Below, piece after piece: positions 1 to 64,000 of a stretch of DNA of 64,000 nt. The stretch is taken from positions 58,866 through 122,865 of the forward strand of contig RSEH01000142.1 in NCBI GenBank assembly GCA_006503475.1. The letters are read 5' to 3'. The notes beneath the pieces are model-generated. The model did no database searches. It was not told the origin of the DNA and saw nothing but the letters and a program-made list of their open reading frames with translations. The position numbers and the translations under genes are program-made. The stretch's first letter is position 1. Every line of letters begins with the position of its first letter. This DNA is from Stentor roeselii. Lineage: Eukaryota > Ciliophora > Heterotrichea > Heterotrichida > Stentoridae.

Positions 1-2258
1 ATCTTCAAGTCAGCTCCTGGATAATCAAGGGTGAAAGCTGCTGAGAGGTTAACAGGAATCGACATTTTATCAAGTACCAGCTTTTGAATGTTTAAATAAA
101 CCTCGAACTGGTTTTTTCTTGCTTTTGTGTCTTCAAGGCTGATGTTGATGTAATCGAGTTTTGCTATTTGTGTCGGGTAAAACACTTCAAAACCATGGAT
201 TAAAGTAAGACAAGCTTCTTTTTTCAAGGAAGACAATGCGTCGGTCTCTTCTTTTGTTGTGTGGCCGAGGCCGAAGTCGTGGATGTCGAGTTCTAGGATT
301 TCTTGAAGCATCTTGAAAAGGACTGTTCGAAGCTTTTGGGTTATTCCTGTTTCTTCGTCTTTTAGTTGAAGGTAGAGAACTGTGAAGAGATGTGAACGCA
401 GCAAGCGTAATAAACACATTCCTGCCCATATGCAGAGGTGGAAGTCCATTCGTTTCCAGTCTTGGAGTTTTAACACGGAAACTATGTATTCTAACATTTC
501 GCTGAACATTTCGAATATGTCCGGCTTGATTTCGAGACATAAAGGCTGCTGCTTGTTTAGCTTTGCTTTGATTGGCTCGCAGCTTGGCTTTTCTGATAAG
601 TTGAAGATTTTGAAGTAGGTTTCGTTTAGTTTATCCAAGCAAGCCAAAATATAAACTGCGAGTTCTTTTGGACTAGCAAGTTGCCCTTGTTCAATTTTAA
701 TAAACCTTGGAGATTTAATAATATCCCTGGAGCTAACGGGGAAAAAAACAACTTCCTGTCCTTCCTTAACCTCTTCTTCTTTTTCTTTCCCCTTAACCTC
801 TTCAATTTTTTCCTCCTTCGCATTAGAGCTACTAATAACATGAGCCCCAATGACTTCCTGAGCTTCTTCCGGTATTTCAGGTTCATTAATAACAGACACA
901 AACTGATTAGCTCCTCCAAAGCAAGCCAATAAAAACACTTCATCAGGCAAAGGAGAAAAAGCCGGTTTGCTTTGTTTTTTTCCATTATGAAAGAAAGTAA
1001 GTGTCTTATCTTCCATATTGATTAAAATGCCGATTCTATCTCCTTCAACATACCTAAAAATATTCCCAGATCCTCTTTCATTCATATAAGCATCTCCATC
1101 AGCTTGCAATGTGTAACAATGCGGTCCTGAACTTTTACTTGTAAAGTTCGAAAAAAGACTGCCAGCGACTCCCAACAGCAGACAAGACGAGTTGTTCCTG
1201 TCAATTTTAAACTCGTAATAATGAATCCCTGAAGTCAAACTCTGCTCAGTCAACTGACAGCCCCACCCTGAAGAGTCAGTCCTGGTGACAGTGAGATTTT
1301 CATTCGACAAAGCCATATCAGGCCCGAGTTTATTCGGATTCCAGTTCATTTGAATTCGTCTTCCGAAGGTCGACCCTTCGAGTTCTGACAAGTTTTTGAC
1401 TAACGGCAAAATCATGCAGCATGCACGAGAAAAGACTTCTGAGTTCTCGATAAATAAAAGCTTTAAAGCGACTGACAACGCACTTGATAAGTTGCCTTTA
1501 GCTAAAGCGAGTCCGAATAAAGGTGCAAGTGAAATCAAAGTTTCATCAGAAGTACTGCCAAGACACTCACCTTTTAAGATTCTTTCTAAAAACTCTTTCA
1601 CGTATTCCAGGTTTTCTAGAACTGATGGGTCTTCAACGTTTAAAGAAAGAGGTGGAAGGTCGGAAAGGACTCGAGTGGCAGATTTGAGAACTTTTTCGTA
1701 TATGAGACGGTTGCCAAGCCCCACGATTTCGATCAGGTCCAGCATTGTGCTTATGCAAAAGTTCATTCCTGCCTTCGCTATTGGTGGAAGCTCTTTTGGC
1801 TTTTTTTTCTTTTTCTCGTCTTGGCTTTGAGAGGACTTTTGAACTCTTCGTCTTTCTCGCTCTTCTTGACGGATTAAAGCTTCTTGCACCCTGCATATCC
1901 CTTGAAGTGTCAGGCATAGGTCTTTGAAGTCCGGGTCTTCTTCTTTAGAGAGTGTTTGGTAGAGCTCGGATTGAAGTGCGTTGCGCAGGTCTTCGTGTTT
2001 GTCGAACTTACGAGATTCTTGATGGTGCACAAAAGCGAATTTTACCTCTTCGGTCTTCCCGTCCTCACCCGATCCAGCTCTCGGCTTAATTATAGGAATT
2101 TCGTAACCTGACAAGTCTTTCAGCGACTTCACAAAGTTGGGCTTGTAAAGTTCATCAGTGATTAATGCTAACTCATCGTCTTCCTTAGACGTCTTGCTCA
2201 GTTCTGCTTCACTCAAGCTTTTGACGCGATCACATAAAGCTGATCCAGTGCTTCCCAT
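1..2258 (-). CDS. SPRY-domain protein, C-terminus beyond window
   Basis: One uninterrupted reverse frame runs from ATG at 2258-2256 to the window edge (752 codons, no stop), so the C-terminus is missing. Residues about 315-450 carry a B30.2/SPRY fold pattern: a NENLTVTRTD-type entry, a GWGCQ and YYEFKID strand, the GDRIGILINME turn and the TLTFFHNG strand typical of SPRY domains. A Lys/Glu-rich charged stretch (about 485-505) follows, then a helical region. SPRY domains bind protein partners and occur in large ubiquitin ligases and channels; which of these this is cannot be told without the missing end. No targeting sequence or intron is needed. The forward open frames at 382-618, 681-932 and 1396-1830 lie antisense to it and are shadows. 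Divergent from the PIN-like gene across 173 bp. Confidence 0.85.
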   Translation of the reverse strand, partial: MGSTGSALCDRVKSLSEAELSKTSKEDDELALITDELYKPNFVKSLKDLSGYEIPIIKPRAGSGEDGKTEEVKFAFVHHQESRKFDKHEDLRNALQSELYQTLSKEEDPDFKDLCLTLQGICRVQEALIRQEERERRRVQKSSQSQDEKKKKKPKELPPIAKAGMNFCISTMLDLIEIVGLGNRLIYEKVLKSATRVLSDLPPLSLNVEDPSVLENLEYVKEFLERILKGECLGSTSDETLISLAPLFGLALAKGNLSSALSVALKLLFIENSEVFSRACCMILPLVKNLSELEGSTFGRRIQMNWNPNKLGPDMALSNENLTVTRTDSSGWGCQLTEQSLTSGIHYYEFKIDRNNSSCLLLGVAGSLFSNFTSKSSGPHCYTLQADGDAYMNERGSGNIFRYVEGDRIGILINMEDKTLTFFHNGKKQSKPAFSPLPDEVFLLACFGGANQFVSVINEPEIPEEAQEVIGAHVISSSNAKEEKIEEVKGKEKEEEVKEGQEVVFFPVSSRDIIKSPRFIKIEQGQLASPKELAVYILACLDKLNETYFKIFNLSEKPSCEPIKAKLNKQQPLCLEIKPDIFEMFSEMLEYIVSVLKLQDWKRMDFHLCIWAGMCLLRLLRSHLFTVLYLQLKDEETGITQKLRTVLFKMLQEILELDIHDFGLGHTTKEETDALSSLKKEACLTLIHGFEVFYPTQIAKLDYINISLEDTKARKNQFEVYLNIQKLVLDKMSIPVNLSAAFTLDYPGADLK

Positions 2259-2431
2259 ATTTTATAGCCATTAGTGACACTAAAAGTAAATAAAAAGGTA
2301 GAAACTGAAGTGAACTCTAAACATTTCCATTATAATCCAACAAAAGTAATCCATAAAACATTTCCTCTAAAAAAATTCTTAAAATTCTTAAAATTTCCTG
2401 AAATTTTCTTGTTTTTCATAAATCTTCAGTG

Positions 2432-3606
2432 ATGTCGATTTATTTAAGTGCCTTGATTGTTTCAATAGATGGAGTCTCAATCGTCGTATTCATCGTCATC
2501 CTAGGCGCGATCATCACTCGCAAGGGGGTAATTTAAAAATAGATCATAAATTCTCAAGGAAGTCGAGTACTCGGTGATATAATTTTCACCCTGCTTCTCC
2601 CTGCTCTTCTTTTCACAGAAATCATAAAAAGTTTGAATGTTTCAAACATTCTTGAATTAGCCTTTCTTTTTGTGTTCTGTTTTCGTAAGGTTTAGACAGT
2701 TCATGTTGTGATTGGAGGGCTTATAGGGTGGCTTGCTTCAAAACTTTCAGCGGCAGATGTAAGAACAACGCGATTATCAATGATATGCATCGGGTTTCAA
2801 GAAACTACAGCGATTCCTTTGGTCATGGCTTCTGCATTGGCGCAGGGGTCGTTCGTTGATGACAGAAGTGATTTTGAAAGTACAGCGACTAGCTGCGTAT
2901 TGATTTATACTGTTTTCAGCACTCTGCTTAAATGGTCTTATGCGTATTGGTAAGCTTCAGTCAGGGTGGTCAAAGGAGTCAAGCCCCAGAAAGTCGAAGA
3001 GAAAAAAGAAGAAAAAATCAATGAAGTTAGTGAACTTTTAATTGAACCTCCAGTTAAAAGTACTAAAAAGTCCTTTTGTGAGAAGGTTAAAGAAGCGTTG
3101 AATCCTCCGATTTATGCAGCTATTATCGCTACACCTTTAGCTCTTATTCCTTATATGAAGAAATTCGTCCTTTCACAGCCTGGAGCTGTTTTTCAAGCCA
3201 ATTTGTTCACTGCTGGACAAATGATGGGCTCTTGTGTGTCGCCGTTGATTTGTGTGCTGTTGGGATCGAAACTTAGTCATGGGTACCCGAAAGATGCTAG
3301 TATTTCGAAGTAAGCGTAAATAGCTTGCATATTGGAGTCATTATTGTTGGGAAACTTTTATTGATGCCTCTTGTTGGACTTGGAATTTCTTTGGTTTTTT
3401 ATTCTGCTGGACTTATTGGAAAAGTCACGTGCTTGATGGTTATGGTTATGTATGCTGCGCCGACTTCTAAACAGTTGATCATGGTTTGTAAGGATGATCA
3501 GGTTTTGATGGATAATATTTCTAAGGTCTTTTTGGTTATGTATTTAATCGCTATTGTGCCTATCACTGTTTGGACGATTGTTTTTATTGTGGTGCTTTAT
3601 GGGTAG
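2432..3606 (+). CDS. PIN/PILS-type membrane transport protein (Mem_trans family)
   Basis: Five exons (2432-2527, 2543-2684, 2700-2949, 2965-3309, 3324-3606) give a 371-aa multi-pass membrane protein. The exons join in frame only if introns 2528-2542, 2685-2699 and 2950-2964 (15 nt each, GTAA...AG) and 3310-3323 (14 nt as read) are removed. Hydrophobic helices are clustered at both ends with a charged Lys/Glu loop (about residues 165-200) between, the layout of auxin-efflux-carrier-like (Mem_trans) proteins; family-like segments are GDIIFTLLLPALLFTE near residue 45, LASKLSAADVRTT near residue 90 and MVMYAAPTSKQ near the C-terminus. In other eukaryotes this family sits in the plasma membrane or ER; the substrate here is unknown. 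The last intron is one base shorter than its neighbours. Stops TAG TAG are in tandem at the end. Confidence 0.85.
3310..3323 (+). other. 14-nt intron of the PIN-like gene
   Basis: GTAAGCGTAAATAG. Exon 4 ends in AA (3308-3309) and exon 5 begins C (3324); only removal of exactly 14 nt carries the frame from SISK-like residues into the final transmembrane helices. All other supported introns here are 15 nt, so this is either a real 14-nt intron or a one-base gap in the sequence. Confidence 0.6.
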
Positions 3607-4548
3607 TAGATTTAAGGATTAGGTTATTATGGTTTAACTGAGAATGGGTCTGATGGATGTAATTTTTTCTATTTATGGAAATTCATAGAATTTAATTTTT
3701 TATTGGCAAGTTTCGATGCCTGTTTAGCTAGCAGGACTTCACTTCATAGTAAATTTTTTTGGTTTAATTTCTTAAAACAGTCGAATAAATCCATTCATGC
3801 TATTTTACTTTAACACAATCATATATGGGTCACTTTTATAGTTAAAGAGGTTTTGATTTTTTTGTTATACAGATTATAATTAATTTACTAATGCTTTTTA
3901 TTATGATCATAATTGAATGATTGCGAATTTTGAAAGATTGATTTGAATTACTTCAAAGTATTGTCTTTTAACTTTGGATTGTCTATCCTTCTAGTTTTGA
4001 AAAGTTTTTTCTGTATATGCAATCATACCTTAAGATTGATCATTATTTCTATATATACACATATTCATTAGTTTAGAGTTTTTATTAGCATTATTGAAAA
4101 TTAAGTATTTCAAGATTTTTGTTTTATCTAGAGCTTGAATTATCACATCTCAGCTATTCAAACTTGATTCTATTATATTTTGGTTGCATATTTTCTTAAG
4201 TCTAGCACTACTGCAAATTTTTTCATTTGACCCTGCAAATTAAGTTGCAAGGCTTGGGTATATTGATGAAGATCATAAAAATTGTTAATTTCTTTGAGCT
4301 AACCTTTTAAGGTTTTTTTTCAAGCTCAAACATAAACGATTATTAATTTGCTTAATTTTTAAATTATGGTAAGTAAGTTATATTGAAAGTTTGAGGAATT
4401 TTTATTCATCATCTAGAAGATTGTGATGTATCAGATGGAAATATATAGAGTACTTAAATTAAGTTATCTATGTAAAGAACCCTTAAATTTTCATACATTT
4501 ATTTTATTATGATTATTTAGTTGAAGAAGGGGGACAATCCTTATATAA
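3607..4548. other. AT-rich intergenic stretch, nothing recognised
   Basis: About 940 bp of AT-rich DNA with no open frame of note and no tRNA-like or rRNA-like motif that I could see. It ends in a TATATAAATGG context at the next start codon. Confidence 0.6.
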
Positions 4549-4995
4549 ATGGAAATCACGAAAAAAGATTCAGAGGATTCGTACTTGAAAAACATTGATT
4601 TTGAATCATACAAGTATGATATCAATGAAGAAATACAAAATATCAAGTACTCCAATAAAGCTAGAGATTTGAATTTCGAATGGATTATTAAGCAAATCGA
4701 TCAAGATTTAACCAATTTGGTAATTGAAAGCAATGAAGGAAGAGATCACCTGAATCAAGAGGTCCATGAACTAAGAGCCGAGGTCAATGAACTAAGCAGC
4801 GAAGTCAAAGATCTCAGAATCGAGATGAATTCAAAGTTCAACATGGTCATTAAAACATTTTCAGGTGAGATTCGTAACTTGAATTCTGATTTAAACCAAT
4901 TCAAGGAGTCCATGAAAATATTTCTTGGTTTCTTTATAGTCCTTCACTTTTTCATGATATTTTATTCATATAGTATACAAGAAAAAATGTTTTAG
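4549..4995 (+). CDS. Small coiled-coil protein with C-terminal membrane anchor
   Basis: 148 aa, no recognisable family. Residues about 30-120 are charged and heptad-like (repeats such as LRAEVNELSSEVKDLRIEM and IRNLNSDLNQFKESM), predicting a long coiled coil. Residues about 122-142 (FLGFFIVLHFFMIFYSYSI) form one hydrophobic helix close to the C-terminus, as in tail-anchored proteins, so the coiled coil would face the cytosol. It stands alone between two long intergenic regions; the sequence CTTATATAA lies directly before the ATG. The overall plan resembles DUF1640/MCUR1-like proteins, but I see no specific motif to support that. Two stops (TAG TAG) end it. Confidence 0.7.
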   Translation: MEITKKDSEDSYLKNIDFESYKYDINEEIQNIKYSNKARDLNFEWIIKQIDQDLTNLVIESNEGRDHLNQEVHELRAEVNELSSEVKDLRIEMNSKFNMVIKTFSGEIRNLNSDLNQFKESMKIFLGFFIVLHFFMIFYSYSIQEKMF

Positions 4996-5433
4996 TAGGT
5001 TTATTTTAATTTCAGGGTTAGATAAATTTGCTATCTTAGTGCCTCATAAGATAGAGAAAATCAGCAAGGTAACCCACCAAGTTCCCTAAACTCTTAATGC
5101 AAAAAATTATGATTCATGCTTCATATCAGCAAATGATGCCCATAAATATAAAAATAATGAATCTAATAAATAAATGAGAGAAAAACCATAGCTTTCTGAA
5201 GCTCATACCAGAGCTTCTTGATAATTAACAAACCTTAAAGATTTAAATTCTCTGCAACCTTCAGCGAAGCGAATCCGAGTAAAATCAATAAGAAAAGTAG
5301 TTGTCACACTTAAATGAAAAACATTACAATTATTAATTTATACATATAAACACTCTATATAACCAACCTTATAACCCAAACAAGAGATAAGCGAAAAAAT
5401 ATAAACAATAAACTAATCAATATAAAATTTTAT
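4996..5433. other. Intergenic stretch, no gene seen
   Basis: About 440 bp, AT-rich, with no coding signal; it leads into the tandem repeat that overlaps the kinase 3' end. Confidence 0.5.
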
Positions 5434-5660
5434 CTATTCCTAATAAAACACTATTCATTAATAAAACTCAAATTCAAAAACCTAAAATTTCCTCTATTCC
5501 TGATAAAACACTATTAATTAATAAAACTCAAATTCAAAACATAAAATTATATCTATTCCTAATAAAACACTATTAATTAATAAAACTCAAATTCAAAACC
5601 TAAAATTTCCCTATTCCTAATAAAACACTATTCATTAATAAAACTCAAACTCATAATCTT
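5434..5660. repeat. Four-copy ~59-bp tandem repeat overlapping a kinase gene's 3' end
   Basis: Copies begin with CTATTCCT(A/G)ATAAAACAC at 5434, 5494, 5553 and 5611 (spacings 60, 59, 58). Each contains ATTAATAAAACTCAAA. The copy at 5611 spans the TAG stop (5628-5630) and last codons of the ANK-kinase; the other three lie downstream of that stop with respect to the gene. The array therefore looks like repeated duplication of the coding end plus 3' flank. Confidence 0.85.
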
Positions 5661-7166
5661 GTCACTTTTAGTAAAATCAGCACTTTTGAGAGAAAACTGT
5701 TCAAACAAATTAGTCTGTTTATTGAAAACCCTTTCCCAAGAGACCCCATCAAAGAACTTATGTTGTTTAACCTGTTCAACATCATTATCAAACCCGATCC
5801 TCTGATCAGGTTCCTTTTTAAGTAATCCTTCAATTAAATCCCTTGCATCTCCACTGACCGCTGCAATTCTGGAAGGTTCTTCAAAGAACATTTTCCCAGT
5901 GATCATCTCAAACAAGACAAGTCCAAGCATATACCAGTCAACATCTTTTCCATACTGTTTCTTTTCTTCAATCTCAGGGGCGAGGTACCCAAAAGACCCA
6001 CAAAACGAGGAAGTCCTCATAAAGCTTGTTTCTTTCGCAAGTCCAAAGTCAGCCAACATGAGATGCCCGTCTTCATTGATAAGGACATTGCTAGGTTTCA
6101 AGTCTCTATAAATAATGCTTTGGCTGTGAAGATACCCTATTGCCAAGACAAGTTCACAAGTATAAAGTCTCACAATTCTTTTCGGAATCTTCTTCTTAAG
6201 CCGGTCCTGAAGAGTATCAGGACAATAAGGCAGCACAAGCATCAAATGGGTGTTGATCTGAAAGCTGGAGATCAAAGGAACTATAAAAGGATGTATCAAC
6301 TTCGAAAGGAGGTTTTTTTCACTAAGGACATACCCGATCATCCCCTTTTCAGAGATCATGTCTTTATTCATCACTTTCATCGCGAAAAACTTGCCATTTT
6401 CCAGGTTTCTCACTAAAAACACCTTCCCAAAGCTACCGACTCCGATGTTTCTAATAACTTCAAAATTTTTAATAAGGTACTTCTGGCTCTTATGTCTCAA
6501 ATCTTTCATCATCCATGTCAAGGTCTCGTCGTTGGCTTCTGTGATGCTGAATAATGAATTCGGAGACCTCATGTCTGAAAAACTTTTCAACATTGTCGGG
6601 TCTTCCAGGTAGTCGATGGGCAACTTTCCGTAATTGTCAGAAATGTCGAGATCGCAACCTGCTTCGATTAAAAAGTCAGCGATTTCTAGCTTTTGTTGAA
6701 GGCAGGCGTAGTGAAGGGCTGTTCGGCCATTGTCGTCTTTTAGGTTCATGTTTGAAAGTCTTGGAAGGAGAAGTGATATTGTTTTTAAGTTTCCTGAGAA
6801 GACTGCCTTGTGGAGAAGAGAGAAACCTTCGGAGTCGATATAGTTGTTTATGTCGCTTTTTTCAAGTTGTGACTGAAGATGAAAAGCATCGTTTGTTTCG
6901 ATTAGGGCTGAGAGTGAACGATGTTCTTCTTCGAATGGAGTGAGGGCGTGGCTACTCGATGCAATTTCAGAGATCATCGTTTGAAGGACTCTATGATCTT
7001 CAGGCTTTTCAAATAGTTTTGATTGATTTTCGTTTGTGTTGCTGAGATCAGCAGGTTGATAAGCTTCAGTCTTGCAAACAAGTCCGTCTTCTGAAACCTT
7101 TTTATTTTCTCTGCAGATGCAGTTTGATTTTTTAAAAAACTGAAGAACACTTTGACAGAGGTACAT
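5628..7166 (-). CDS. Ankyrin-repeat AGC-like Ser/Thr protein kinase
   Basis: 512 aa, single exon. Residues about 110-190 hold ankyrin repeats (EGFSLLHKAVFSGNLKTI, NGRTALHYACLQQKLEIA, YGKLPIDYL). The kinase domain is about 235-472: glycine loop GVGSFGKV (242-249), the VAIK-type Lys in FAMK (264), catalytic loop YRDLKPSN (D355), DFG (373-375), APE (396-398) and DVDWYMLG. All catalytic residues are present, so it should be active. The YRDLKP and DVDW forms fit the AGC group (PKA/PKG/S6K-like). After the catalytic core an FNKQTNLFEQF segment resembles an AGC tail without a clear hydrophobic motif. Ankyrin repeats N-terminal to an AGC kinase would direct partner binding. Its 3' end is part of a tandem repeat. 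Confidence 0.93.
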   Translation of the reverse strand: MYLCQSVLQFFKKSNCICRENKKVSEDGLVCKTEAYQPADLSNTNENQSKLFEKPEDHRVLQTMISEIASSSHALTPFEEEHRSLSALIETNDAFHLQSQLEKSDINNYIDSEGFSLLHKAVFSGNLKTISLLLPRLSNMNLKDDNGRTALHYACLQQKLEIADFLIEAGCDLDISDNYGKLPIDYLEDPTMLKSFSDMRSPNSLFSITEANDETLTWMMKDLRHKSQKYLIKNFEVIRNIGVGSFGKVFLVRNLENGKFFAMKVMNKDMISEKGMIGYVLSEKNLLSKLIHPFIVPLISSFQINTHLMLVLPYCPDTLQDRLKKKIPKRIVRLYTCELVLAIGYLHSQSIIYRDLKPSNVLINEDGHLMLADFGLAKETSFMRTSSFCGSFGYLAPEIEEKKQYGKDVDWYMLGLVLFEMITGKMFFEEPSRIAAVSGDARDLIEGLLKKEPDQRIGFDNDVEQVKQHKFFDGVSWERVFNKQTNLFEQFSLKSADFTKSDKIMSLSFINE

Positions 7167-7286
7167 TTTTTGCTCTTTAATAAGTGTCTAATAAGTTAAT
7201 TTTAAAGAATTTGAGTTAAAATTAGGGTTTCACTATTATGAAAAGAAAATTTACATAAGTTGAATTGTCATTTCTATTTCACAGGT

Positions 7287-10200
7287 TTAGTATTTCAAAC
7301 CATGCTCCTTATCAAACAAATCAGAGAGTACTTTCTCATACAAATCATTAACCTTAGAGCTGAATGCTTCGTTAACCGCTAGTTCCGGGTCAACAATAGA
7401 CATATGACTATTCATCATCCTTGACCCAGCCCTGCCAAGCATCGAAGAAAACCTTTCCTCCCTGCTTTTATTATTTGGTTTATAATACAAAAGATGCCCT
7501 TGTCCAGCTTTAACATGAATTTTTATTTTGTTTCGAGTAGTCACAACACCTTCTTGAGTGACAGGCGTGATCATTTTTATTACAGACCTTGCTTCACTTT
7601 GCAACAAATGCTGTCCTGGGTATTCTTCAAAGACTTGCCTTCCAAGTTCGTCAGTTTTAATTCTTCCCAAGTCAATCGGAAGGTTGTTTAAAAGTTGTCT
7701 TGGGAAAAATTCTACCATTTGGGTCTCATCTTCTAATTCTCGGCTCTTTGGGTCTTGGTTGCTTTTTACTGGCTTTAGTAGAGGGTAGTTGAAGTACTTT
7801 AGCATCGGGTTTGATGTACTCAGAAGAGTTCGAAGAGGAGCGATTATTTGATGAACTTGTTGGATTTCTTCTGGATTTTTTATTTTTGGGTAAACTTCAC
7901 GGATTGACTGGAAAAGAAGAAGGTACCCTTCAACTGGAATATTCATTTCAGATATCAACTTCACAATAAGTGGAATCGCGAGTGGATGACAATGAAGAAC
8001 TGAGTGAGTTCTCATTATAGTGAAATTATAAACCATTGAACATATCGCCATATAAGAAGAAATATTCCAGTAATCATATTCAAAACAAATTCTAAATATC
8101 TCTCTTGTAATCGGGTTAACTATTATCTCCATACAAATATTCGCAGTTTGAGATAAAGACCACAACCATGTTATCAGAGTAGTCATGTAGGTCCTGAATA
8201 GTTTATCCTCGTTTTCCTCTTCAAAGTCAACAACAATATACAATCTGCTTCCAGGAACACTTCTTAAGTCTTTATTTTTAAAGTCTTGAGGGAAGAGGAA
8301 TGAGCGATCATCTAGACTTTTGTACTTAAAGTGCTTTTCTGCAAAAGTTGTTATAATCTTTAGACGCTCATACATCCGCATGTAAGTCAGTTCTGGGATA
8401 TGCTCGACTGTGTTCGGGTCATTTTCAAAAATGTGCAATAAAGTTAGAAGTAGAAAATAAGTGCACTTTACAAGTAAAATCTTTTCAATTTTTTCGCTTA
8501 TTTGACCATCAATATCAGTCGGTTTGATTCTGTTGGCAGCTTCAAGTTCTTCAATAATAGTGCAGATATTATTAAAAACTTTGAGCATTGAATGAGCGAA
8601 AGGTTCAAGATGATCACCCATGACCTTATACGACAGTTTTTTAGTTTTATCCTTGGAAATAAATAAATACAAGCTTGAAAGATGGGCATAAAGACTGATA
8701 GTAGTAGGAAGAAATCCAGTCATATCAATAAAAATCTTGACCAAGTAGTCATTATTAAAAACAGTATCAGCAACAACATAAAATAGTCCAGGTACCAATC
8801 TAATAAGCACATAAGAAACCTCTTCAGTAGTTGCAATAACAGCATTAATAATATCCCTCGACTTAGGATCACTATTCATCAATTCATAAAGACAAACCAC
8901 TAAAAAATAATTGCTATCAACAATTCCAAGACACTGTGCCCTAATCGAATTGCGAATAGTCCTAGAAGACATTCTCAATACAGTCCTAAGCAATTCAAGT
9001 AAATGAAAAATCATATGAATCCTCCACAAATTCACTTCTCCACCAGTCCCTAAACCTTTATTATTTTCCCCTTTATTCGTATCAATTTTGAAAGTTTTTT
9101 CATTCGAGTCCCATTTGCAGACATTAAATCTTTGCACAGTTCCTCGCAAGGCCTGCAAAGTGATTGAATTATAAAACTGATGAAAATGCAAAAAACTACT
9201 TGCCAAGTAAAAAGTATTGAACTTCGGTTTAGTCTCAGCCCATGTGAGGTACAAAGTGACAATAGCGCATTTTATCCTTTCTTCAAGTGAACCTTCTCCA
9301 ATAAGCATGAGTTCATTCATCTTCGCCCCGACATTGTCCATGATGAAGTTCAGGTTTTCGTCTTCACAAAGAACTGAAATGAACTGAATGAGGACTATTG
9401 GAAGGTGTTGTTCCACGTCGACCATTGCTTTATACTCTTGATCATCTTTTCGTATCGTATGAAACGGCTGCTCTTTACTATAAAAATCCCAAAAAACATT
9501 ATCCGGGATAAAAGCAGAGCTGAAGTAGTCCTTGCAGAACTCACAAGGCTTTGGAAGTTTTTTAAAGAAAAGTTTAAACTGCTTAAATTGCTGCATCATG
9601 TGAAATATGTACTTTTGAATAGGCTCTTGAAAATTCTCAGGTGTTCCAAGAGGCGAGTGAAGGGTGTCCCAAGGTCTATTTTTACTTTTCGAGTAATTAT
9701 TCCATTCAGTAGTCATTCTCGCCACATCTCTTTGAATAGTTTCATTATCATCAAAGTTCTCAGGAAGAGGTAATAAAGGCATCGGGACGTTATGATTTTT
9801 GCTTCGAATTCTAAATTTTCTTTACCTTGCAACAGCCACCTGGCAAAGGTTGACTTTATGTTCAGTGAAGAACTCGAGGTACCTAAAGGCTCTACAAGCC
9901 AAAGTAAGTAAAATATCACTGACATTGCTGAGGAAGTTGAAAGAAATCACAGCGACCCTGATTGACGATTACTCAAGCGCGTATTGAGGAGGTCGGTAGT
10001 AAGGGTATCGAAGCATGCTGTTTGTTAAGTAAAGAACTGTGTACCAAACCATGAAATCACGAACTGAAAACTTGACAAGTGCCTGATGTGTTCGCCAAAT
10101 CACGTCAATTTGACAAGCTTCCATTGAAGAGATTATTTCCTCGATTCCTCCTTGAGACCTGCTGACATTTCCCAAGATCTGAGCAAGAAAACTCAGGTAT

Positions 10201-11066
10201 TTCATAAACCCTGCTTCTGTGACACCTCTGTTAAACTGATCGAAGTCTTCATTACGCGAATCAGGGACTAAAATCATGCAAAGTGCCTCGTAAACCCATT
10301 TACTGACAATAAGCTCTTCTTCTGTCTTCGATGAGAACTCATCTGCGAAGCTTAAACAAGAAATCGCTTGAATCATTTCAGTGTCTCTAGCCTTATACAA
10401 GTCAGTTTTCGCGATACGAAGAACCCATTTAAACAAATCAAGTCTTGAACAGACCCTTTTCGCGATTTCGATGTGACTCAACAACAGGTTCAAAAGATTT
10501 TGACTAACTTTTTTCAAAGTCTCTTGCCCGACCCTAACCGATCCAGGTGCTTTTTCAATAATAAACAAAAGCCTCGGGATAATATTCTGTTTATCCAGCA
10601 CTTTCACCACCTGTGCTTCACCCTGTGCAAGTTCATTTAAAATCAAGAGATTATACCCCAAAAGTGTTAAACTTGTTTCAGAACATTCAGGAAACCTCGA
10701 ATCTAAATCAGCAAGTTGAGGATAAACTCCAGCTCCATCATGTTGAGGGTAAACTTCACTTAAAATAAAATCACTAGCTTCTCTCATTTCTTCCATTTCA
10801 AAAGCAATAAAGCGAGCCATGGTTCTTTCCTTACAAAGCATGACTTTTACAACAGCGACATCAGCTTTTGCCTGTTCAGACATGTTGAGGATTTTCTGAA
10901 TTTTTTCATCTTTCAACACTCCAAAAATGTTAGAATTGATGAAAACTTTTCTAGCTGCTGGGTCTTCAAGAGCCGCGTAGATCTGGTTGATTGTTTTGTT
11001 GAAGTCTTTGCCACCGAGGAGGTCATGAAGGAATCGGGTGTAAAACTCATCAGTCTTCCGAGACAT
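7287..11066 (-). CDS. 1249-aa alpha-solenoid-like protein of unknown function, three exons
   Basis: Exons 11066-9973, 9957-9826 and 9810-7287. Introns 9958-9972 (GTAATCGTCAATCAG) and 9811-9825 (GTAAAGAAAATTTAG) are both 15 nt and join the frames without a stop, so what appear to be two reverse open frames (ending at 9969 and starting at 9782) are one gene. The product is almost wholly helical, with Leu-rich paired helices suggestive of armadillo/HEAT-like stacking in the first 450 residues. A lone CxxC (CEFC, residue about 525) is present; no catalytic motif, signal peptide or transmembrane segment is evident. The C-terminus (FSSMLGRAGSRMMNSHMSIVDP) is polar and Ser/Met-rich. I do not recognise the family. 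Its ATG lies 6 bp from the ATG of a divergent GTPase. Confidence 0.85.
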
Positions 11067-11072
11067 ATTAAT
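11067..11072. promoter_or_regulatory. 6-bp divergent intergenic spacer within a 12-bp palindrome
   Basis: The whole space between two opposite start codons is ATTAAT. With the codons it forms CATATTAATATG (11064-11075), a perfect palindrome. Any promoter for either gene must lie inside the other gene's transcribed region or within these bases. Confidence 0.6.
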
Positions 11073-11603
11073 ATGGGAGGGTGCACCAACAAAACCACTG
11101 TCATCGACGGCACACTTGTAAGAATCGCTCTTGTCGGCGATGCAGTCTGTGGAAAAACCGCGATTTTGACGAGGTTCGCGCAGAATAGATTTAGTCTTGC
11201 TTATCAACATAACCAAAAAAATTACACGGCAATGAAATCGTATTTGGCTAATGAAAAATCTCGACCGATCACTGTGGAAGTCTGGGAAGTTCAAAATGAA
11301 CTTAAAGTTCAAGTTGACTTCGCAGTTATCGTCGCTGATTCGACTATGCCTGTCAGTCAACTTCAGGATTATTACTGGAAATGGTTCCAGATATGTCAGG
11401 GATTCGGATGGAATAAGGTTTGTGTCGCTTTGGCTAAAACTGACCTTAACTCTGGAATTGATGAAAAGTTTTTGATTAATGTTAGGGAAAAACTTGTTCT
11501 TGATGAAAATCAAACTGTTTTTAAAACATCGGCAATGAAAAATGATGGAATTGATTTGATGTTTAAAGAAATTGTTACCAAATGTGTTGGGGGGTTATTT
11601 TAA
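11073..11603 (+). CDS. Atypical Rab/Ras-like small GTPase, predicted N-myristoylated
   Basis: 176 aa from ATG 11073; an upstream in-frame ATG at 11025 is not chosen because it sits inside the opposite gene and would bury the MGGC terminus. G1/P-loop GDAVCGKT (22-29) is complete. The expected switch II WDTAGQE is WEVQNE (71-76), so the DxxG aspartate and glycine are missing; G4 NKxD is AKTD (121-124); G5 is KTSAM (151-155). It would bind phosphate but may bind or hydrolyse GTP abnormally. Gly2 followed by Gly3-Cys4 fits N-myristoylation plus palmitoylation, and there is no C-terminal prenylation Cys box (ends GGLF), so membrane attachment is at the opposite end from a normal Rab. Convergent with the next gene; stops are 9 bp apart. 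Confidence 0.85.
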   Translation: MGGCTNKTTVIDGTLVRIALVGDAVCGKTAILTRFAQNRFSLAYQHNQKNYTAMKSYLANEKSRPITVEVWEVQNELKVQVDFAVIVADSTMPVSQLQDYYWKWFQICQGFGWNKVCVALAKTDLNSGIDEKFLINVREKLVLDENQTVFKTSAMKNDGIDLMFKEIVTKCVGGLF

Positions 11604-11612
11604 TAGAAAAAA

Positions 11613-12413
11613 TTACCTTTTTTTTATTGATGGAAAGTGGAAGTGAGAGTCTATGGGTTTTAAGTGGTTTGAAGTGGGAATAGAGGTTCTTGCAGTGATT
11701 TCTTGCATTAAGGAGCCGTCTTTCCATCCTTTTCTGTTGCTGCTTGTGTTTTGGGATAAGTTTTCGAGGATATGGCGACTTTTCATGTTTAGGGTGTAAA
11801 ATTTCTGGGATAGTGAAAGTCCTCTTTTGTTTTTTTTCTTTAGTTGAAGTTTTATGATTTTTCTGTCGTCTTCATTTTTTCTCATTTCTCGGTTTACTTC
11901 GTCGTCGACTGATTTTTTTATGGCTTCGTCAATTACTCGAATGCGAAGGTCGATTACGTCTCCGCCTTTTTCTTTTTCTTTCACTCGGTCGGGACTGTCT
12001 CCGATTTTTTTTTCGTCTGTTTTTAGACTGGTAGGAAAAGTTGGTCCTGATTTATGGTCATGGAAGATAGAGTTGATTATCTGATACTTTTCCTATCTAT
12101 ACTTCACAATAAAGAACTTGTCAATATTTTCGTATTTTTTCTTTTCAAGACTTGGAGAAAAGTACTTTGAACCGATATATTCTTTCATTGCTGCTGTCAT
12201 ATCAGATGAGAGTTTTTCCCCTTTGCGTGAAAGGAAATAGTCTACTGGCTCATATGAAATTTCTTGACATTCTTCGGCTTCTCCGGTTTTAAGTTTTAAT
12301 AAAGTATTCGCCAGAGGGGTGCCTTTCTTTACATACTTTAAACGTGCTTCGGATTTGCTGCTGAGTGGAAAGTACAGGAAAAATCGGAGAGGGTTTGATT
12401 TTGAGTTACTCAT
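11613..12413 (-). CDS. Unknown basic protein, two exons
   Basis: Exon 1 12413-12108 and exon 2 12092-11613 join through a 15-nt intron and give 261 aa. Unspliced, the frame stops after KYR at 12093. Residues about 125-175 of the product are strongly charged (DEKKIGD, VKEKEKGGD, EVNREMRKNEDDRK) and likely helical; the C-terminus is Ser/Asn/His-rich and ends SIKKR. No known domain seen. The frame continues in phase 0 with a similar Lys/Glu-rich style on both sides, which supports the join, but there is no homology to confirm it. Confidence 0.65.
12093..12107 (-). other. 15-nt intron with GTG donor
   Basis: Reverse strand GTGAAGTATAGATAG. It removes an in-frame TAG and restores a 160-codon downstream frame. 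Donor GTGAAG differs from the GTA start of the other introns here. Confidence 0.6.
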
Positions 12414-12479
12414 TTTTTTAAAGGTATAACTTTGAAGATGATGGATGAGAAGAGGACTGGAATTCTTTAGAGGATTAAA

Positions 12480-12620
12480 TCCAATCCAAAAACCTTGAAA
12501 CCCTTAAAACCCCTAAAAATCCTTCCACATCCAAATACCCACCCTTAAACCCCATCACTCCATCCCATCCCTTAAAAAATCAAATCCGATCAAATCCATT
12601 TCCTCTAAATCCTACTCACC
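12480..12620 (+). other. G-depleted, C-run-rich leader upstream of importin beta
   Basis: In 12481-12600 the forward strand has only two G. Runs of CCC or CCCC recur at irregular spacing with A or T between. It lies directly before the importin beta start; no coding frame. Confidence 0.6.
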
Positions 12621-12687
12621 GTTCCAATCATTCCGATCCATGTGAGTTCTCTCCAGTCCATAATTTCCGTAGTATCTTAGTCCAATA

Positions 12688-15180
12688 ATGTCAAATTTAG
12701 CAGGGATTTTGCAGCAAGTTCTCTCAGGCGACGAACAAGTGCGTCAAAACTCTCAGCGTTTGCTCCAACAAGAAAAGGAAAAAAACCCTGAAAACTATTT
12801 ACTCGAGCTTTCTAGAACATTGGCTTCAAGTTCAGTGCCAGTTCCATCTCGTCAACTCGGTGGAATTATATTGAAAAACACTCTTCTCAACCTGAACAAC
12901 GAGGAATTTCTTTCAAACTTCTGGGAAAAAGTCTCAGACCCGTCAAAAGAAGAGATCCGAAATAACACCCTGGGAAGTCTCGCAGCTGAGGACCGAAACG
13001 TGCGCTTGAGTGCGTCACAAGCGGTATCCACAATAATCAAACTTGACTTGCCTCAGAAGCGTTGGCCGGGTATTGTCGAGATCTTAGTCCAGAACGCGAC
13101 GAATCAGAACCAGGCCTTTAAAGAAGCCAGTCTGACGACTTTAGGATATTTATGTGATGGTCTTGAGTCTTCAGTCTTGAATGCAGGCCAGGTGGATTCT
13201 ATTTTAACGGCCATTGCAGTGTCGATTACTGAGGAAAAGGCTGATATTAAGGCTATTGCGATTAAAGCTTTTAAAAATTCTATCAAGTTTGCGAAAAAGA
13301 ACTTTGAAGTGACTTCTGAACGGGAGTATATCTTGAGGTTGATATTGACTGGATGTCAAGATAGTGATGAAGGGATCAGGGTGGAGAGCTATCGCCTGTT
13401 AATTGAGGTGGTTAGTCATTATTATGACTTTCTTGGACCTCATCTTGTGGACCTCGGTACTCTCACTTTTCAAACTATTCGAAGTGACTCGGTTAAAGTT
13501 GCACTTCTTGCCTTTGAGGTGTGGAATATCTTGGGAGATACTGAATTCGAAAGAAAAGAAAATCCGCAGCCTGAGTACCCGCTTCGCGGGTACCTCAACA
13601 CGGCACAGGCTGACCTTCTGATCCTCCTTCTTGAAAACATTCACAGAGTCCACAGCGACGACGACGACTGGGACGTAAACAAAGCTTGCGCCTCAGTCTT
13701 ATCCGTCTTGACTCAGATCACTGGTGATAAGATTGTTGATGAAGCTCTAAAATACATCGATTTAAACATCAAAAGCCCTGACTGGAGATTTCGACAAAGC
13801 GCACTTCTCGTCATCGGATCAATCCTCGAAGGACCTTCACAAATGAAAATCGCTCCAATTGGAAAAGCCGTCACCGTCATCATCGGTTTGCTCAGTGATG
13901 AAAACGCGAGTGTCAAACAAACTGCAGCCTGGTGTCTTTCAAAAATCGCCCAGTTTCAATATAAGCTTGTCACTCAACCTATTCACTTCACGAATCTCGT
14001 GAAAGCCCTTCTTGAGGCTTTAAACCAAAGTCCAAAAATCGCTTGTCATGCTTGTTGGGCTTTTGTTAATTTGATTGAAAAATCATCTGAAATCAGACTT
14101 TTTAAATTAGGAGTCTTTGAACATGTTTTTGCAGCTTTGATCAGCTCTGCTTTAAGACAAGATGCGTTCCACCCTGAACATAACTTGCAGACTGCAGCAT
14201 ATTCAGCGTTAAGCACTTTGATTGAGAAGTCCCCGGATGATTGTGTTAGTTATATTGAGAATCAGGTCAGTAGCTTTATTATTTTGTTTAAGCAAAATGC
14301 TGCAGTTGCTAGTAATGAACATTTGCATAATTGCTTGTGTGAAGTGCTTTGCTCTTGCTTTTCCAAAGCGAATAATGTCAGTGATGAGGCTTGTAAGGAG
14401 TTCTTGGAAGCTTTGACTATTTCTTTTAATGCACGGAATGGAGTTTATGAGGAAGGCATCATGGCTCTTGGAGCTCTCACTCATTGTATTGGCCCGAGAT
14501 TTGTTAACTATTTGCAGGTCGTTGGACCCTTTATTTCTTTTGCTTTACAGAAACAGGACGCTATCAGTCTTTGTAAAGCTGGAACCATGTTCATTGGGGA
14601 TATTGCTCGAGCTTTAGGAGATCTGGCAAAGAACTTTGTTGCTGATCTTATTCAACCTTTGATTTCTAATTTAAGGAGTGAAAACGCATCAAGTCAAGTA
14701 AAAGTCCAAAGCATCGAGAGTTTATCAGACGTTGTCTCCAACTGCAAGGAGAGCACTTCAGGTTATTTGAATGACGTTTTAGCTCTGATTCACGAAGCTG
14801 CAGCCGCAAGTATCTCACAAGACAAAGACGACGAATCAGACTTATCTGAATATCTTCGACAACTAAGAGAAGCAATAATTGAATTCTACGAAAACTTAGT
14901 CCAAGGCATGATGGTTCAGGCGGATTCTCTTCTTTCTTACGTTCCCAACATCGTTGCCTATATCTTGACAGTGACTCAAGACAAGTTCAGACCAAAGCCG
15001 AGCATTCACCGTTGCGCGATTGGAATCATTGGAGACCTCTGCAAAACTTATGGAAAAAGTGTGAGTGAGTTGGTAAAAACCCAGCCAGTCTTGAATTATA
15101 TTCATCGATACAAAGTTTCTAATAACTTGAAGATCAGGGAACTTGCCAATTGGACTTCAGGACTTCTTAATAGTATCTAA
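12688..15180 (+). CDS. KPNB1: Importin subunit beta-1 (karyopherin beta)
   Basis: 830 aa, single exon, close to the usual ~870 aa. The N-terminal importin-beta domain that binds Ran is about residues 20-95 (NSQRLLQQEKEKNPENYL, then SRQLGGIILKNTL). The rest is HEAT repeats; family segments include KRWPGIVEILVQN, ASLTTLGYLCDGLE, LRGYLNTAQADLL, an acidic HEAT-8-type loop HSDDDDWDVNKACASVL, TAAWCLSKIAQF and ACWAFVNLIE. It carries NLS cargo, usually with importin alpha, through nuclear pores and releases it on RanGTP. Ciliates have separate nuclei whose import specificity differs, so the exact nucleus served is not readable from sequence. Ends TAA TAG. Confidence 0.96.
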   Translation: MSNLAGILQQVLSGDEQVRQNSQRLLQQEKEKNPENYLLELSRTLASSSVPVPSRQLGGIILKNTLLNLNNEEFLSNFWEKVSDPSKEEIRNNTLGSLAAEDRNVRLSASQAVSTIIKLDLPQKRWPGIVEILVQNATNQNQAFKEASLTTLGYLCDGLESSVLNAGQVDSILTAIAVSITEEKADIKAIAIKAFKNSIKFAKKNFEVTSEREYILRLILTGCQDSDEGIRVESYRLLIEVVSHYYDFLGPHLVDLGTLTFQTIRSDSVKVALLAFEVWNILGDTEFERKENPQPEYPLRGYLNTAQADLLILLLENIHRVHSDDDDWDVNKACASVLSVLTQITGDKIVDEALKYIDLNIKSPDWRFRQSALLVIGSILEGPSQMKIAPIGKAVTVIIGLLSDENASVKQTAAWCLSKIAQFQYKLVTQPIHFTNLVKALLEALNQSPKIACHACWAFVNLIEKSSEIRLFKLGVFEHVFAALISSALRQDAFHPEHNLQTAAYSALSTLIEKSPDDCVSYIENQVSSFIILFKQNAAVASNEHLHNCLCEVLCSCFSKANNVSDEACKEFLEALTISFNARNGVYEEGIMALGALTHCIGPRFVNYLQVVGPFISFALQKQDAISLCKAGTMFIGDIARALGDLAKNFVADLIQPLISNLRSENASSQVKVQSIESLSDVVSNCKESTSGYLNDVLALIHEAAAASISQDKDDESDLSEYLRQLREAIIEFYENLVQGMMVQADSLLSYVPNIVAYILTVTQDKFRPKPSIHRCAIGIIGDLCKTYGKSVSELVKTQPVLNYIHRYKVSNNLKIRELANWTSGLLNSI

Positions 15181-15451
15181 TAGAATGGTTGTGGATTTAT
15201 TTCTGATGAATGAGGATTATTTTTTGTTTTAGGATTTTTGGTCAAGTTTGGGGGATTATTATGGAGATTTGAAGTTGAGAGGTTGCTTATTGTTTCTGAT
15301 GATGATTAAAATTTTAGAATGATTATTTTTTCATTGTTGGTGACTCTTGCAAGTTGTCATGAGAAGAATTTAAAAAAAATTTAAAGAGTGAAAATATTAT
15401 TATACAACAAGGTGACCTGTTAATCTATTTCTTTAGTTTCACTCAGTAAAA
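15181..15451. other. Intergenic, no gene seen
   Basis: AT-rich spacer downstream of importin beta with no coding frame; leads into a duplicated upstream segment of the next gene. Confidence 0.5.
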
Positions 15452-15563
15452 TCAAATAATTTCAAATCCCTTGAACTTCACAGTGCTTATCCTTTCATTC
15501 AATAAATCAAAATAATTTCGAATCCACTGGACTCCACAGTGCTTATCCTCTCATTCAATAAAT
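15452..15563 (+). repeat. Direct duplication of a 55-56 bp upstream segment
   Basis: Copy 1 (15452-15506) and copy 2 (15507-15562) share TCAAA(A)TAATTTC.AATCC, CACAGTGCTTATCCT and TCATTCAATAAAT. Copy 2 runs into the start codon: ATAAATGG, where copy 1 has ATAAATCA. The duplicated unit therefore ends at the translation start of the next gene. Confidence 0.8.
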
Positions 15564-16227
15564 GGAAAATTTAGAATTTCTCTCTCGAGATCTGCTAATG
15601 CAGCTGCATGGACCTGATCTCGACAATGCCATCCGACGTTTAAAACTTCAACAAATTCAAGAGTCATCAAAAGCTCTGCAAAAAAACTGTCTTCTCCAAG
15701 GAAGATGCCCAATCTGCACATTAAAAGTGCCTTGCAAACATAAAGACAAAGTTTCAATCATTGATGAAAGCTTGTCCAGGGAAATTGATGACTCTTTCAC
15801 TTATTTTAAAACAATAAAAAAATCTTTTAATAGGAAAAACAGGGATTTAAATATTCAACAGCCACATAAAATAGACAAGATAAAAATGAGCAAAAATTGT
15901 GAGCTTCAAAGGTTAAAATTTTTAGAAAATCTTGGAAAGTTCAAAGAAATGGAACTTCTAAAGCGAATCACAAACATTGAAAATGAAATCAAAAACCTAG
16001 AAAAAGACGCTAAAATAAAAAGAACTGAAAACATCAGAAGAGAAAAGTATTTTAAAATTCAAAAGGAAAAAATTCACCAATATCGTGAAAAACTCTGGAA
16101 TATGTTTCTTGATAATCGAAGCAAATCTGAACAGAAAATAAAAAATTCAAGGACAGACCATCTCACTCTAACCCCAGAGCTACAAAATCTAAAAATTCTC
16201 AAAAGCCCCTTAAACCTTCATTTTTAA
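15562..16227 (+). CDS. Unknown coiled-coil protein with a Cys/His cluster
   Basis: 221 aa. Residues 49-60 hold CPICTLKVPCKH, a CxxC...CxH arrangement that could bind one zinc but is too short for a standard RING. Residues about 110-190 are Lys/Glu-rich heptads (KFKEMELLKRITNIENEI, RREKYFKIQKEKIHQYREK), predicting a coiled coil. No family recognised. The start is the ATG at the end of a duplicated upstream segment. Convergent with the next gene, 20 bp between stops. Confidence 0.7.
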   Translation: MENLEFLSRDLLMQLHGPDLDNAIRRLKLQQIQESSKALQKNCLLQGRCPICTLKVPCKHKDKVSIIDESLSREIDDSFTYFKTIKKSFNRKNRDLNIQQPHKIDKIKMSKNCELQRLKFLENLGKFKEMELLKRITNIENEIKNLEKDAKIKRTENIRREKYFKIQKEKIHQYREKLWNMFLDNRSKSEQKIKNSRTDHLTLTPELQNLKILKSPLNLHF

Positions 16228-16247
16228 TCAGATCTACACATTAACCC

Positions 16248-17243
16248 CTAACATAAAGGTATAAAAATCTCCTGAGTTTGACTTAAATTTCTAGATTTCC
16301 TGCCCTCGATAACATCTTCTAAAATATGTGAATGTCTTCTAAACTTCAAAGTCCTCTTCGCCTGAGGTTTTTCTCGAGTACTCGGTCTCGACCTTTTACT
16401 TTTTTCCGCAGTTTGAGCAGTTCTATTAAGAACAATATATTTAATAGGTACCGACTGCATTCTTGAAAGTTTATTGATTCTTTTTTCAAGTATCACATTT
16501 TGCTTCTTATCAATGATATGCTCCGGTTTAAGCAGGAGTCTTTGAGAGACTTTAACTTTCTGCTGATTTAATAAATTCGTATTTTTTTTCGGTACCTTTA
16601 AAAATCCAGTCATCCAAGGTGCGAACAATGGTTTTTCTTGATCAATGTGAATTCGACTATGCAAGTCCAGTCCATTGAACCAGAAGCTTGTTACGAGCTT
16701 ATCAGTCAAATTATTCACAAACCTTGCATATTCACTCACCAAATAACTTTTAGTGAAATAATCAACACATTCAAAAACCCCTTCATAAAATTCCACATAA
16801 CCTAAAGCTGACTGTCCTCGAAAGTCAATTTCAGTATCTTCAAATGCGTACTCCTCTGAATGTGAAGCTTCTGAGGTACAGTTCAGGTAGTTAAAGTAAA
16901 TGAATGTCAACAAACGATGATAAACTTTCTTGCTTATTGCTGATAAGTGGAAAGGGTTAAGAATTTCCCATAAACGGCGAATTGCGAAGAATAATAAACG
17001 ACTTTGCTTGATGCTTAAACGCTTTTCGACACTTGAATAGAGAAGACCTTGAATTATGCTCCGGGATTTGGAGTAGATTAGAAAATATTTGTCTTCTGAG
17101 ATCTTTTGAAGGCTTATCTCGTTCTCGGGGTAACGGTCTGACTTGTATTTGAAACTTCGCCATTTGGAAAAACCGCTACGGAGGGTTGAGTACTCGATTG
17201 ACATTAACTTCGCTTCTTCGAAGAGGTCTTCTGGACATTCCAT
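16248..17243 (-). CDS. Unknown protein, ordered N-terminus and basic tail
   Basis: 331 aa, single exon. Residues 1-200 are mixed aromatic and helical and look folded (SKWRSFKYKSDRYP, LLFFAIRRLWEILNPFHL, YVEFYEGVFECVDYFT). Residues about 265-320 are basic and disordered (KRSRPSTREKPQAKRTLKFRR). No signal peptide or transmembrane helix. I do not recognise it; the style suggests a cytoskeletal or basal-body associated ciliate protein but nothing proves that. Confidence 0.7.
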   Translation of the reverse strand: MECPEDLFEEAKLMSIEYSTLRSGFSKWRSFKYKSDRYPENEISLQKISEDKYFLIYSKSRSIIQGLLYSSVEKRLSIKQSRLLFFAIRRLWEILNPFHLSAISKKVYHRLLTFIYFNYLNCTSEASHSEEYAFEDTEIDFRGQSALGYVEFYEGVFECVDYFTKSYLVSEYARFVNNLTDKLVTSFWFNGLDLHSRIHIDQEKPLFAPWMTGFLKVPKKNTNLLNQQKVKVSQRLLLKPEHIIDKKQNVILEKRINKLSRMQSVPIKYIVLNRTAQTAEKSKRSRPSTREKPQAKRTLKFRRHSHILEDVIEGRKSRNLSQTQEIFIPLC

Positions 17244-17449
17244 TGAATAATTAATGATTTCGAATTAGATTGGAAATTTATGTTAAGAATTTTAGAATGT
17301 TGTGAAAAATGAAAGGAGTTGAAGATGGTTTTTTTGAAGAATTTCAATGTTTAAGGATTGAAATTTTCAGGGTGTTGTTGAATGTTTTTTGAAATAATTG
17401 CTTGGAATGATTCTTTCTAAGCTGAATATAATCATTAGTATTAATTATC

Positions 17450-17923
17450 ATGCTAAGTCAATCAGTTCTGCCTGCGATTTCTAAAGACTCTGCTTTTCAT
17501 TCTCCTCTCTCTGGACAACGGATCTTATCTTACAAAATCCCTCAACTTCCTTTAAAATTTCCACAAAACTACAAAAATTTCGGAAAATCTGACCCACTGT
17601 CGAAGAAAAAGCCTGTAGAAGTCTTATCATGCATTAAACCTCCTAATTCAAATAGATTTAAGTACTCAAGACTCAGTTTTGATGAGTCTTCTCCTACAAA
17701 AAAACAGAAAAATTTCCTTTTGAAGCCTCTTCGGCTTAGTTTCGAGGGAAAATCGAAGAAATTGAAAAAGGAAATTTTTTCTGATACTGGAAATGAAAAG
17801 AATAGAAGAGTCACTATTTTTAATAGAGGACCTAATGAAATTTCTTCTGGATTTTTGGAAAATGACGAAAGTGATTCTGAGGAAAGTATTTTTATGGAAA
17901 ATAAAATTTTTCATTTGAAGTAG
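17450..17923 (+). CDS. Small basic, probably disordered protein
   Basis: 157 aa, rich in Ser, Lys and Pro. Two related short motifs, SRLSFDESS (about 75) and LRLSFEGKS (about 95), each precede a Lys patch and may be phosphosites or docking motifs. The tail is acidic (ENDESDSEESIF). No family recognised. Single exon, isolated by about 200 bp on its 5' side. Confidence 0.6.
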   Translation: MLSQSVLPAISKDSAFHSPLSGQRILSYKIPQLPLKFPQNYKNFGKSDPLSKKKPVEVLSCIKPPNSNRFKYSRLSFDESSPTKKQKNFLLKPLRLSFEGKSKKLKKEIFSDTGNEKNRRVTIFNRGPNEISSGFLENDESDSEESIFMENKIFHLK

Positions 17924-18001
17924 ATTAATTTTAATGCAATCTTTTATTGAGTTCTGAAGACTTTCATAATATTAAAGTTTCTAAGATTTTAACTAATCAT
18001 T

Positions 18002-19963
18002 TCAATAATCTGGAATTTTATCAATTGTATTGCAAGTGCTTCCAAAAGGTCCGCTTTTCTTATAATGTGAGTAGTGCTGGGTGTCCTGAATAAGAATTAC
18101 CTTTAAACTCTTTTTACAAATCCAACAAAAATAACTATCTTGGCAACCTGGCCATAAGCAATGAATAAAATTACACCCTGATACTTTTTCAATGATTTCT
18201 TGACATTTAGGGCATTCGATGAAATTACCTTCTAGTTTTATTTCTGATAAGGAATTATTTGGCTTAGTGATTGGGCAAGAAGACCCTGAATGTTTTTGAT
18301 TGCAATAGGAACAGTAACTTGAACCACATTTCGGGCATTTGAAAATTTGAGGCTTTGAGTAGAGATTTAAACCAAATACTTTGAATTTATATAATGGCTC
18401 GATAAATGCTCCGTAATCACAGTTTTTGCACCATTTTAAAAAGAGTTTTTCCTCTGATGAATCCTTTGAGATACTTTTTAACATTAGCTTATAGTATAAA
18501 TTGAACTGGTATTTATCTAAAACTTTTTCTATAATTTTTTCATTGAAATCCATTTTTAAGGGTTTTGAATCAGGTCTTAAACATCCAGGGCAAAAGTAAA
18601 TGGCTGAAATGTTGTTAGATTCGATACATGAGAGGAAATAAGATTTAAGACATTTGCTACAAAAATAATGACAACAATCCAAAATTGTAATCTTCTGAAT
18701 GCTTTTAAGCGCATAGCAAACACAACAGTTAAACTTTTCATTTTTCTCCAAATATTTTTCCCGTTTTCTATCAAGTTCTTCTTTACCTCCAAAAATACTC
18801 CTAATAACTTCTCCATACAAAATAGCTCCACAACGACATTTGAAGCTATTACAATAAGGATTCTCCTGAAGTTGTTCATTTAAAATATTTTTCAAACATC
18901 GACGGCAATACATGCATCCACAATGAATTTCTTCTTCTTTAACTCTACTTTTACACTTAAAGCAACTTTTAAATTGAGAATCTTTGAAGTGTTCCAAACA
19001 CGATATTTTATTTCTGATATGATTTTCTCCACAAAAAGTACAAACAGGGTTTAATTCCATTAAATTTTGCTTGTTAATCAAAGGATCACGACTGATCAAA
19101 ACATGCTGTTTTGCAAGGTACTGCCGAAAAGACTCTTCCAAAACAAATTCTTTAAAAATTTTGCATATGTAAGGCCTGCTACAAACTTTGCATCCAAACA
19201 TTTCCTTCGAATTAGTTGATTTTATCAGGTATTCTTCAAACATATTGCAAATGCAAACAGTGCATATGTAATGCATACAAGATTTTATTACCATTTCTTC
19301 TGGATATTCACAAAAATAGCAAAATTTTTCTTTTTTGAAGAAATTTCTGGTTTTTTCTTGAGGATTTATTGAAGTTGCTTTTAGTTTCACTAAACCTTGC
19401 TTAAGCTGAAAGTTTTTGTTTTGATTTGATGGCTTTTTTAGAGGTTGGGTTGGTGATGGGGATTGAAAGCTATGATGAAGATAAGTTTTTTGATAGTTTA
19501 ACGGGGAAGTCAAGAGATGCAGGTTGTTTTGGTAGATATTTTGGGGAGGAGATTGAGTTAAATAAATTTGGGTTTCTACTTCTGGTGAAAGGGTCTGGTG
19601 GGTGTAGAGGTTGGTTGGGGGGATTTTTTTATAGGATTGATTGGAATAATCATTCAGGTAAACTTCTGTCGTCAAGCTTGAGTTACTTGAATAGTTTTCC
19701 CCTTCTGGAACTACGGGATTTTTTTGATTGTAGAAATTTGAGGTTGTATTGTTTTTCGGTTGATCATAGTAATTTTGGCAAGAGATTGGAATATTTGATA
19801 AATTGTTTGATGAATTTTCAAAGGTTGCTGAATGATTTAATGATTCCCATAAATTTTGATCTGAGCTTGAAGATATTGATGAGTTGAAAGCCTCTGAGAT
19901 TATTGGAGGGTCAACAATTTTATAAGCTGGGGTTGTTTCCAATGTATTAGGGTAGTAAGACAT
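18002..19963 (-). CDS. RING-IBR-RING (RBR) E3 ubiquitin ligase with extra zinc-binding modules
   Basis: Two exons: 19963-18101 and 18085-18002; 648 aa after splicing. The Asn/Ser/Tyr-rich disordered N-terminus (1-185) is followed by a RING-like CYFC...SCMHYICTVC cluster (215-262), a second Cys cluster (308-378), then the RBR proper: RING1 CCVC...CCHYFCSKCL...CPGC (413-461), IBR WCKNC...CPKC..YCSYC (511-564) and RING2 CPKC..IEKVSGCNF.HC...FCWIC (584-616). In RBR ligases the catalytic Cys that takes ubiquitin sits in the GCN position of RING2, conserved here at C597. The tail HYSHYKKSGPFGSTCN is shared with the paralog at 23426. Two additional Cys-rich modules before RING1 are unusual for the family. 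Confidence 0.88.
   Translation of the reverse strand: MSYYPNTLETTPAYKIVDPPIISEAFNSSISSSSDQNLWESLNHSATFENSSNNLSNIPISCQNYYDQPKNNTTSNFYNQKNPVVPEGENYSSNSSLTTEVYLNDYSNQSYKKIPPTNLYTHQTLSPEVETQIYLTQSPPQNIYQNNLHLLTSPLNYQKTYLHHSFQSPSPTQPLKKPSNQNKNFQLKQGLVKLKATSINPQEKTRNFFKKEKFCYFCEYPEEMVIKSCMHYICTVCICNMFEEYLIKSTNSKEMFGCKVCSRPYICKIFKEFVLEESFRQYLAKQHVLISRDPLINKQNLMELNPVCTFCGENHIRNKISCLEHFKDSQFKSCFKCKSRVKEEEIHCGCMYCRRCLKNILNEQLQENPYCNSFKCRCGAILYGEVIRSIFGGKEELDRKREKYLEKNEKFNCCVCYALKSIQKITILDCCHYFCSKCLKSYFLSCIESNNISAIYFCPGCLRPDSKPLKMDFNEKIIEKVLDKYQFNLYYKLMLKSISKDSSEEKLFLKWCKNCDYGAFIEPLYKFKVFGLNLYSKPQIFKCPKCGSSYCSYCNQKHSGSSCPITKPNNSLSEIKLEGNFIECPKCQEIIEKVSGCNFIHCLWPGCQDSYFCWICKKSLKVILIQDTQHYSHYKKSGPFGSTCNTIDKIPDY
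18086..18100 (-). other. 15-nt in-frame intron inside an open frame
   Basis: Reverse strand GTAATTCTTATTCAG. It has no stop and is five codons long, so the frame stays open if it is retained (as VILIQ). The paralog has a 15-nt intron at exactly this position that does contain a stop, and splicing both makes the two proteins align without a gap. Confidence 0.8.
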
Positions 19964-20003
19964 TTTTATGTTCTATAGTTTTTTAGGATTCTTATAGAAT
20001 GTA

Positions 20004-21449
20004 CTAGATGTTTTTATTATCTATATTTAAAAGTTTAAAGTAGATTAAACTTTGATTATAAGTCTGATAGTAAGCTAATTTCATATATTTAATCTTTACT
20101 TTAAAGTGCCTAAAAACAAATAATTTTGAGTATTTCAGAATTTTACCATCTTCCCAAATACCAGAAATTTTATATTCAGGTAAAATCAACTCACCTCTTC
20201 CATGAAATTTATTACTTTTCCAATACCCCCGAAAATACATTTTTCCTTTTTTCAAATAAACTCCAAGTCCATTCCTTTTGCCCATTTCAAGCATGCCGAT
20301 ATAACAGTCATTATTTTGATAAAAATATTTTCCAGATCCCTTCAAATTATCCATATTCAAACACCCTTTGACAACATCTCCATTTTTCAACACTTTTCTC
20401 TGAACCTCATCAAAAATCGTTCTCTGGCAGTCATGAAAAAACAAAAAAATCCTATTCTCATAAACAATCCAATTAAAATCCTCAGGAAGAATGACTCTTG
20501 GAAGTTTTTTCTGCATTTTAACATCAATTTTATTTAAACTTGAGGATATTCTATGAACATCTTGATCCTTCATGGAAATTTCATCGTATTTATATGAGAT
20601 CCTTTGAACATCACAAGCTAATTGAATGTATTCTTTCATTTCGTTACAATTGTTATGAGAATTATAAGGAATCAAACTTAGGGGATCAATTGAACATTCC
20701 GTTAAAAATTTATCGTCTTTATAAAATCTTACCGGATTAATCAATTTTCCCATGTTATATTTACACTCAATTTTAAAGTTGCAGAATAAAACTTTAAAAC
20801 ATCCATCTCTAATGAAACATTTGAAAGAACCTATGAACTTGAAATTGGTTTATAATACTTTTTCTTGACCAAAGCTTATTATTTGGTCTAAAAAGAATTC
20901 ACCTTTGAACAATTTAAGTTTTTTTACTTAACAATAACCGAATCCTTGTCTGAACCCGTTTTGGAAATTTCCTAAATAAACTGAAAGCTGCTTATAGAGA
21001 ATTCCATAACCATGAGGTTGATTTAACTGGTTATACTCTCCGATATAAGGACCTACTAATGTATCAATTGAGGCTATTGGACCTAGTGGCCGATTAATTA
21101 CATGCTGAAACATTTCTAATCGATTTTGACCTTGTAGAACAGAATAGTAGCCTGCTTGTGATTCATCTATTACTTCTTTGTAGTTTCCTCCAGCGAGAAT
21201 AAATTGATATGGAAACCTAATTGTAAGTGATGCTATCTCTGTTATAATCTTTTTTACCACTCCCGATTTAAATGATATCATAACACTTAATTCATTTGTC
21301 GAAAATGTAGCCATTCCCTCAGGTCGACCTTTTACCCAATATCCTTCAATAGAACATCCTATATTATAGTTTTTTGTACCTTTTCCATGAGGAGCTTCAT
21401 TTTCAACAAAACCATTGTATATTCCATGCTCTGTAATAAGACTTTCCAT
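20004..21449 (-). pseudogene. MORN-repeat protein with two in-frame TAA codons (copy A)
   Basis: A 482-codon reading frame from ATG 21449 to TAG at 20004 with TAA at codon 174 (20928-20930) and codon 200 (20850-20852). Between and after the stops the same frame stays similar to copy B at 21727-23060 without gaps (LFKGEF, NFKFIGSF, CNFKIECKYNMGKLINPV, RVILPEDFNW), so the stops lie inside the gene. The Lys codon AAA of copy B is TAA at the second site, a single-base change. MORN units: YIGEYNQLNQPHGYGILY near 136, YIGMLEMGKRNGLGVYL and YFRGYWKSNKFHGRGEL near 390-425. MORN repeats bind membranes and scaffold cortical or ciliary structures. No 15-nt GT-AG interval removes either stop. Likely a decaying copy; readthrough is the alternative. 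Confidence 0.75.
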
Positions 21450-21726
21450 AGTTTATAGAGTTTATTATACTGAAATTCAGATCTGAGATCAAACTTCGAT
21501 CAAAGTTAGTAATAGAAATATAAGATTAGAGTAAATTTGAATCAATATCCTAGTCTATCTAAATATTATTTGATTCAGAAGTGAAAAGAGATAACTTTAG
21601 TTTTAGTTTTTAAATGGTTATTTATGTATAAGGGTTCTCAAAGTTTTATGTTTTCATAGACATTCAATATGAAGGATTAGTAAAATTTATTTATCTATAA
21701 TTATTGAAAAAAGTACTATATAAGAT

Positions 21727-23060
21727 CTAAAGTATCACAACTTTACATGTTTTTTGCAATTTTCCTTGGTTCCAAATACCAATGATTTTAACTTCGTTTA
21801 AAAATAATTCTCCCTTTCCATGGAACTCATCATTTTTCCAATACCCTCTATAAAATATTTTCCCTTCCTTAACATAAACTCCTACTCCACATCTTAGATT
21901 GTTCTCAACCATTCCAACATAAACATCTTTACTCAAATACACATATCTTACAGTAAAATTTTTATTCTGAAAGCGCTCATGTATATAACCTTCATTTTCT
22001 AATTTTTTTCTCTGAATCAACTCAAATTCAAAATTTTTGAATTCCTTTTGTAGAGGCTTTAAACTGTTTTCATAGGAATTCCAGTTATTTACTTCAGGAA
22101 GAATTACTCTTAAAGGTCTTTTTTGTTTTTTAGGATGCTTTGTTGTCCTTGACAACTCTTTCCGTGATGTTTCTTATTAGATTGACAAGTAAATGGAAAT
22201 GTTTCTAATTTTAAGTTCTGAGCTGCACAAGCCATTTGGATATACTCAATCAAATCATCTTGCACATTATTAGCAAGAGGAAGTAAATAATTAGGATCAA
22301 CATCACATTTTACTAAAAATCTGCCATTCTTATAAAAACTGACAGGATTAATCAATTTTCCATTCTGATAATTACATTCAATTCTATAATCACAGAAAAA
22401 AACATCAATCATTCCATTTTTTCTGGAATATAAAAAATTTCCAACGAATTTGAACCCAGTTTTCAAATATTTTTCTGTTGCTTGTCCGTTAAGTGTGTTT
22501 GAAATAAATTCTCCTTTATAAAGAACTAAATGATTTACAGTTAACCTTGCAGAGCCATGTTTAAACCCTTTAAAAAAGTATCCGATATACAACTTAAAAG
22601 GTCTAACTGAAATCCCAAAACCATGTGGAGTCCCGTTTTGGTCAATTTCCCCGAGGTAAAGATAATTTGAGTAAAAACAACTTTTAACTATGTTTAGTCG
22701 ACGGTTGATTGTATGATGATATACATCAATCATACCTGGAACACCCAGAACAGAGTAATATCCATTTTCTGAATCATCAAGAACTTCTTCGTAATTTTCT
22801 TCAGTTTGAATGAATTTGTAGGGAAATCGAATTGTTAAGGATTGCTGGTTTGTTTGGATCTTTTTTATTGATCCTGATTTGAAGGCTACTTGAATGATGA
22901 GTTCTGGGGTTTTGAATAGTGCTTTCCCCTCGGGCCTACCCTTGACCCAGGTTCCTTCAATTGAACATCCAAAGTTATAGTTTTTGAAACCTCTTCCATT
23001 GGGAGCACCTTGAGAGACTTGGCCAATATATGTTCCATGCTTTGTTGATAGATTTTCCAT
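21727..23060 (-). CDS. MORN-repeat protein, frame change at an A-rich slippery site (copy B)
   Basis: ATG at 23060 opens 316 codons (ending 22110) with MORN-type units (YIGQVSQGAPNGRGF, YLGEIDQNGTPHGFGI, YIGYFFKGFKHGSARL, YKGEFISNTLNGQATE). The homologous C-terminal part (RVILPEVNNW, YVGMVENNLRCGVGVYV, YFRGYWKNDEFHGKGEL) lies in the -1 frame and ends at TAG 21727-21729. Frames change at 22131-22125 where the transcript reads CTA AAA AAC, containing the heptamer A AAA AAC in the phase used by -1 ribosomal frameshifting. One extra A in this run, or in the A6 run just after it, would also restore the frame. No GT-AG interval of suitable length joins the two parts. Copy A has no frame change here. 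Confidence 0.75.
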
Positions 23061-23425
23061 TAATTGTAAATATAGAATCAAATCAAGGTAATTTTCTTAA
23101 AGTTTATATAATTTCTTTGAAACTAAAACCAACCAGTTTAGGTCTCAAAAATTATAATTATATATAGAGATTTAGATATTTTACAATAAAATAATTAATT
23201 TTTATAGCCGAGACTATCGAAAAAGTAATTTTTTGTATTAAGTTTGTCTTTGGTTTATTGGAATTGAGTATAAATAATCAATTATCGATTCTTGACTAAA
23301 GATTTTATATCAGAAATGAAGAAAGTTTATAGATCTGTTATAAATTCATGATGAGAGTTAAATTAATAGTAAAATAAAGTCCTAAACTAATTTGGTATAC
23401 CAATTGTAGAGTGTCTATTATAAAT

Positions 23426-25261
23426 ATGAGCGACCTTAATATGCGTGGTTCTTGGAATGCTAAATCAGAATTGAATTCAAGTGGGCATAACTCTGAAATG
23501 CCAATCCCAAATCATCAAACGCCCAACTTCTATAACAGCCATAGTCAATATTATACACATGGTGTGTACACTGATCAAAGTATTCTAAATAATAATTCAG
23601 CTACTCATTCTGTATATCCAAGCTCTCCTTCACAAGAAATTCAACCTTACGTACCCGATAAACAACCAATAAGCGACTACCCCAACCAGTCATTTATTCA
23701 TCCTAATAATATCAACAGTCCTCAGTCATTCCCAGTAAACCTACCCCCAGAGCATAACTCTTTCTCATCATACTCCGGGTACTATTCCCCAGAAGCATCC
23801 TTATCCCAGTCCGTTCATGATTCAAAACCACTAAAGTTCACAATGAACCAAAAGCTAAAACAAGGTTTAGCCAATAAGCCATTGCCCATCTTCACCCAAA
23901 CCCGATCAATACTAAATCAAAAAATCTGCTCCTTTTGCTTAAGTCCAGAAGATTCCCTGATCACATCATGCATGCACCCAATCTGTTCAGTATGCATCTG
24001 TAACTTCTTCGAAGAATACTTAACAACCTGCAATTCCAACATAAAAACATTAAAAAAGTTCAGTTGTCAAAAGCCGAATTGTCAAAAGCCTTACAATTGT
24101 AGTTCATTCAAGGACTTCGTCCTTGAAGAGAGTTATATGAACTACTTGGAACTTGAATCTGTTATAATGAAAGAAGATTTAACATTTCCTGGACTTGAGA
24201 TACAAGAACCTGAACCAACTCAATGTTTATTTTGTGAAGAAAACCATAAAAGTCGAGAAATCAGTTGTTACATGTTTTACAAACAGCGGTTTTTATGCAG
24301 ATTCTGCAAAAATCGTGAATATGAAGTTAAAATTAAATGTGGACATTTCATTTGCAGGCCATGTGCAATTATTCAAGTCGTTAAGATGTTAGAGGAAAAT
24401 CCTTTAGACTTCAAACTTAAATGTGCTGATGAAAAATGCAAAGAGCTTTATGATATTTTTTTTGTTTATAACATGGTTGGAGGAGTGAAAAAGTTCGAGC
24501 AGTTAAGAGACGAGCAAATCAGTCTTTTTTTATCTAAGCCAAAAGTGTGCTCTGTATGTTATGGAGAATTTAAAGTGAATAAAATCAATACTATTCCTTG
24601 TGGCCATAATATTTGCAATGATTGTCTCAAGGCTTATTTAGTGTCTTGCTTGAATATTAATGACATCAAGAAAATCAATAAGTGTCCAGAATGTAATTCA
24701 GAAAATGCAGATAAACTTGAGGATTTTATTGTTATTCATCAGAGTCAGATCATGAAATTACTAGATGAAAAACAATTAAATTTATATGAAAAACTTACAT
24801 TAAGGGGAATTAGTACTGATGCTCAAGATAAGAAATTAGTACTTAAGTGGTGTAAAGACTGTGATTTTGCTGCTTTTATTGAAGCTGGCTTTGATAATTT
24901 TAAAAAAGTAGAATTTGAATGTCTAAATTGCAAAAAAACTTACTGTGCGAAATGCCATACAAATCATTTTGGTCTAACTTGTGGTTCCTCTAGATACAAT
25001 TCAAATAAAAATAATACAGAAGCTTTCGCTGAAGGTGTTAAATATAATGCTTGTCCGAATTGTAAAGAAGCTGTCTTCAAATGCAACGGATGTAATTTCT
25101 TAAAATGCATTTGGCCAAGCTGCAAGGGTGTTAATTTCTGTGCAATCTGCCAAAAGCAATTAACTGTACTCATCACATAGATAGACCAACACTACACCCA
25201 CTTTAAACTATCAGGTCCCTTCGGAAGCACCTGCAACACGACGGACCGAATAAGCGAGTGA
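23426..25261 (+). CDS. RING-IBR-RING (RBR) E3 ubiquitin ligase, paralog
   Basis: Exons 23426-25165 and 25181-25261; 606 aa. ATG 23426 is used, since the longer open frame begins only with GTG. Same plan as the RBR at 18002-19963: disordered Asn/Gln/Ser/Pro N-terminus, KLKQGL motif, RING-like CSFC...SCMHPICSVC near 170, second Cys cluster, RING1 CSVC...CGHNICNDCL...CPEC, IBR WCKDC...CLNC..TYCAKC, RING2 CPNC...NGCNF.KC...FCAIC with the catalytic-position Cys present. Without the intron the protein would stop at VLIT; spliced, it continues IDQHYTHFKLSGPFGSTCN, matching the paralog tail. Expected to be a cytosolic ubiquitin ligase; substrate unknown. Transcribed away from the MORN pair. Confidence 0.9.
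25166..25180 (+). other. 15-nt intron conserved with RBR paralog
   Basis: GTACTCATCACATAG. Its removal eliminates an in-frame TAG and joins a 26-residue tail homologous to the paralog; same position and phase as the intron at 18086-18100. Confidence 0.9.
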
Positions 25262-25326
25262 AAATTCCTCAATAGTTAACTCAATTCCTTAAAACCGAAA
25301 AAATCCTATTTTCCTTCAACCCAATT

Positions 25327-25420
25327 CAAAAAAACCCAAAAAACCCCAAAAAAAACCCAAAAAACCAAAAAATCCAAAAAAACCCAAAAACCCCAAAAAA
25401 AACCCAAAAAAACCCAACAA
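25327..25420. repeat. A/C-only low-complexity tract
   Basis: Apart from one T (25373) the forward strand is only A and C here: runs of CCC or CCCC separated by 5-8 A, repeated about nine times. The reverse strand is T/G with at least six runs of three or more G, so it could fold as a quadruplex. It sits about 60 bp before the COX5B-like start and 65 bp after the RBR stop. Confidence 0.85.
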
Positions 25421-25479
25421 CTCTTCAAACTCCTTCAAACACTAAAAACTCGTCATATTTCAACCAATGGTATTAAAAT

Positions 25480-27231
25480 ATGTTCCGAGGACTATCTCGA
25501 GCATTTAGCCAGCTTCGTTCAAAAGGACTAATCCAGCCTCTAAAGCGAGACCTTTTCACTCTTCGTGACATTTTTGGTACAGTGAAGAAAGAATTCGAGC
25601 ATTCAATTGAGCCAGATGACCTGAACCACAATCCTCACACAATGGAAGCGACAGAGACAGAGCTTTTCGATGAGGACGCTCACGAAGTGACTGCGATGGT
25701 GACTCAAAACACTTTCGACCTTGAAATCATGATGGGCGACACAAACCCTCAGAGGAACTTCGGGACTGTCGACAACCCGGTGCTGTTGTTTTCTGCTAAC
25801 GTCGGGTGGAGATACGTGATGTGCACTGGAATGAATGATGAAGACGAGGGACTTTCTCATACTGGAGTCTGGTTCATTTTAAGAGAAGGACCTCTTCATA
25901 GATGCAATGTTTGTGGACAATGTTTTAAACTGGTTAATTTGAAAGATGAAATCAGCAAAGAAAATGATTATTATTTAGACCATTATATGCCTATTTTAGA
26001 AGAAGAGATGGGAGATGATGATGATTTAGTCACTCGATGGACTTTCCATAAATTTGCTGAAGAGTACCCGAGTCTTATGCCCATGCAGAACACTCTTGAC
26101 GGGTTTATTCTTGTTAATGCTGATGACCATGACAGGATCTTGACTGACCCTGCTTATCGTATTCAAAAGTTACAACAAGGTCATCAAACTTTAAGTCATC
26201 TTCACCAAGCTTTACTTGAAGTTGAGCAAAAAGTCCTTTGGAATCGAGGAGGCAGGCCCGAACCTGTTCAATACACGAAAGCTGAATATGAAGACCTTAT
26301 CACTGCCGAGCTTGCAATAAGAAAACTTGACAGAATCTTTGAAAAAATAAAAAGATATCAGAAAAGAGCTATAATGGAACCAGAAGATCATGAAAGAAGA
26401 GAAGCCAGGATGTTAGAACGTGCAGAAAAACGAAGAAAAGACTTCACGGTTTACATTAATACCAATGAACTTGAACAGAGATTCAAGGACTACTATGAAA
26501 GTGAATACAGCTCTGAAGATGACCTTCTTGCAGAACTTGATGAAGAACAGGAACTCATCGCTCAGGGAATCTTTAACTTCAAGAACTATAACTTTGTTGA
26601 AGAAGGCACTGATGGCACTGTTCCTGCTGTTGAGTCAGTCTTTGATAATAAAATCTTCAAGTTTAAACATCGCAAGTGGAATGAAGACCCTGCTTCTCAC
26701 TTTATCAGGCAAAACAGAATGATTAACAGGTATCTTGAAAGACTCCAACAACGTGTTGAAGGAAAAAAATTGGAAGATGATACTTCAAAAAGTTTTGCGG
26801 AAAATGAAGGGGTTAAGCAATATATGGATTATTATGAAAGTGATGTTGAGGACTTGAAAGATTTCAATAATATCACCTCAGATGAAATGTCGAAATTTAA
26901 AGATGTTTTCCATGATTATTCTAAACCTTTAGGTGAATTTAAGAAAACCTATTCTTTTAAGACAAGGGAATATGATAATTCCATGTCGTTTATGAATAAC
27001 TTGAAAGCTCATTATAAAGATATGAGGACTCGAATCATGCCAGAGATTAAAAAACAAATGAGAAATGCGGCATCTCAAGAGATTAGGTCGAGTAGCTATA
27101 GTGTCCTTAAAAACGCACCTGAACAAGAAGAACTCAAGATGGTCAAAGGACTTGACCTTCTCTTCGCCCATCATATCAAAGCAAGTGAAGAAAATTCGAA
27201 GACTCCAAGTCTGGGTGATAAAGCTAAGTAG
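25480..27231 (+). CDS. COX5B: Mitochondrial cytochrome c oxidase subunit 5B-like protein with long extension
   Basis: 583 aa. The N-terminus (MFRGLSRAFSQLRSKGL) is basic and amphipathic, as in mitochondrial presequences. Residues about 94-155 match the COX Vb/5B fold: FGTVDNPVLL, an inserted acidic loop MNDEDEGLSHTG, VWFILREGPLHRC and CNVCGQCFKLV. The second zinc pair C142/C145 is present; the first pair is reduced to one Cys (C115 in VMCTG). About 430 residues of charged helix follow, far beyond the ~100-aa size of animal and fungal 5B. Ciliate complex IV is known for enlarged subunits, so this extension fits a lineage-specific oxidase scaffold. Single exon. Confidence 0.85.
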   Translation: MFRGLSRAFSQLRSKGLIQPLKRDLFTLRDIFGTVKKEFEHSIEPDDLNHNPHTMEATETELFDEDAHEVTAMVTQNTFDLEIMMGDTNPQRNFGTVDNPVLLFSANVGWRYVMCTGMNDEDEGLSHTGVWFILREGPLHRCNVCGQCFKLVNLKDEISKENDYYLDHYMPILEEEMGDDDDLVTRWTFHKFAEEYPSLMPMQNTLDGFILVNADDHDRILTDPAYRIQKLQQGHQTLSHLHQALLEVEQKVLWNRGGRPEPVQYTKAEYEDLITAELAIRKLDRIFEKIKRYQKRAIMEPEDHERREARMLERAEKRRKDFTVYINTNELEQRFKDYYESEYSSEDDLLAELDEEQELIAQGIFNFKNYNFVEEGTDGTVPAVESVFDNKIFKFKHRKWNEDPASHFIRQNRMINRYLERLQQRVEGKKLEDDTSKSFAENEGVKQYMDYYESDVEDLKDFNNITSDEMSKFKDVFHDYSKPLGEFKKTYSFKTREYDNSMSFMNNLKAHYKDMRTRIMPEIKKQMRNAASQEIRSSSYSVLKNAPEQEELKMVKGLDLLFAHHIKASEENSKTPSLGDKAK

Positions 27232-27263
27232 CTTAGATAACCAAGTTATTAGAAATAATCATT

Positions 27264-27791
27264 ATGAACATGACGTCCACTTCAAAGAAACTGTCCAAAA
27301 GTCACATCACTGAACAACGGTTTGAACCTTATAATAAAGCAAGAGACTATGTCGATCATCTGGTCAAGTTTTTTGATAGAAAAAGAGACAACTTGATTTA
27401 TGATGAATCTTCTATTTTAAATCAGGTTTTCAAAGAGCAAACTCCTGTCAACTCTTTACATAAACTTTCACTTATGCCTAAGTCGTCACTTGCTATTGAA
27501 CTCTCTGAAAAGATGAGACTTGTCAACGCTTTTCATAACTTGAGTGAAAGAAAAGTGAAGAAAATTTCATTCAGGGAAAAAAAATCGAGTTTTCTTTCAA
27601 AAAGGTCAAGAAATACTTTTTTCACTACAAAAAAGTACAAATCGATGTTGAGCAGGTTGAAAAATGACTTAAAAATAACTGAAAAGAATGAAGAGTCCAC
27701 TTTTATCACAAGTGAATCGAAGTACTCAAAAAGATTCGATGAATTTGGAACTCCGAAGAAAAGGCCTACTTGTTTTTATCCTCCTATTTAA
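27264..27791 (+). CDS. Small basic protein of unknown function
   Basis: 175 aa, Lys/Ser-rich. N-terminal half may be helical (YNKARDYVDHLVKFFDRKRDN); residues about 90-130 are very basic (ERKVKKISFREKKSSFLSKRSRN). Starts 32 bp after the COX5B-like stop on the same strand. No family recognised. A nearby second ATG (27270) is equally usable. Confidence 0.6.
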   Translation: MNMTSTSKKLSKSHITEQRFEPYNKARDYVDHLVKFFDRKRDNLIYDESSILNQVFKEQTPVNSLHKLSLMPKSSLAIELSEKMRLVNAFHNLSERKVKKISFREKKSSFLSKRSRNTFFTTKKYKSMLSRLKNDLKITEKNEESTFITSESKYSKRFDEFGTPKKRPTCFYPPI

Positions 27792-27860
27792 TAGATGTAT
27801 TTAGTTTGATACTGTTTAAATCCTTATTATAGGTCTATTAGTTCAGAGATAAGTATTAAC

Positions 27861-28589
27861 ATGGAATGGCCTCCTTGGTACCTGTCTTCAAGTGAAGAAC
27901 TTTCTTTTGTTGGACTTGACCAGGCAAGGGCTGAACTCGTTCCCACCGGGATTCACGCTTTTGACAGGCATTTCGGAGGACTTGCCGTTGGACAGATCTA
28001 CGAAATCACCGGAGAAGCAGGAAGTGGAAAGACGAATTTCTCATTGCAGATAAGTAAAAACATCTGTGAACTTCAAAATTCTCAAGTTTTTTTCATTTCA
28101 ACTCAAAAACCACTGAGTCAAAGTCGTCTTCGATCAATCGGAATAGACCAAAGCAAGTTTTTAAATCACTACAGTCCAAGTTTATCAGAATTTTTTAAAC
28201 TTTTCAATGAAGATCTTCCAGAATTCGCGAAAAACTTAAAACTTCTGGTTTTAGACAATATTTATTCACTAGTAAATCATGAAGAACTTGCTGATCGACA
28301 TTTAAAATCACAGGTTTTTCAGAGAATCGCTGTTTCTTTAAAGTATTTATCTCTTTGCTTTAAGTTTGGAGTGATTATCGTGAATAATGTCGTCTCTGAT
28401 ATGAATCAATCAGTGTGTCCTGGACTGGGAATTGCGTGGTCTTATTGTGTAAATCACAGAATTTTTCTTAGTAAAGGCCATGACCGGAAAGTGCTGAGAG
28501 TCATTTTCTCTAATTGCAAGTTGGCAGTTACTCGGTTTTCGATGACCATTTCAAATGATCAGGTCGAGTTAGAAGAAGAGGTTGTTTGA
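27861..28589 (+). CDS. XRCC3: RAD51 paralog, XRCC3-like
   Basis: 242 aa, single exon, TGA stop. RecA/RAD51 core: VPTGIHAFDRHFGGLAVGQIYEI leads into Walker A GEAGSGKT (51-58); Walker B is LLVLD (128-132); VIIVNNVV follows as the beta-strand after it. PGLGIAWSYCVNHRIFL (about 187-203) is the segment best matched by XRCC3 and the DMC1-like paralogs (ALG..W...V..R). It lacks the N-terminal helix-hairpin domain of RAD51 itself and is shorter than human XRCC3 (346 aa). Role by family: homologous-recombination repair in complex with another RAD51 paralog. Assignment to XRCC3 rather than RAD51D or XRCC2 is likely but unproved. Confidence 0.8.
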   Translation: MEWPPWYLSSSEELSFVGLDQARAELVPTGIHAFDRHFGGLAVGQIYEITGEAGSGKTNFSLQISKNICELQNSQVFFISTQKPLSQSRLRSIGIDQSKFLNHYSPSLSEFFKLFNEDLPEFAKNLKLLVLDNIYSLVNHEELADRHLKSQVFQRIAVSLKYLSLCFKFGVIIVNNVVSDMNQSVCPGLGIAWSYCVNHRIFLSKGHDRKVLRVIFSNCKLAVTRFSMTISNDQVELEEEVV

Positions 28590-28668
28590 TATGTTAAATT
28601 GATTAATGGCATTTAGGATTTTCAAAGTTCTTATGTCCTAATAAGATTTATAGTAATTATACTATAGT

Positions 28669-28899
28669 CTAAATTAAATCTACTGGGTTTACTTCTGAAG
28701 TTTCAGTTGTTTTCGCTGCTGAGTGGTAAGCTATTAGAGTTTTGGTCAGTTTACTTTTATCAAAAGAGACTAGTTTTTTATGGAAGATTCCTAAGTCGAT
28801 CTGATGGTTTTCTATGATTTTTTTATGAAAGTTCGAAGAATATTTATTCAAAATCTGAACTTTTCCCCTGAGTCTTCGAACTTCTTTCATTTCTTTCAT
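28669..28899 (-). CDS. Small helical protein of unknown function
   Basis: 76 aa from ATG 28899 (the frame extends upstream but only with TTG). Mostly a basic helix (MKEMKEVRRLRGKVQILNKY), then a mixed tail. GTAGATTTAATTTAG at the stop (28669-28683) is a 15-nt GT...AG interval; if spliced the end would change to PTIV and stop. No family recognised; low-to-moderate confidence that it is a gene. Confidence 0.45.
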   Translation of the reverse strand: MKEMKEVRRLRGKVQILNKYSSNFHKKIIENHQIDLGIFHKKLVSFDKSKLTKTLIAYHSAAKTTETSEVNPVDLI

Positions 28900-29001
28900 T
28901 ATCAAAGTATAATCAACATGGTGTCCTGATATATTCAAGCCTTGCAATTCCAAATTAAACTCAATGAGTAGAAAATAATAAGATTATTCACTAGAGTCTA
29001 A

Positions 29002-29451
29002 TTAAATATCATCTAGTTCTTTGATGACATCATTAATAATCCCATGATGCTCTCCAGGAGGTTCTTTTCTTTCTTCCAAATCAAGATCGAATTCAAATTT
29101 ATGTTCTACCTTTTCAAAGGTTGGCTTTTCAGTAGTAATCTTTGAAACATTCATCAAACTTACATTATTTCCTCCTTGAGGCTCTACTATTGAAGTATTA
29201 TTCGGCATTTCAACTACGACTGTCTTTGATAATAAACTAGGGTCTGCCAAGGTCGTTTTTGATTCGTCTTTTTTCATTTGGGAAAGGTTGTCAAGAGCTT
29301 CGTGGTCCTTGTTGATGGTTTTTTTTCCATGATCTATCACTTCAGCTGCTTCGTCTTCATCATGAGGATTTAATTGCACCTGCTTTGAAGGTGGGTCTTT
29401 TGCTACTAGAACGGGAAGTGATTTAGTACTTTTGCTGTTTGAGCAACCCAT
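29002..29451 (-). CDS. Small acylated, disordered protein (MGCSNSK N-terminus)
   Basis: 149 aa. MGCSNSKS is a textbook N-myristoylation site (Gly2, Ser/Asn at 4-6) with Cys3 for palmitoylation, as in membrane-tethered signalling proteins. The rest is acidic and low complexity (PHDEDEAAEVIDHGKK, EFDLDLEERKEPPGEHH), with no folded domain. Probably a peripheral membrane adaptor; partner unknown. Confidence 0.75.
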   Translation of the reverse strand: MGCSNSKSTKSLPVLVAKDPPSKQVQLNPHDEDEAAEVIDHGKKTINKDHEALDNLSQMKKDESKTTLADPSLLSKTVVVEMPNNTSIVEPQGGNNVSLMNVSKITTEKPTFEKVEHKFEFDLDLEERKEPPGEHHGIINDVIKELDDI

Positions 29452-29457
29452 GATAAA

Positions 29458-29619
29458 TCAATAATAAACCTGAAAATGTAGTTTTTTTACTTTTAAGGTA
29501 GTTTTATTAATTATCTGAAAATTTAAGAGATTTTTCAAGGTTTTTAATTCTTTGATTGATTCTTCTTGATATTTAAGACTTTTTGATAAGTATTTTATTG
29601 AATATCTTGATTTTTCCAT
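29458..29619 (-). CDS. Possible 53-aa helical protein
   Basis: ATG 29619 to TAA 29458, 53 aa, charged helix (KSLKYQEESIKELKTLKNLL). It fills the gap between an acylated protein (7 bp from its ATG on the same strand) and the divergent ASH2-like gene (20 bp). Size and low information make it uncertain; it could be part of the neighbour's leader. Confidence 0.3.
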   Translation of the reverse strand: MEKSRYSIKYLSKSLKYQEESIKELKTLKNLLNFQIINKTTLKVKKLHFQVYY

Positions 29620-29639
29620 TACAACCCTTCCAATAATCA

Positions 29640-30383
29640 ATGAAAAGCCTTTACACAGCAAGTCATTCAAGTGAAAACGAAATGCTCTGTTTTTCATCAT
29701 ATCTCAAGGCAAAGTCGATAAAATTATATGACAGTGGATTGATAGCAAATGGTGAGAAAGGCTACAGGTCAGTTCTCGGCACCCAAGGAGTGACAGAAGG
29801 AACCTTCTACTACGAGGTGACAATATTAAACCCATCAAGTGAAAGTTTGAACATTCCAACAAGTACTCTTCCATCAACAGCTCCAATGTTCGAGCCTCTA
29901 GTAGCTTCTTACGACAACCTTTTACTTGAAAAGTTAAACTTCGAGTCTGTCTTGGTTCATTCAGCGCGTACTCGAATTGGCTTCGCGACGAACTTGCTTG
30001 ACTTAGAAGGTCCTGTTGGCTGCGACATGAACAGTTACTCCTATCGAGACATGGACGGGTCAATTTTCCATGACGGCTTCAGAAGGCCCTTTGGACCAGT
30101 CTACGGAACTAATGATATTATTGGGTGTCTTATTAAACTTGAACCACAAAAGCCGAAAATTAAAGGAAAAGATGATGGAAGACTTGTGGAAAGTCTTGGA
30201 TCTGAAATTCATTACTTTAAAAATGGACAGTATCTTGGAAAGGCTTTTGAAAATATTTATGAAGGATGTTATTTCCCGGCTGTTGCACTTTATCAGTATG
30301 CAAGAGTTGAAATCAATATGACTAAACGTTTAGCTTTTCCTGCTGTACTTAGAGAGTTTAATGCGAAAGCTTTTAGTTTGTAG
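29640..30383 (+). CDS. ASH2L: ASH2-type SPRY protein (SET1/MLL complex subunit)
   Basis: 247 aa and nearly all SPRY domain. Features typical of ASH2 rather than generic SPRY: GEKGYRSVLGTQGVTEGTFYYEV, the TRIGFATNLLDLEGPVGCDMNSYSYR segment, DGSIFHDG, GTNDIIGCLIKL, IHYFKNGQYLGKAFENIYEGCYFPA and VEINM. In the family this domain binds RBBP5 and DPY30 and activates H3K4 methylation. The PHD/winged-helix half of ASH2L and a clear C-terminal DPY30-binding helix are absent, as in shorter protist and yeast Bre2-like forms. Nuclear role is an inference. Its stop is 4 bp from the stop of the giant gene. Confidence 0.87.
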   Translation: MKSLYTASHSSENEMLCFSSYLKAKSIKLYDSGLIANGEKGYRSVLGTQGVTEGTFYYEVTILNPSSESLNIPTSTLPSTAPMFEPLVASYDNLLLEKLNFESVLVHSARTRIGFATNLLDLEGPVGCDMNSYSYRDMDGSIFHDGFRRPFGPVYGTNDIIGCLIKLEPQKPKIKGKDDGRLVESLGSEIHYFKNGQYLGKAFENIYEGCYFPAVALYQYARVEINMTKRLAFPAVLREFNAKAFSL

Positions 30384-30387
30384 TTAA

Positions 30388-33300
30388 CTAATCAAAGTTA
30401 TACTCGATACGCTCTACTACTCGGTCTGGGGGGAATTGCTTCGGGGATTTCTTGGAAAATGGACTGATGGGTTTAACGGAAGATTTTTTTAATGGGATAA
30501 AGGATGTTTCGATCAGTTCTTCGCTTTCTACACCTGAACCGTAGTTTTGGTTTTGATTGGAGGGACTGGATTTGGCCATTACTGAATATTTTTTGACTTG
30601 GGGGTGATCGAGGGGATATTCAACTTCTTCATCGAGGAATTCACCGGAACTTGCAAGGCCAGCATTTCCACTAGTTCTCAGTCCTTTCTTACTAACCCCT
30701 TTTCCAAGTTTCCCCGAAGAATCCAGAATCTCTGCTCTTTCGACAGGAGCTCCCCACTTTCTAGTCTCTGCATAATTCCCATAATTTTGAATTCCAGCAA
30801 ATCCTTTTCTTTCAACAATCTGATCAATTTCAAATTCGCCTTCATCACGAACGATTTCCCTTGCATGTCCTTTTTGACTAAAATGACTAACAAAGCCAGT
30901 CCTATTATCTTTTCCACATCCAAAATTTCCCGTGACTTCATCCTCGCTATCAAATCTTCCTCTCCACCCTTTGCGAAACTGGCCTGAAGGACTCGGAGTA
31001 TCATTTCCTCCATACCCTCTCCATTCAAATTTCTCTTCACCCTGGCCTTCTCCTTCCATTTTCCCTTCCACAAGTCCTCCTCTTTCAGCGCCTTCATAAA
31101 GTTCAGGAGTTTTTTCTCTGAACCCTGTCGGAGTGAAGGCTCTAGAGAAAGCTTGTCGATATCCAACAGGAGTATGTGCACGAGAAAGTGCTGCAATGTT
31201 TTCAGGACGAGAAATAAAGGCCAAAGCACGATGCTCTGACTTGCGTTTCATGTTAATAGGAGTGAGCGGGGTTTCTCTTTGAGACAACCTGCGAACTGGG
31301 TAGGGCATGGTCTTGTAATACATGACTAGCTTGAAATGCGCGTATTGTTTTAATCGGGTTTGGTAGTTTCCAGCGATTTTACTCAGTTTGCGGTACATCA
31401 GCGAGTGCTTTGGGTCGAAGTACTTGTAAGATCTGTTCCAGACGTATTTTAACTTCCAAAAAGAGTTCTGGTAATTGATTGAACTCATGTAGATCCACTT
31501 CATTATGCACTTTTTCTTTAGACGGTAAATACGGAGCTCTTCCATGTTCTTCCAGTACTCAAATCTTCCTTTTAGCATCATTTTTGGCTTTGGCTTTAAA
31601 ACTTTATAAACTTTGAAAATCGCTTGAATCTTGTCGATTATATGTTTTTTTCGCTTGTTTTCTTGAAATGATTGAAAAGCCTTTTTTTGATGAAATTGCT
31701 GACAAGTGACTAGTTTTGAAATAGCTCGAAAAATTACTCCTGGCTTTGTAAGACGTGTAAGAGTTTTAGAGGTATGTGCTTTGCAGAGAGTAGATAATAA
31801 ATGAATTGCTTTAAACCTTCTAAGTGCACGAGAGTTGGGATTAAAGAAAGTGACTTTTTTCCATTTTTCATTCATGGCTTTTTTCAGTATTTTCGTTGAG
31901 TTTTCGCCTCGATTAAAGGTGTTTTTAAGGACTTTTTCCAGTCTTGCAATAGTTTTCACTGAGGAGCTCCGGGTCTTCCTCACAGCTGAGGTCAAAGAGG
32001 CTTTCATGGCCATAGCCCTGGCTTGAGTGACTCGTCCTTGCCACTTATCCTTATGACTGACGACCCTCCAGTGGGCCAGGGCTGTGCCCTGGCGAAATCT
32101 TTCCATCATTTCCGCGATTTTCATCATTTTCTCTACTTTCAACACTCCATGACTTACCAAGTGCCTAAGTCCATCAAACATCTTTCCAGTCCTTTTTTTC
32201 ACCAGCGCTGCAAGAGTTTCTTGAAGTCTTTTCGCAGTCGAGTGTTGAATCAAGTCATTTACTTTGTTCCTCTGCACATTTTCTCTCATTTTCCCGAAAG
32301 ACTGCATCATTTTCGACTTGAAAGAACCGAGCAGGTCGTTAATCATTTTCTTTGCCGGGTTTTGTTTACCAATGATCGGAGATAAGAGTTGTTGTTTTGT
32401 TCTTGCTGTGATTTTGTTTAGAGCTGTTGCAAGTTTTCTACTTCTAAGCTCGGTGAACATTTCTAACTTGCTTCTGTCATCAAGAAGCTTTTTCCATTGA
32501 GAAAAAGCTGTCTGGGGCCAGCGACTTATTTTCATGTAAATCGCCTTTAAAGCCCCTCGAACCCTGGACCCTTCTCCGATGATTCTTTGAAAAGATGCTT
32601 TAAATCCGCGTCTTGGGACTTTTCCGAGTGAATTTCTGAGTTTTTCTTGAATGAATAGGTCTCTAAGTTGTTTTTGTTTAAGAGTATTTAAAAAGTCCTT
32701 CCAGAAGTCAAAAGCGGATTTAGGACGTTTTACTAGGATTTTGTTTAGGTACTTTAAGTTGACCCCAGCTATTACTGAGTTGTTCTGAACGCTTGAAATG
32801 CGGTAGAAGGACTTTCTTAGGGTTCTTTTAAGGATTTCTTGTAAAGTTCGATGTAATTTTTCAGATTGCACGTCTTTAATAAGGATTTTTTCTCGCCATA
32901 AATGGATTTTTTGCTTCCATTTTTTTATTACCTGCCTCGGACGGACTTGCAAGTTGACGACAACTGTGTTTATCGCTAGTTTCACTTTGTCTTCTTCTTC
33001 TAAGAGACGTTTCACTGTGTCTCGCATTGTTCTCAGGGTAAGTCGATATGAAATTTTTCCGAACTTTTGAAGTTGAAGGTGTTTGAACATTGTTTGTTTT
33101 GAAAGGTGGTTTGAGTATTTTTCCCAGGAATTGAATGCTTCTTTTGTTTTAGTCTTCATTGCTGAAACTACGGTTTTTATTGCACCTTTCACTTTGTCAC
33201 CCTCCCCGAGGATTCTTTGTATGTAGTCTCGAAGCTTCTTTCGAGAGGCCTTGCCAAGCAGTTGGACTATTCGATGGGATTTTATGCTTTTTAAGAGGTT

Positions 33301-36300
33301 TTTACGCTTTTGATCTTCTATTACATCTTTCCATTTTTTGAAAGCGTTTCGAGGCTTTTGTTGAAGCACTTTCTGAACCCACCGAAGGTTCAGATAGACC
33401 ATCCAAGAAGCAAGTTTCTTTTCACTAACTCTGCCAAACATATCATTTCTAGTCCTCTGAACAACTCGTTCCGCAAAAGTAGCAAGTTTTTCCCCCCTAA
33501 AAAAGTCAATAAGTGCTTTTTCCCTAATATACTGAATAGCAGCCTTCCACCTTTTAATAACCTGTTTCGGTTTATTAGTCAAATTATTGATAACAGTATT
33601 AATAGCAGACCGAATTTTCCCTTTACTCGGACACATCGCATTAAAAATAGGTTTTCCTCTATTCTTAAAAACTTTTATCATGATTTCATTCAATCTCTGC
33701 CCCGTCAACCTGATCAACAATCCTTTTTTTCCATAGTCCTTCACAAAATCCCTCCATTTCTCAAAGGCAGGCTTCGGCTTCTTCTTCGCTTTTTGAACTA
33801 ATTTCATCAAAGCGCCATGCGCTTTGACCCCCTGTCCAATAATCCTTTGGTTTGCATCCTTTAAAGTCTTTCTAAAAGGTTTTTCTAAAGCACTTCTAAG
33901 TTTCTGACTTCGAAGATACTGCAAAAGTTGTTTCCTTCTACATTTATCAGTAAATTTAAACCAAACAACTAGATTCTGCTTCAACTTTCGATTTAAAAAA
34001 ATGTTTAAATTGCGAAGATAGGACTTAAAACGTGAAACCAAAGAATGAAAAGCTTTAGATTTTTGATAATGCGACAAAAACTGATGTTTCAACAAACGTG
34101 AAAAGAAACCGTTTAATTGTTGTCCTCTTATTCGATTTAACTTCAAAATATTTGTCAAGTGCCTCGCTTTTTGCCTCCAGGTGGTCAGGGTGGCTCTAGG
34201 GATCAATGTAAGCAGTTTATGAAAACTTCTGAAGTGAAGCCGGGTGTTGTTCAAGGTGTTAATATACTGCAAGATGCTGTCAAATCCGAACTTCTTCATA
34301 CGGGTGAAAAAGGTTTTCACGAATCTTGACATTCGCGAACACCCTGATATTTTCGAGTGATTTTCGTTATTTTTCAGAGATTCTACTGTTCGATGCCATT
34401 TTTGTATCGCGGACTTCGGTTTTACTTTCAAGCGATTCGCGATGTTGTTAACAGCTGTGATGATTACTTCGTTCATTGACTGGAATCGATTGCAGAGGTC
34501 AGTGAAAATTTTTTTTAAAAGACTTTCCAGAAAGTTTTTCATTTTTTCACTGGCCAGTTCATTTAAAATACCTTTTCTTCTACTCAGCTCTGAAAAGCTT
34601 TTTAACTGATTAAAAGCGCGAAAGGGTTTTTTTCTAGCAGTTTTCATGCAAAGTGAAAGAGCTTGTTTTATTTTTTTATCAGGGCGAAGGAGTTTATTGC
34701 CAACTAAGAGTTTTGTTCCAAACAACATCCGGTTGAAGATCTTTTCAAGGTTCTGACCTTTGATGGTGTTTTTCAGTCTTTGCTTGATGGCTTCAGTAGT
34801 CGCGTTCTTCCATCGATCAAAGCAGTCCTTCGGTCCATTCGTTACAATATTTTCAATCCACCTGAACATGGACTTAAGAATGGCGATAGTCCTGTCATCA
34901 CCGATGATTTTCTTGAAAGTCCTTCTAAGACTACGAAGAATGACAGCACCAAGTCGACTTTTCAGCTTTTCCGAGCGAAAGTTGTCCATAAGTCTCTTTT
35001 CTTTCACTTCTGCCACATATCGACTCCATCTCATCAGCGCCTTTGTTGGAATATTTCTGAAACCTGAGACTAAATTTTGAATAGCGCCTTTTATTTTGTT
35101 ACCTCCTCCAATGATTCTTTGAGTTGCGTCTCTCAACTTTCGAATACAGATTTTATTGAAGAAATTTTTGAGTTTAAAGCAAAGAAGGTTGTCGATTAGT
35201 TTTTTATGTCTTACTTGGAAAAGATAGTTTTTCCATTTGTCAAAGGCGTTCTTTGGACGGCGAATCATTGCAGAGATGTAGATGAAAAAGGCTCCTTTTA
35301 CTTTGTTACCTTCTCCAACGATTCTAAGAGTTGCATCTCGCAGAATTCTTGAAGAAATCTTGTTTAGGGCTAAGAGAAGAGTAGTTTGTTGAAGTTGTTC
35401 AAGTAAAAAGTTCTTGTCTTGTGCATGACAGAATTTTTTCCAGAGTTCGAAAGCGTTTTTAGGTGTTTTTAGCATAACTTTGAAGAGATTTTGAAGGTGG
35501 CTTTGAAGATTTGAATTCATGAAGATGTCGCCTTTGATCCGTTCTTTGGAGTCTTTTAGAGTTCGCATTGAGACTTTCGACATTATGTGAAGAAGCTTTG
35601 AAGCTTTTATGTGGGACTTGAGTTCGTATTCACGGATTTCGACGACGGCCTTGTTCCATTTATTCAGGGCTTTTTGAGGGATTTTGTTTAGACTGTTTAA
35701 CATTCCTTGCATTACTCCTTTTGTTTTGTCCCCTCCGCCTAACACGCGATAGAATACATCTCGAAGCTTCTTTCTTAGAAGGGTTACTAAACTTGAATGA
35801 AGCATCTTGTTTTTAAGACCTGCGATTAAATCTTTTTGTTGCTGGAGCTTTACAAAATTTAACCAGTTTATGAAGGCTAAGTTTCTACCTTTTTGGATAC
35901 TTGAGATTATGAAACTTATCGTCTTTTTAATGGATTTTGGCTTTTTTGTTAGAAGTTTTGTCGCATCACGCATAGTTCTCCTAACAATTCTGTCAAGATT
36001 ATTCTTAACAATCTGCATGTTATAATCATTAATAATACTTCGATTTCTCACATCAGAGCTAAACTTTTTCCAAACTTCAAAAGCCTGTTTAGGAATTTTT
36101 TTAAATGACTTGGCAATATTAGAGATTGAAAGTTTCAAAGCAGCAGGAGTATTGGCCGTAGAATGAATAGCTCTAAGGACTTGCTTTTTAGTTCTTTTCG
36201 GAATCTTTGTCATAATTCCAGAGAGTTGATGCGCTCTGAGATTATTAATAAGTTCCTCTTCCCTTATCTCAACAATCACTTTATTCCACCTTCGAATGGC

Positions 36301-39300
36301 TTTCCGAGGAATGCCTTTCAACCCATTCACAAGTCCTTCCATTGTATACTCCATTCGAACAGCTCCTTGCATCATGCGAGTAGAAGCTTCTCGAAGTGTT
36401 CTTTTAAGAATCCTTTCAAAAGCTTGCCGAATTTTTAATATCTTCAGCATGTGAACAGCGCCCTTTCTCATCTCTGAGTCGATAAAGGATTTCCATTTCA
36501 GAAATGAAATTCTCACACGAGCCTTGTAAGTCATTGCGAGAGAAGTGAGAGCTTTTGAGACTTTTTCTTTCCAGCTGTTGATGCAATTAAGAGCTTCTCT
36601 CATTGGATGTCGCCCGAGTCGTTGAAGCCTGCAGACAAGCTGCAGGCCTTGGATTCGTCTTGAAAAAATTAAATGACAAGTCTTTTCAGCAGCTCTTGCC
36701 TTGAAGAAGCTTAAGTGCCCGCTTGCCTGTCTTTGTAAGAGTTTAGCAACTTGTTTCAAACCGCTGTCTAGAGTAAATGGTTGACACTGTATCGGCCTAT
36801 CAGCCTCAGGAGTGAAAGGCGAATGAGGAAAGCTAAGTTCCGGTTCATTCAATTCTTGCATAGCTTGAAAAGCTTCTCTAACCGGTCTTTTCGCTGGGTT
36901 ATTCAACATAGCCACAAATCGATAAACTCTAAATTCCAAGTCAAGTTCAGCATGAGCACAAAACGAGCAGTACTCCTTCCACCACTTGACCCGATGTCCA
37001 AGTCGTTTGCGTATATACTCAATTAAATTCCTCATGGCATGCTTAATCTTGATGCTAGTTCCCACAACAGAATTAAAACTTCTTCTCAGTTTTTTATTAG
37101 GGACCTTCTGCATCACCCTGCAGAGCTTTTCCGCTCTCAACCGATTCAAAAGCATAAGTTTTCGAGATTTAATCGCATTGAATCTCCAACAGTCAAAAGC
37201 GTGTTTCGGTTTCCTTTTCATTGAAAAGTAAAGATTTTCAAGAGTTTGTTCTATTTTACTTGTCGCTTTCGCTATCCGGTTGAAAGAAACTTTTAAAACT
37301 CGTGTTGGGACTAGCTTTATGAGCTTGGAAAGCTTCAAGCTCCGCACTTGGTTGTGAATTAATTTTTTCTTGTGCTTTTGAACCTCTTCTTCCCATTTGT
37401 CGAAGTAAGGCTTTACACCGCGAAGGATTAATACGTTTAAATAGTTCCAGGCGGATTTTAAGGTGCTGCCTTCTGACATACGACGGGAAAGTCGAAGGTC
37501 TTTTTTACGCGTTTGTTCCAGCCAGTCTCTGAAGTTGCTTCCGAGTTTCTTGAGAAAATTGTGAGTCAGGCCGGTGATTAACTTCCGTGCATAGTTGTCA
37601 GGAGTTCGATCCACAATCTTCCGAAAAGCAAAACTAAGTGACCGATGCAATCCTCCATTTTTCAGCCCATTGATAAGATTATGAGCCGAGGCTTTTTGAC
37701 TTCTAAGAGTTTTCTGTTTAAGATTTTTTCTAATCCTCAAGTTCGAATTCTCAAGATTTTCTTTTTGTTGCACCAGCTGGCGCTGGCGCCAGCCATCAAG
37801 GGCCCCCTTTAAATTATTCTTCATGATATGATTCAAAGAACAGATAACCAACTGTCTGATCCTACGTCGATCAGAAATAAGACTTCTATTAGTTTTCAGC
37901 CATTTTTGAAAGGAAAGAATTAAAACTTGCCTCAAATTCTTGCAAGAGTTAATCACACAACGCATTAAAACCGCCTCTCGCCTTTCAATCATGTCAGGAA
38001 AGCGAAGGGGCAGGGCTGTTGCCCTGCCTAGTGCTAAGGCTAGAGACTTGATGAATTTTTTAACGATTTTAGCTTTATCTGAATGATTTTTGAAACTTTT
38101 AAACAACTTCCAAGTGGTCAGAGCTGTTTTTTGGGTGTTTTGAGTTGATTTAAACACTGAGGTCAGGACTGACTTGGTGAATTTAACTCGCTTTTGAAAA
38201 TGGTTAATTTGATGCATTCTCATTTTATGAAAAACTTGTTTCGGTGCATCAAGTAACTTCAAAGAATTTTTGATGAGATTTTCAAGATTTTTCCTTATCT
38301 GTTCTTTTGCATTGTCTTCACAGAATTGGATCACTTTTTGAATTGACTCGACTTTCACCTGGCTTATTTTTTTCGAGAGTACTTCACAGATAAATTCAAG
38401 TTTAGAAAGACGTTCAAAGCGCATTATGAACTTCTGGTTCCAGACACTCATCACTGTCATAGGAAGTTGTTTTCGTAGTTTGTTAAGATTTTCCATGAAT
38501 TTTACGAGTTTTAAGAGCTGGGATCTGATGGCTTTCTGCTTTATAAGCATTCCACTTAGTGCTTGAACACGGTAGTCCAAATCAGTTCCTTGCATGTGAG
38601 AGGCTGAGCTGGTCATGTAGTATAAAATTTCACTTATTCGGGTGTTGTTGAAACTCTCAGAAGGCGTGAGCCTTCTGAACCTCTGCTTTGAACTCTTATG
38701 AAAAACGTCATCATCTCCCCAGAACTGGTCAACAATTTCCACATTCCAAGTTTCGTTTGTCCATCGTTCAATACAGAGAAATTTGATGTAAAAGTAACGT
38801 AATTCAGCTTTATTTAGTACTTCTCTTAATTTGATTTGAGGACTTTGAGTCTTGTAAAATTTCCATTTTATTAAAGCTCTTTCCATTTTGATTTTCAAGT
38901 TTTTTAGCCAGATATAGACAAAAGAATTGCATTTTTGAACTTTTAGCTCTTTTTTATGATGACAAGCAAGTTGTTGGTTCTTGTGGAGTATCACTGCCCG
39001 AGTAAAACTGTTTAGACCTGATTTTAATGAACTTGCTCGACGAGCTGCTAGTTTTATCAGGGAATGAAAAAGAACTGAACATCTTCGACTTGCTGGATTT
39101 GCAGAAAAAGTTAGGTAGTAAAGATCGGGAGGAATTGGTTTTTTCTTTTCTTTGATTAACTGAAGGTAGTTTAAGAACTTGCTGGCTGCACCTTTGTTGA
39201 TGTTCCCATTTGCTTCTAAGGATCTAGTGGTCAATACAGCTGCTCTTATGGTTGCTTCGTTGGCCTCCAAAAGGTTATCATGCAGCTTCTGAAAGGCCTC

Positions 39301-39375
39301 TGAATGTTTATGAGCATCACCAGGACGCCCAGACAGGACCTTTTCGAGTAAAATTAATAAGCTCGAGCTTTCCAT
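30388..39375 (-). CDS. Giant 2995-aa Sfi1-like repeat protein, probable centrin/spasmin-binding scaffold
   Basis: Single 8988-bp exon. About 30 helical repeats each centre on (A/S)F..W(K/R).(F/Y), e.g. KNAFDKWKNYLFQVRHKKLI, KNAFELWKKFCHAQDKN, KALMRWSRYVAEVKEKRLM, KSAFDFWKDFLNTLKQKQL. In the best part the period is 69 residues: LRDATLRIVGEG (near residue 1344), LRDATQRIIGGG and LRRTFKKIIGDD each follow 69 residues later. Between W-motifs come a basic LRDA..RIIG..K(V/I)KGAI block and a KP.(N/S/Q)AF block. Sfi1 proteins bind one centrin per W-repeat, and giant spasmin-binding proteins of heterotrichs make calcium-driven contractile fibres; the assignment here is from pattern. The last ~280 residues are Gly/Glu/Ser-rich and disordered, with the pair RAHTPVGYR and RAFTPTGFR. 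Confidence 0.85.
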   Translation of the reverse strand: MESSSLLILLEKVLSGRPGDAHKHSEAFQKLHDNLLEANEATIRAAVLTTRSLEANGNINKGAASKFLNYLQLIKEKKKPIPPDLYYLTFSANPASRRCSVLFHSLIKLAARRASSLKSGLNSFTRAVILHKNQQLACHHKKELKVQKCNSFVYIWLKNLKIKMERALIKWKFYKTQSPQIKLREVLNKAELRYFYIKFLCIERWTNETWNVEIVDQFWGDDDVFHKSSKQRFRRLTPSESFNNTRISEILYYMTSSASHMQGTDLDYRVQALSGMLIKQKAIRSQLLKLVKFMENLNKLRKQLPMTVMSVWNQKFIMRFERLSKLEFICEVLSKKISQVKVESIQKVIQFCEDNAKEQIRKNLENLIKNSLKLLDAPKQVFHKMRMHQINHFQKRVKFTKSVLTSVFKSTQNTQKTALTTWKLFKSFKNHSDKAKIVKKFIKSLALALGRATALPLRFPDMIERREAVLMRCVINSCKNLRQVLILSFQKWLKTNRSLISDRRRIRQLVICSLNHIMKNNLKGALDGWRQRQLVQQKENLENSNLRIRKNLKQKTLRSQKASAHNLINGLKNGGLHRSLSFAFRKIVDRTPDNYARKLITGLTHNFLKKLGSNFRDWLEQTRKKDLRLSRRMSEGSTLKSAWNYLNVLILRGVKPYFDKWEEEVQKHKKKLIHNQVRSLKLSKLIKLVPTRVLKVSFNRIAKATSKIEQTLENLYFSMKRKPKHAFDCWRFNAIKSRKLMLLNRLRAEKLCRVMQKVPNKKLRRSFNSVVGTSIKIKHAMRNLIEYIRKRLGHRVKWWKEYCSFCAHAELDLEFRVYRFVAMLNNPAKRPVREAFQAMQELNEPELSFPHSPFTPEADRPIQCQPFTLDSGLKQVAKLLQRQASGHLSFFKARAAEKTCHLIFSRRIQGLQLVCRLQRLGRHPMREALNCINSWKEKVSKALTSLAMTYKARVRISFLKWKSFIDSEMRKGAVHMLKILKIRQAFERILKRTLREASTRMMQGAVRMEYTMEGLVNGLKGIPRKAIRRWNKVIVEIREEELINNLRAHQLSGIMTKIPKRTKKQVLRAIHSTANTPAALKLSISNIAKSFKKIPKQAFEVWKKFSSDVRNRSIINDYNMQIVKNNLDRIVRRTMRDATKLLTKKPKSIKKTISFIISSIQKGRNLAFINWLNFVKLQQQKDLIAGLKNKMLHSSLVTLLRKKLRDVFYRVLGGGDKTKGVMQGMLNSLNKIPQKALNKWNKAVVEIREYELKSHIKASKLLHIMSKVSMRTLKDSKERIKGDIFMNSNLQSHLQNLFKVMLKTPKNAFELWKKFCHAQDKNFLLEQLQQTTLLLALNKISSRILRDATLRIVGEGNKVKGAFFIYISAMIRRPKNAFDKWKNYLFQVRHKKLIDNLLCFKLKNFFNKICIRKLRDATQRIIGGGNKIKGAIQNLVSGFRNIPTKALMRWSRYVAEVKEKRLMDNFRSEKLKSRLGAVILRSLRRTFKKIIGDDRTIAILKSMFRWIENIVTNGPKDCFDRWKNATTEAIKQRLKNTIKGQNLEKIFNRMLFGTKLLVGNKLLRPDKKIKQALSLCMKTARKKPFRAFNQLKSFSELSRRKGILNELASEKMKNFLESLLKKIFTDLCNRFQSMNEVIITAVNNIANRLKVKPKSAIQKWHRTVESLKNNENHSKISGCSRMSRFVKTFFTRMKKFGFDSILQYINTLNNTRLHFRSFHKLLTLIPRATLTTWRQKARHLTNILKLNRIRGQQLNGFFSRLLKHQFLSHYQKSKAFHSLVSRFKSYLRNLNIFLNRKLKQNLVVWFKFTDKCRRKQLLQYLRSQKLRSALEKPFRKTLKDANQRIIGQGVKAHGALMKLVQKAKKKPKPAFEKWRDFVKDYGKKGLLIRLTGQRLNEIMIKVFKNRGKPIFNAMCPSKGKIRSAINTVINNLTNKPKQVIKRWKAAIQYIREKALIDFFRGEKLATFAERVVQRTRNDMFGRVSEKKLASWMVYLNLRWVQKVLQQKPRNAFKKWKDVIEDQKRKNLLKSIKSHRIVQLLGKASRKKLRDYIQRILGEGDKVKGAIKTVVSAMKTKTKEAFNSWEKYSNHLSKQTMFKHLQLQKFGKISYRLTLRTMRDTVKRLLEEEDKVKLAINTVVVNLQVRPRQVIKKWKQKIHLWREKILIKDVQSEKLHRTLQEILKRTLRKSFYRISSVQNNSVIAGVNLKYLNKILVKRPKSAFDFWKDFLNTLKQKQLRDLFIQEKLRNSLGKVPRRGFKASFQRIIGEGSRVRGALKAIYMKISRWPQTAFSQWKKLLDDRSKLEMFTELRSRKLATALNKITARTKQQLLSPIIGKQNPAKKMINDLLGSFKSKMMQSFGKMRENVQRNKVNDLIQHSTAKRLQETLAALVKKRTGKMFDGLRHLVSHGVLKVEKMMKIAEMMERFRQGTALAHWRVVSHKDKWQGRVTQARAMAMKASLTSAVRKTRSSSVKTIARLEKVLKNTFNRGENSTKILKKAMNEKWKKVTFFNPNSRALRRFKAIHLLSTLCKAHTSKTLTRLTKPGVIFRAISKLVTCQQFHQKKAFQSFQENKRKKHIIDKIQAIFKVYKVLKPKPKMMLKGRFEYWKNMEELRIYRLKKKCIMKWIYMSSINYQNSFWKLKYVWNRSYKYFDPKHSLMYRKLSKIAGNYQTRLKQYAHFKLVMYYKTMPYPVRRLSQRETPLTPINMKRKSEHRALAFISRPENIAALSRAHTPVGYRQAFSRAFTPTGFREKTPELYEGAERGGLVEGKMEGEGQGEEKFEWRGYGGNDTPSPSGQFRKGWRGRFDSEDEVTGNFGCGKDNRTGFVSHFSQKGHAREIVRDEGEFEIDQIVERKGFAGIQNYGNYAETRKWGAPVERAEILDSSGKLGKGVSKKGLRTSGNAGLASSGEFLDEEVEYPLDHPQVKKYSVMAKSSPSNQNQNYGSGVESEELIETSFIPLKKSSVKPISPFSKKSPKQFPPDRVVERIEYNFD
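31550..38880 (-). repeat. Intragenic ~207-bp repeat array coding 69-aa units
   Basis: The region codes for the W-centred repeats of the giant protein. The 207-bp spacing is exact between the codons for LRDATLRIVG (start 35344) and LRDATQRIIG (start 35137). Copies are diverged at DNA level, so this is an old array rather than a recent expansion. Confidence 0.7.
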
Positions 39376-39656
39376 TGCTTATAACTATAAACTATTTAAA
39401 TAATTTTAAATGGACTCTCAAGAGTCACTGATTTAAAAATCTGATCTAAACTTTAAAACATTCTTGTTAAATTTGAATGATTTTCCCTAGACCTCCAAAT
39501 CTACCTCTTCAAATAAAAATAACCCAAACAAATTTTTCCATCATTTCATTAAATTTCATCAAACTTAAATCTTAATCGACTTTGATCCTCCTCTCCAAAA
39601 ATACTATCTTTAAACATCATCATTCTTTCAATCATTCATCCATTATTTATAATCAA

Positions 39657-42068
39657 ATGAGTGAAGCAGTTGACATTCTTGCCAAGATAAAACTTCAAAA
39701 ACAAGAAAACGATGAGTTAAACATGAACATTCAGAAACTAACCAACGAGGAAAAAATCCTTCAAGAAAAACTTGAGCGCCTTGAAAGACAGAACCAAGAA
39801 AAAATCGATGAATACGAAGACAAGAAAAAGAGTCTAGAGAATATCAAGCCGAGCAGTAACAAGGACAACGAAAACGATGCAGAAAGAAGAGAAAAAGAGT
39901 TAGACGACTTCCTTCGTAGTAAACTTCTAGAGCTCATTCTAGGATCAGAAAGAAAAGACCGGCCAGGCCTCGACCTAGAAAAGCGTTTAAACAAAGTAAT
40001 GACAATAGGCTCAGTAATGATTCGATATCTTCCTCTTGTTGAAGACGGCGACATTGAAGCTTTTGAAAAGACAGACCCTCTTGAAGCTTACTTCAAGATA
40101 AACAAAAAGACAACATTTAATGAACTAAAAGAAACCGCATGTGAATTTTGGGTACTTTTCATTTAGAAAATTGAAGACTCACACCTCATCGGCCTTCGAT
40201 CAAGTAACTACGCTTTGCTTGACTTGCACATGGGAAAACTGGTAGAAGAAACAATTCTTTCTTTAAGAATGGCTCCTGAGTTCTGGCTGTTTAAAATCAA
40301 CAAATTCGCGAAGAAAACCTTTACGGAACTTAAAGATCTCTTCGTTGACTCTAGCACATTTGTTTACTTTCGAATAGGAGAAGAGACGAAAAAGGTTCAA
40401 AATGGTTCATCATCTTTTCCAGACTCCACACACAGGAAAAACTTCGACAAAATGAGAGGAATTTACAAAGGACTTGAAAAATACGAGAGAAAACCTGTAA
40501 AACTCTTAGAAAACGAGATTGAAACACGTAAATTAACAGGATATCAGTACAACTTCAACGCCTGTCTTGTGAATTTCATTATTCTCTTCATTACTGTCGG
40601 TCTTTTAGTAGCTCGAAGAAGTGTTTCAGACGATTATTACATTCAAGCTAGTTTAAACACAGACCTGGTGAAAGGATCATCAGGTATAAACTTTTTTGAT
40701 ATAGAGAGCTTGAATGACATCCATGATTACATGAACAACTCCTTTGGCCCTGCTTTCTTTTCCGATGGGTCGTCAGACGCTTCAATCAACAGCAGATATC
40801 ACATCGCCGGGCCTGTCCGTCTTCGCCAAGTAAAGACCAAAGACGTGAAATGCAAGAGACAGTCGAGTTGGGACCTCGAAACTATTTCCTGCTATGGGTC
40901 TGACTATTTATCTAACAAATACAAAGAAGATCTTAACACTACTGATGACGAAGGCAGTTACACGAAATTCATGTCGTCAACTTCAGCCCCTGACCTGATA
41001 GAAGGAGACGTTTCACGTTATGACTCGAGTGGATATGTTTCAGATATCGAATCAAATTGTTCTTTAAATGAATTTCGTAGTCAATACCAAAATCTTCTTA
41101 ATGCAACTTGGCTTGATCAGAGAACCCGAGCACTTTTTATCAACTTTAATATTTACCTGCCTAATCCGAAGGAATTCGTCGCGGTTTTCATCATGGTTGA
41201 AATTAGTGTCAATGGAGTTTGTCGACCTTCGAAACTAGAGTCCAGGGTCTTGGTGTCGAACTTTTACTCAGGTACAGGCTTGGATAAGGCAGCTTTGGCT
41301 GTTGAGATCATCAGGTTAATGCTCAGTTTTTATCTTATCTTTATTTATGTCAAGTGTGGACTTGAGCCGAAAGTAGACGGGACTCGAAGTATTTATGCTT
41401 GGATTAAAATTAACAACTTGTCGAATTTGCTTATTGTTGCTTTGGTCCTTGCTGCATTTGGAATGTCTTTTAAAGTGAAAAAAGACGCTAAGGATATAGT
41501 GTCAAGTAATGATTATTATGATATGGGAGACCTTTTTTACTACTTCAGTACAAGTATACTGATGAATGCCTGGTTATTACTTATTGTTTTTTTTAGAATT
41601 ATCGTCACTTTTCGCTTTTCACATACTTTAAGTTTGAATTTATATGCACTTGACCTGGCATCAAAGAACTTTATTTTTTATTTTATTTTTATTTTACCGA
41701 TTGTTGTTTGTTTATCTGTTATAACGTCTCATATTTTCGGTCCTTATACTTATGAGTACTGCACCCCGAAACTGGTAGCGATCAGCAATGTTTTATTTTC
41801 GATGGGATCAGGAGATGTGATGGAATATTTGAAAATCACTGAGGCTTGGACTATCGGTTTTTTAATTATTTACTTTTTTGTGATTATTTTCTTTTTATAT
41901 TCCTCGTTTATCGGGATTTTACTTGATTCTTTCAGAATTTCTGAACTTTATCATAGAGAACTCGCGGCTAGTATGAAAGACGACTACAAGCCTTGGAAGA
42001 TTTGGCTTTTTTATAACTGTAGAAGATGTAAGAGGAAAAAAGAAGAACCTTCTGAAGAATCAGCTTAG
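39657..42068 (+). CDS. PKD2: Polycystin-2-like TRP cation channel
   Basis: Exons 39657-40151 and 40167-42068 joined by a 15-nt intron (GTACTTTTCATTTAG, 40152-40166); 798 aa. Residues 1-70 form a coiled coil (KLTNEEKILQEKLERLERQ). TM1 is about 295-314; the long loop to about 543 is the polycystin TOP domain, with the hallmark WLDQRTRALFINFNIYLPN and VEISVNGVCRPS; five more helices follow, with the pore between the last two (LVAISNVLFSMGSGDVMEYL, about 696-720). The C-terminal tail is short and basic, with no EF-hand. Polycystin channels pass Ca2+ and Na+ in cilia and cell membranes; in a ciliate this could be ciliary mechanosensing. The open frame upstream of ATG 39657 is not needed. Confidence 0.92.
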
Positions 42069-42133
42069 AAATAATTAGAATGTTTAAGATTAGGTGTTAA
42101 TTTCTACCAGGATTAAAATTTTTTAAATAATGA

Positions 42134-43186
42134 TTAAGATACATGAAGAAGAGTTCTTAGAATTTTTTTACTATTGACCTTCCTCACTTTCGCCATGGTA
42201 TTTTTTTCAACAGCAAAACGATGAGGTTGGTCATTAAAAGCTCGAACCGCATTGTTGAAGTCAACAACAGAAGGCTTCAATGAAAGCCACTTGTATTCTT
42301 TTTTAACTACTGGGGCAGGTAGAAGAAAATAAGGTTGGCTCTGGTTCTTAACCGGTACATTTTTTTCTAATATAAAGCTATTCGACTCTTTGATGATCTT
42401 TTTGCCAACAACTGAAAGTCGCAGGTCTTGGCCTGGCTGATTGAAATGATTACTGAAAATCGCTTTTTTTAACAAATCTTTACTGCTGCTTTTTCGTCTT
42501 CCGTAACTGTTGTAGTGATTTTGTAGAGTTTCCAAGTCGATGCTGATTGAAAAGTCCTGAGAATCCACTAATGAACTTGACTCGCTTTTTTCAGTTAGGT
42601 CGTCGTTTTCAATGTGGACTAAAGGAGTTTTTTTTCGTTGTTTTTCTTTGTTTTTTGGAAGGATTTGCTTGAATATGGGATTTGGCTTTGGGATTAGAAT
42701 TGGAGGATTTTTGGTTGATGGCTTTGGAGATAATGGCTTTTCTGGTGCTTTTGGAGGATCTGGCTTTTCTGGTTTTATTGAAGGCTTTTTTAGAGAGGGT
42801 TTTCCGTCTTTGAATGTGTTTTTCATGAGATTTGATGGGATTTCTATTGTTTCTGGAAGGTTTTGGATTGATTTTAGTCTTCTGAGATCTCTAGGAATGT
42901 CAGTGTCTTGAGGAATTTCATTGAGTTTTAGATATTTTTTTGTTTTTTGTTTATCTTTTTCTCTTTCAAGTGTTCCTGATGAGAACAAGGGGTCTTTTTC
43001 AAGTTCAAGTTGAAAAATTCTGTATTTTTTTGAATCACTTAATTTTTGAAGTGACTCGAAACATGCAGTCGTTTTCTTTTTTTTCTTCCTGAAGGAATAA
43101 GAAGATTTGTATAGCAAAGGGCATTCATTTTGGGTATCTTTGATATAACTGCGATATAAAGGCGAGTAGCTTCTATGTTTTTCCAT
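42134..43186 (-). CDS. Unknown Pro/Lys-rich disordered protein
   Basis: 350 aa. The central part (about 120-185) is Pro-rich with KP repeats (KPSLKKPSIKPEKPDPPKAP, KPLSPKPSTKNPP). N-terminus is basic (SFRKKKKKTTA) and the C-terminus has a short ordered stretch (KEYKWLSLKPSVVDFNNAVRAF). No recognised domain or membrane segment; possibly a cytoskeletal linker. Convergent with the polycystin gene and divergent from the FEN1-like gene (82 bp). Confidence 0.65.
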   Translation of the reverse strand: MEKHRSYSPLYRSYIKDTQNECPLLYKSSYSFRKKKKKTTACFESLQKLSDSKKYRIFQLELEKDPLFSSGTLEREKDKQKTKKYLKLNEIPQDTDIPRDLRRLKSIQNLPETIEIPSNLMKNTFKDGKPSLKKPSIKPEKPDPPKAPEKPLSPKPSTKNPPILIPKPNPIFKQILPKNKEKQRKKTPLVHIENDDLTEKSESSSLVDSQDFSISIDLETLQNHYNSYGRRKSSSKDLLKKAIFSNHFNQPGQDLRLSVVGKKIIKESNSFILEKNVPVKNQSQPYFLLPAPVVKKEYKWLSLKPSVVDFNNAVRAFNDQPHRFAVEKNTMAKVRKVNSKKILRTLLHVS

Positions 43187-43268
43187 AATAATAATTCACT
43201 TTTCTATCTATTCTTTCTAATTAATCAATAAATCTATTCAAAGTCCAAATCAAGAGGCCCCCTTACAA

Positions 43269-44366
43269 ATGGGCATCAAAGGTCTTCTAAGGTTCCTGAC
43301 CGATTGCGCAGACAAGTCATTCCGCGACGTGACGCTTGACCACTACGCAGGAAAAATCGTTGCCTGCAACGCGACAATGTCAATGAGTCACTTTTTGCTC
43401 TCAACCCAGTTCATGGCGAGCGTTGGGACAGGGATGCTAGTCGACGAGCTCGGCGACCCAACAGCTCACCTGACCGGACTTTTCAGCAGAACGATTCAAT
43501 TAATCGAAACAGGAATCAAACCAGTCTGGGTCTTCTCAAAGCAAGGCAGTGACTTGGCTCCAAACTCAAACTACATCAAAAACCGTCAACGTGAAATAAG
43601 AGGCTTTCCTAAGAGAAGCACGAAAATCACTCCAGAAATGTCGGCAGATGCGATTAAAATGATGAAATTACTGGGCTTGCCTTATGTCGAAGCACCTGAA
43701 AATGCAGAGGCTCAATGTGCGGAACTTGTGAAAGCTGGGAAGTGCCATGCGGCGATTAGTGAGGATAGTGAAGCTCTTGCTTATGGATGTAATGTTGTGA
43801 TTAAAGGGGTGAAGAATAGAAATGATCCTGTTGTTGAACTGGTTTTAGAGGAAATTTTAAGGAAACTTGATATTACTTATTATGAGTTTGTTGATCTTTG
43901 TATTCTTCTTGGGACTAAAAAGTGCAGAAGTATTACTGGAATGGGAGGGAAAAGTGCTTATAAGTATATTCAACAGTGCTCGACTATTGAAAATATCTTG
44001 GATAAGATCATCAGGGGACAGAAAAGATTCAACTTGCCGAAGGATTATGATTATCTTGGTCAGAGGAAATTATTTTTGGAACCTGTTGTTGCTTGTGTTG
44101 ATGACTTGGAACTTGCTTGGAAAATTCCTGATGAGGATAACTTGAAACAGTTTTTAATCGCGGATAAAGGCTTTTCGGCGAATCGGGTGGAAAATGGACT
44201 CAAGATGATTTTTCAGAGGTATCATAAACCCACGCAACTTAAGATTGAAAGCTTTTTTGAAACTCCTTTGAAAAGACTTCCTGTCCAACAGAAAGCCAAG
44301 AACAAGAAAAAGTCCAAGTTCGGGTTCAAAAAATTCGGAGGTAAAAAATTCTACAAGCCAAAGTGA
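43269..44366 (+). CDS. FEN1: FEN1 family protein predicted to be catalytically inactive
   Basis: 365 aa, close to the usual ~380, TGA stop. The fold is clearly FEN1: MGIKGL start, GIKPVWVF, LGLPYVEAP, CAELVKAGK, FVDLCILLGTK, SITGMGGKSAYKYI and LFLEPVV. Compared with human FEN1, catalytic acids are changed: D34 is N34, D86 is S90, E158 is N145, D181 is E168 and D233 is K217; only E160 (E147) and D179 (D166) remain. The helical arch is shortened. The C-terminus keeps a perfect PCNA-interaction box QLKIESFF (323-330) and a Lys-rich tail. It should bind flap DNA or PCNA but not cut by the two-metal mechanism. A catalytic FEN1 is expected elsewhere in the genome. Confidence 0.93.
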   Translation: MGIKGLLRFLTDCADKSFRDVTLDHYAGKIVACNATMSMSHFLLSTQFMASVGTGMLVDELGDPTAHLTGLFSRTIQLIETGIKPVWVFSKQGSDLAPNSNYIKNRQREIRGFPKRSTKITPEMSADAIKMMKLLGLPYVEAPENAEAQCAELVKAGKCHAAISEDSEALAYGCNVVIKGVKNRNDPVVELVLEEILRKLDITYYEFVDLCILLGTKKCRSITGMGGKSAYKYIQQCSTIENILDKIIRGQKRFNLPKDYDYLGQRKLFLEPVVACVDDLELAWKIPDEDNLKQFLIADKGFSANRVENGLKMIFQRYHKPTQLKIESFFETPLKRLPVQQKAKNKKKSKFGFKKFGGKKFYKPK

Positions 44367-44561
44367 ATAACAATCTTATTAATTCTTTCTTAAAATATCT
44401 TCATTCTCTAAAACCCATTCAATAATCCAACACTTTCTATTCCCAATCCTGCCCATTCTCCAACCCTTATCACTAAAATTTAAACAAACAAAATCTATGC
44501 CATTAGCGTCTAACTCCAATTTTTTTCTACTATAAAAGCATCGCATTTAACTTTCTAATAA

Positions 44562-46082
44562 ATGTGGGGCGAGTCATCAGATTGGAACACCGGAGAAGCA
44601 ATAATCCAAGACCTACCAAAAATAGATTCAACAGAAAATCCTGCCGATTCAAAGCCCGATCTTCCTCCATTAAACTTCGACACCCTTGGCGACACTTTAA
44701 AAGAAATTTCTTGGGACAGTGAAAATTTAGTCCCTGTGACTCATTCTTACAGTCAAAGTGATCAATGCAAAAATCGAGAAACTTCTGAAATTCAGAATTT
44801 TTTGTCATCTTCAAAAACTTCAGTTCAAGGTCAAGAAGAAATCAAGCCGATTCTTTCCTTGACTGAAGCAGGTCTTCCTGAGAACCTTTTAACAATTTTA
44901 GAAACAAGCAAAATCTCAAGTCCGACAACGATTCAGTCAGTTGCATGGCCAGTTGCATTATCAGGAAAAGACGTGATTGCTGTTGCATGTACAGGCAGTG
45001 GGAAGACCTTATCTTACCTGATTCCTTTATTCCTTCATATTACTTCACAACCGCCTTTAGAGCCAGGGCAAGGTCCAATCTGCATCGTTTTAGTCCCAAC
45101 TCGAGAACTTGCAAAGCAAATCACTTTTGACTGTAATAAATTCGGCAAATGTCTTGAAATTCGAACAGTCTGCATATATGGCGGGAATGGTCGTCAGTTT
45201 CAAATGAAAGACTTGGAAGTCCTTCCTCAGTTGGTCGTCGCAACGCCTGGTCGACTTCTGGACTTTCTGGAAAATGGAGTCTTGAACTTAAAGAGATGCA
45301 CTTTTGTAGTGGTCGATGAAGGTGATAGAATGATGGACATGGGATTTGGACCTCAGTTGAAAAAAATATTGTCGCAGGTACGACCGGGTCGGCAGTGCTT
45401 CATGTGCACAGCCACTTGGCCTAACACCCTGAGCGAACTTTCGAATGAGTATATGAACAGCCCTGTCTTGCTTAATGTCGGGTCTGTTGAGTACCCTACT
45501 AATCCGAACATTCACCATGAAGTCAAAGTCGTTGAACCCGAAGACAAACTTTCCACTCTTGTCAGCATTTTAAAGCCATTGAAAGAAAAGCGAGTCCTGA
45601 TCTTTGTTGACACTAAATCTGCATGTGATGCCCTAGTAGAAGAGTTAAAAAATCATGAAGTTTCTGCAGTTGGCCTTCATGGTCAGAGGTCTACAAAGGA
45701 CAGGATGACTGCATTGCTTGACTTTCGTGCAGGTAGAAGTCTTGTCGTGGTTTCAACTGACGTGGCAAGCAGAGGCCTTGACATAAAAGACCTGGAACAC
45801 GTAATCCTTTACGACTTTCCTAAAAGAATCGAGGACTACGTGCATCGGATCGGTCGCACTGCAAGAGGTTCTGGAACAGGCACTGCTGTGAGTTTATTCA
45901 CGAAGGACAACGCTAAAAGCGCAGCGACTCTCGTCAAGATGTTGGAAGACTGCAATCAAAACGTGCCCAGAGAACTCAGAAGAATGATTCGCAAACCAAA
46001 GGTCGAAGGCGAGGCCCAAGAAGGAGACTCGAAGGAAAATTCAAGGCCGAGGAGGAGAAGATCCCGAAGTCGAGATAATTAA
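44562..46082 (+). CDS. DEAD-box RNA helicase with DEGD motif II
   Basis: 506 aa. Motifs in order: Q motif with PTTIQ (121-125), motif I ACTGSGKT (142-149), Ia PTRELA, Ib ATPGRLLDF, motif II DEGD (252-255) in place of DEAD, motif III TAT (283-285) in place of SAT, motif IV IFVDTK, motif V STDVASRGLDI and motif VI HRIGRTARG (428-436). The overall pattern is nearest the DDX5/Dbp2 group. The 100-residue N-terminus is acidic and disordered; the tail is Arg/Ser-rich (RPRRRRSRSR). The changed third residue of motif II is next to the metal-binding Asp-Glu pair, both of which are kept, so activity is plausible. Roles of the group: mRNA and rRNA processing. Confidence 0.93.
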   Translation: MWGESSDWNTGEAIIQDLPKIDSTENPADSKPDLPPLNFDTLGDTLKEISWDSENLVPVTHSYSQSDQCKNRETSEIQNFLSSSKTSVQGQEEIKPILSLTEAGLPENLLTILETSKISSPTTIQSVAWPVALSGKDVIAVACTGSGKTLSYLIPLFLHITSQPPLEPGQGPICIVLVPTRELAKQITFDCNKFGKCLEIRTVCIYGGNGRQFQMKDLEVLPQLVVATPGRLLDFLENGVLNLKRCTFVVVDEGDRMMDMGFGPQLKKILSQVRPGRQCFMCTATWPNTLSELSNEYMNSPVLLNVGSVEYPTNPNIHHEVKVVEPEDKLSTLVSILKPLKEKRVLIFVDTKSACDALVEELKNHEVSAVGLHGQRSTKDRMTALLDFRAGRSLVVVSTDVASRGLDIKDLEHVILYDFPKRIEDYVHRIGRTARGSGTGTAVSLFTKDNAKSAATLVKMLEDCNQNVPRELRRMIRKPKVEGEAQEGDSKENSRPRRRRSRSRDN

Positions 46083-46106
46083 TTTATTTGATAGTTTTAC
46101 AAATTT

Positions 46107-46499
46107 TTATTTTTTTCTTTTTCGCTTGGATAAGTCAATTGAGATACATGGAACTACTCGTTCTTTTGATTTACTGCATTGACTCACTGGCGTCAAACAA
46201 CGGGACTTGAAGTTTACTTTTGGCTTTGAATCAACTGAGAACTTTCGGTCTTTTGAAGAATGACTTGCGTGGAAATTAGAGACTTTACTTCCTCGACTGT
46301 ATTGAAATGACTCGAATTTGCTGAAGTCTTTTGAATTTGAAAAACTTTCTAGGTTGCTACGAAGTTTTGAATTTGAAGGATCGATCTCTGAGGGAAGGCA
46401 AGAAACTTGCTCGGAGTTTAGGATTAGGTTTATTCGGAATTGAGAGTCTCTTGGAGTTGGGTTGTTGTCGCAGCAGGAACAAGGGCCTTGGTTACCCAT
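46107..46499 (-). CDS. Small acylated Ser-rich protein (MGNQG...CSCC)
   Basis: 130 aa. MGNQG fits N-myristoylation, with CSCC at 8-11 for palmitoylation; the rest is Ser/Lys-rich and disordered, ending KRKRKK. Likely a membrane-tethered small protein. It ends 25 bp from the convergent helicase stop. No family recognised. Confidence 0.65.
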   Translation of the reverse strand: MGNQGPCSCCDNNPTPRDSQFRINLILNSEQVSCLPSEIDPSNSKLRSNLESFSNSKDFSKFESFQYSRGSKVSNFHASHSSKDRKFSVDSKPKVNFKSRCLTPVSQCSKSKERVVPCISIDLSKRKRKK

Positions 46500-46702
46500 T
46501 TTAATAGTTATTGAATTTGTAGTTTGAATTAGGATTTGTTTTAAGTGGTCTTTGATTTATATTTTAATATTTCTTTTAGGGTTTATTTTTGACTTCATTA
46601 GTCTTTTCCTAGAAGTATACCAAAACATTAAATTTCTTAAACTACCTGACTATAAAAATCTCTTAACCCTCCCTAATTAAAAAAATCTCTTAAATACTCG
46701 AA

Positions 46703-47377
46703 CTAATCATATCTTGAGTCAGTGTCAAACAAAGCAGTTTTGAATTTAGGGTTATTAGTAATTCTCCTGCCAAGTGAAATCGATTTCCCAAGCAACATCC
46801 CAGGGTCAGGTGGGTTAGGAATATTTGCAACAATCGAGTTAAACACATGTTCAAAAACAGGGCTGAGGCTATTTTCATCAATCGCGCTTGTTTCATAATA
46901 AGTCATTCCATATTTGCTAGCAAGTCCAGTTCCTTCACTTTTACTGACAGGTGCATTATCCTTCCTAACAGCCATATCAATTTTATTCCCTATCAAGACC
47001 TTGCAAAGAATTTCCACTTTTTCACATTCACGTATCCACTTCTCGATTCTTTCAAAAGAGGCTCTTTTAGTAACTGCTTAAAAATTACTGTCAAAAACAA
47101 AGAGAGCTGCAGTGGCTCCTGCACAGTATCGACTAGTGACTGGCAAATATCTTTCACTTCCAGGCAAGTCCCAGTAGTTAAGTCGATAAAAAGTGGTTTC
47201 GTCCTGGTAAAGACTGGACTTGAAATGCATTTCTTCGACTGTCTCATTTTCCATCACTTTTCCATTCATTTGGGTTAAGGCTGATTAGTTAGTACCGTCA
47301 AGTAAAGTCGTTTTTCCGACACCGTTGTCACCGATCAGGACGATTTTAAAGCGAAAGTGGTAGTCTTCGGCCTCCAT
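46703..47377 (-). CDS. Rab-like small GTPase, three exons, no prenylation box
   Basis: Exons 47377-47296, 47280-47091 and 47075-46703; introns 47281-47295 (GTACTAACTAATCAG) and 47076-47090 (GTAATTTTTAAGCAG), both 15 nt. 214 aa. P-loop GDNGVGKT (16-23), switch II WDLPGSER (64-71, for WDTAGQER), FDITKRASFERIEKWI, G4 NKID (121-124) and G5 ETSAID. These are Rab-family forms (Rab7/Rab32-like spacing), although the DLPG variant is unusual. The C-terminus ends DTDSRYD with no Cys pair, so it cannot be geranylgeranylated; it is soluble or anchored through a partner. It starts 10 bp from a divergent gene. Confidence 0.9.
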
Positions 47378-47387
47378 TTATAAGAAA

Positions 47388-47666
47388 ATGAATCGCGTCG
47401 CTGTAAGGATCTTGTTTGAAAACAAAAATTTGGATGTTGATGAACGAGTCTTGAATAATTTTATTGAGTTCGCTGTTAGGTCTATGTTTGGAATTGTGGC
47501 TGGAAGTCTGTTGGAGTATCAGGTTTATTCTTTTGATTTGAATGAACTTACTGCTTTTATTGAGGTTGCCGATCGGGATACTTTTAAGATTGTTTCAGCT
47601 TTGGCTTTAGTTGGAAGTTATGGGATTAGCCGAGTCAAAACCTCATCAAGAATCCTGCCTAATTAA
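47388..47666 (+). CDS. POP5/RPP14-like RNase P/MRP protein (tentative)
   Basis: 92 aa. The pattern NNFIEFAVRSMFGIVAGSLLEYQV, then FDLNELTAFIEVADRDTFKIVSALALVG follows the POP5/RPP14 fold: a helix ending in FG, a beta strand, then a variant of the conserved (I/V)R.xRDxxxxVxxAL segment. The Arg that normally precedes this segment is not obvious. If correct it binds the catalytic RNA of RNase P/MRP. It starts 10 bp from the divergent Rab-like gene; its stop (47664-47666) overlaps the neighbour's stop (47659-47661) in antisense. Confidence 0.55.
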   Translation: MNRVAVRILFENKNLDVDERVLNNFIEFAVRSMFGIVAGSLLEYQVYSFDLNELTAFIEVADRDTFKIVSALALVGSYGISRVKTSSRILPN

Positions 47667-48738
47667 TAAGAATAAACATTAAACCCAAAGTAAATCCAAC
47701 TCTCATGGCAAAGCTGCTGGATTCATCATCTTTTTTACCAAGTGCTAAATAAGCTGCTTCAATATCTCTAAATTCCTTTTGAAAAACGTGTTGAACACAG
47801 CTATCAGAGTTGACATAAAGAGGGTAGTTTAAAGCATATTTCTGAAAATAAGCTAAAGTGATCCAGTTTTTTTTGTCCCAGTTTTGTTTTGCACAATTTA
47901 AAGAAAACCTTTGAGTTGTATGACACTTGCTGATACCTGATGATTTTAGCCATTTGCGAAGGTAATAAGTGTAAGAAACGAAGTCTTCGTCATCTGGGGC
48001 TAATGCGCAAGTACTTGTTGCAAAACCATTTTGAGAACAGATGCACCTGGTATTGTAACTCGAATTTTTACCTTCTGGAGCATCAGTAAGAATCACGGTG
48101 CATTGGTTATCTACAGAAATAACACATTGGTAGGGTAATACTGGACTTTTAACAAATGGTAAACATAGAAATTCTCCTGATTCCTCGTAACAACCTCCAG
48201 AGGTGCACTGATAATTTATCTGGTCTTTACAGACAGGAACATTTTCATAAGCAGCTACAGAAAAATAATAATCACAAAACCCATTGACACATGCAAGGTT
48301 ATTCTTACACTGTTCATCCCGAGTGCATGATCCTAGAACACCCTTCAATGACCTGCAAGTCCCATCACAATAAAGTCCAACTTCACATTGAAAGTCATTC
48401 GAGCAAACTGTTCCAAAATCAAGTCCTTCACAAACATGATCAACACAAATACTGGATACACAATTTTCATCAAAGTTGCAAAATTCTCCAACATACGCAA
48501 TATCAATATAAGGTTCCTGAGGAGGCAACTGGCAGGAGACATTGTAATCAAGAGGTGGACAATAAGAGAAAAAAGGGTCAGTGCAGACATCGATGGTCAA
48601 TGTAAGGTTCATAGTCAAATCAGACATATCCGACCTGATGCACTGTCCAGGAAGGAAATCTTCATACTTTGACTTGCAGCTGTATTCATAGCAGCTCAGA
48701 GCGTAAACATGAGCAACTTTAAAGATGAATAGCCACAT
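47659..48738 (-). CDS. Secreted Cys-rich surface protein, probable GPI anchor
   Basis: 359 aa. N-terminal signal peptide (MWLFIFKVAHVYAL), then Cys-rich ectodomain. Residues about 87-165 have evenly spaced Cys resembling Dickkopf-type modules (EFCNFDENCVSSICVDHVC, GTVCSNDFQCEVGLYCDGTC, GSCTRDEQCKNNLACVNGFC). Several N-glycosylation sites (NLT, NVS, NSS). The tail (SSSFAMRVGFTLGLMFILIN) is a small-residue site followed by a hydrophobic end without cytoplasmic part, as in GPI signals. Likely a cell-surface protein; function unknown. The ATG lies 7 bp after the previous gene's stop. Confidence 0.8.
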   Translation of the reverse strand: MWLFIFKVAHVYALSCYEYSCKSKYEDFLPGQCIRSDMSDLTMNLTLTIDVCTDPFFSYCPPLDYNVSCQLPPQEPYIDIAYVGEFCNFDENCVSSICVDHVCEGLDFGTVCSNDFQCEVGLYCDGTCRSLKGVLGSCTRDEQCKNNLACVNGFCDYYFSVAAYENVPVCKDQINYQCTSGGCYEESGEFLCLPFVKSPVLPYQCVISVDNQCTVILTDAPEGKNSSYNTRCICSQNGFATSTCALAPDDEDFVSYTYYLRKWLKSSGISKCHTTQRFSLNCAKQNWDKKNWITLAYFQKYALNYPLYVNSDSCVQHVFQKEFRDIEAAYLALGKKDDESSSFAMRVGFTLGLMFILIN

Positions 48739-48745
48739 TTATATC

Positions 48746-51700
48746 CTAAGTCTTAATAATAAACTCCTCAAGTCCTCTCACTTTAATTTTCCCTTCTTCT
48801 TCAACGATCGACATCATCGGTCTTAGTTTATTTCTGAAAAATTCCTTGATACTCAAGTCAGGACTTTCAAGGTCGACCTTCCTGCCGATTAACTTGAATT
48901 CACCTGAAATCTTCTGATTGCTAACAACCAGGTAATAATAAAAAGCGTCTTTATTCAAATTGCAATTCCATTTCTTCCCAAAGGAATTAATGTCAAACTT
49001 ACAAACATTTCTTCTTGGTAAGTTTTTTACTCTTTTTCTAGTCAACATTCCTCTGACGAAAGCTTGAATCCTTATCAAATGTTGCCTGGCTTTAGCGTCG
49101 TCATTGTCAAAGTTAAGAAAACTGACTTCTTTTCCTACGAATTTAAACATGTTTTGAACGACGTAAGACCCGATCCTCTCGAATTGATTCGGCTGAGACT
49201 GGGACTTTTCACAGATTTTTTCCAAGTCGATGACGAATCTTTGGGTATGCTCTGGGTTGGGACCGTTTCGAACGTAAAAGTGAAGAACGTCGAGTTTTTC
49301 GTCTTCTGACTTGTGGAGCATCATGGTGATTTGATACATTACGTCTTCTTTGCATAAGCAAGTTCTGAAAATGATTCGATCATAGTCGTTTTTAAGTAGT
49401 TGTGTTTTTAGTTTTCTCATTTCGTAGCCTAAAAGAGCTTTTTGTCCAATATTTTCATCTGCTATTTCTTCGGCTTTATGAAAAATGTAAGCTTCAGGGT
49501 CATTTGGAATTCTTAAATAAAGACGTTTTTCATTGAAAGTTAAAAAATTTAGCATTGATTTTCTGTAAGGGTCTTGGTATTCTGTGATTGGGGTTCTTAA
49601 AGTTAAATAATATTCATCTTTTTTGTGAGTGACTTGAATTCTTAGCTTTTTAAAAAGTAACATTTCTCTAAATTTTATTCTGATTTTTCGGTTGCAACAG
49701 ATGAAAGACTCGAATTTTAATTTATCTGATTGATGGGTTTTTCTGACTAAAAACCCTCTGATGTTACTTTGAAGTTTTATGATTAATTGCTCTTCTTTTT
49801 GAAGGTCTTTTACTTCTTCTTGCAAGTCGTTGACTTCTTCAGCTGGGGTTTCTTCTGGTTTGTCTTTTAATTTAAAATCTTGGCTCATTGCTGATTTATT
49901 TTTTTCCATTATTAGTTCTTCTTCTTCTACGATGATTTCACCTGGATCTAGTACAAACTGAGAGGATCTTATAGATAAAAACTTGCAAATCTTCTCGATG
50001 TTCAACTCAACTTGAACTAAAGTCAATTTGTAGAACTCACTTAATAAGTTTTCATCGATAAAAAGTGATGTGAATTTTTTAGAATCAATTGCATGAAACA
50101 AGTATTTTTCTGAATTTTCATATGATGCCTTGCTGACCTTTAGTAAAAATTTTGGTAATTTACCGATTTTCATATACCTAGCGTATAAAAGTTCAACTTT
50201 TGATCTAGGTGGTCTTAAAATGATTTCTTCATTTATGTATTCGAAGCAGAGTTGTAAATATTCTTCTGAACTTAAATCACTTTGATCAATTTTCTTGATT
50301 AACTCAGAAGCACTGAATAATTTTTCTAAATATTCCCCAGATTTTTCAAGTCTAACTATAATATCACCTCTCGGTGTCCTCTGAAATATTTGCAAAGATC
50401 CTTGTGTATCAGCTTTAAAAATAGTAACATTAGCCTTATGTTTCCTAACATCATCTACAATCACAATTTCTCCATTTTCTCCTAAATCAATACAAGGATG
50501 CAATTTTTTATTAATCATTTCAAGAACAGGTAAATCAGGGTCGACATCAAATTCCTTAGAAAGAGGTTTTTCTTCAGTATACAAAACAATTTTAATCTTT
50601 TGAAAATCATTGCTGAGGTAATATTTTATATCATAAAATTTAAACTTTATGCTGATTTTCGACTGCTTCACAAGTGCCATATCTGTGACTTCAGGAATAT
50701 GATTAAATTTAAATGGTCTGAATTCCAAGTCATCTCCATGCACAACTTTCAGTTCTTTAACATCAGAATCAGTTTGAATACCAACCGAAACACCTGCAGG
50801 CTTAGATATAAAATTATCAAAATTAAACTGAGTGCCAAGTCTATCAGTCAAAATCTCTACTTTTCCTTGTTCATGACTCACAAGTTCTTTCGGAGTTTTG
50901 TGAATGATTCTTTTTCGTGAACTATTAGAATGAACACTGTCAATCCTCGGTAAAGACTTCTGGTTACTTAAATTCCCTTCATTTGAACTCTGATGTCTCT
51001 TCACCTTCTGAGAAGTCAATTGTCGAAAGTTTTCAGTAAACTTCCGAGATGTAACATTTTTCTGTTCAACTGAAACAGGAGTTTCATTCCTTAAATTTTC
51101 TAATAAATTTTGTAATTTCAGCGAAAATTTCTTCGAAATTTTCGGATTTTGAGATAAAATCCTTTCTGCCTTAAGACACCAATGGTAGGACTGTTGAAGG
51201 TTCCCTAAAAAGCTTTCTTGAGACGAGACTTGTAGATAAGTCGAGCAGGTTAAACCTGCGAGTTCAAGGTTAGAATTATTTTTCCCTGTGACGATGTCTT
51301 GACAGACAATATCTTGACAGACGCTAACAGCTTCTTTAGAGATTTGAAGACTTTCTTTAAATTTCTGTTGTTTGTTGTAAACTTTACAAAGATTTAAAAG
51401 AAGTTTCACGTGGATTGGATGAAGCAAAGATGCTGTTCTTGCGATGTTGATTCCTGTTGTTAAGGACTTTTCAGATTCTTCAAATTTTTCATGTCGTTTC
51501 CAAGCTTTGCCGAGAATGTTGTGGAAAATGCAGAGCTCTGAAGGAAGAGGGACTTGGGGATAGTCGGAGAGAAGACGAGATAAAGGTCGTGTTACTTTTT
51601 CGATTGAGGATTTTAAAGATGATTGGTAGTTTGACACTGTTATTTGGGCAAGGTGTGAAAAGACGTCTTCTCCGAGATCGTGTCTGAATTCAGTTTTTGA

Positions 51701-51796
51701 CTTTTTGATATGTTTTAGCATTTGTTCTAAGAAGTCAAGGATTTGAGATGGGCTGCTTTGAGGCTTCATTGATTTCCAGTGTTCTTCTAGGCTCAT
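48746..51796 (-). CDS. TPR and IQ-motif protein
   Basis: 1016 aa from ATG 51796; the open frame upstream of it starts only with TTG and overlaps the next gene, so that start is rejected. Residues about 95-160 look like TPR helices (KAWKRHEKFEESEKSLTTGI, LCKVYNKQQKFKESLQISKEA). IQ motifs: IIKLQSNIRGFLVRK (about 675) and IRIQAFVRGMLTRK (about 907), both fitting IQxxxRGxxxR, so calmodulin or centrin should bind. An 18-bp internal duplication codes VCQDI twice (near residue 165). The rest is unrecognised, with beta-like segments around the IQs. Likely a cytoskeletal Ca2+-responsive scaffold. Confidence 0.85.
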   Translation of the reverse strand: MSLEEHWKSMKPQSSPSQILDFLEQMLKHIKKSKTEFRHDLGEDVFSHLAQITVSNYQSSLKSSIEKVTRPLSRLLSDYPQVPLPSELCIFHNILGKAWKRHEKFEESEKSLTTGINIARTASLLHPIHVKLLLNLCKVYNKQQKFKESLQISKEAVSVCQDIVCQDIVTGKNNSNLELAGLTCSTYLQVSSQESFLGNLQQSYHWCLKAERILSQNPKISKKFSLKLQNLLENLRNETPVSVEQKNVTSRKFTENFRQLTSQKVKRHQSSNEGNLSNQKSLPRIDSVHSNSSRKRIIHKTPKELVSHEQGKVEILTDRLGTQFNFDNFISKPAGVSVGIQTDSDVKELKVVHGDDLEFRPFKFNHIPEVTDMALVKQSKISIKFKFYDIKYYLSNDFQKIKIVLYTEEKPLSKEFDVDPDLPVLEMINKKLHPCIDLGENGEIVIVDDVRKHKANVTIFKADTQGSLQIFQRTPRGDIIVRLEKSGEYLEKLFSASELIKKIDQSDLSSEEYLQLCFEYINEEIILRPPRSKVELLYARYMKIGKLPKFLLKVSKASYENSEKYLFHAIDSKKFTSLFIDENLLSEFYKLTLVQVELNIEKICKFLSIRSSQFVLDPGEIIVEEEELIMEKNKSAMSQDFKLKDKPEETPAEEVNDLQEEVKDLQKEEQLIIKLQSNIRGFLVRKTHQSDKLKFESFICCNRKIRIKFREMLLFKKLRIQVTHKKDEYYLTLRTPITEYQDPYRKSMLNFLTFNEKRLYLRIPNDPEAYIFHKAEEIADENIGQKALLGYEMRKLKTQLLKNDYDRIIFRTCLCKEDVMYQITMMLHKSEDEKLDVLHFYVRNGPNPEHTQRFVIDLEKICEKSQSQPNQFERIGSYVVQNMFKFVGKEVSFLNFDNDDAKARQHLIRIQAFVRGMLTRKRVKNLPRRNVCKFDINSFGKKWNCNLNKDAFYYYLVVSNQKISGEFKLIGRKVDLESPDLSIKEFFRNKLRPMMSIVEEEGKIKVRGLEEFIIKT

Positions 51797-51842
51797 TTTA
51801 TGAAGAGTGGATTTTGAAGGATTTAGGTTAATTTTAGGTAGT

Positions 51843-52388
51843 TTATACTTTTGATCTGATGTCGGTGTAGAATCTTTTCGTGTCTTGCCTTTGAAGTGAA
51901 TTTGGCATAACTTTATCAACTAACTCAAATTTTATCCTTTTCGTTACATAAGTCGCTTCAGGAGTTGGAGTTCTTTTCGGAGTAGGTGTTTCAATCATTT
52001 CCATGCTCTTGCTCAAATGATCACGAATTTTTTTCATGTAAGGTAAAGGTTCCAACAGAGGTTTATTCGGTTTTTCATTTCTGATTAATTTACTTTCCTG
52101 AATTTTTGCTTCTTTTTTTATCTTTTTATTCAATATCGATGCATTATCTATGCTTTGAAGTCGATTTTTTCGTTTCAAATGATTTAGTTTCTCCTGTCGT
52201 TCTTTCCACGCTTCTTCTAATCGTTCTTCGAGTTCCATTTGGTGCTTCGATATCTTGTAAAGCTTTAGTTTCGGTTGATATTTCATTATTTCAATCGTGT
52301 CTTTTATCACTTTGCGAGTTTCTCTTACATCTTCAGCTTGCATGTACTTGTTCAATATGAGTTTTTCTCTCTGCTGAATTTTTGACAT
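51843..52388 (-). CDS. Coiled-coil basic protein of unknown function
   Basis: 181 aa, charged helices (EKLILNKYMQAEDVRETRKV, QMELEERLEEAWKERQEKL). ETPTPKRTPTPEA is a possible proline-directed phosphosite array. It ends 46 bp before the TPR/IQ gene on the same strand; no GT-AG interval of suitable length merges the two, so I keep them apart. No family recognised. Confidence 0.65.
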   Translation of the reverse strand: MSKIQQREKLILNKYMQAEDVRETRKVIKDTIEIMKYQPKLKLYKISKHQMELEERLEEAWKERQEKLNHLKRKNRLQSIDNASILNKKIKKEAKIQESKLIRNEKPNKPLLEPLPYMKKIRDHLSKSMEMIETPTPKRTPTPEATYVTKRIKFELVDKVMPNSLQRQDTKRFYTDIRSKV

Positions 52389-52726
52389 TATTATTCTTGA
52401 TTGGGTTTATTTTTAATTTAATTAAGTTCTGACTGAAGGTTTTTATGAATTGGTTGCCTAAAATTTATTATATTAAATGATTCAGATTTTGAAGTTTTCT
52501 TTGATTTGAGAAAAGTTTTCTAGGCAAAGCATCATCATAAAACTATTATTATAAAGAATCAGTAGTTATAAAGTGTGTGAAACTTTAAATGATTTAGATT
52601 TTAAGTGGATAAATCTCAAATTTAAGAAAGAAGTTGATTCATTGAAAACAACAATTAGACATACAACTATTAAATATAATAATAGAAGATATTAATCTTG
52701 TAAATCTTTATACAGAAATACTATAT
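52389..52726. other. Intergenic, no gene seen
   Basis: About 340 bp of AT-rich sequence between the coiled-coil gene and the large surface protein; no open frame or RNA motif noted. Confidence 0.5.
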
Positions 52727-55700
52727 CTAATTAACTTTCTTAAATTCTAATTCCTGCAATTCCTTGTCATTGTTTGATAAAACATTAACATTAGTTTCTG
52801 GAGGTGCCACTTTTGCAATTTTTCTAGCTTTAACCCATCTATAAAACCTGTTCAAATTCATAACAACACCAGTGAATACATTAAGCAATAACGCTGCAAT
52901 AATAATAAATACACAGTTTAATGTTACACTTTCTGTAGTAAATTTGAGTCTTGATATAAAAGGAAGGATCAAATAAACATAAAATCCCATAGTTAAAGAC
53001 TCATTGCAAATAGTATAAACACCAGAAATTGTGTCTTTATATGGCTTTAAAGTAACAATAAAGAAAATCATCTAATTTGATATTACAGCCAAAGAAAAAA
53101 TCATACTAATGATCAACTGTAAAATAGCAGGCTGAATGAACAGCACAAGTAAAACAATAGTAAGCCTTCTCACTATAAAAATCAAATACAACAGACCTTG
53201 ACCTGCATCTTTTTTAAACTCATAAAAAAAAGTTCCAAATTTCTTCAAAAAACTTTCTGACTCTTCTTCTGAGATTCTCTGATTTTCAACTAAAACTTTT
53301 ACCATTAAAGCAGTAAAAAATATTTGAAGTCCCTATATAGATGTTACTAAACAAATTGCACATAATGAGAAATCAATAATAGTTAAAATTCCTTGATTTT
53401 TAAAATAAACTATTCCCAGCATTGAGTTGATGAAAATATCAAAGAAACTTTGGATATATATCCTTAAAAATACTTTATAATGATACCCTTCTCGAATTTG
53501 AGTAAGTTTATTAGAAAGCCATTGCATTTTCACTTTATTTCCCAAGAGAGTGAAAGGATAACAAAGTACAAAAATAATGAGATAAGTGAAAGTTGCTCCT
53601 GAGTTCAACAGTAGAAGATTTGTTTCATATCCGAAATCAACAAATTTTTGATCTAGTTGATTTTGAGGAGGATCTGTGATGATATATTCAAACAAGTTCG
53701 GAATTTTCGACTGGACCTGGATTGAATTTAAAAACTCTCTTAAACCTGAGTCAAATTTCAAGTTAAATAAAGCAACATATGAGTAAATTTCAATACTTGT
53801 CCAAAAGTTAAAGAAAAAGGTAGGATCTCCGAAAAATATGCTACTGCCGAGTGAAGTTCCAAGAGCTAAAGATATTCCGATGTTCGCGATTTTTAAACTT
53901 TGCCTTATTTCGTCAACTAGATGACTTGAGTCTGTCGGGTGAAGATTGATGCTAAGTTGTTGTGTAATAAGTAATGAATTTGATTGAGAAACAATAGATC
54001 CTTCAAAAAAAATCGAAATTTTATCACCTTCAACGATTTTTTCCTTTGTTTTCAGTTTTAAATCAAATCCAGATTTTGAATCTTTATCGATAATGAAACT
54101 TATTTCTGTAGAATTAATGAAAACCAGAAGGTTCTCAGTCTGAATCGGTTTTTCAAGTTCTTCAGTAAAGGTAATCTTTACATTGTTATTAAAGTCAATT
54201 GATATGAAAGCTGAAAAATGATTTCTTTCACATCCATTCCTGAAAGAATATCCTAAATCACACAAGCATTCCCCTTTTTCATTCAACGAGCTATTATTCA
54301 AACACGTTAAACACACGAATTCCGATCGACAAGTCAAGCAAAGACCAGTGCAAAAAATGCATTTTTTCATTTTAGAGTCGTAATACTCTTCAACTGAACA
54401 TTGAAAACATGATTTATTCACAAGTTCAAAGCCAAATTCACAATTAAAACAAGATTTCGGCTGATAATCTGAACAATTGAGACAATGAGGATCGTCACAT
54501 AAACTGCAAGTTGAATTTCGTCTACACCCTGAAGTGCATGAATCGAGACAAGCATCACAAGATCCCTGGCTTTCAAATGAAGAGATGTTGCAAGATGGTA
54601 AACAACTTCTATCTGTTAAACAAAGAGAACAACCTTCACAATTTTCTGTTTTAAAGAGTTTTATATCTGCAGGCTCTAAAACGAATAATTGGAATAAGTA
54701 AAGAAAACCTTGGAAGGTATTTTGGCTTGTTTCGTGACTTCCGAGATAAAAAGTTGAATTGAAGTAATCTTTAAATGGATGAAGGAAAAGTAATTGCTTT
54801 TGAGAGTTTTTGTTATTGAGTTTTATATTTGTATTTGAAAGAGTAGTGAAAGAAAGGATGAATAGAAGATGATTCCATTGGTTTTTTAATAGGGAAAGCT
54901 TAGACTTATAAGAAAATTCTTCATTTGATAGAAAAAAGTTTGCTGATAGTTGAAGGTTTGCAATTTTTAATGAAAAACTCCAGTATTGATTGTTTTCGTA
55001 GTTTAGGAGAAAACTGTCTATTTTTTCTGTGTAAATCCAAAAAGATATGCAAAAATTAGGACCGAATAATAGATGATCGTCGAGGTTTGTCATATTTAAA
55101 AAACTTCCATTACCATCGAAATAAAGTCCTCTGGCATAAGCTGGAATTGGAGTATTTTCCTTACCTATGAAAAAATTTTCATAGTCATTAAACTTGGCAA
55201 CTATTCCACTTACCTTGTCAATAAAGATAGAAGAAATTTGCTTAAAATCGAATATAACATAAGGATCTTCATCTTTTGGATTTTCACATTTAAATGAATT
55301 AACGAGGTACCCTAAAGGACATTTTTCATTACAATACCCTGAAAGTGAATAAAACTTTTCAAAGCACTCAGAGCACTGATAGTAATAAGGACCTTTGCAA
55401 TCTAAGCAACTTTCATGGCAATTTTTACACAAAAATGCAGTTTCATTCCAATAAAACCCTTTTTCACATTCACAATATCCGGATTTTAGTTTTAAATTCG
55501 ACCTGCAACTGGTGCAACCGTTTTGAGAAGAATTGTTACAATATTTACATAGTCTTGAACAGCTATCACATGAACTACCATTTCTAAAGTATCCTTCATC
55601 ACATATACATCGATTCAGGGATAAAGTTGCATTATTTACACAACTATCGCAGCTTGATTCAGATGAATTGTGGCAAGTTTTGCACTCAAAGCTGCATTTT

Positions 55701-58700
55701 TCACAATATAGTTTGTTAGACTTAAAGTACCCAGTTTCGCATACACAGGTTTTATTAATATTTATTGAGTTTTTAACACATATTAAACATTCAGAAGAAG
55801 AATTGCAGCTCAAACAAAGGTCTGGACAATTTTCACAATCATTTTTAGACTGACTCCATACAGTTAAATTTTTGCATAAACATGAACCTGAAACAAAATC
55901 CAAATTTTTATCTTGAAAACATTCTGTGCAATCAGATGTAAAATTTCTGCAAGAATTACATTTCATATCTTTACATAAAACACAATCTCCACTTCTTACA
56001 CAAGTAACACAATTTTTATCGCATTTTTTACATTCTCCTTCAAAATAATATTCAAGTGAACAGTTAGATTTATAATCATTCGATTCATTGTAATAAGCTG
56101 TAGGTATGTAAAAATCATTAGTCACTTCAACGAAATTTGTGTAAGTTATTATCTTAAAAGACCATAAAAATCCTTGAAAAGATGAACTATAATTCCCTAA
56201 TACAACTTGACTAAATCCATCATCATAAAAGGTAAAATTTTGATAAGAACTTGATCTTTGTTCATTCGTATTCAAATATGATTTAATCATAAGTTTTCCA
56301 GAAAAAGTCTTACGAAAAGCCACTGAATACATAATCCATGTCTCTGTTTCCATTGAATACAAATTTATGAAAGACAATTCCGAATCTTCCACAAATCTTT
56401 TTTTTTGAAACCCAACAGTTCCATTAGAAAATATCTTTAACTTCTCTTTACTAAAAATCAATCCATTTACTTCAATTTTTATCCAAAATTGAATCAAAAA
56501 ATTTGAAAGACTTATAAAAGGGCAGGTGATGAAACTAGTATTTTTAAAATAATATCCTCGAAAAGCAGCAGGAATTGGATGTGAACTATTTTTAATATCT
56601 GGAATTTCTGAAATTCCTCCGAATTTAACAGGTTGTTGACTGTAAGAGTCATAAGTTGGCTCCGAAATATTTTCAAATTTTAAATTTAAGATTAAATGAT
56701 TTTCTTGAATACAATTCGAAGAAGAGCTTTTGAAACCTGTCGGACATTTGTGCATACACATTGAATTATGAAGGAATAAACCATTAAAGCAGCTAAGGCA
56801 TTTGAAGTAGTAAGGGCCATAGCATGATGAGCAGGAAGGATCACAGCAGCTTGAATTTCTTGGCTCTAATCCTTCAAAGCAAACATTGCTTGAGTTGTTT
56901 AATAGGCAAGTTCCATTATAATTATTTGAACAAGAAATGCAATCAACTTCATTACATTTTCGGCAATTGGACCAATCAGTGCATCCGAATTTGCAGGCTT
57001 CATTACATGCAAGACAGGATTTTTCCCATATATTGTAATAACTATGATGATCACAATAGGATACGCAGTTCAAAATTTCTGTTTTACAAATTATTGAGTA
57101 ATTTGTGGGTTTAAAGTAATATTGCCAGATCTTCAGATAATATAAAAATCCTCCGAAACATTCTTTTTTGTCGTTTGAACATCCAATTAATACAGTTTTG
57201 TTCTCATCATAATGAAGATAACCTTGAATCGAATAAGCATCATAAACATCTAAAAGTTGACCATATCTTATAGTTGTTAATTGATCACTAAATAGCACTG
57301 AAAATGTCATAAAATTCCATGCTCTTGATAGATAAAAGCGATTGTTGGTATAAGCAATAAAGTACCCATATAAATTTGACAGTTTAATAGACATGTAAGC
57401 ATTGTTCTGAATGCTAATTGTTTCAGAGCTAAAAAACGGGTTACTATTATAAGAAAGTACCCAAACTGAAATAGTAAAAGAGTAGTTAAAAATAATTGGC
57501 ACCTTATTCTCAATATAAGAATTATTGTAAAAATAATAACCTCTGCTCTTGATTGGAGTGGGAATAGTCTTATCCACATCACTAATATCAGCTCCCGAAG
57601 GCCATCCAAAGTAACTATTGTTTATCAGGAAATCGCCAAAATTTATCGAAATTGCAGCATCTAGAGTTGAATCAGGTGTTGGCTCTAACATGCAAAGTCC
57701 ATTAGTCAAATTATATCCACTCAAGCATTTGAAGCAAGTAAAATCAGACTCGTTTTGACAAAACTTCAAAGTAAGACATGAATTATTATCTGATTTGCAA
57801 TCTTCACAGTGATCTAATTCGTATCCAACGCATTTACTGCAAGATGGGCTAAAACAAGCAGATCCTGAAGAAAAGGCACAAATAGGCCAAGTGCCGTTAT
57901 CTGGACATTCAATACATTTTCCGTCTAAGTAGTATTGACTAGGGCTGCAAGGAATTAAATTTGCATTTACGTTAAATATGTTAGCTTGAGTATTAGTTAA
58001 AATAAAATAGTAAAGAAATCCTTTGAATCCATTATTTTCATTCAATAAAGACCCAAATGAATATGCCAAGTATTCAGAAGTAGGACTAAATATTCCTGGA
58101 ATTTTGAAACTCTTGTCGTAATTCCTTATCAAATTTAAATTAGTTTTACTCTGATATATTTTAAAAATTGATGAAAACCAATAGCTATTGTGCTCTATAT
58201 ACAAATTTTCAAAGGAATAAGTTATTCCATTCCAGGTCTTAAAGGTCAGTATTAGGTGACTTTGATTTGAGGAGACTGAAAAAATTAGATTTGAGTCATT
58301 TTTTATTGAAAAAATCAGTCCAGGTTCGTAAATCTTGAGGGCTAATGCTAAGTGAAAATTAGGTGACAATGCCCAAGAATTCTCGGAACTTAGGCGACTT
58401 TGATTTATAAAGTAAAATCCTCTATCTTTAGTGGGTATAGGGCCTCTTGTATCATTAAAACTTTGATTGTCTGTAGTGTTAAAGTCTCCAATACTGTGTA
58501 AAATGTAATTTTGAACCTGGCTGAAATTAATCTCAAACAAATCTTTGTTACTTTTTCCAGGATCAATGCATTTATTGTTTTCAGCCGTGTGATTGAATCC
58601 GAAAGGGCAAAGATCTAAGCAGTTTGTTTTAAAGAAGTTTAATTTTTGGTCTGTACATGATTCACACGTTTCGTTGTAGCAGTACCTATCAACTGCAAGT

Positions 58701-58732
58701 GAGGAAGTAAGACATAAGATTAAAACAAACAT
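52727..58732 (-). CDS. 1991-aa Cys-rich multi-pass surface protein
   Basis: Exons 58732-53348, 53332-53087 and 53071-52727; introns 53333-53347 (GTAACATCTATATAG) and 53072-53086 (GTAATATCAAATTAG). Signal peptide MFVLILCLTSSLAVD. The ectodomain (to about 1600) alternates furin-like/growth-factor-receptor-type Cys-rich stretches (CxxC every 10-20 residues) with four larger modules, each with a PIP...RG.YF core (near 58430, 57545, 56560 and 55130), possibly LamG/concanavalin-like. From about 1610 on there are several hydrophobic helices (NSGATFTYLIIFVLCYPFTL, LIFIVRRLTIVLLVLFIQ, MGFYVYLILPF, VFIIIAALLLNVFTGVVM), then a short cytoplasmic tail. Such giant Cys-rich receptors are expanded in ciliates; ligand unknown. 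Splicing is needed to include the last helices. Confidence 0.9.
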
Positions 58733-61554
58733 ATATATTCAACTCGATTGATGGATTCTAGAATATTCTATGATAATAAAGTGTTAGACTTACTTAGATA
58801 AGAAGATGAGGTTTACCTTATTTGGATATAGTTATGGGTTGAAGGCTACATAATAAAATTAAGTTTCCTTTATTAAAATTATAGACATATTAGATGAGAT
58901 ATAGGTTAATATATAATTTTATTACTCTAAGGAATCAAGAACATGCAATGCTGAAGTAATTTCTCAATATGAACTTATTATGAATATTATATTTTTTTTG
59001 GAAATTAGATTAATTCGATTCAAGATTTGTGTTTTTTTTTATATTTGAGGAATAATTCTTTTAAATATTGAATCAAATCTTAATAAAGATGATCCTTTCA
59101 GTAATTAAGCTATTTTAGTAAAAAAAAATCGAATGTTTAAAATAATTCAATATACAATAATGTATTTAATATGAAATAATTTAGTTACCTTGAAGCTGAA
59201 AATTTTATAAAAGTTTCATATAATCTGATTACTAGGATTATTATAAGATTTATATATGAGAAGAAGTTCAAACTAAACCTATGATCAATGATTTTAAACC
59301 CGAAAAACTTGAAAACTTAAAGAAACTTATGATTTAATTTTCTTATACCTTAATATGCATGAAAATCTAATATAAAACTTTAGATAAGAGCGCGGGGGAA
59401 AAATAAGCTTGAAATATATATTGAGCTTTTGAAAGGCATTTTAAATGCATTAGGCAGCAATAATGAAATATAATTGGTAAATATTTGAAATTTTTCGCTT
59501 ATCTACAGCTGGTTCCAGTCAATCAACCCAATTATTTGAAACTACCTGCAAGATCACAAGCACTTATAAGTAAATCCTTAATCCACGATCCTAGAAAGCC
59601 AGGTTGTCAAGTTTTATCAAAATATTTTCCACTCGGATGAAGATATTCGCATTTTATTTCTTTGAACTACTTAAAAAATTTTTTGTTTCACTTTTGAATC
59701 ATTTAAAATATAGTCAATTTATTACTAAGACCACTCTAACGACATTAAATCAAAACGAAGCTCCTTAAAAATATTATTAAGCTTAACCTAATACGAAGAC
59801 AACGATTTAATTGTTTTTATTCACGCCTGATTAATGACAATTTTTTCAAGGATTAAATGCGAAGCTCAAATCTTTTGTTTATTTTTTAAGTCTTTATTGA
59901 TAATCTTAAAATTTTAAGTAGGGAGCCTCATTGTTTAATATACCTCGCTAATAAAAATAGCTTTGCATACTATTCACCTTAATAAAAGAATCACTTGATT
60001 TAGACTTAAAATAATCAACAAGAGACTTTTTGGCTGAATACGTAGCATTATGGTAGAGTGGGGAGAAATGAGAAGAAGAAACCGAACCTTGAGAATAGAA
60101 GGATTTCTTTAAGGGCTTAGAAAAGATCTCTTGAAAGATTATGAGTAAGGATTGAATATGTAATGATTGAGGTTGTTAATATTAGATTAGAATATTTTAA
60201 TTGCAAGGTATATCAAGGAATTATAAAATATGCTAGAAATACTGTAATTAGTAATTTTATAGTAACCAAAACATTTAAAAGACGATAAAAGATTACTATT
60301 AATATATTTAAGATAGGCTCTTATTTATTTCTTTCCAGGTGAAAAGCTGCAATTTTCTGGACCATTTGTTGAGAGGACTGAAATGATATATCGTAAGAGT
60401 TCTTAGATCTTCTAGCCTATTTAATAGCTTAGTAGAATCACATTTATATACTATTATAGAATTGATAAACTAATTTGATGAAAAAACCAAAATGAATATG
60501 CATTCTTGTATAACTCTTCAACCTTATTAGTTTATAAATGCAACAATAGACATTTGCTAGTGGAAATTAAGTGATAAATACATTTTTAAGAGTAAAGATA
60601 CATGATTATAAAGAGGATATATATTTAGATAAAGTTGAAGACTTCAAATTCAACACTGGAGATTAATTTTTTTCCCGAATGTTTTTGAATGATTCTCATT
60701 GATATTCTGAAATAAAATATTGAATAAAAAGACTTCAATAAACTTCAAAATTTTATTACTATAGTAAAAAGTATCTTATTTTTGTTGTTTTAATCTATTC
60801 ATCAAGAATTTATTAATTCTTAATGAAATCAGTGGTTACTTTTACATAATCTATTGATATAATCATTCAATAAAAAAAATCAATCATGAGATAATTTATA
60901 GAATCTTTTGGGTTTGTGAAAAATCTTGATTAATGGATTTAAAGTGTATTTGGGTTAACAATTATGTCTTTTTTAAGTTAAATAGCTATAATGCACATAC
61001 AAATAGTTGATCTAATAGAATTTTCAAGTAGAATAATTTATATAATCCAATCGTATCATTCTGAAAAATTAATACAATCACCTGTGATTAGATTTAAATC
61101 AAATATTATAAAGTATTATAAAAAGATTTCGAAACCAGGTATATTAAATACAACTTCGTGTAATTTTTCAGAAATCTTTTTAATATATATGCTAATAATA
61201 ATTAAGATGAACCTAACTAACTGAATTAAAATTTGATTCCATTCAATTTATAAGGAAAAATTATATAAAATCAAGCAATAAATATGAGACTAAGATTTAA
61301 AAAATCAAAACAAAATCCTAATAATTTTTTCGAATATAGGTAATTACGCTAATATAATAATTAGTTAATCTTCTAAAGCATGAGATAAAAAAAATCTATA
61401 AACTCGAAATGCAATTCAGACTCTTGGTTGATTTCAAAGTCCTCTTATTGATAAAAACTTCATCCTAGCCTTTTCTGTCTTAAATAAACTTTTTTATTAA
61501 TTATCTATTTTGACTCATCAAATTTTAGAAGATAAGACTCATATTATATAAATA
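58733..61554. other. 2.8-kb AT-rich region without recognisable genes
   Basis: The longest open frame (60991-61224, 77 codons) is AT-rich with no protein-like character. A small GC island (GAGCGCGGGGGA, 59389-59400) and a less AT-rich stretch (about 59505-59640) stand out. I saw no tRNA B-box, rRNA or snRNA core motif. It is the largest gene-free gap in the window. Confidence 0.55.
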
Positions 61555-64000
61555 ATGTCTGCCTTAATCTTGGCTATTTCTCTAATCTCTCACACTAGCT
61601 GTGAATCAATTCAAGATCAGGTATTGGATCAGAATTCTGTAGCTCTGATAGAAGAAAAAGAGATTTTGGAAATAGATACCTTAAAAATTTACATATTCGA
61701 AATGTTCAGTTATTCTGATCTCATAACACAAAAAGAACTTTCAATAGAAAACTTAGATATCAGCCAAAAAGACTTAGAAAATGATGAAAAACTCGAAAAA
61801 TGCTGCAGAAAATACGAGATAGAAGAGGGTGATAATTATAAAAATATAATTATACTCCTTTACCATTTTTTTCAACAGGACATTACTATATACAAGTGTT
61901 CAAATAGAAATCGAATAGGTATTGTAAAAATTAATGGGGAAAACTTCAATGATATTGTGGAAAGAAGAAAAATACTAAATTTTATCAATGAAAAATTAAA
62001 TAAAAGCTTTAAGAGATTTATTTTTGAGAGGATTGGTGAGAATAATTTTTTGAATATCCATGAAACAAGAAAAAGAAAAACTCAAGGCTATTATGATTTT
62101 ATTAACCATACTAATTTAAGAAATGATTCATGTGTAGGTTGTGCAGTTTTGGACTATCAATATTTTGATCTATTTTCAGAAATAGACTTAGAAAATGTTT
62201 ATTATGAATTAAAAAACTGGATACTAATAAATAAAACCACATGCTCATATTGCAGGTACAATTCAATATGCGACATCGAAATTCCTTTACTATCATTACT
62301 AAAACTCTTAAATTTGAATTCAATCTCAATAAATAAATTTATATGTTCAGATAATTTCCCTCTCTATGTCTTTTTGTTTAACCAATTAAAATCAAGTTGT
62401 CTTGAAAAATACGAAAATTTAACTATGATGTTCATAGACTACAGCATCGCTTGTTTAATAAATTATCGATCAAAAGTATTATCTAATTATTCATATTCCT
62501 ATATTTATAGAATAGATGAGGTCAGCTGGTATATAAATGAATTTTTATATAGAGTAATGAAAGAAGGATGGCTTGACATCGGATCAAGTATCAATTATAC
62601 ATCATCATTCTTTGGTCTATCTCCAAGAATTGATGTTTCATGCGAAATAAAAATCGCTACTAAAATACCTCTTATTGTTCAGAAGAAATGCACATCTTTA
62701 AATTCAATAGTGCTTAAAGTTACAATGAAATTTATTAATGTTTATCCAGTATCAGAAGCGATTTCAATAATTTATTGGAAAATAGGAACTTTCGAAACTA
62801 TAAATCAAATAAACTATCCAACTTTCAATGGTGAATATGATATTTGGTGTGATTCAAATACACCTTTTGATACTATTAATCTTAATGCATATGAAGATAT
62901 TTCAAATGGCATTAAGATTTATTATAATTATCAAGTTTCATATTTGATTGTCTCCTCGACTGAATTAAAAGTTTTTGTTAACCAAGGCTTTTACCTAGCT
63001 TTACACAAATGTCAGCAGAGTTTATGTGAAATATGTACAAATTACTCTTATTGTATCGATTGTATATATGATCATAGTAATAATAATGGAATATGCTATG
63101 AATGTTTAGCAGGATGTAACGATTGTAATCTAGACCAACAATGTATAGATTGTAAAAGTGGTTATTACTTACCTCAAAACGAAACTCAATGCGATAATTG
63201 TGAAATAAATTGTTATCACTGTAATAGTGATGGCCAATGTGTTTATTGTTTTACTTATTTCGGATTAAACCCGGCAAATCTAACAACTTGTATCAATTGT
63301 TTGGATATTAACTGTCAGTATTGCAATTCAAATGCCAATATATGTAATTACTGTAATTATAAATATGGATTCAATTCGAATTCGGTTTGTGTAAGTTGTG
63401 CTGATCCACACTGCCAATATTGTGGTAGTAATTTTGCTTATTGCGATCATTGTGAAGTTAAATATCAGAAAAATTCATCGCTAAATCAGTGTGTATCCTG
63501 TCCATCAAACTGTGATTACTGTAATCAAGACCTTATTTGTTATCAGTGCTCAATAGGTTATGGTCTTGAGTTTAATTCAAGAATATGCTCACCGTGTGGA
63601 ACTAACTGTACGTATTGTTATTATTTTGATTACTGTAATCAATGTGAACCTGGTTTGTGTTCAAGCTCCTCAAACAGTTCATGTGGAATCCATCAAGATT
63701 GCCTTTTATGTTCAACTGATTTGATTTGTTTACTTTGTAAAAATCCAGCTCTTATTCCTAGTCAAATTGAAGGATGTGAGTGCACTGAAGGTTTCTATAG
63801 AGATTCAACAGATATATGTCAGCCTTGCCTAAGCGAATGCTTGACTTGCTCAAATAGCAGCAGCTGTATAGAATGCATTCCAGAATATTCAGTTTACAAT
63901 TCGAGTCTAGGATGCATTTGCCGAGAAGGTTATTTTCTATCAACTTCGATGCAAAATATTGATGGCTGTCAGATATGCAATTCTTCATGTGAAACCTGCT
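61555..64000 (+). CDS. Secreted Cys-rich protein, 3' end beyond window
   Basis: ATG 61555 opens 815 codons without a stop to the window end. Signal peptide MSALILAISLISHTSC. Residues about 20-480 form an unrecognised domain with scattered Cys; from about residue 480 the protein is a dense furin/GF-receptor-like Cys-rich array (CxxC.....C..GYY..., e.g. CYECLAGCNDCNLDQQCIDC, CLSECLTCSNSSSCIEC). This Cys spacing is that of the ectodomain at 52727-58732, but the PIP...RG.YF modules are not seen. Probably a receptor or surface-coat protein; a transmembrane end may lie outside. Preceded by TATTATATAAATA. Confidence 0.85.
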   Translation, partial: MSALILAISLISHTSCESIQDQVLDQNSVALIEEKEILEIDTLKIYIFEMFSYSDLITQKELSIENLDISQKDLENDEKLEKCCRKYEIEEGDNYKNIIILLYHFFQQDITIYKCSNRNRIGIVKINGENFNDIVERRKILNFINEKLNKSFKRFIFERIGENNFLNIHETRKRKTQGYYDFINHTNLRNDSCVGCAVLDYQYFDLFSEIDLENVYYELKNWILINKTTCSYCRYNSICDIEIPLLSLLKLLNLNSISINKFICSDNFPLYVFLFNQLKSSCLEKYENLTMMFIDYSIACLINYRSKVLSNYSYSYIYRIDEVSWYINEFLYRVMKEGWLDIGSSINYTSSFFGLSPRIDVSCEIKIATKIPLIVQKKCTSLNSIVLKVTMKFINVYPVSEAISIIYWKIGTFETINQINYPTFNGEYDIWCDSNTPFDTINLNAYEDISNGIKIYYNYQVSYLIVSSTELKVFVNQGFYLALHKCQQSLCEICTNYSYCIDCIYDHSNNNGICYECLAGCNDCNLDQQCIDCKSGYYLPQNETQCDNCEINCYHCNSDGQCVYCFTYFGLNPANLTTCINCLDINCQYCNSNANICNYCNYKYGFNSNSVCVSCADPHCQYCGSNFAYCDHCEVKYQKNSSLNQCVSCPSNCDYCNQDLICYQCSIGYGLEFNSRICSPCGTNCTYCYYFDYCNQCEPGLCSSSSNSSCGIHQDCLLCSTDLICLLCKNPALIPSQIEGCECTEGFYRDSTDICQPCLSECLTCSNSSSCIECIPEYSVYNSSLGCICREGYFLSTSMQNIDGCQICNSSCETC

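What the first reader, a model, noticed from the sequence alone, without database searches (positions are those of the whole stretch)
43269..44366. Predicted pseudo-FEN1 that keeps its PCNA box
Five of seven metal-binding acids are replaced (N34, S90, N145, E168, K217 for human D34, D86, E158, D181, D233), while the fold and the PCNA box QLKIESFF (323-330) are intact. Such a protein could protect flaps, compete with FEN1 at PCNA, or act in the genome rearrangement or amplification peculiar to ciliate macronuclei.
Basis: partly seen in the sequence, partly recalled or inferred. Interest (0 to 1): 0.75.

Follow-up and report, generated by a model that had tools for sequence, protein, structure and literature searches.

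The report
Dead FEN1 paralog keeping its clamp-docking motif
Beside three apparently working copies of the DNA-flap-cutting enzyme FEN1, this ciliate carries a fourth intact gene whose cutting site has been erased while much of its DNA-junction-gripping side and its docking motif for the replication clamp are kept, so it may hold DNA junctions without cutting them.

Summary
The ORF at 43269-44366 is an intact FEN1 paralog (365 aa). Five of seven metal-binding acids are changed; all seven are intact in three other FEN1 genes of the same genome, human FEN1 and 28 of 28 archaeal-type FEN1s compared. L53, T61, R70, F316, R320 and the PIP box QLKIESFF are kept. The gene is sister to an active paralog (98/90) and its open frame is very unlikely under neutral drift. 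Best reading: a non-cutting, PCNA-tethered binder of flap or nick junctions, by analogy with human FEN1-D181A. Binding, expression, orthologs and structure were not tested; the structure server never accepted the job. The PIP evidence is stronger than the DNA-grip evidence. PCNA, FEN1 and LIG1 have extra copies, two control replication families do not. A macronuclear-development role is open. New variant of a known kind: a pseudonuclease within the FEN1 clade itself.

The parts
43269..44366 (+). Pseudo-FEN1 ORF, 365 aa, ATG to TGA
   Evidence: XPG_N + XPG_I; FEN1 best PDB match
43368..43370 (+). N34 in place of metal ligand D34
43386..43388 (+). S40 in place of wedge Y40
43437..43463 (+). 3'-flap loop from kept wedge L57 (human L53) to T65 (human T61)
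   Evidence: roles from PMC6125683 passages
43488..43490 (+). Kept R74 (human R70, described as a minor-groove contact near the bend)
   Evidence: role from PMC5490271 passages
43536..43613 (+). Erased gateway/cap: S90 (D86), K91 (G87), A97 (K93), K104 (R100); 17 residues of the arch missing after R108
   Evidence: gateway shares 1 of 19 residues with FEN1B and 3 of 19 with FEN1A, against 11 of 21 for FEN1A-FEN1B
43701..43709 (+). N145 in place of E158; E147 (E160) kept
43764..43772 (+). D166 (D179) kept; E168 in place of D181
43917..43922 (+). K217-K218 in place of D233-Y234
   Evidence: active-site shell charge -5 to +1
44166..44186 (+). Kept C-terminal residues K300, F302, R306 (human K314, F316, R320)
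   Evidence: all three; F316, R320; K314 is H in 23 of 28 archaeal rows
44235..44258 (+). PIP box QLKIESFF, residues 323-330
   Evidence: 4 of 4 anchors shared with FEN1B (3 of 4 with FEN1A and human), against 6 of 36 other tail positions shared with FEN1B
44259..44363 (+). Basic C-terminal tail, 14 K/R of 35 residues, ending FGFKKFGGKKFYKPK

Best explanation
A catalytically dead FEN1 (pseudonuclease) that arose by duplication of a FEN1 gene of this lineage. Shown from sequence: most of the two-metal cutting site, the gateway helix and part of the cap that threads the 5' flap are gone; residues that contact the 1-nt 3' flap and the bent duplex, and the PIP box, are kept. Inferred: the PIP box tethers it to PCNA, the 3'-flap side seats it on flap or nick junctions, and it does not cut. 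It thereby delays or gates access of active FEN1, Pol delta or LIG1 to that junction, as human FEN1-D181A does in vitro. The acid-to-lysine changes may stand in for the missing metals when phosphate is bound (inference). When and where it acts in the cell is unknown.
For: Loss of the catalytic set: 5 of 7 acids plus K93 and R100, listed as the active site in PMC5490271 (passages); the same passages say rad27-D179A (human D181A) behaves like the null. Kept: L53, T61, R70, K314, F316, R320 and the PIP anchors. Segment control: in alpha-2 plus gateway, pseudo and FEN1B share 5 of 31 residues (pseudo-FEN1A 6 of 31) against 20 of 33 for FEN1A-FEN1B, p = 0.0003; in the 3'-flap segments (46-85, 301-330) 40 of 72 (pseudo-FEN1A 33 of 74) against 34 of 72, p = 0.40. 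Literature classes: 5'-side kept 5 of 14, 3'-side plus PIP 8 of 9, p = 0.029. Selection: the ORF is open although synonymous sites are saturated (pS 0.75, dN 0.59 against FEN1B); with neutral change at 0.3 per site 0 of 2000 simulated ORFs (started from FEN1A, substitutions only) stay open; codon score is positive only in the true frame. Mechanism by analogy: PCNA-tethered human FEN1-D181A binds the nick with KD about 5.3 nM (over 580 nM without PCNA), and LIG1 could not release the flap from D181A (PMC9666535 passages). Arch point mutants, also in EDTA, keep substrate affinity (PMC3837164 section 21).
Against: No expression, binding, structure or ortholog evidence; AlphaFold was never run (13 busy answers). 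Without the PIP residues the residue-class test is not significant (5 of 14 against 5 of 6, p = 0.14; without R70/R192 as well 4 of 4, p = 0.08), so the DNA-grip claim rests mainly on the segment comparison. R47, whose alanine mutant is 300-fold slower in hFEN1, is Q here (as in FEN1A and FEN1B), while F316A and R320A matter little there. LIG1 did release the nick from wild-type FEN1, so a block at nicks may be weak. E160, D179 and E168 could still hold a metal, and D233N alone keeps substantial activity. The H2TH segment is altered (GIGP to GMGG; 11 of 32 against 15 of 32), as are Y40, Q41 and R192. Classes and borders were chosen after the alignment had been seen.
Confidence: 0.5

Rival explanations
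1. A PCNA-binding decoy that no longer contacts DNA: the PIP box competes with other clients, and the core is only a folded spacer or a platform for other proteins.
For: The PIP anchors are the best-kept part of the tail; Y40, Q41, K93, R100, Y234 and part of the cap are lost and the H2TH is altered; without the PIP the residue-class contrast is not significant.
Against: L53, T61, R70, K314, F316 and R320 are kept, and the 3'-flap segments show no drop in identity.
Confidence: 0.22
2. It still cleaves nucleic acid, using E147, D166, E168 and a relocated ligand, perhaps on another substrate.
For: Two acids and a D181E remain; D233N alone costs hFEN1 only 16-fold (PMC5490271 passage).
Against: D34, D86, E158 and D233 are gone together with K93; R100 is K; active-site shell charge shifts from -5 to +1; the same passage contrasts D233N with the more damaging D181A and D86N.
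Confidence: 0.06
3. A decaying pseudogene with no function.
For: Branch length 1.05 against 0.49 for the sister FEN1B; GC3 differs between the halves, 0.50 and 0.38.
Against: Open 365-codon frame at saturated synonymous divergence, 0 of 2000 neutral simulations open at 0.3 per site; positive codon score in both halves; losses are concentrated rather than scattered.
Confidence: 0.04
4. Same dead FEN1, but specialised to the developing macronucleus (re-replication, amplification or DNA elimination), not to ordinary replication. It overlaps with the best explanation: it says when, not how.
For: In Oxytricha FEN1b, FEN1c, PCNA1c and LIG1b are named as development-specific (PMC5312943 passage). Here PCNA, FEN1 and LIG1 have extra copies while the primase small subunit (1) and polymerase B-subunits (3) do not.
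Against: No expression data; whether Oxytricha FEN1b/c keep their catalytic residues was not seen; only two control families were counted; no PiggyBac-type transposase was found here (the control rang nowhere, so the search is weak).
Confidence: 0.15

Closest known systems
FEN1 / Rad27 (flap endonuclease 1)
   Same: XPG_N + XPG_I, FEN1 C-terminal region, C-terminal PIP box; groups with this genome's FEN1A and FEN1B
   Different: 5 of 7 metal acids, K93, R100, Y40, most of the gateway helix and 17 arch residues lost
Catalytically dead FEN1 D181A (laboratory mutant)
   Same: Predicted non-cutting with PIP box kept; used as PCNA-bound flap/nick binder (PMC9666535 passages)
   Different: Natural paralog with many more active-site changes and a shortened arch; binding untested
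MKT1 (XPG-superfamily protein; its lack of catalysis recalled, not checked)
   Same: XPG_N domain; a copy exists in this genome (L017: XPG_N + MKT1_C)
   Different: Separate subfamily with MKT1_C; the window protein has no MKT1 domain, groups with FEN1 and has a PIP box
Dis3/RNase II pseudonucleases such as Ssd1 (PMC8097288, PMC8934651; listing with start of abstract only)
   Same: Dead nuclease paralogs kept as nucleic-acid binders
   Different: Another nuclease family, acting on RNA

Membership tests
FEN1 clade (by descent) | XPG_N and XPG_I domains | tested here: met
   Both above Pfam cut-off
FEN1 clade (by descent) | Groups with FEN1 rather than with other XPG-family members | tested here: met
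   Sister of FEN1B 98/90, inside a FEN1A+FEN1B clade 95/96; best PDB bits 214 for FEN1, 72 for RAD2, 54 for EXO1, 45 for GEN1. EXO1, XPG and GEN1 rows were not in the tree, and the window row has a long branch
FEN1 clade (by descent) | C-terminal PIP box | tested here: met
   QLKIESFF at the aligned position
Active flap endonuclease (FEN1 function) | Seven metal-binding acids | tested here: not met
   2 of 7 kept
Active flap endonuclease (FEN1 function) | K93 and R100 of gateway helix 4 | tested here: not met
   A97 and K104
Active flap endonuclease (FEN1 function) | Helical gateway and cap for 5'-flap threading | tested here: not met
   17 residues deleted, gateway 1 of 19 shared with the sister; by sequence only, no model
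Active flap endonuclease (FEN1 function) | Flap cleavage | not testable with these tools
   Needs purified protein
Pseudonuclease | Catalytic residues lost while the gene is kept open by selection | tested here: met
   within-genome evidence only, no orthologs
MKT1 family | MKT1_C domain | tested here: not met
   Not found in the window protein; found in L017
PCNA client | Physical binding to PCNA | not testable with these tools
   Motif only; four PCNA genes are present

The most novel reading that the evidence does not exclude
Two of this genome's FEN1 paralogs look like partial mirror images. The window gene keeps docking (3'-flap residues, PIP box) and has lost cutting. FEN1C keeps all seven acids, K93, R100 and Y40 but has lost R70, R320 and the whole PIP tail (13 of 14 against 4 of 9, p = 0.018; the contrast rests on the PIP and R70: 13 of 14 against 3 of 4 without them, p = 0.41). 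They could be a split FEN1 in which a PCNA-bound, non-cutting reader selects or licenses junctions for a separate cutter, or a reader-cutter antagonism tuned for macronuclear DNA processing.
Probability: 0.05. Interest if true: 0.85.

Novelty: new variant of a known kind. Interest (0 to 1): 0.6.

Why it matters
FEN1 is a core replication enzyme, and dead FEN1 is used in the laboratory as a PCNA-bound flap/nick binder (PMC9666535 passages). A natural, apparently selected dead FEN1 with its clamp motif would suggest that cells can use such a binder as a regulator, and would make the control of Okazaki-fragment maturation testable in a ciliate. I saw no report of a dead FEN1-clade paralog in the listings of five searches of the open-access library (searches listed in full; two searches listed 15 of 87 and 10 of 60 papers); most subscription journals are not held there.

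Tried and rejected
Hidden intron or frameshift explaining the odd residues: rejected (both + strand GT-N11-AG stretches inside the ORF code for residues in conserved positions). Recoded stop: the 14 gene ends checked are TAA, TAG or TGA with the standard code. MKT1 identity: rejected. Viral relatives: none confirmed in two scans of viral contigs (1 stretch, 78 stretches). Genome contigs: 31 loci from 108 stretches, of which L023 is a eukaryote-like FEN1 exon filed under a bacterial MAG and 30 are archaeal-type. Two of the 30 were dropped before the counts of 28: L041, whose frame breaks after 161 aa, and L053, cut by its contig end; L051 and L052 are in the counts and the tree but not in A3. 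Structure prediction of the window protein with alignment A3: the server answered busy on all 13 attempts, so no fold was predicted and no fold search was run. PiggyBac search: no match, but the control rang nowhere. Rad1-like reading of the weak fifth clamp hit L022: not borne out (best E 0.25 to PCNA). A Stentor regeneration paper had none of five FEN1/PCNA terms in its main text (PMC9371601, term search).

Full report
What is there. The window is G000:C51:58866-122865 of a 44.4 Mb, 522-contig genome. The 14 gene ends checked use TAA, TAG and TGA. FEN1B contains a 15-nt intron GTAATCCCTAATCAG. CCCTAACA occurs in tandem 220 times forward and 327 times reverse as three-unit words; the listed ones lie at contig starts (such as C26:5) or at contig ends where the length is known (C5, C11, C40 pattern). 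Contig C51 itself shows no such repeat in its first 120 or last 120 bases. Stentor is described with the standard code and 15-16 nt introns (PMC9505925 passages); Blepharisma has the CCCTAACA telomere but reads UGA as tryptophan (PMC9942806 passages). A heterotrich macronuclear genome, nearer Stentor than Blepharisma in its code, fits; the species was not identified.

The gene. ORF 43269-44366 encodes 365 aa with XPG_N and XPG_I above cut-off; the best PDB match is FEN1. The genome search with XPG_I found five matches: three other FEN1-type genes (C421 FEN1A 367 aa; C505 FEN1B 557 aa spliced; C206 FEN1C 317 aa), the window gene, and an EXO1 gene on C95 (EXO1). XPG_N gave six, adding only an MKT1-type gene, L017.

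Loss of the cutting site. In an alignment with human FEN1 and 28 of the 30 archaeal-type loci (two dropped: L041, L053), the seven acids are intact in human FEN1, FEN1A, FEN1B, FEN1C and 28 of 28; the window protein keeps two. The partial eukaryote exon L023 has E at the D86 column, lacks the D34 region and keeps the other five. The window protein also has K93A, R100K, Y40S, G87K, P90S, Y234K and P243G, and lacks 17 residues at the end of the gateway and in the cap. PMC5490271 lists the seven acids, K93, R100 and G2 as the active site (passages). Of 41 columns shared by human, FEN1A, FEN1B and at least 24 of 28 archaeal rows, 29 are kept and 12 lost: D34, Q41, D86, G87, P90, K93, R100, A107, E158, D181, D233, P243; FEN1C loses a different set of 12, with Q41, A107 and P243 in common and none of the acids. 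At the looser eukaryote level 76 columns are kept and 31 lost. Charge over a 12-residue active-site shell of my choosing goes from -5 in human, FEN1A, FEN1B and FEN1C to +1; I infer that lysines may replace metals in phosphate binding.

What is kept. L53, T61, F316 and R320 are among the residues mutated for 3'-flap recognition in PMC6125683 (passages: L53A 1000-fold and T61A 50-fold slower, F316A little, R320A a small effect). They are kept, as are R70, a minor-groove contact near the bend, and K314 (role recalled; H in 23 of 28 archaeal rows). R47 (300-fold) is Q here, as in FEN1A and FEN1B; M65 differs too; R192 is K. The PIP anchors are shared 4 of 4 with FEN1B and 3 of 4 with FEN1A, while the rest of the tail shares 6 of 36 residues with FEN1B and 12 of 35 with FEN1A. 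By segment, alpha-2 plus gateway share 5 of 31 with FEN1B (FEN1A-FEN1B 20 of 33, p = 0.0003), but the 3'-flap segments 40 of 72 (FEN1A-FEN1B 34 of 72, p = 0.40); against FEN1A the figures are 6 of 31 and 33 of 74. The literature-class test gives 5 of 14 against 8 of 9, p = 0.029. It depends on the PIP: without it 5 of 6, p = 0.14, or 4 of 4 without R70 and R192 as well, p = 0.08; with the PIP but without R70 and R192 7 of 7, p = 0.007. Classes and borders were set after the alignment had been seen, so these p-values are descriptive.

Selection. The tree puts the window protein as sister of FEN1B (98/90), with an end branch of 1.05 against 0.49; it is flagged as a long branch, so placement is less sure. 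Synonymous sites are saturated (pS 0.75) with dN 0.59. Simulated neutral change at 0.3 per site leaves 0 of 2000 frames open, at 0.05 per site 217 of 2000 (substitutions only, started from FEN1A). Codon score per codon is 0.21 in frame and negative in the other five frames; FEN1A-C score 0.26-0.33, but they were wholly or partly in the training set, which favours them. Together these support long maintenance as a protein with a changed job, not decay.

How it most likely works. Dead human FEN1-D181A with PCNA binds the nick at about 5.3 nM, more than 100-fold tighter than without PCNA, and LIG1 could not release the flap from it; LIG1 did release the nick from wild-type FEN1 (PMC9666535 passages). 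Arch point mutants keep affinity within 2-fold, also in EDTA (PMC3837164 section 21); a deleted cap was not tested there. Hence a PCNA-tethered, non-cutting junction binder is the most economical reading (0.5), with a PCNA-only decoy as the main rival (0.22). Against it: the H2TH segment is altered, the arch is cut, the DNA-grip evidence without the PIP is modest, and nothing was measured.

Context. PCNA_N gave five matches: three PCNAs 52-58% identical to each other, a fourth at 26-28% that still matches PCNA structures, and one weak hit with a stop inside that I could not identify. DNA ligase has five matches, two of which match DNA ligase 1 structures best; the other three were not examined. 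Controls: primase small subunit 1 match, polymerase B-subunits 3 (three is the number I recall as usual), so duplication is not general in the two replication families counted. In Oxytricha, development-specific paralogs include FEN1b, FEN1c, PCNA1c and LIG1b (PMC5312943 passage). This makes a macronuclear-development role worth testing but does not show it.

Novelty. Pseudonucleases are known, including another XPG-superfamily protein (MKT1, its inactivity recalled); a dead member of the FEN1 clade itself with a PIP box was not seen in the listings of searches of an open-access library. I rate it a new variant of a known kind.

Noticed in passing
L004:1051-2004 (G000:C206): FEN1C keeps all seven acids but has lost R70, R320, F42 and the PIP tail, partly a mirror image of the window gene. 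It ends directly against the tail of an ORF on the other strand (2005-3219) that matches the DNA polymerase zeta catalytic subunit best.
   Followed up: partly
L002:1093-2781 (G000:C505): FEN1B, the catalytic sister of the window gene, carries about 190 extra residues, many charged, in the helical arch, where the window gene has a deletion.
   Followed up: partly
L021:1501-2274 (G000:C476): A fourth, divergent PCNA, 26-28% identical to the other three.
   Followed up: partly
G000:C391, C514, C54, C417, C162: Five DNA-ligase matches; two are LIG1-like, and one of those (L054) holds an internal PIP-like QKNLTSYF.
   Followed up: partly
whole genome G000: No XPG or GEN1 homolog is among the XPG_I and XPG_N matches; a gene split by introns could have been missed.
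   Followed up: no
L017 (G000:C161): MKT1-type protein with XPG_N and MKT1_C domains.
   Followed up: partly
L022:1072-1737 (G000:C11): Weak PCNA_N hit with a stop in the frame (E 0.01); the ORF there matches only archaeal-type clamps at E 0.25. Identity unknown.
   Followed up: partly
43269-44366: GC at third codon positions differs between the halves of the pseudo-FEN1 gene (0.50 and 0.38), unlike the three other FEN1 genes.
   Followed up: no
25480-27231: A 583-aa ORF holds a cytochrome c oxidase Vb domain at residues 87-157; the rest has no Pfam match at E 0.001.
   Followed up: no
L023 (JAGYIR010000010.1): A contig filed under a Crocinitomicaceae MAG encodes a eukaryote-like FEN1 in pieces, so the bin may hold eukaryote DNA.
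   Followed up: no
40215-42068: ORF with a polycystin domain, an ion-channel-like gene two genes upstream of the finding.
   Followed up: no
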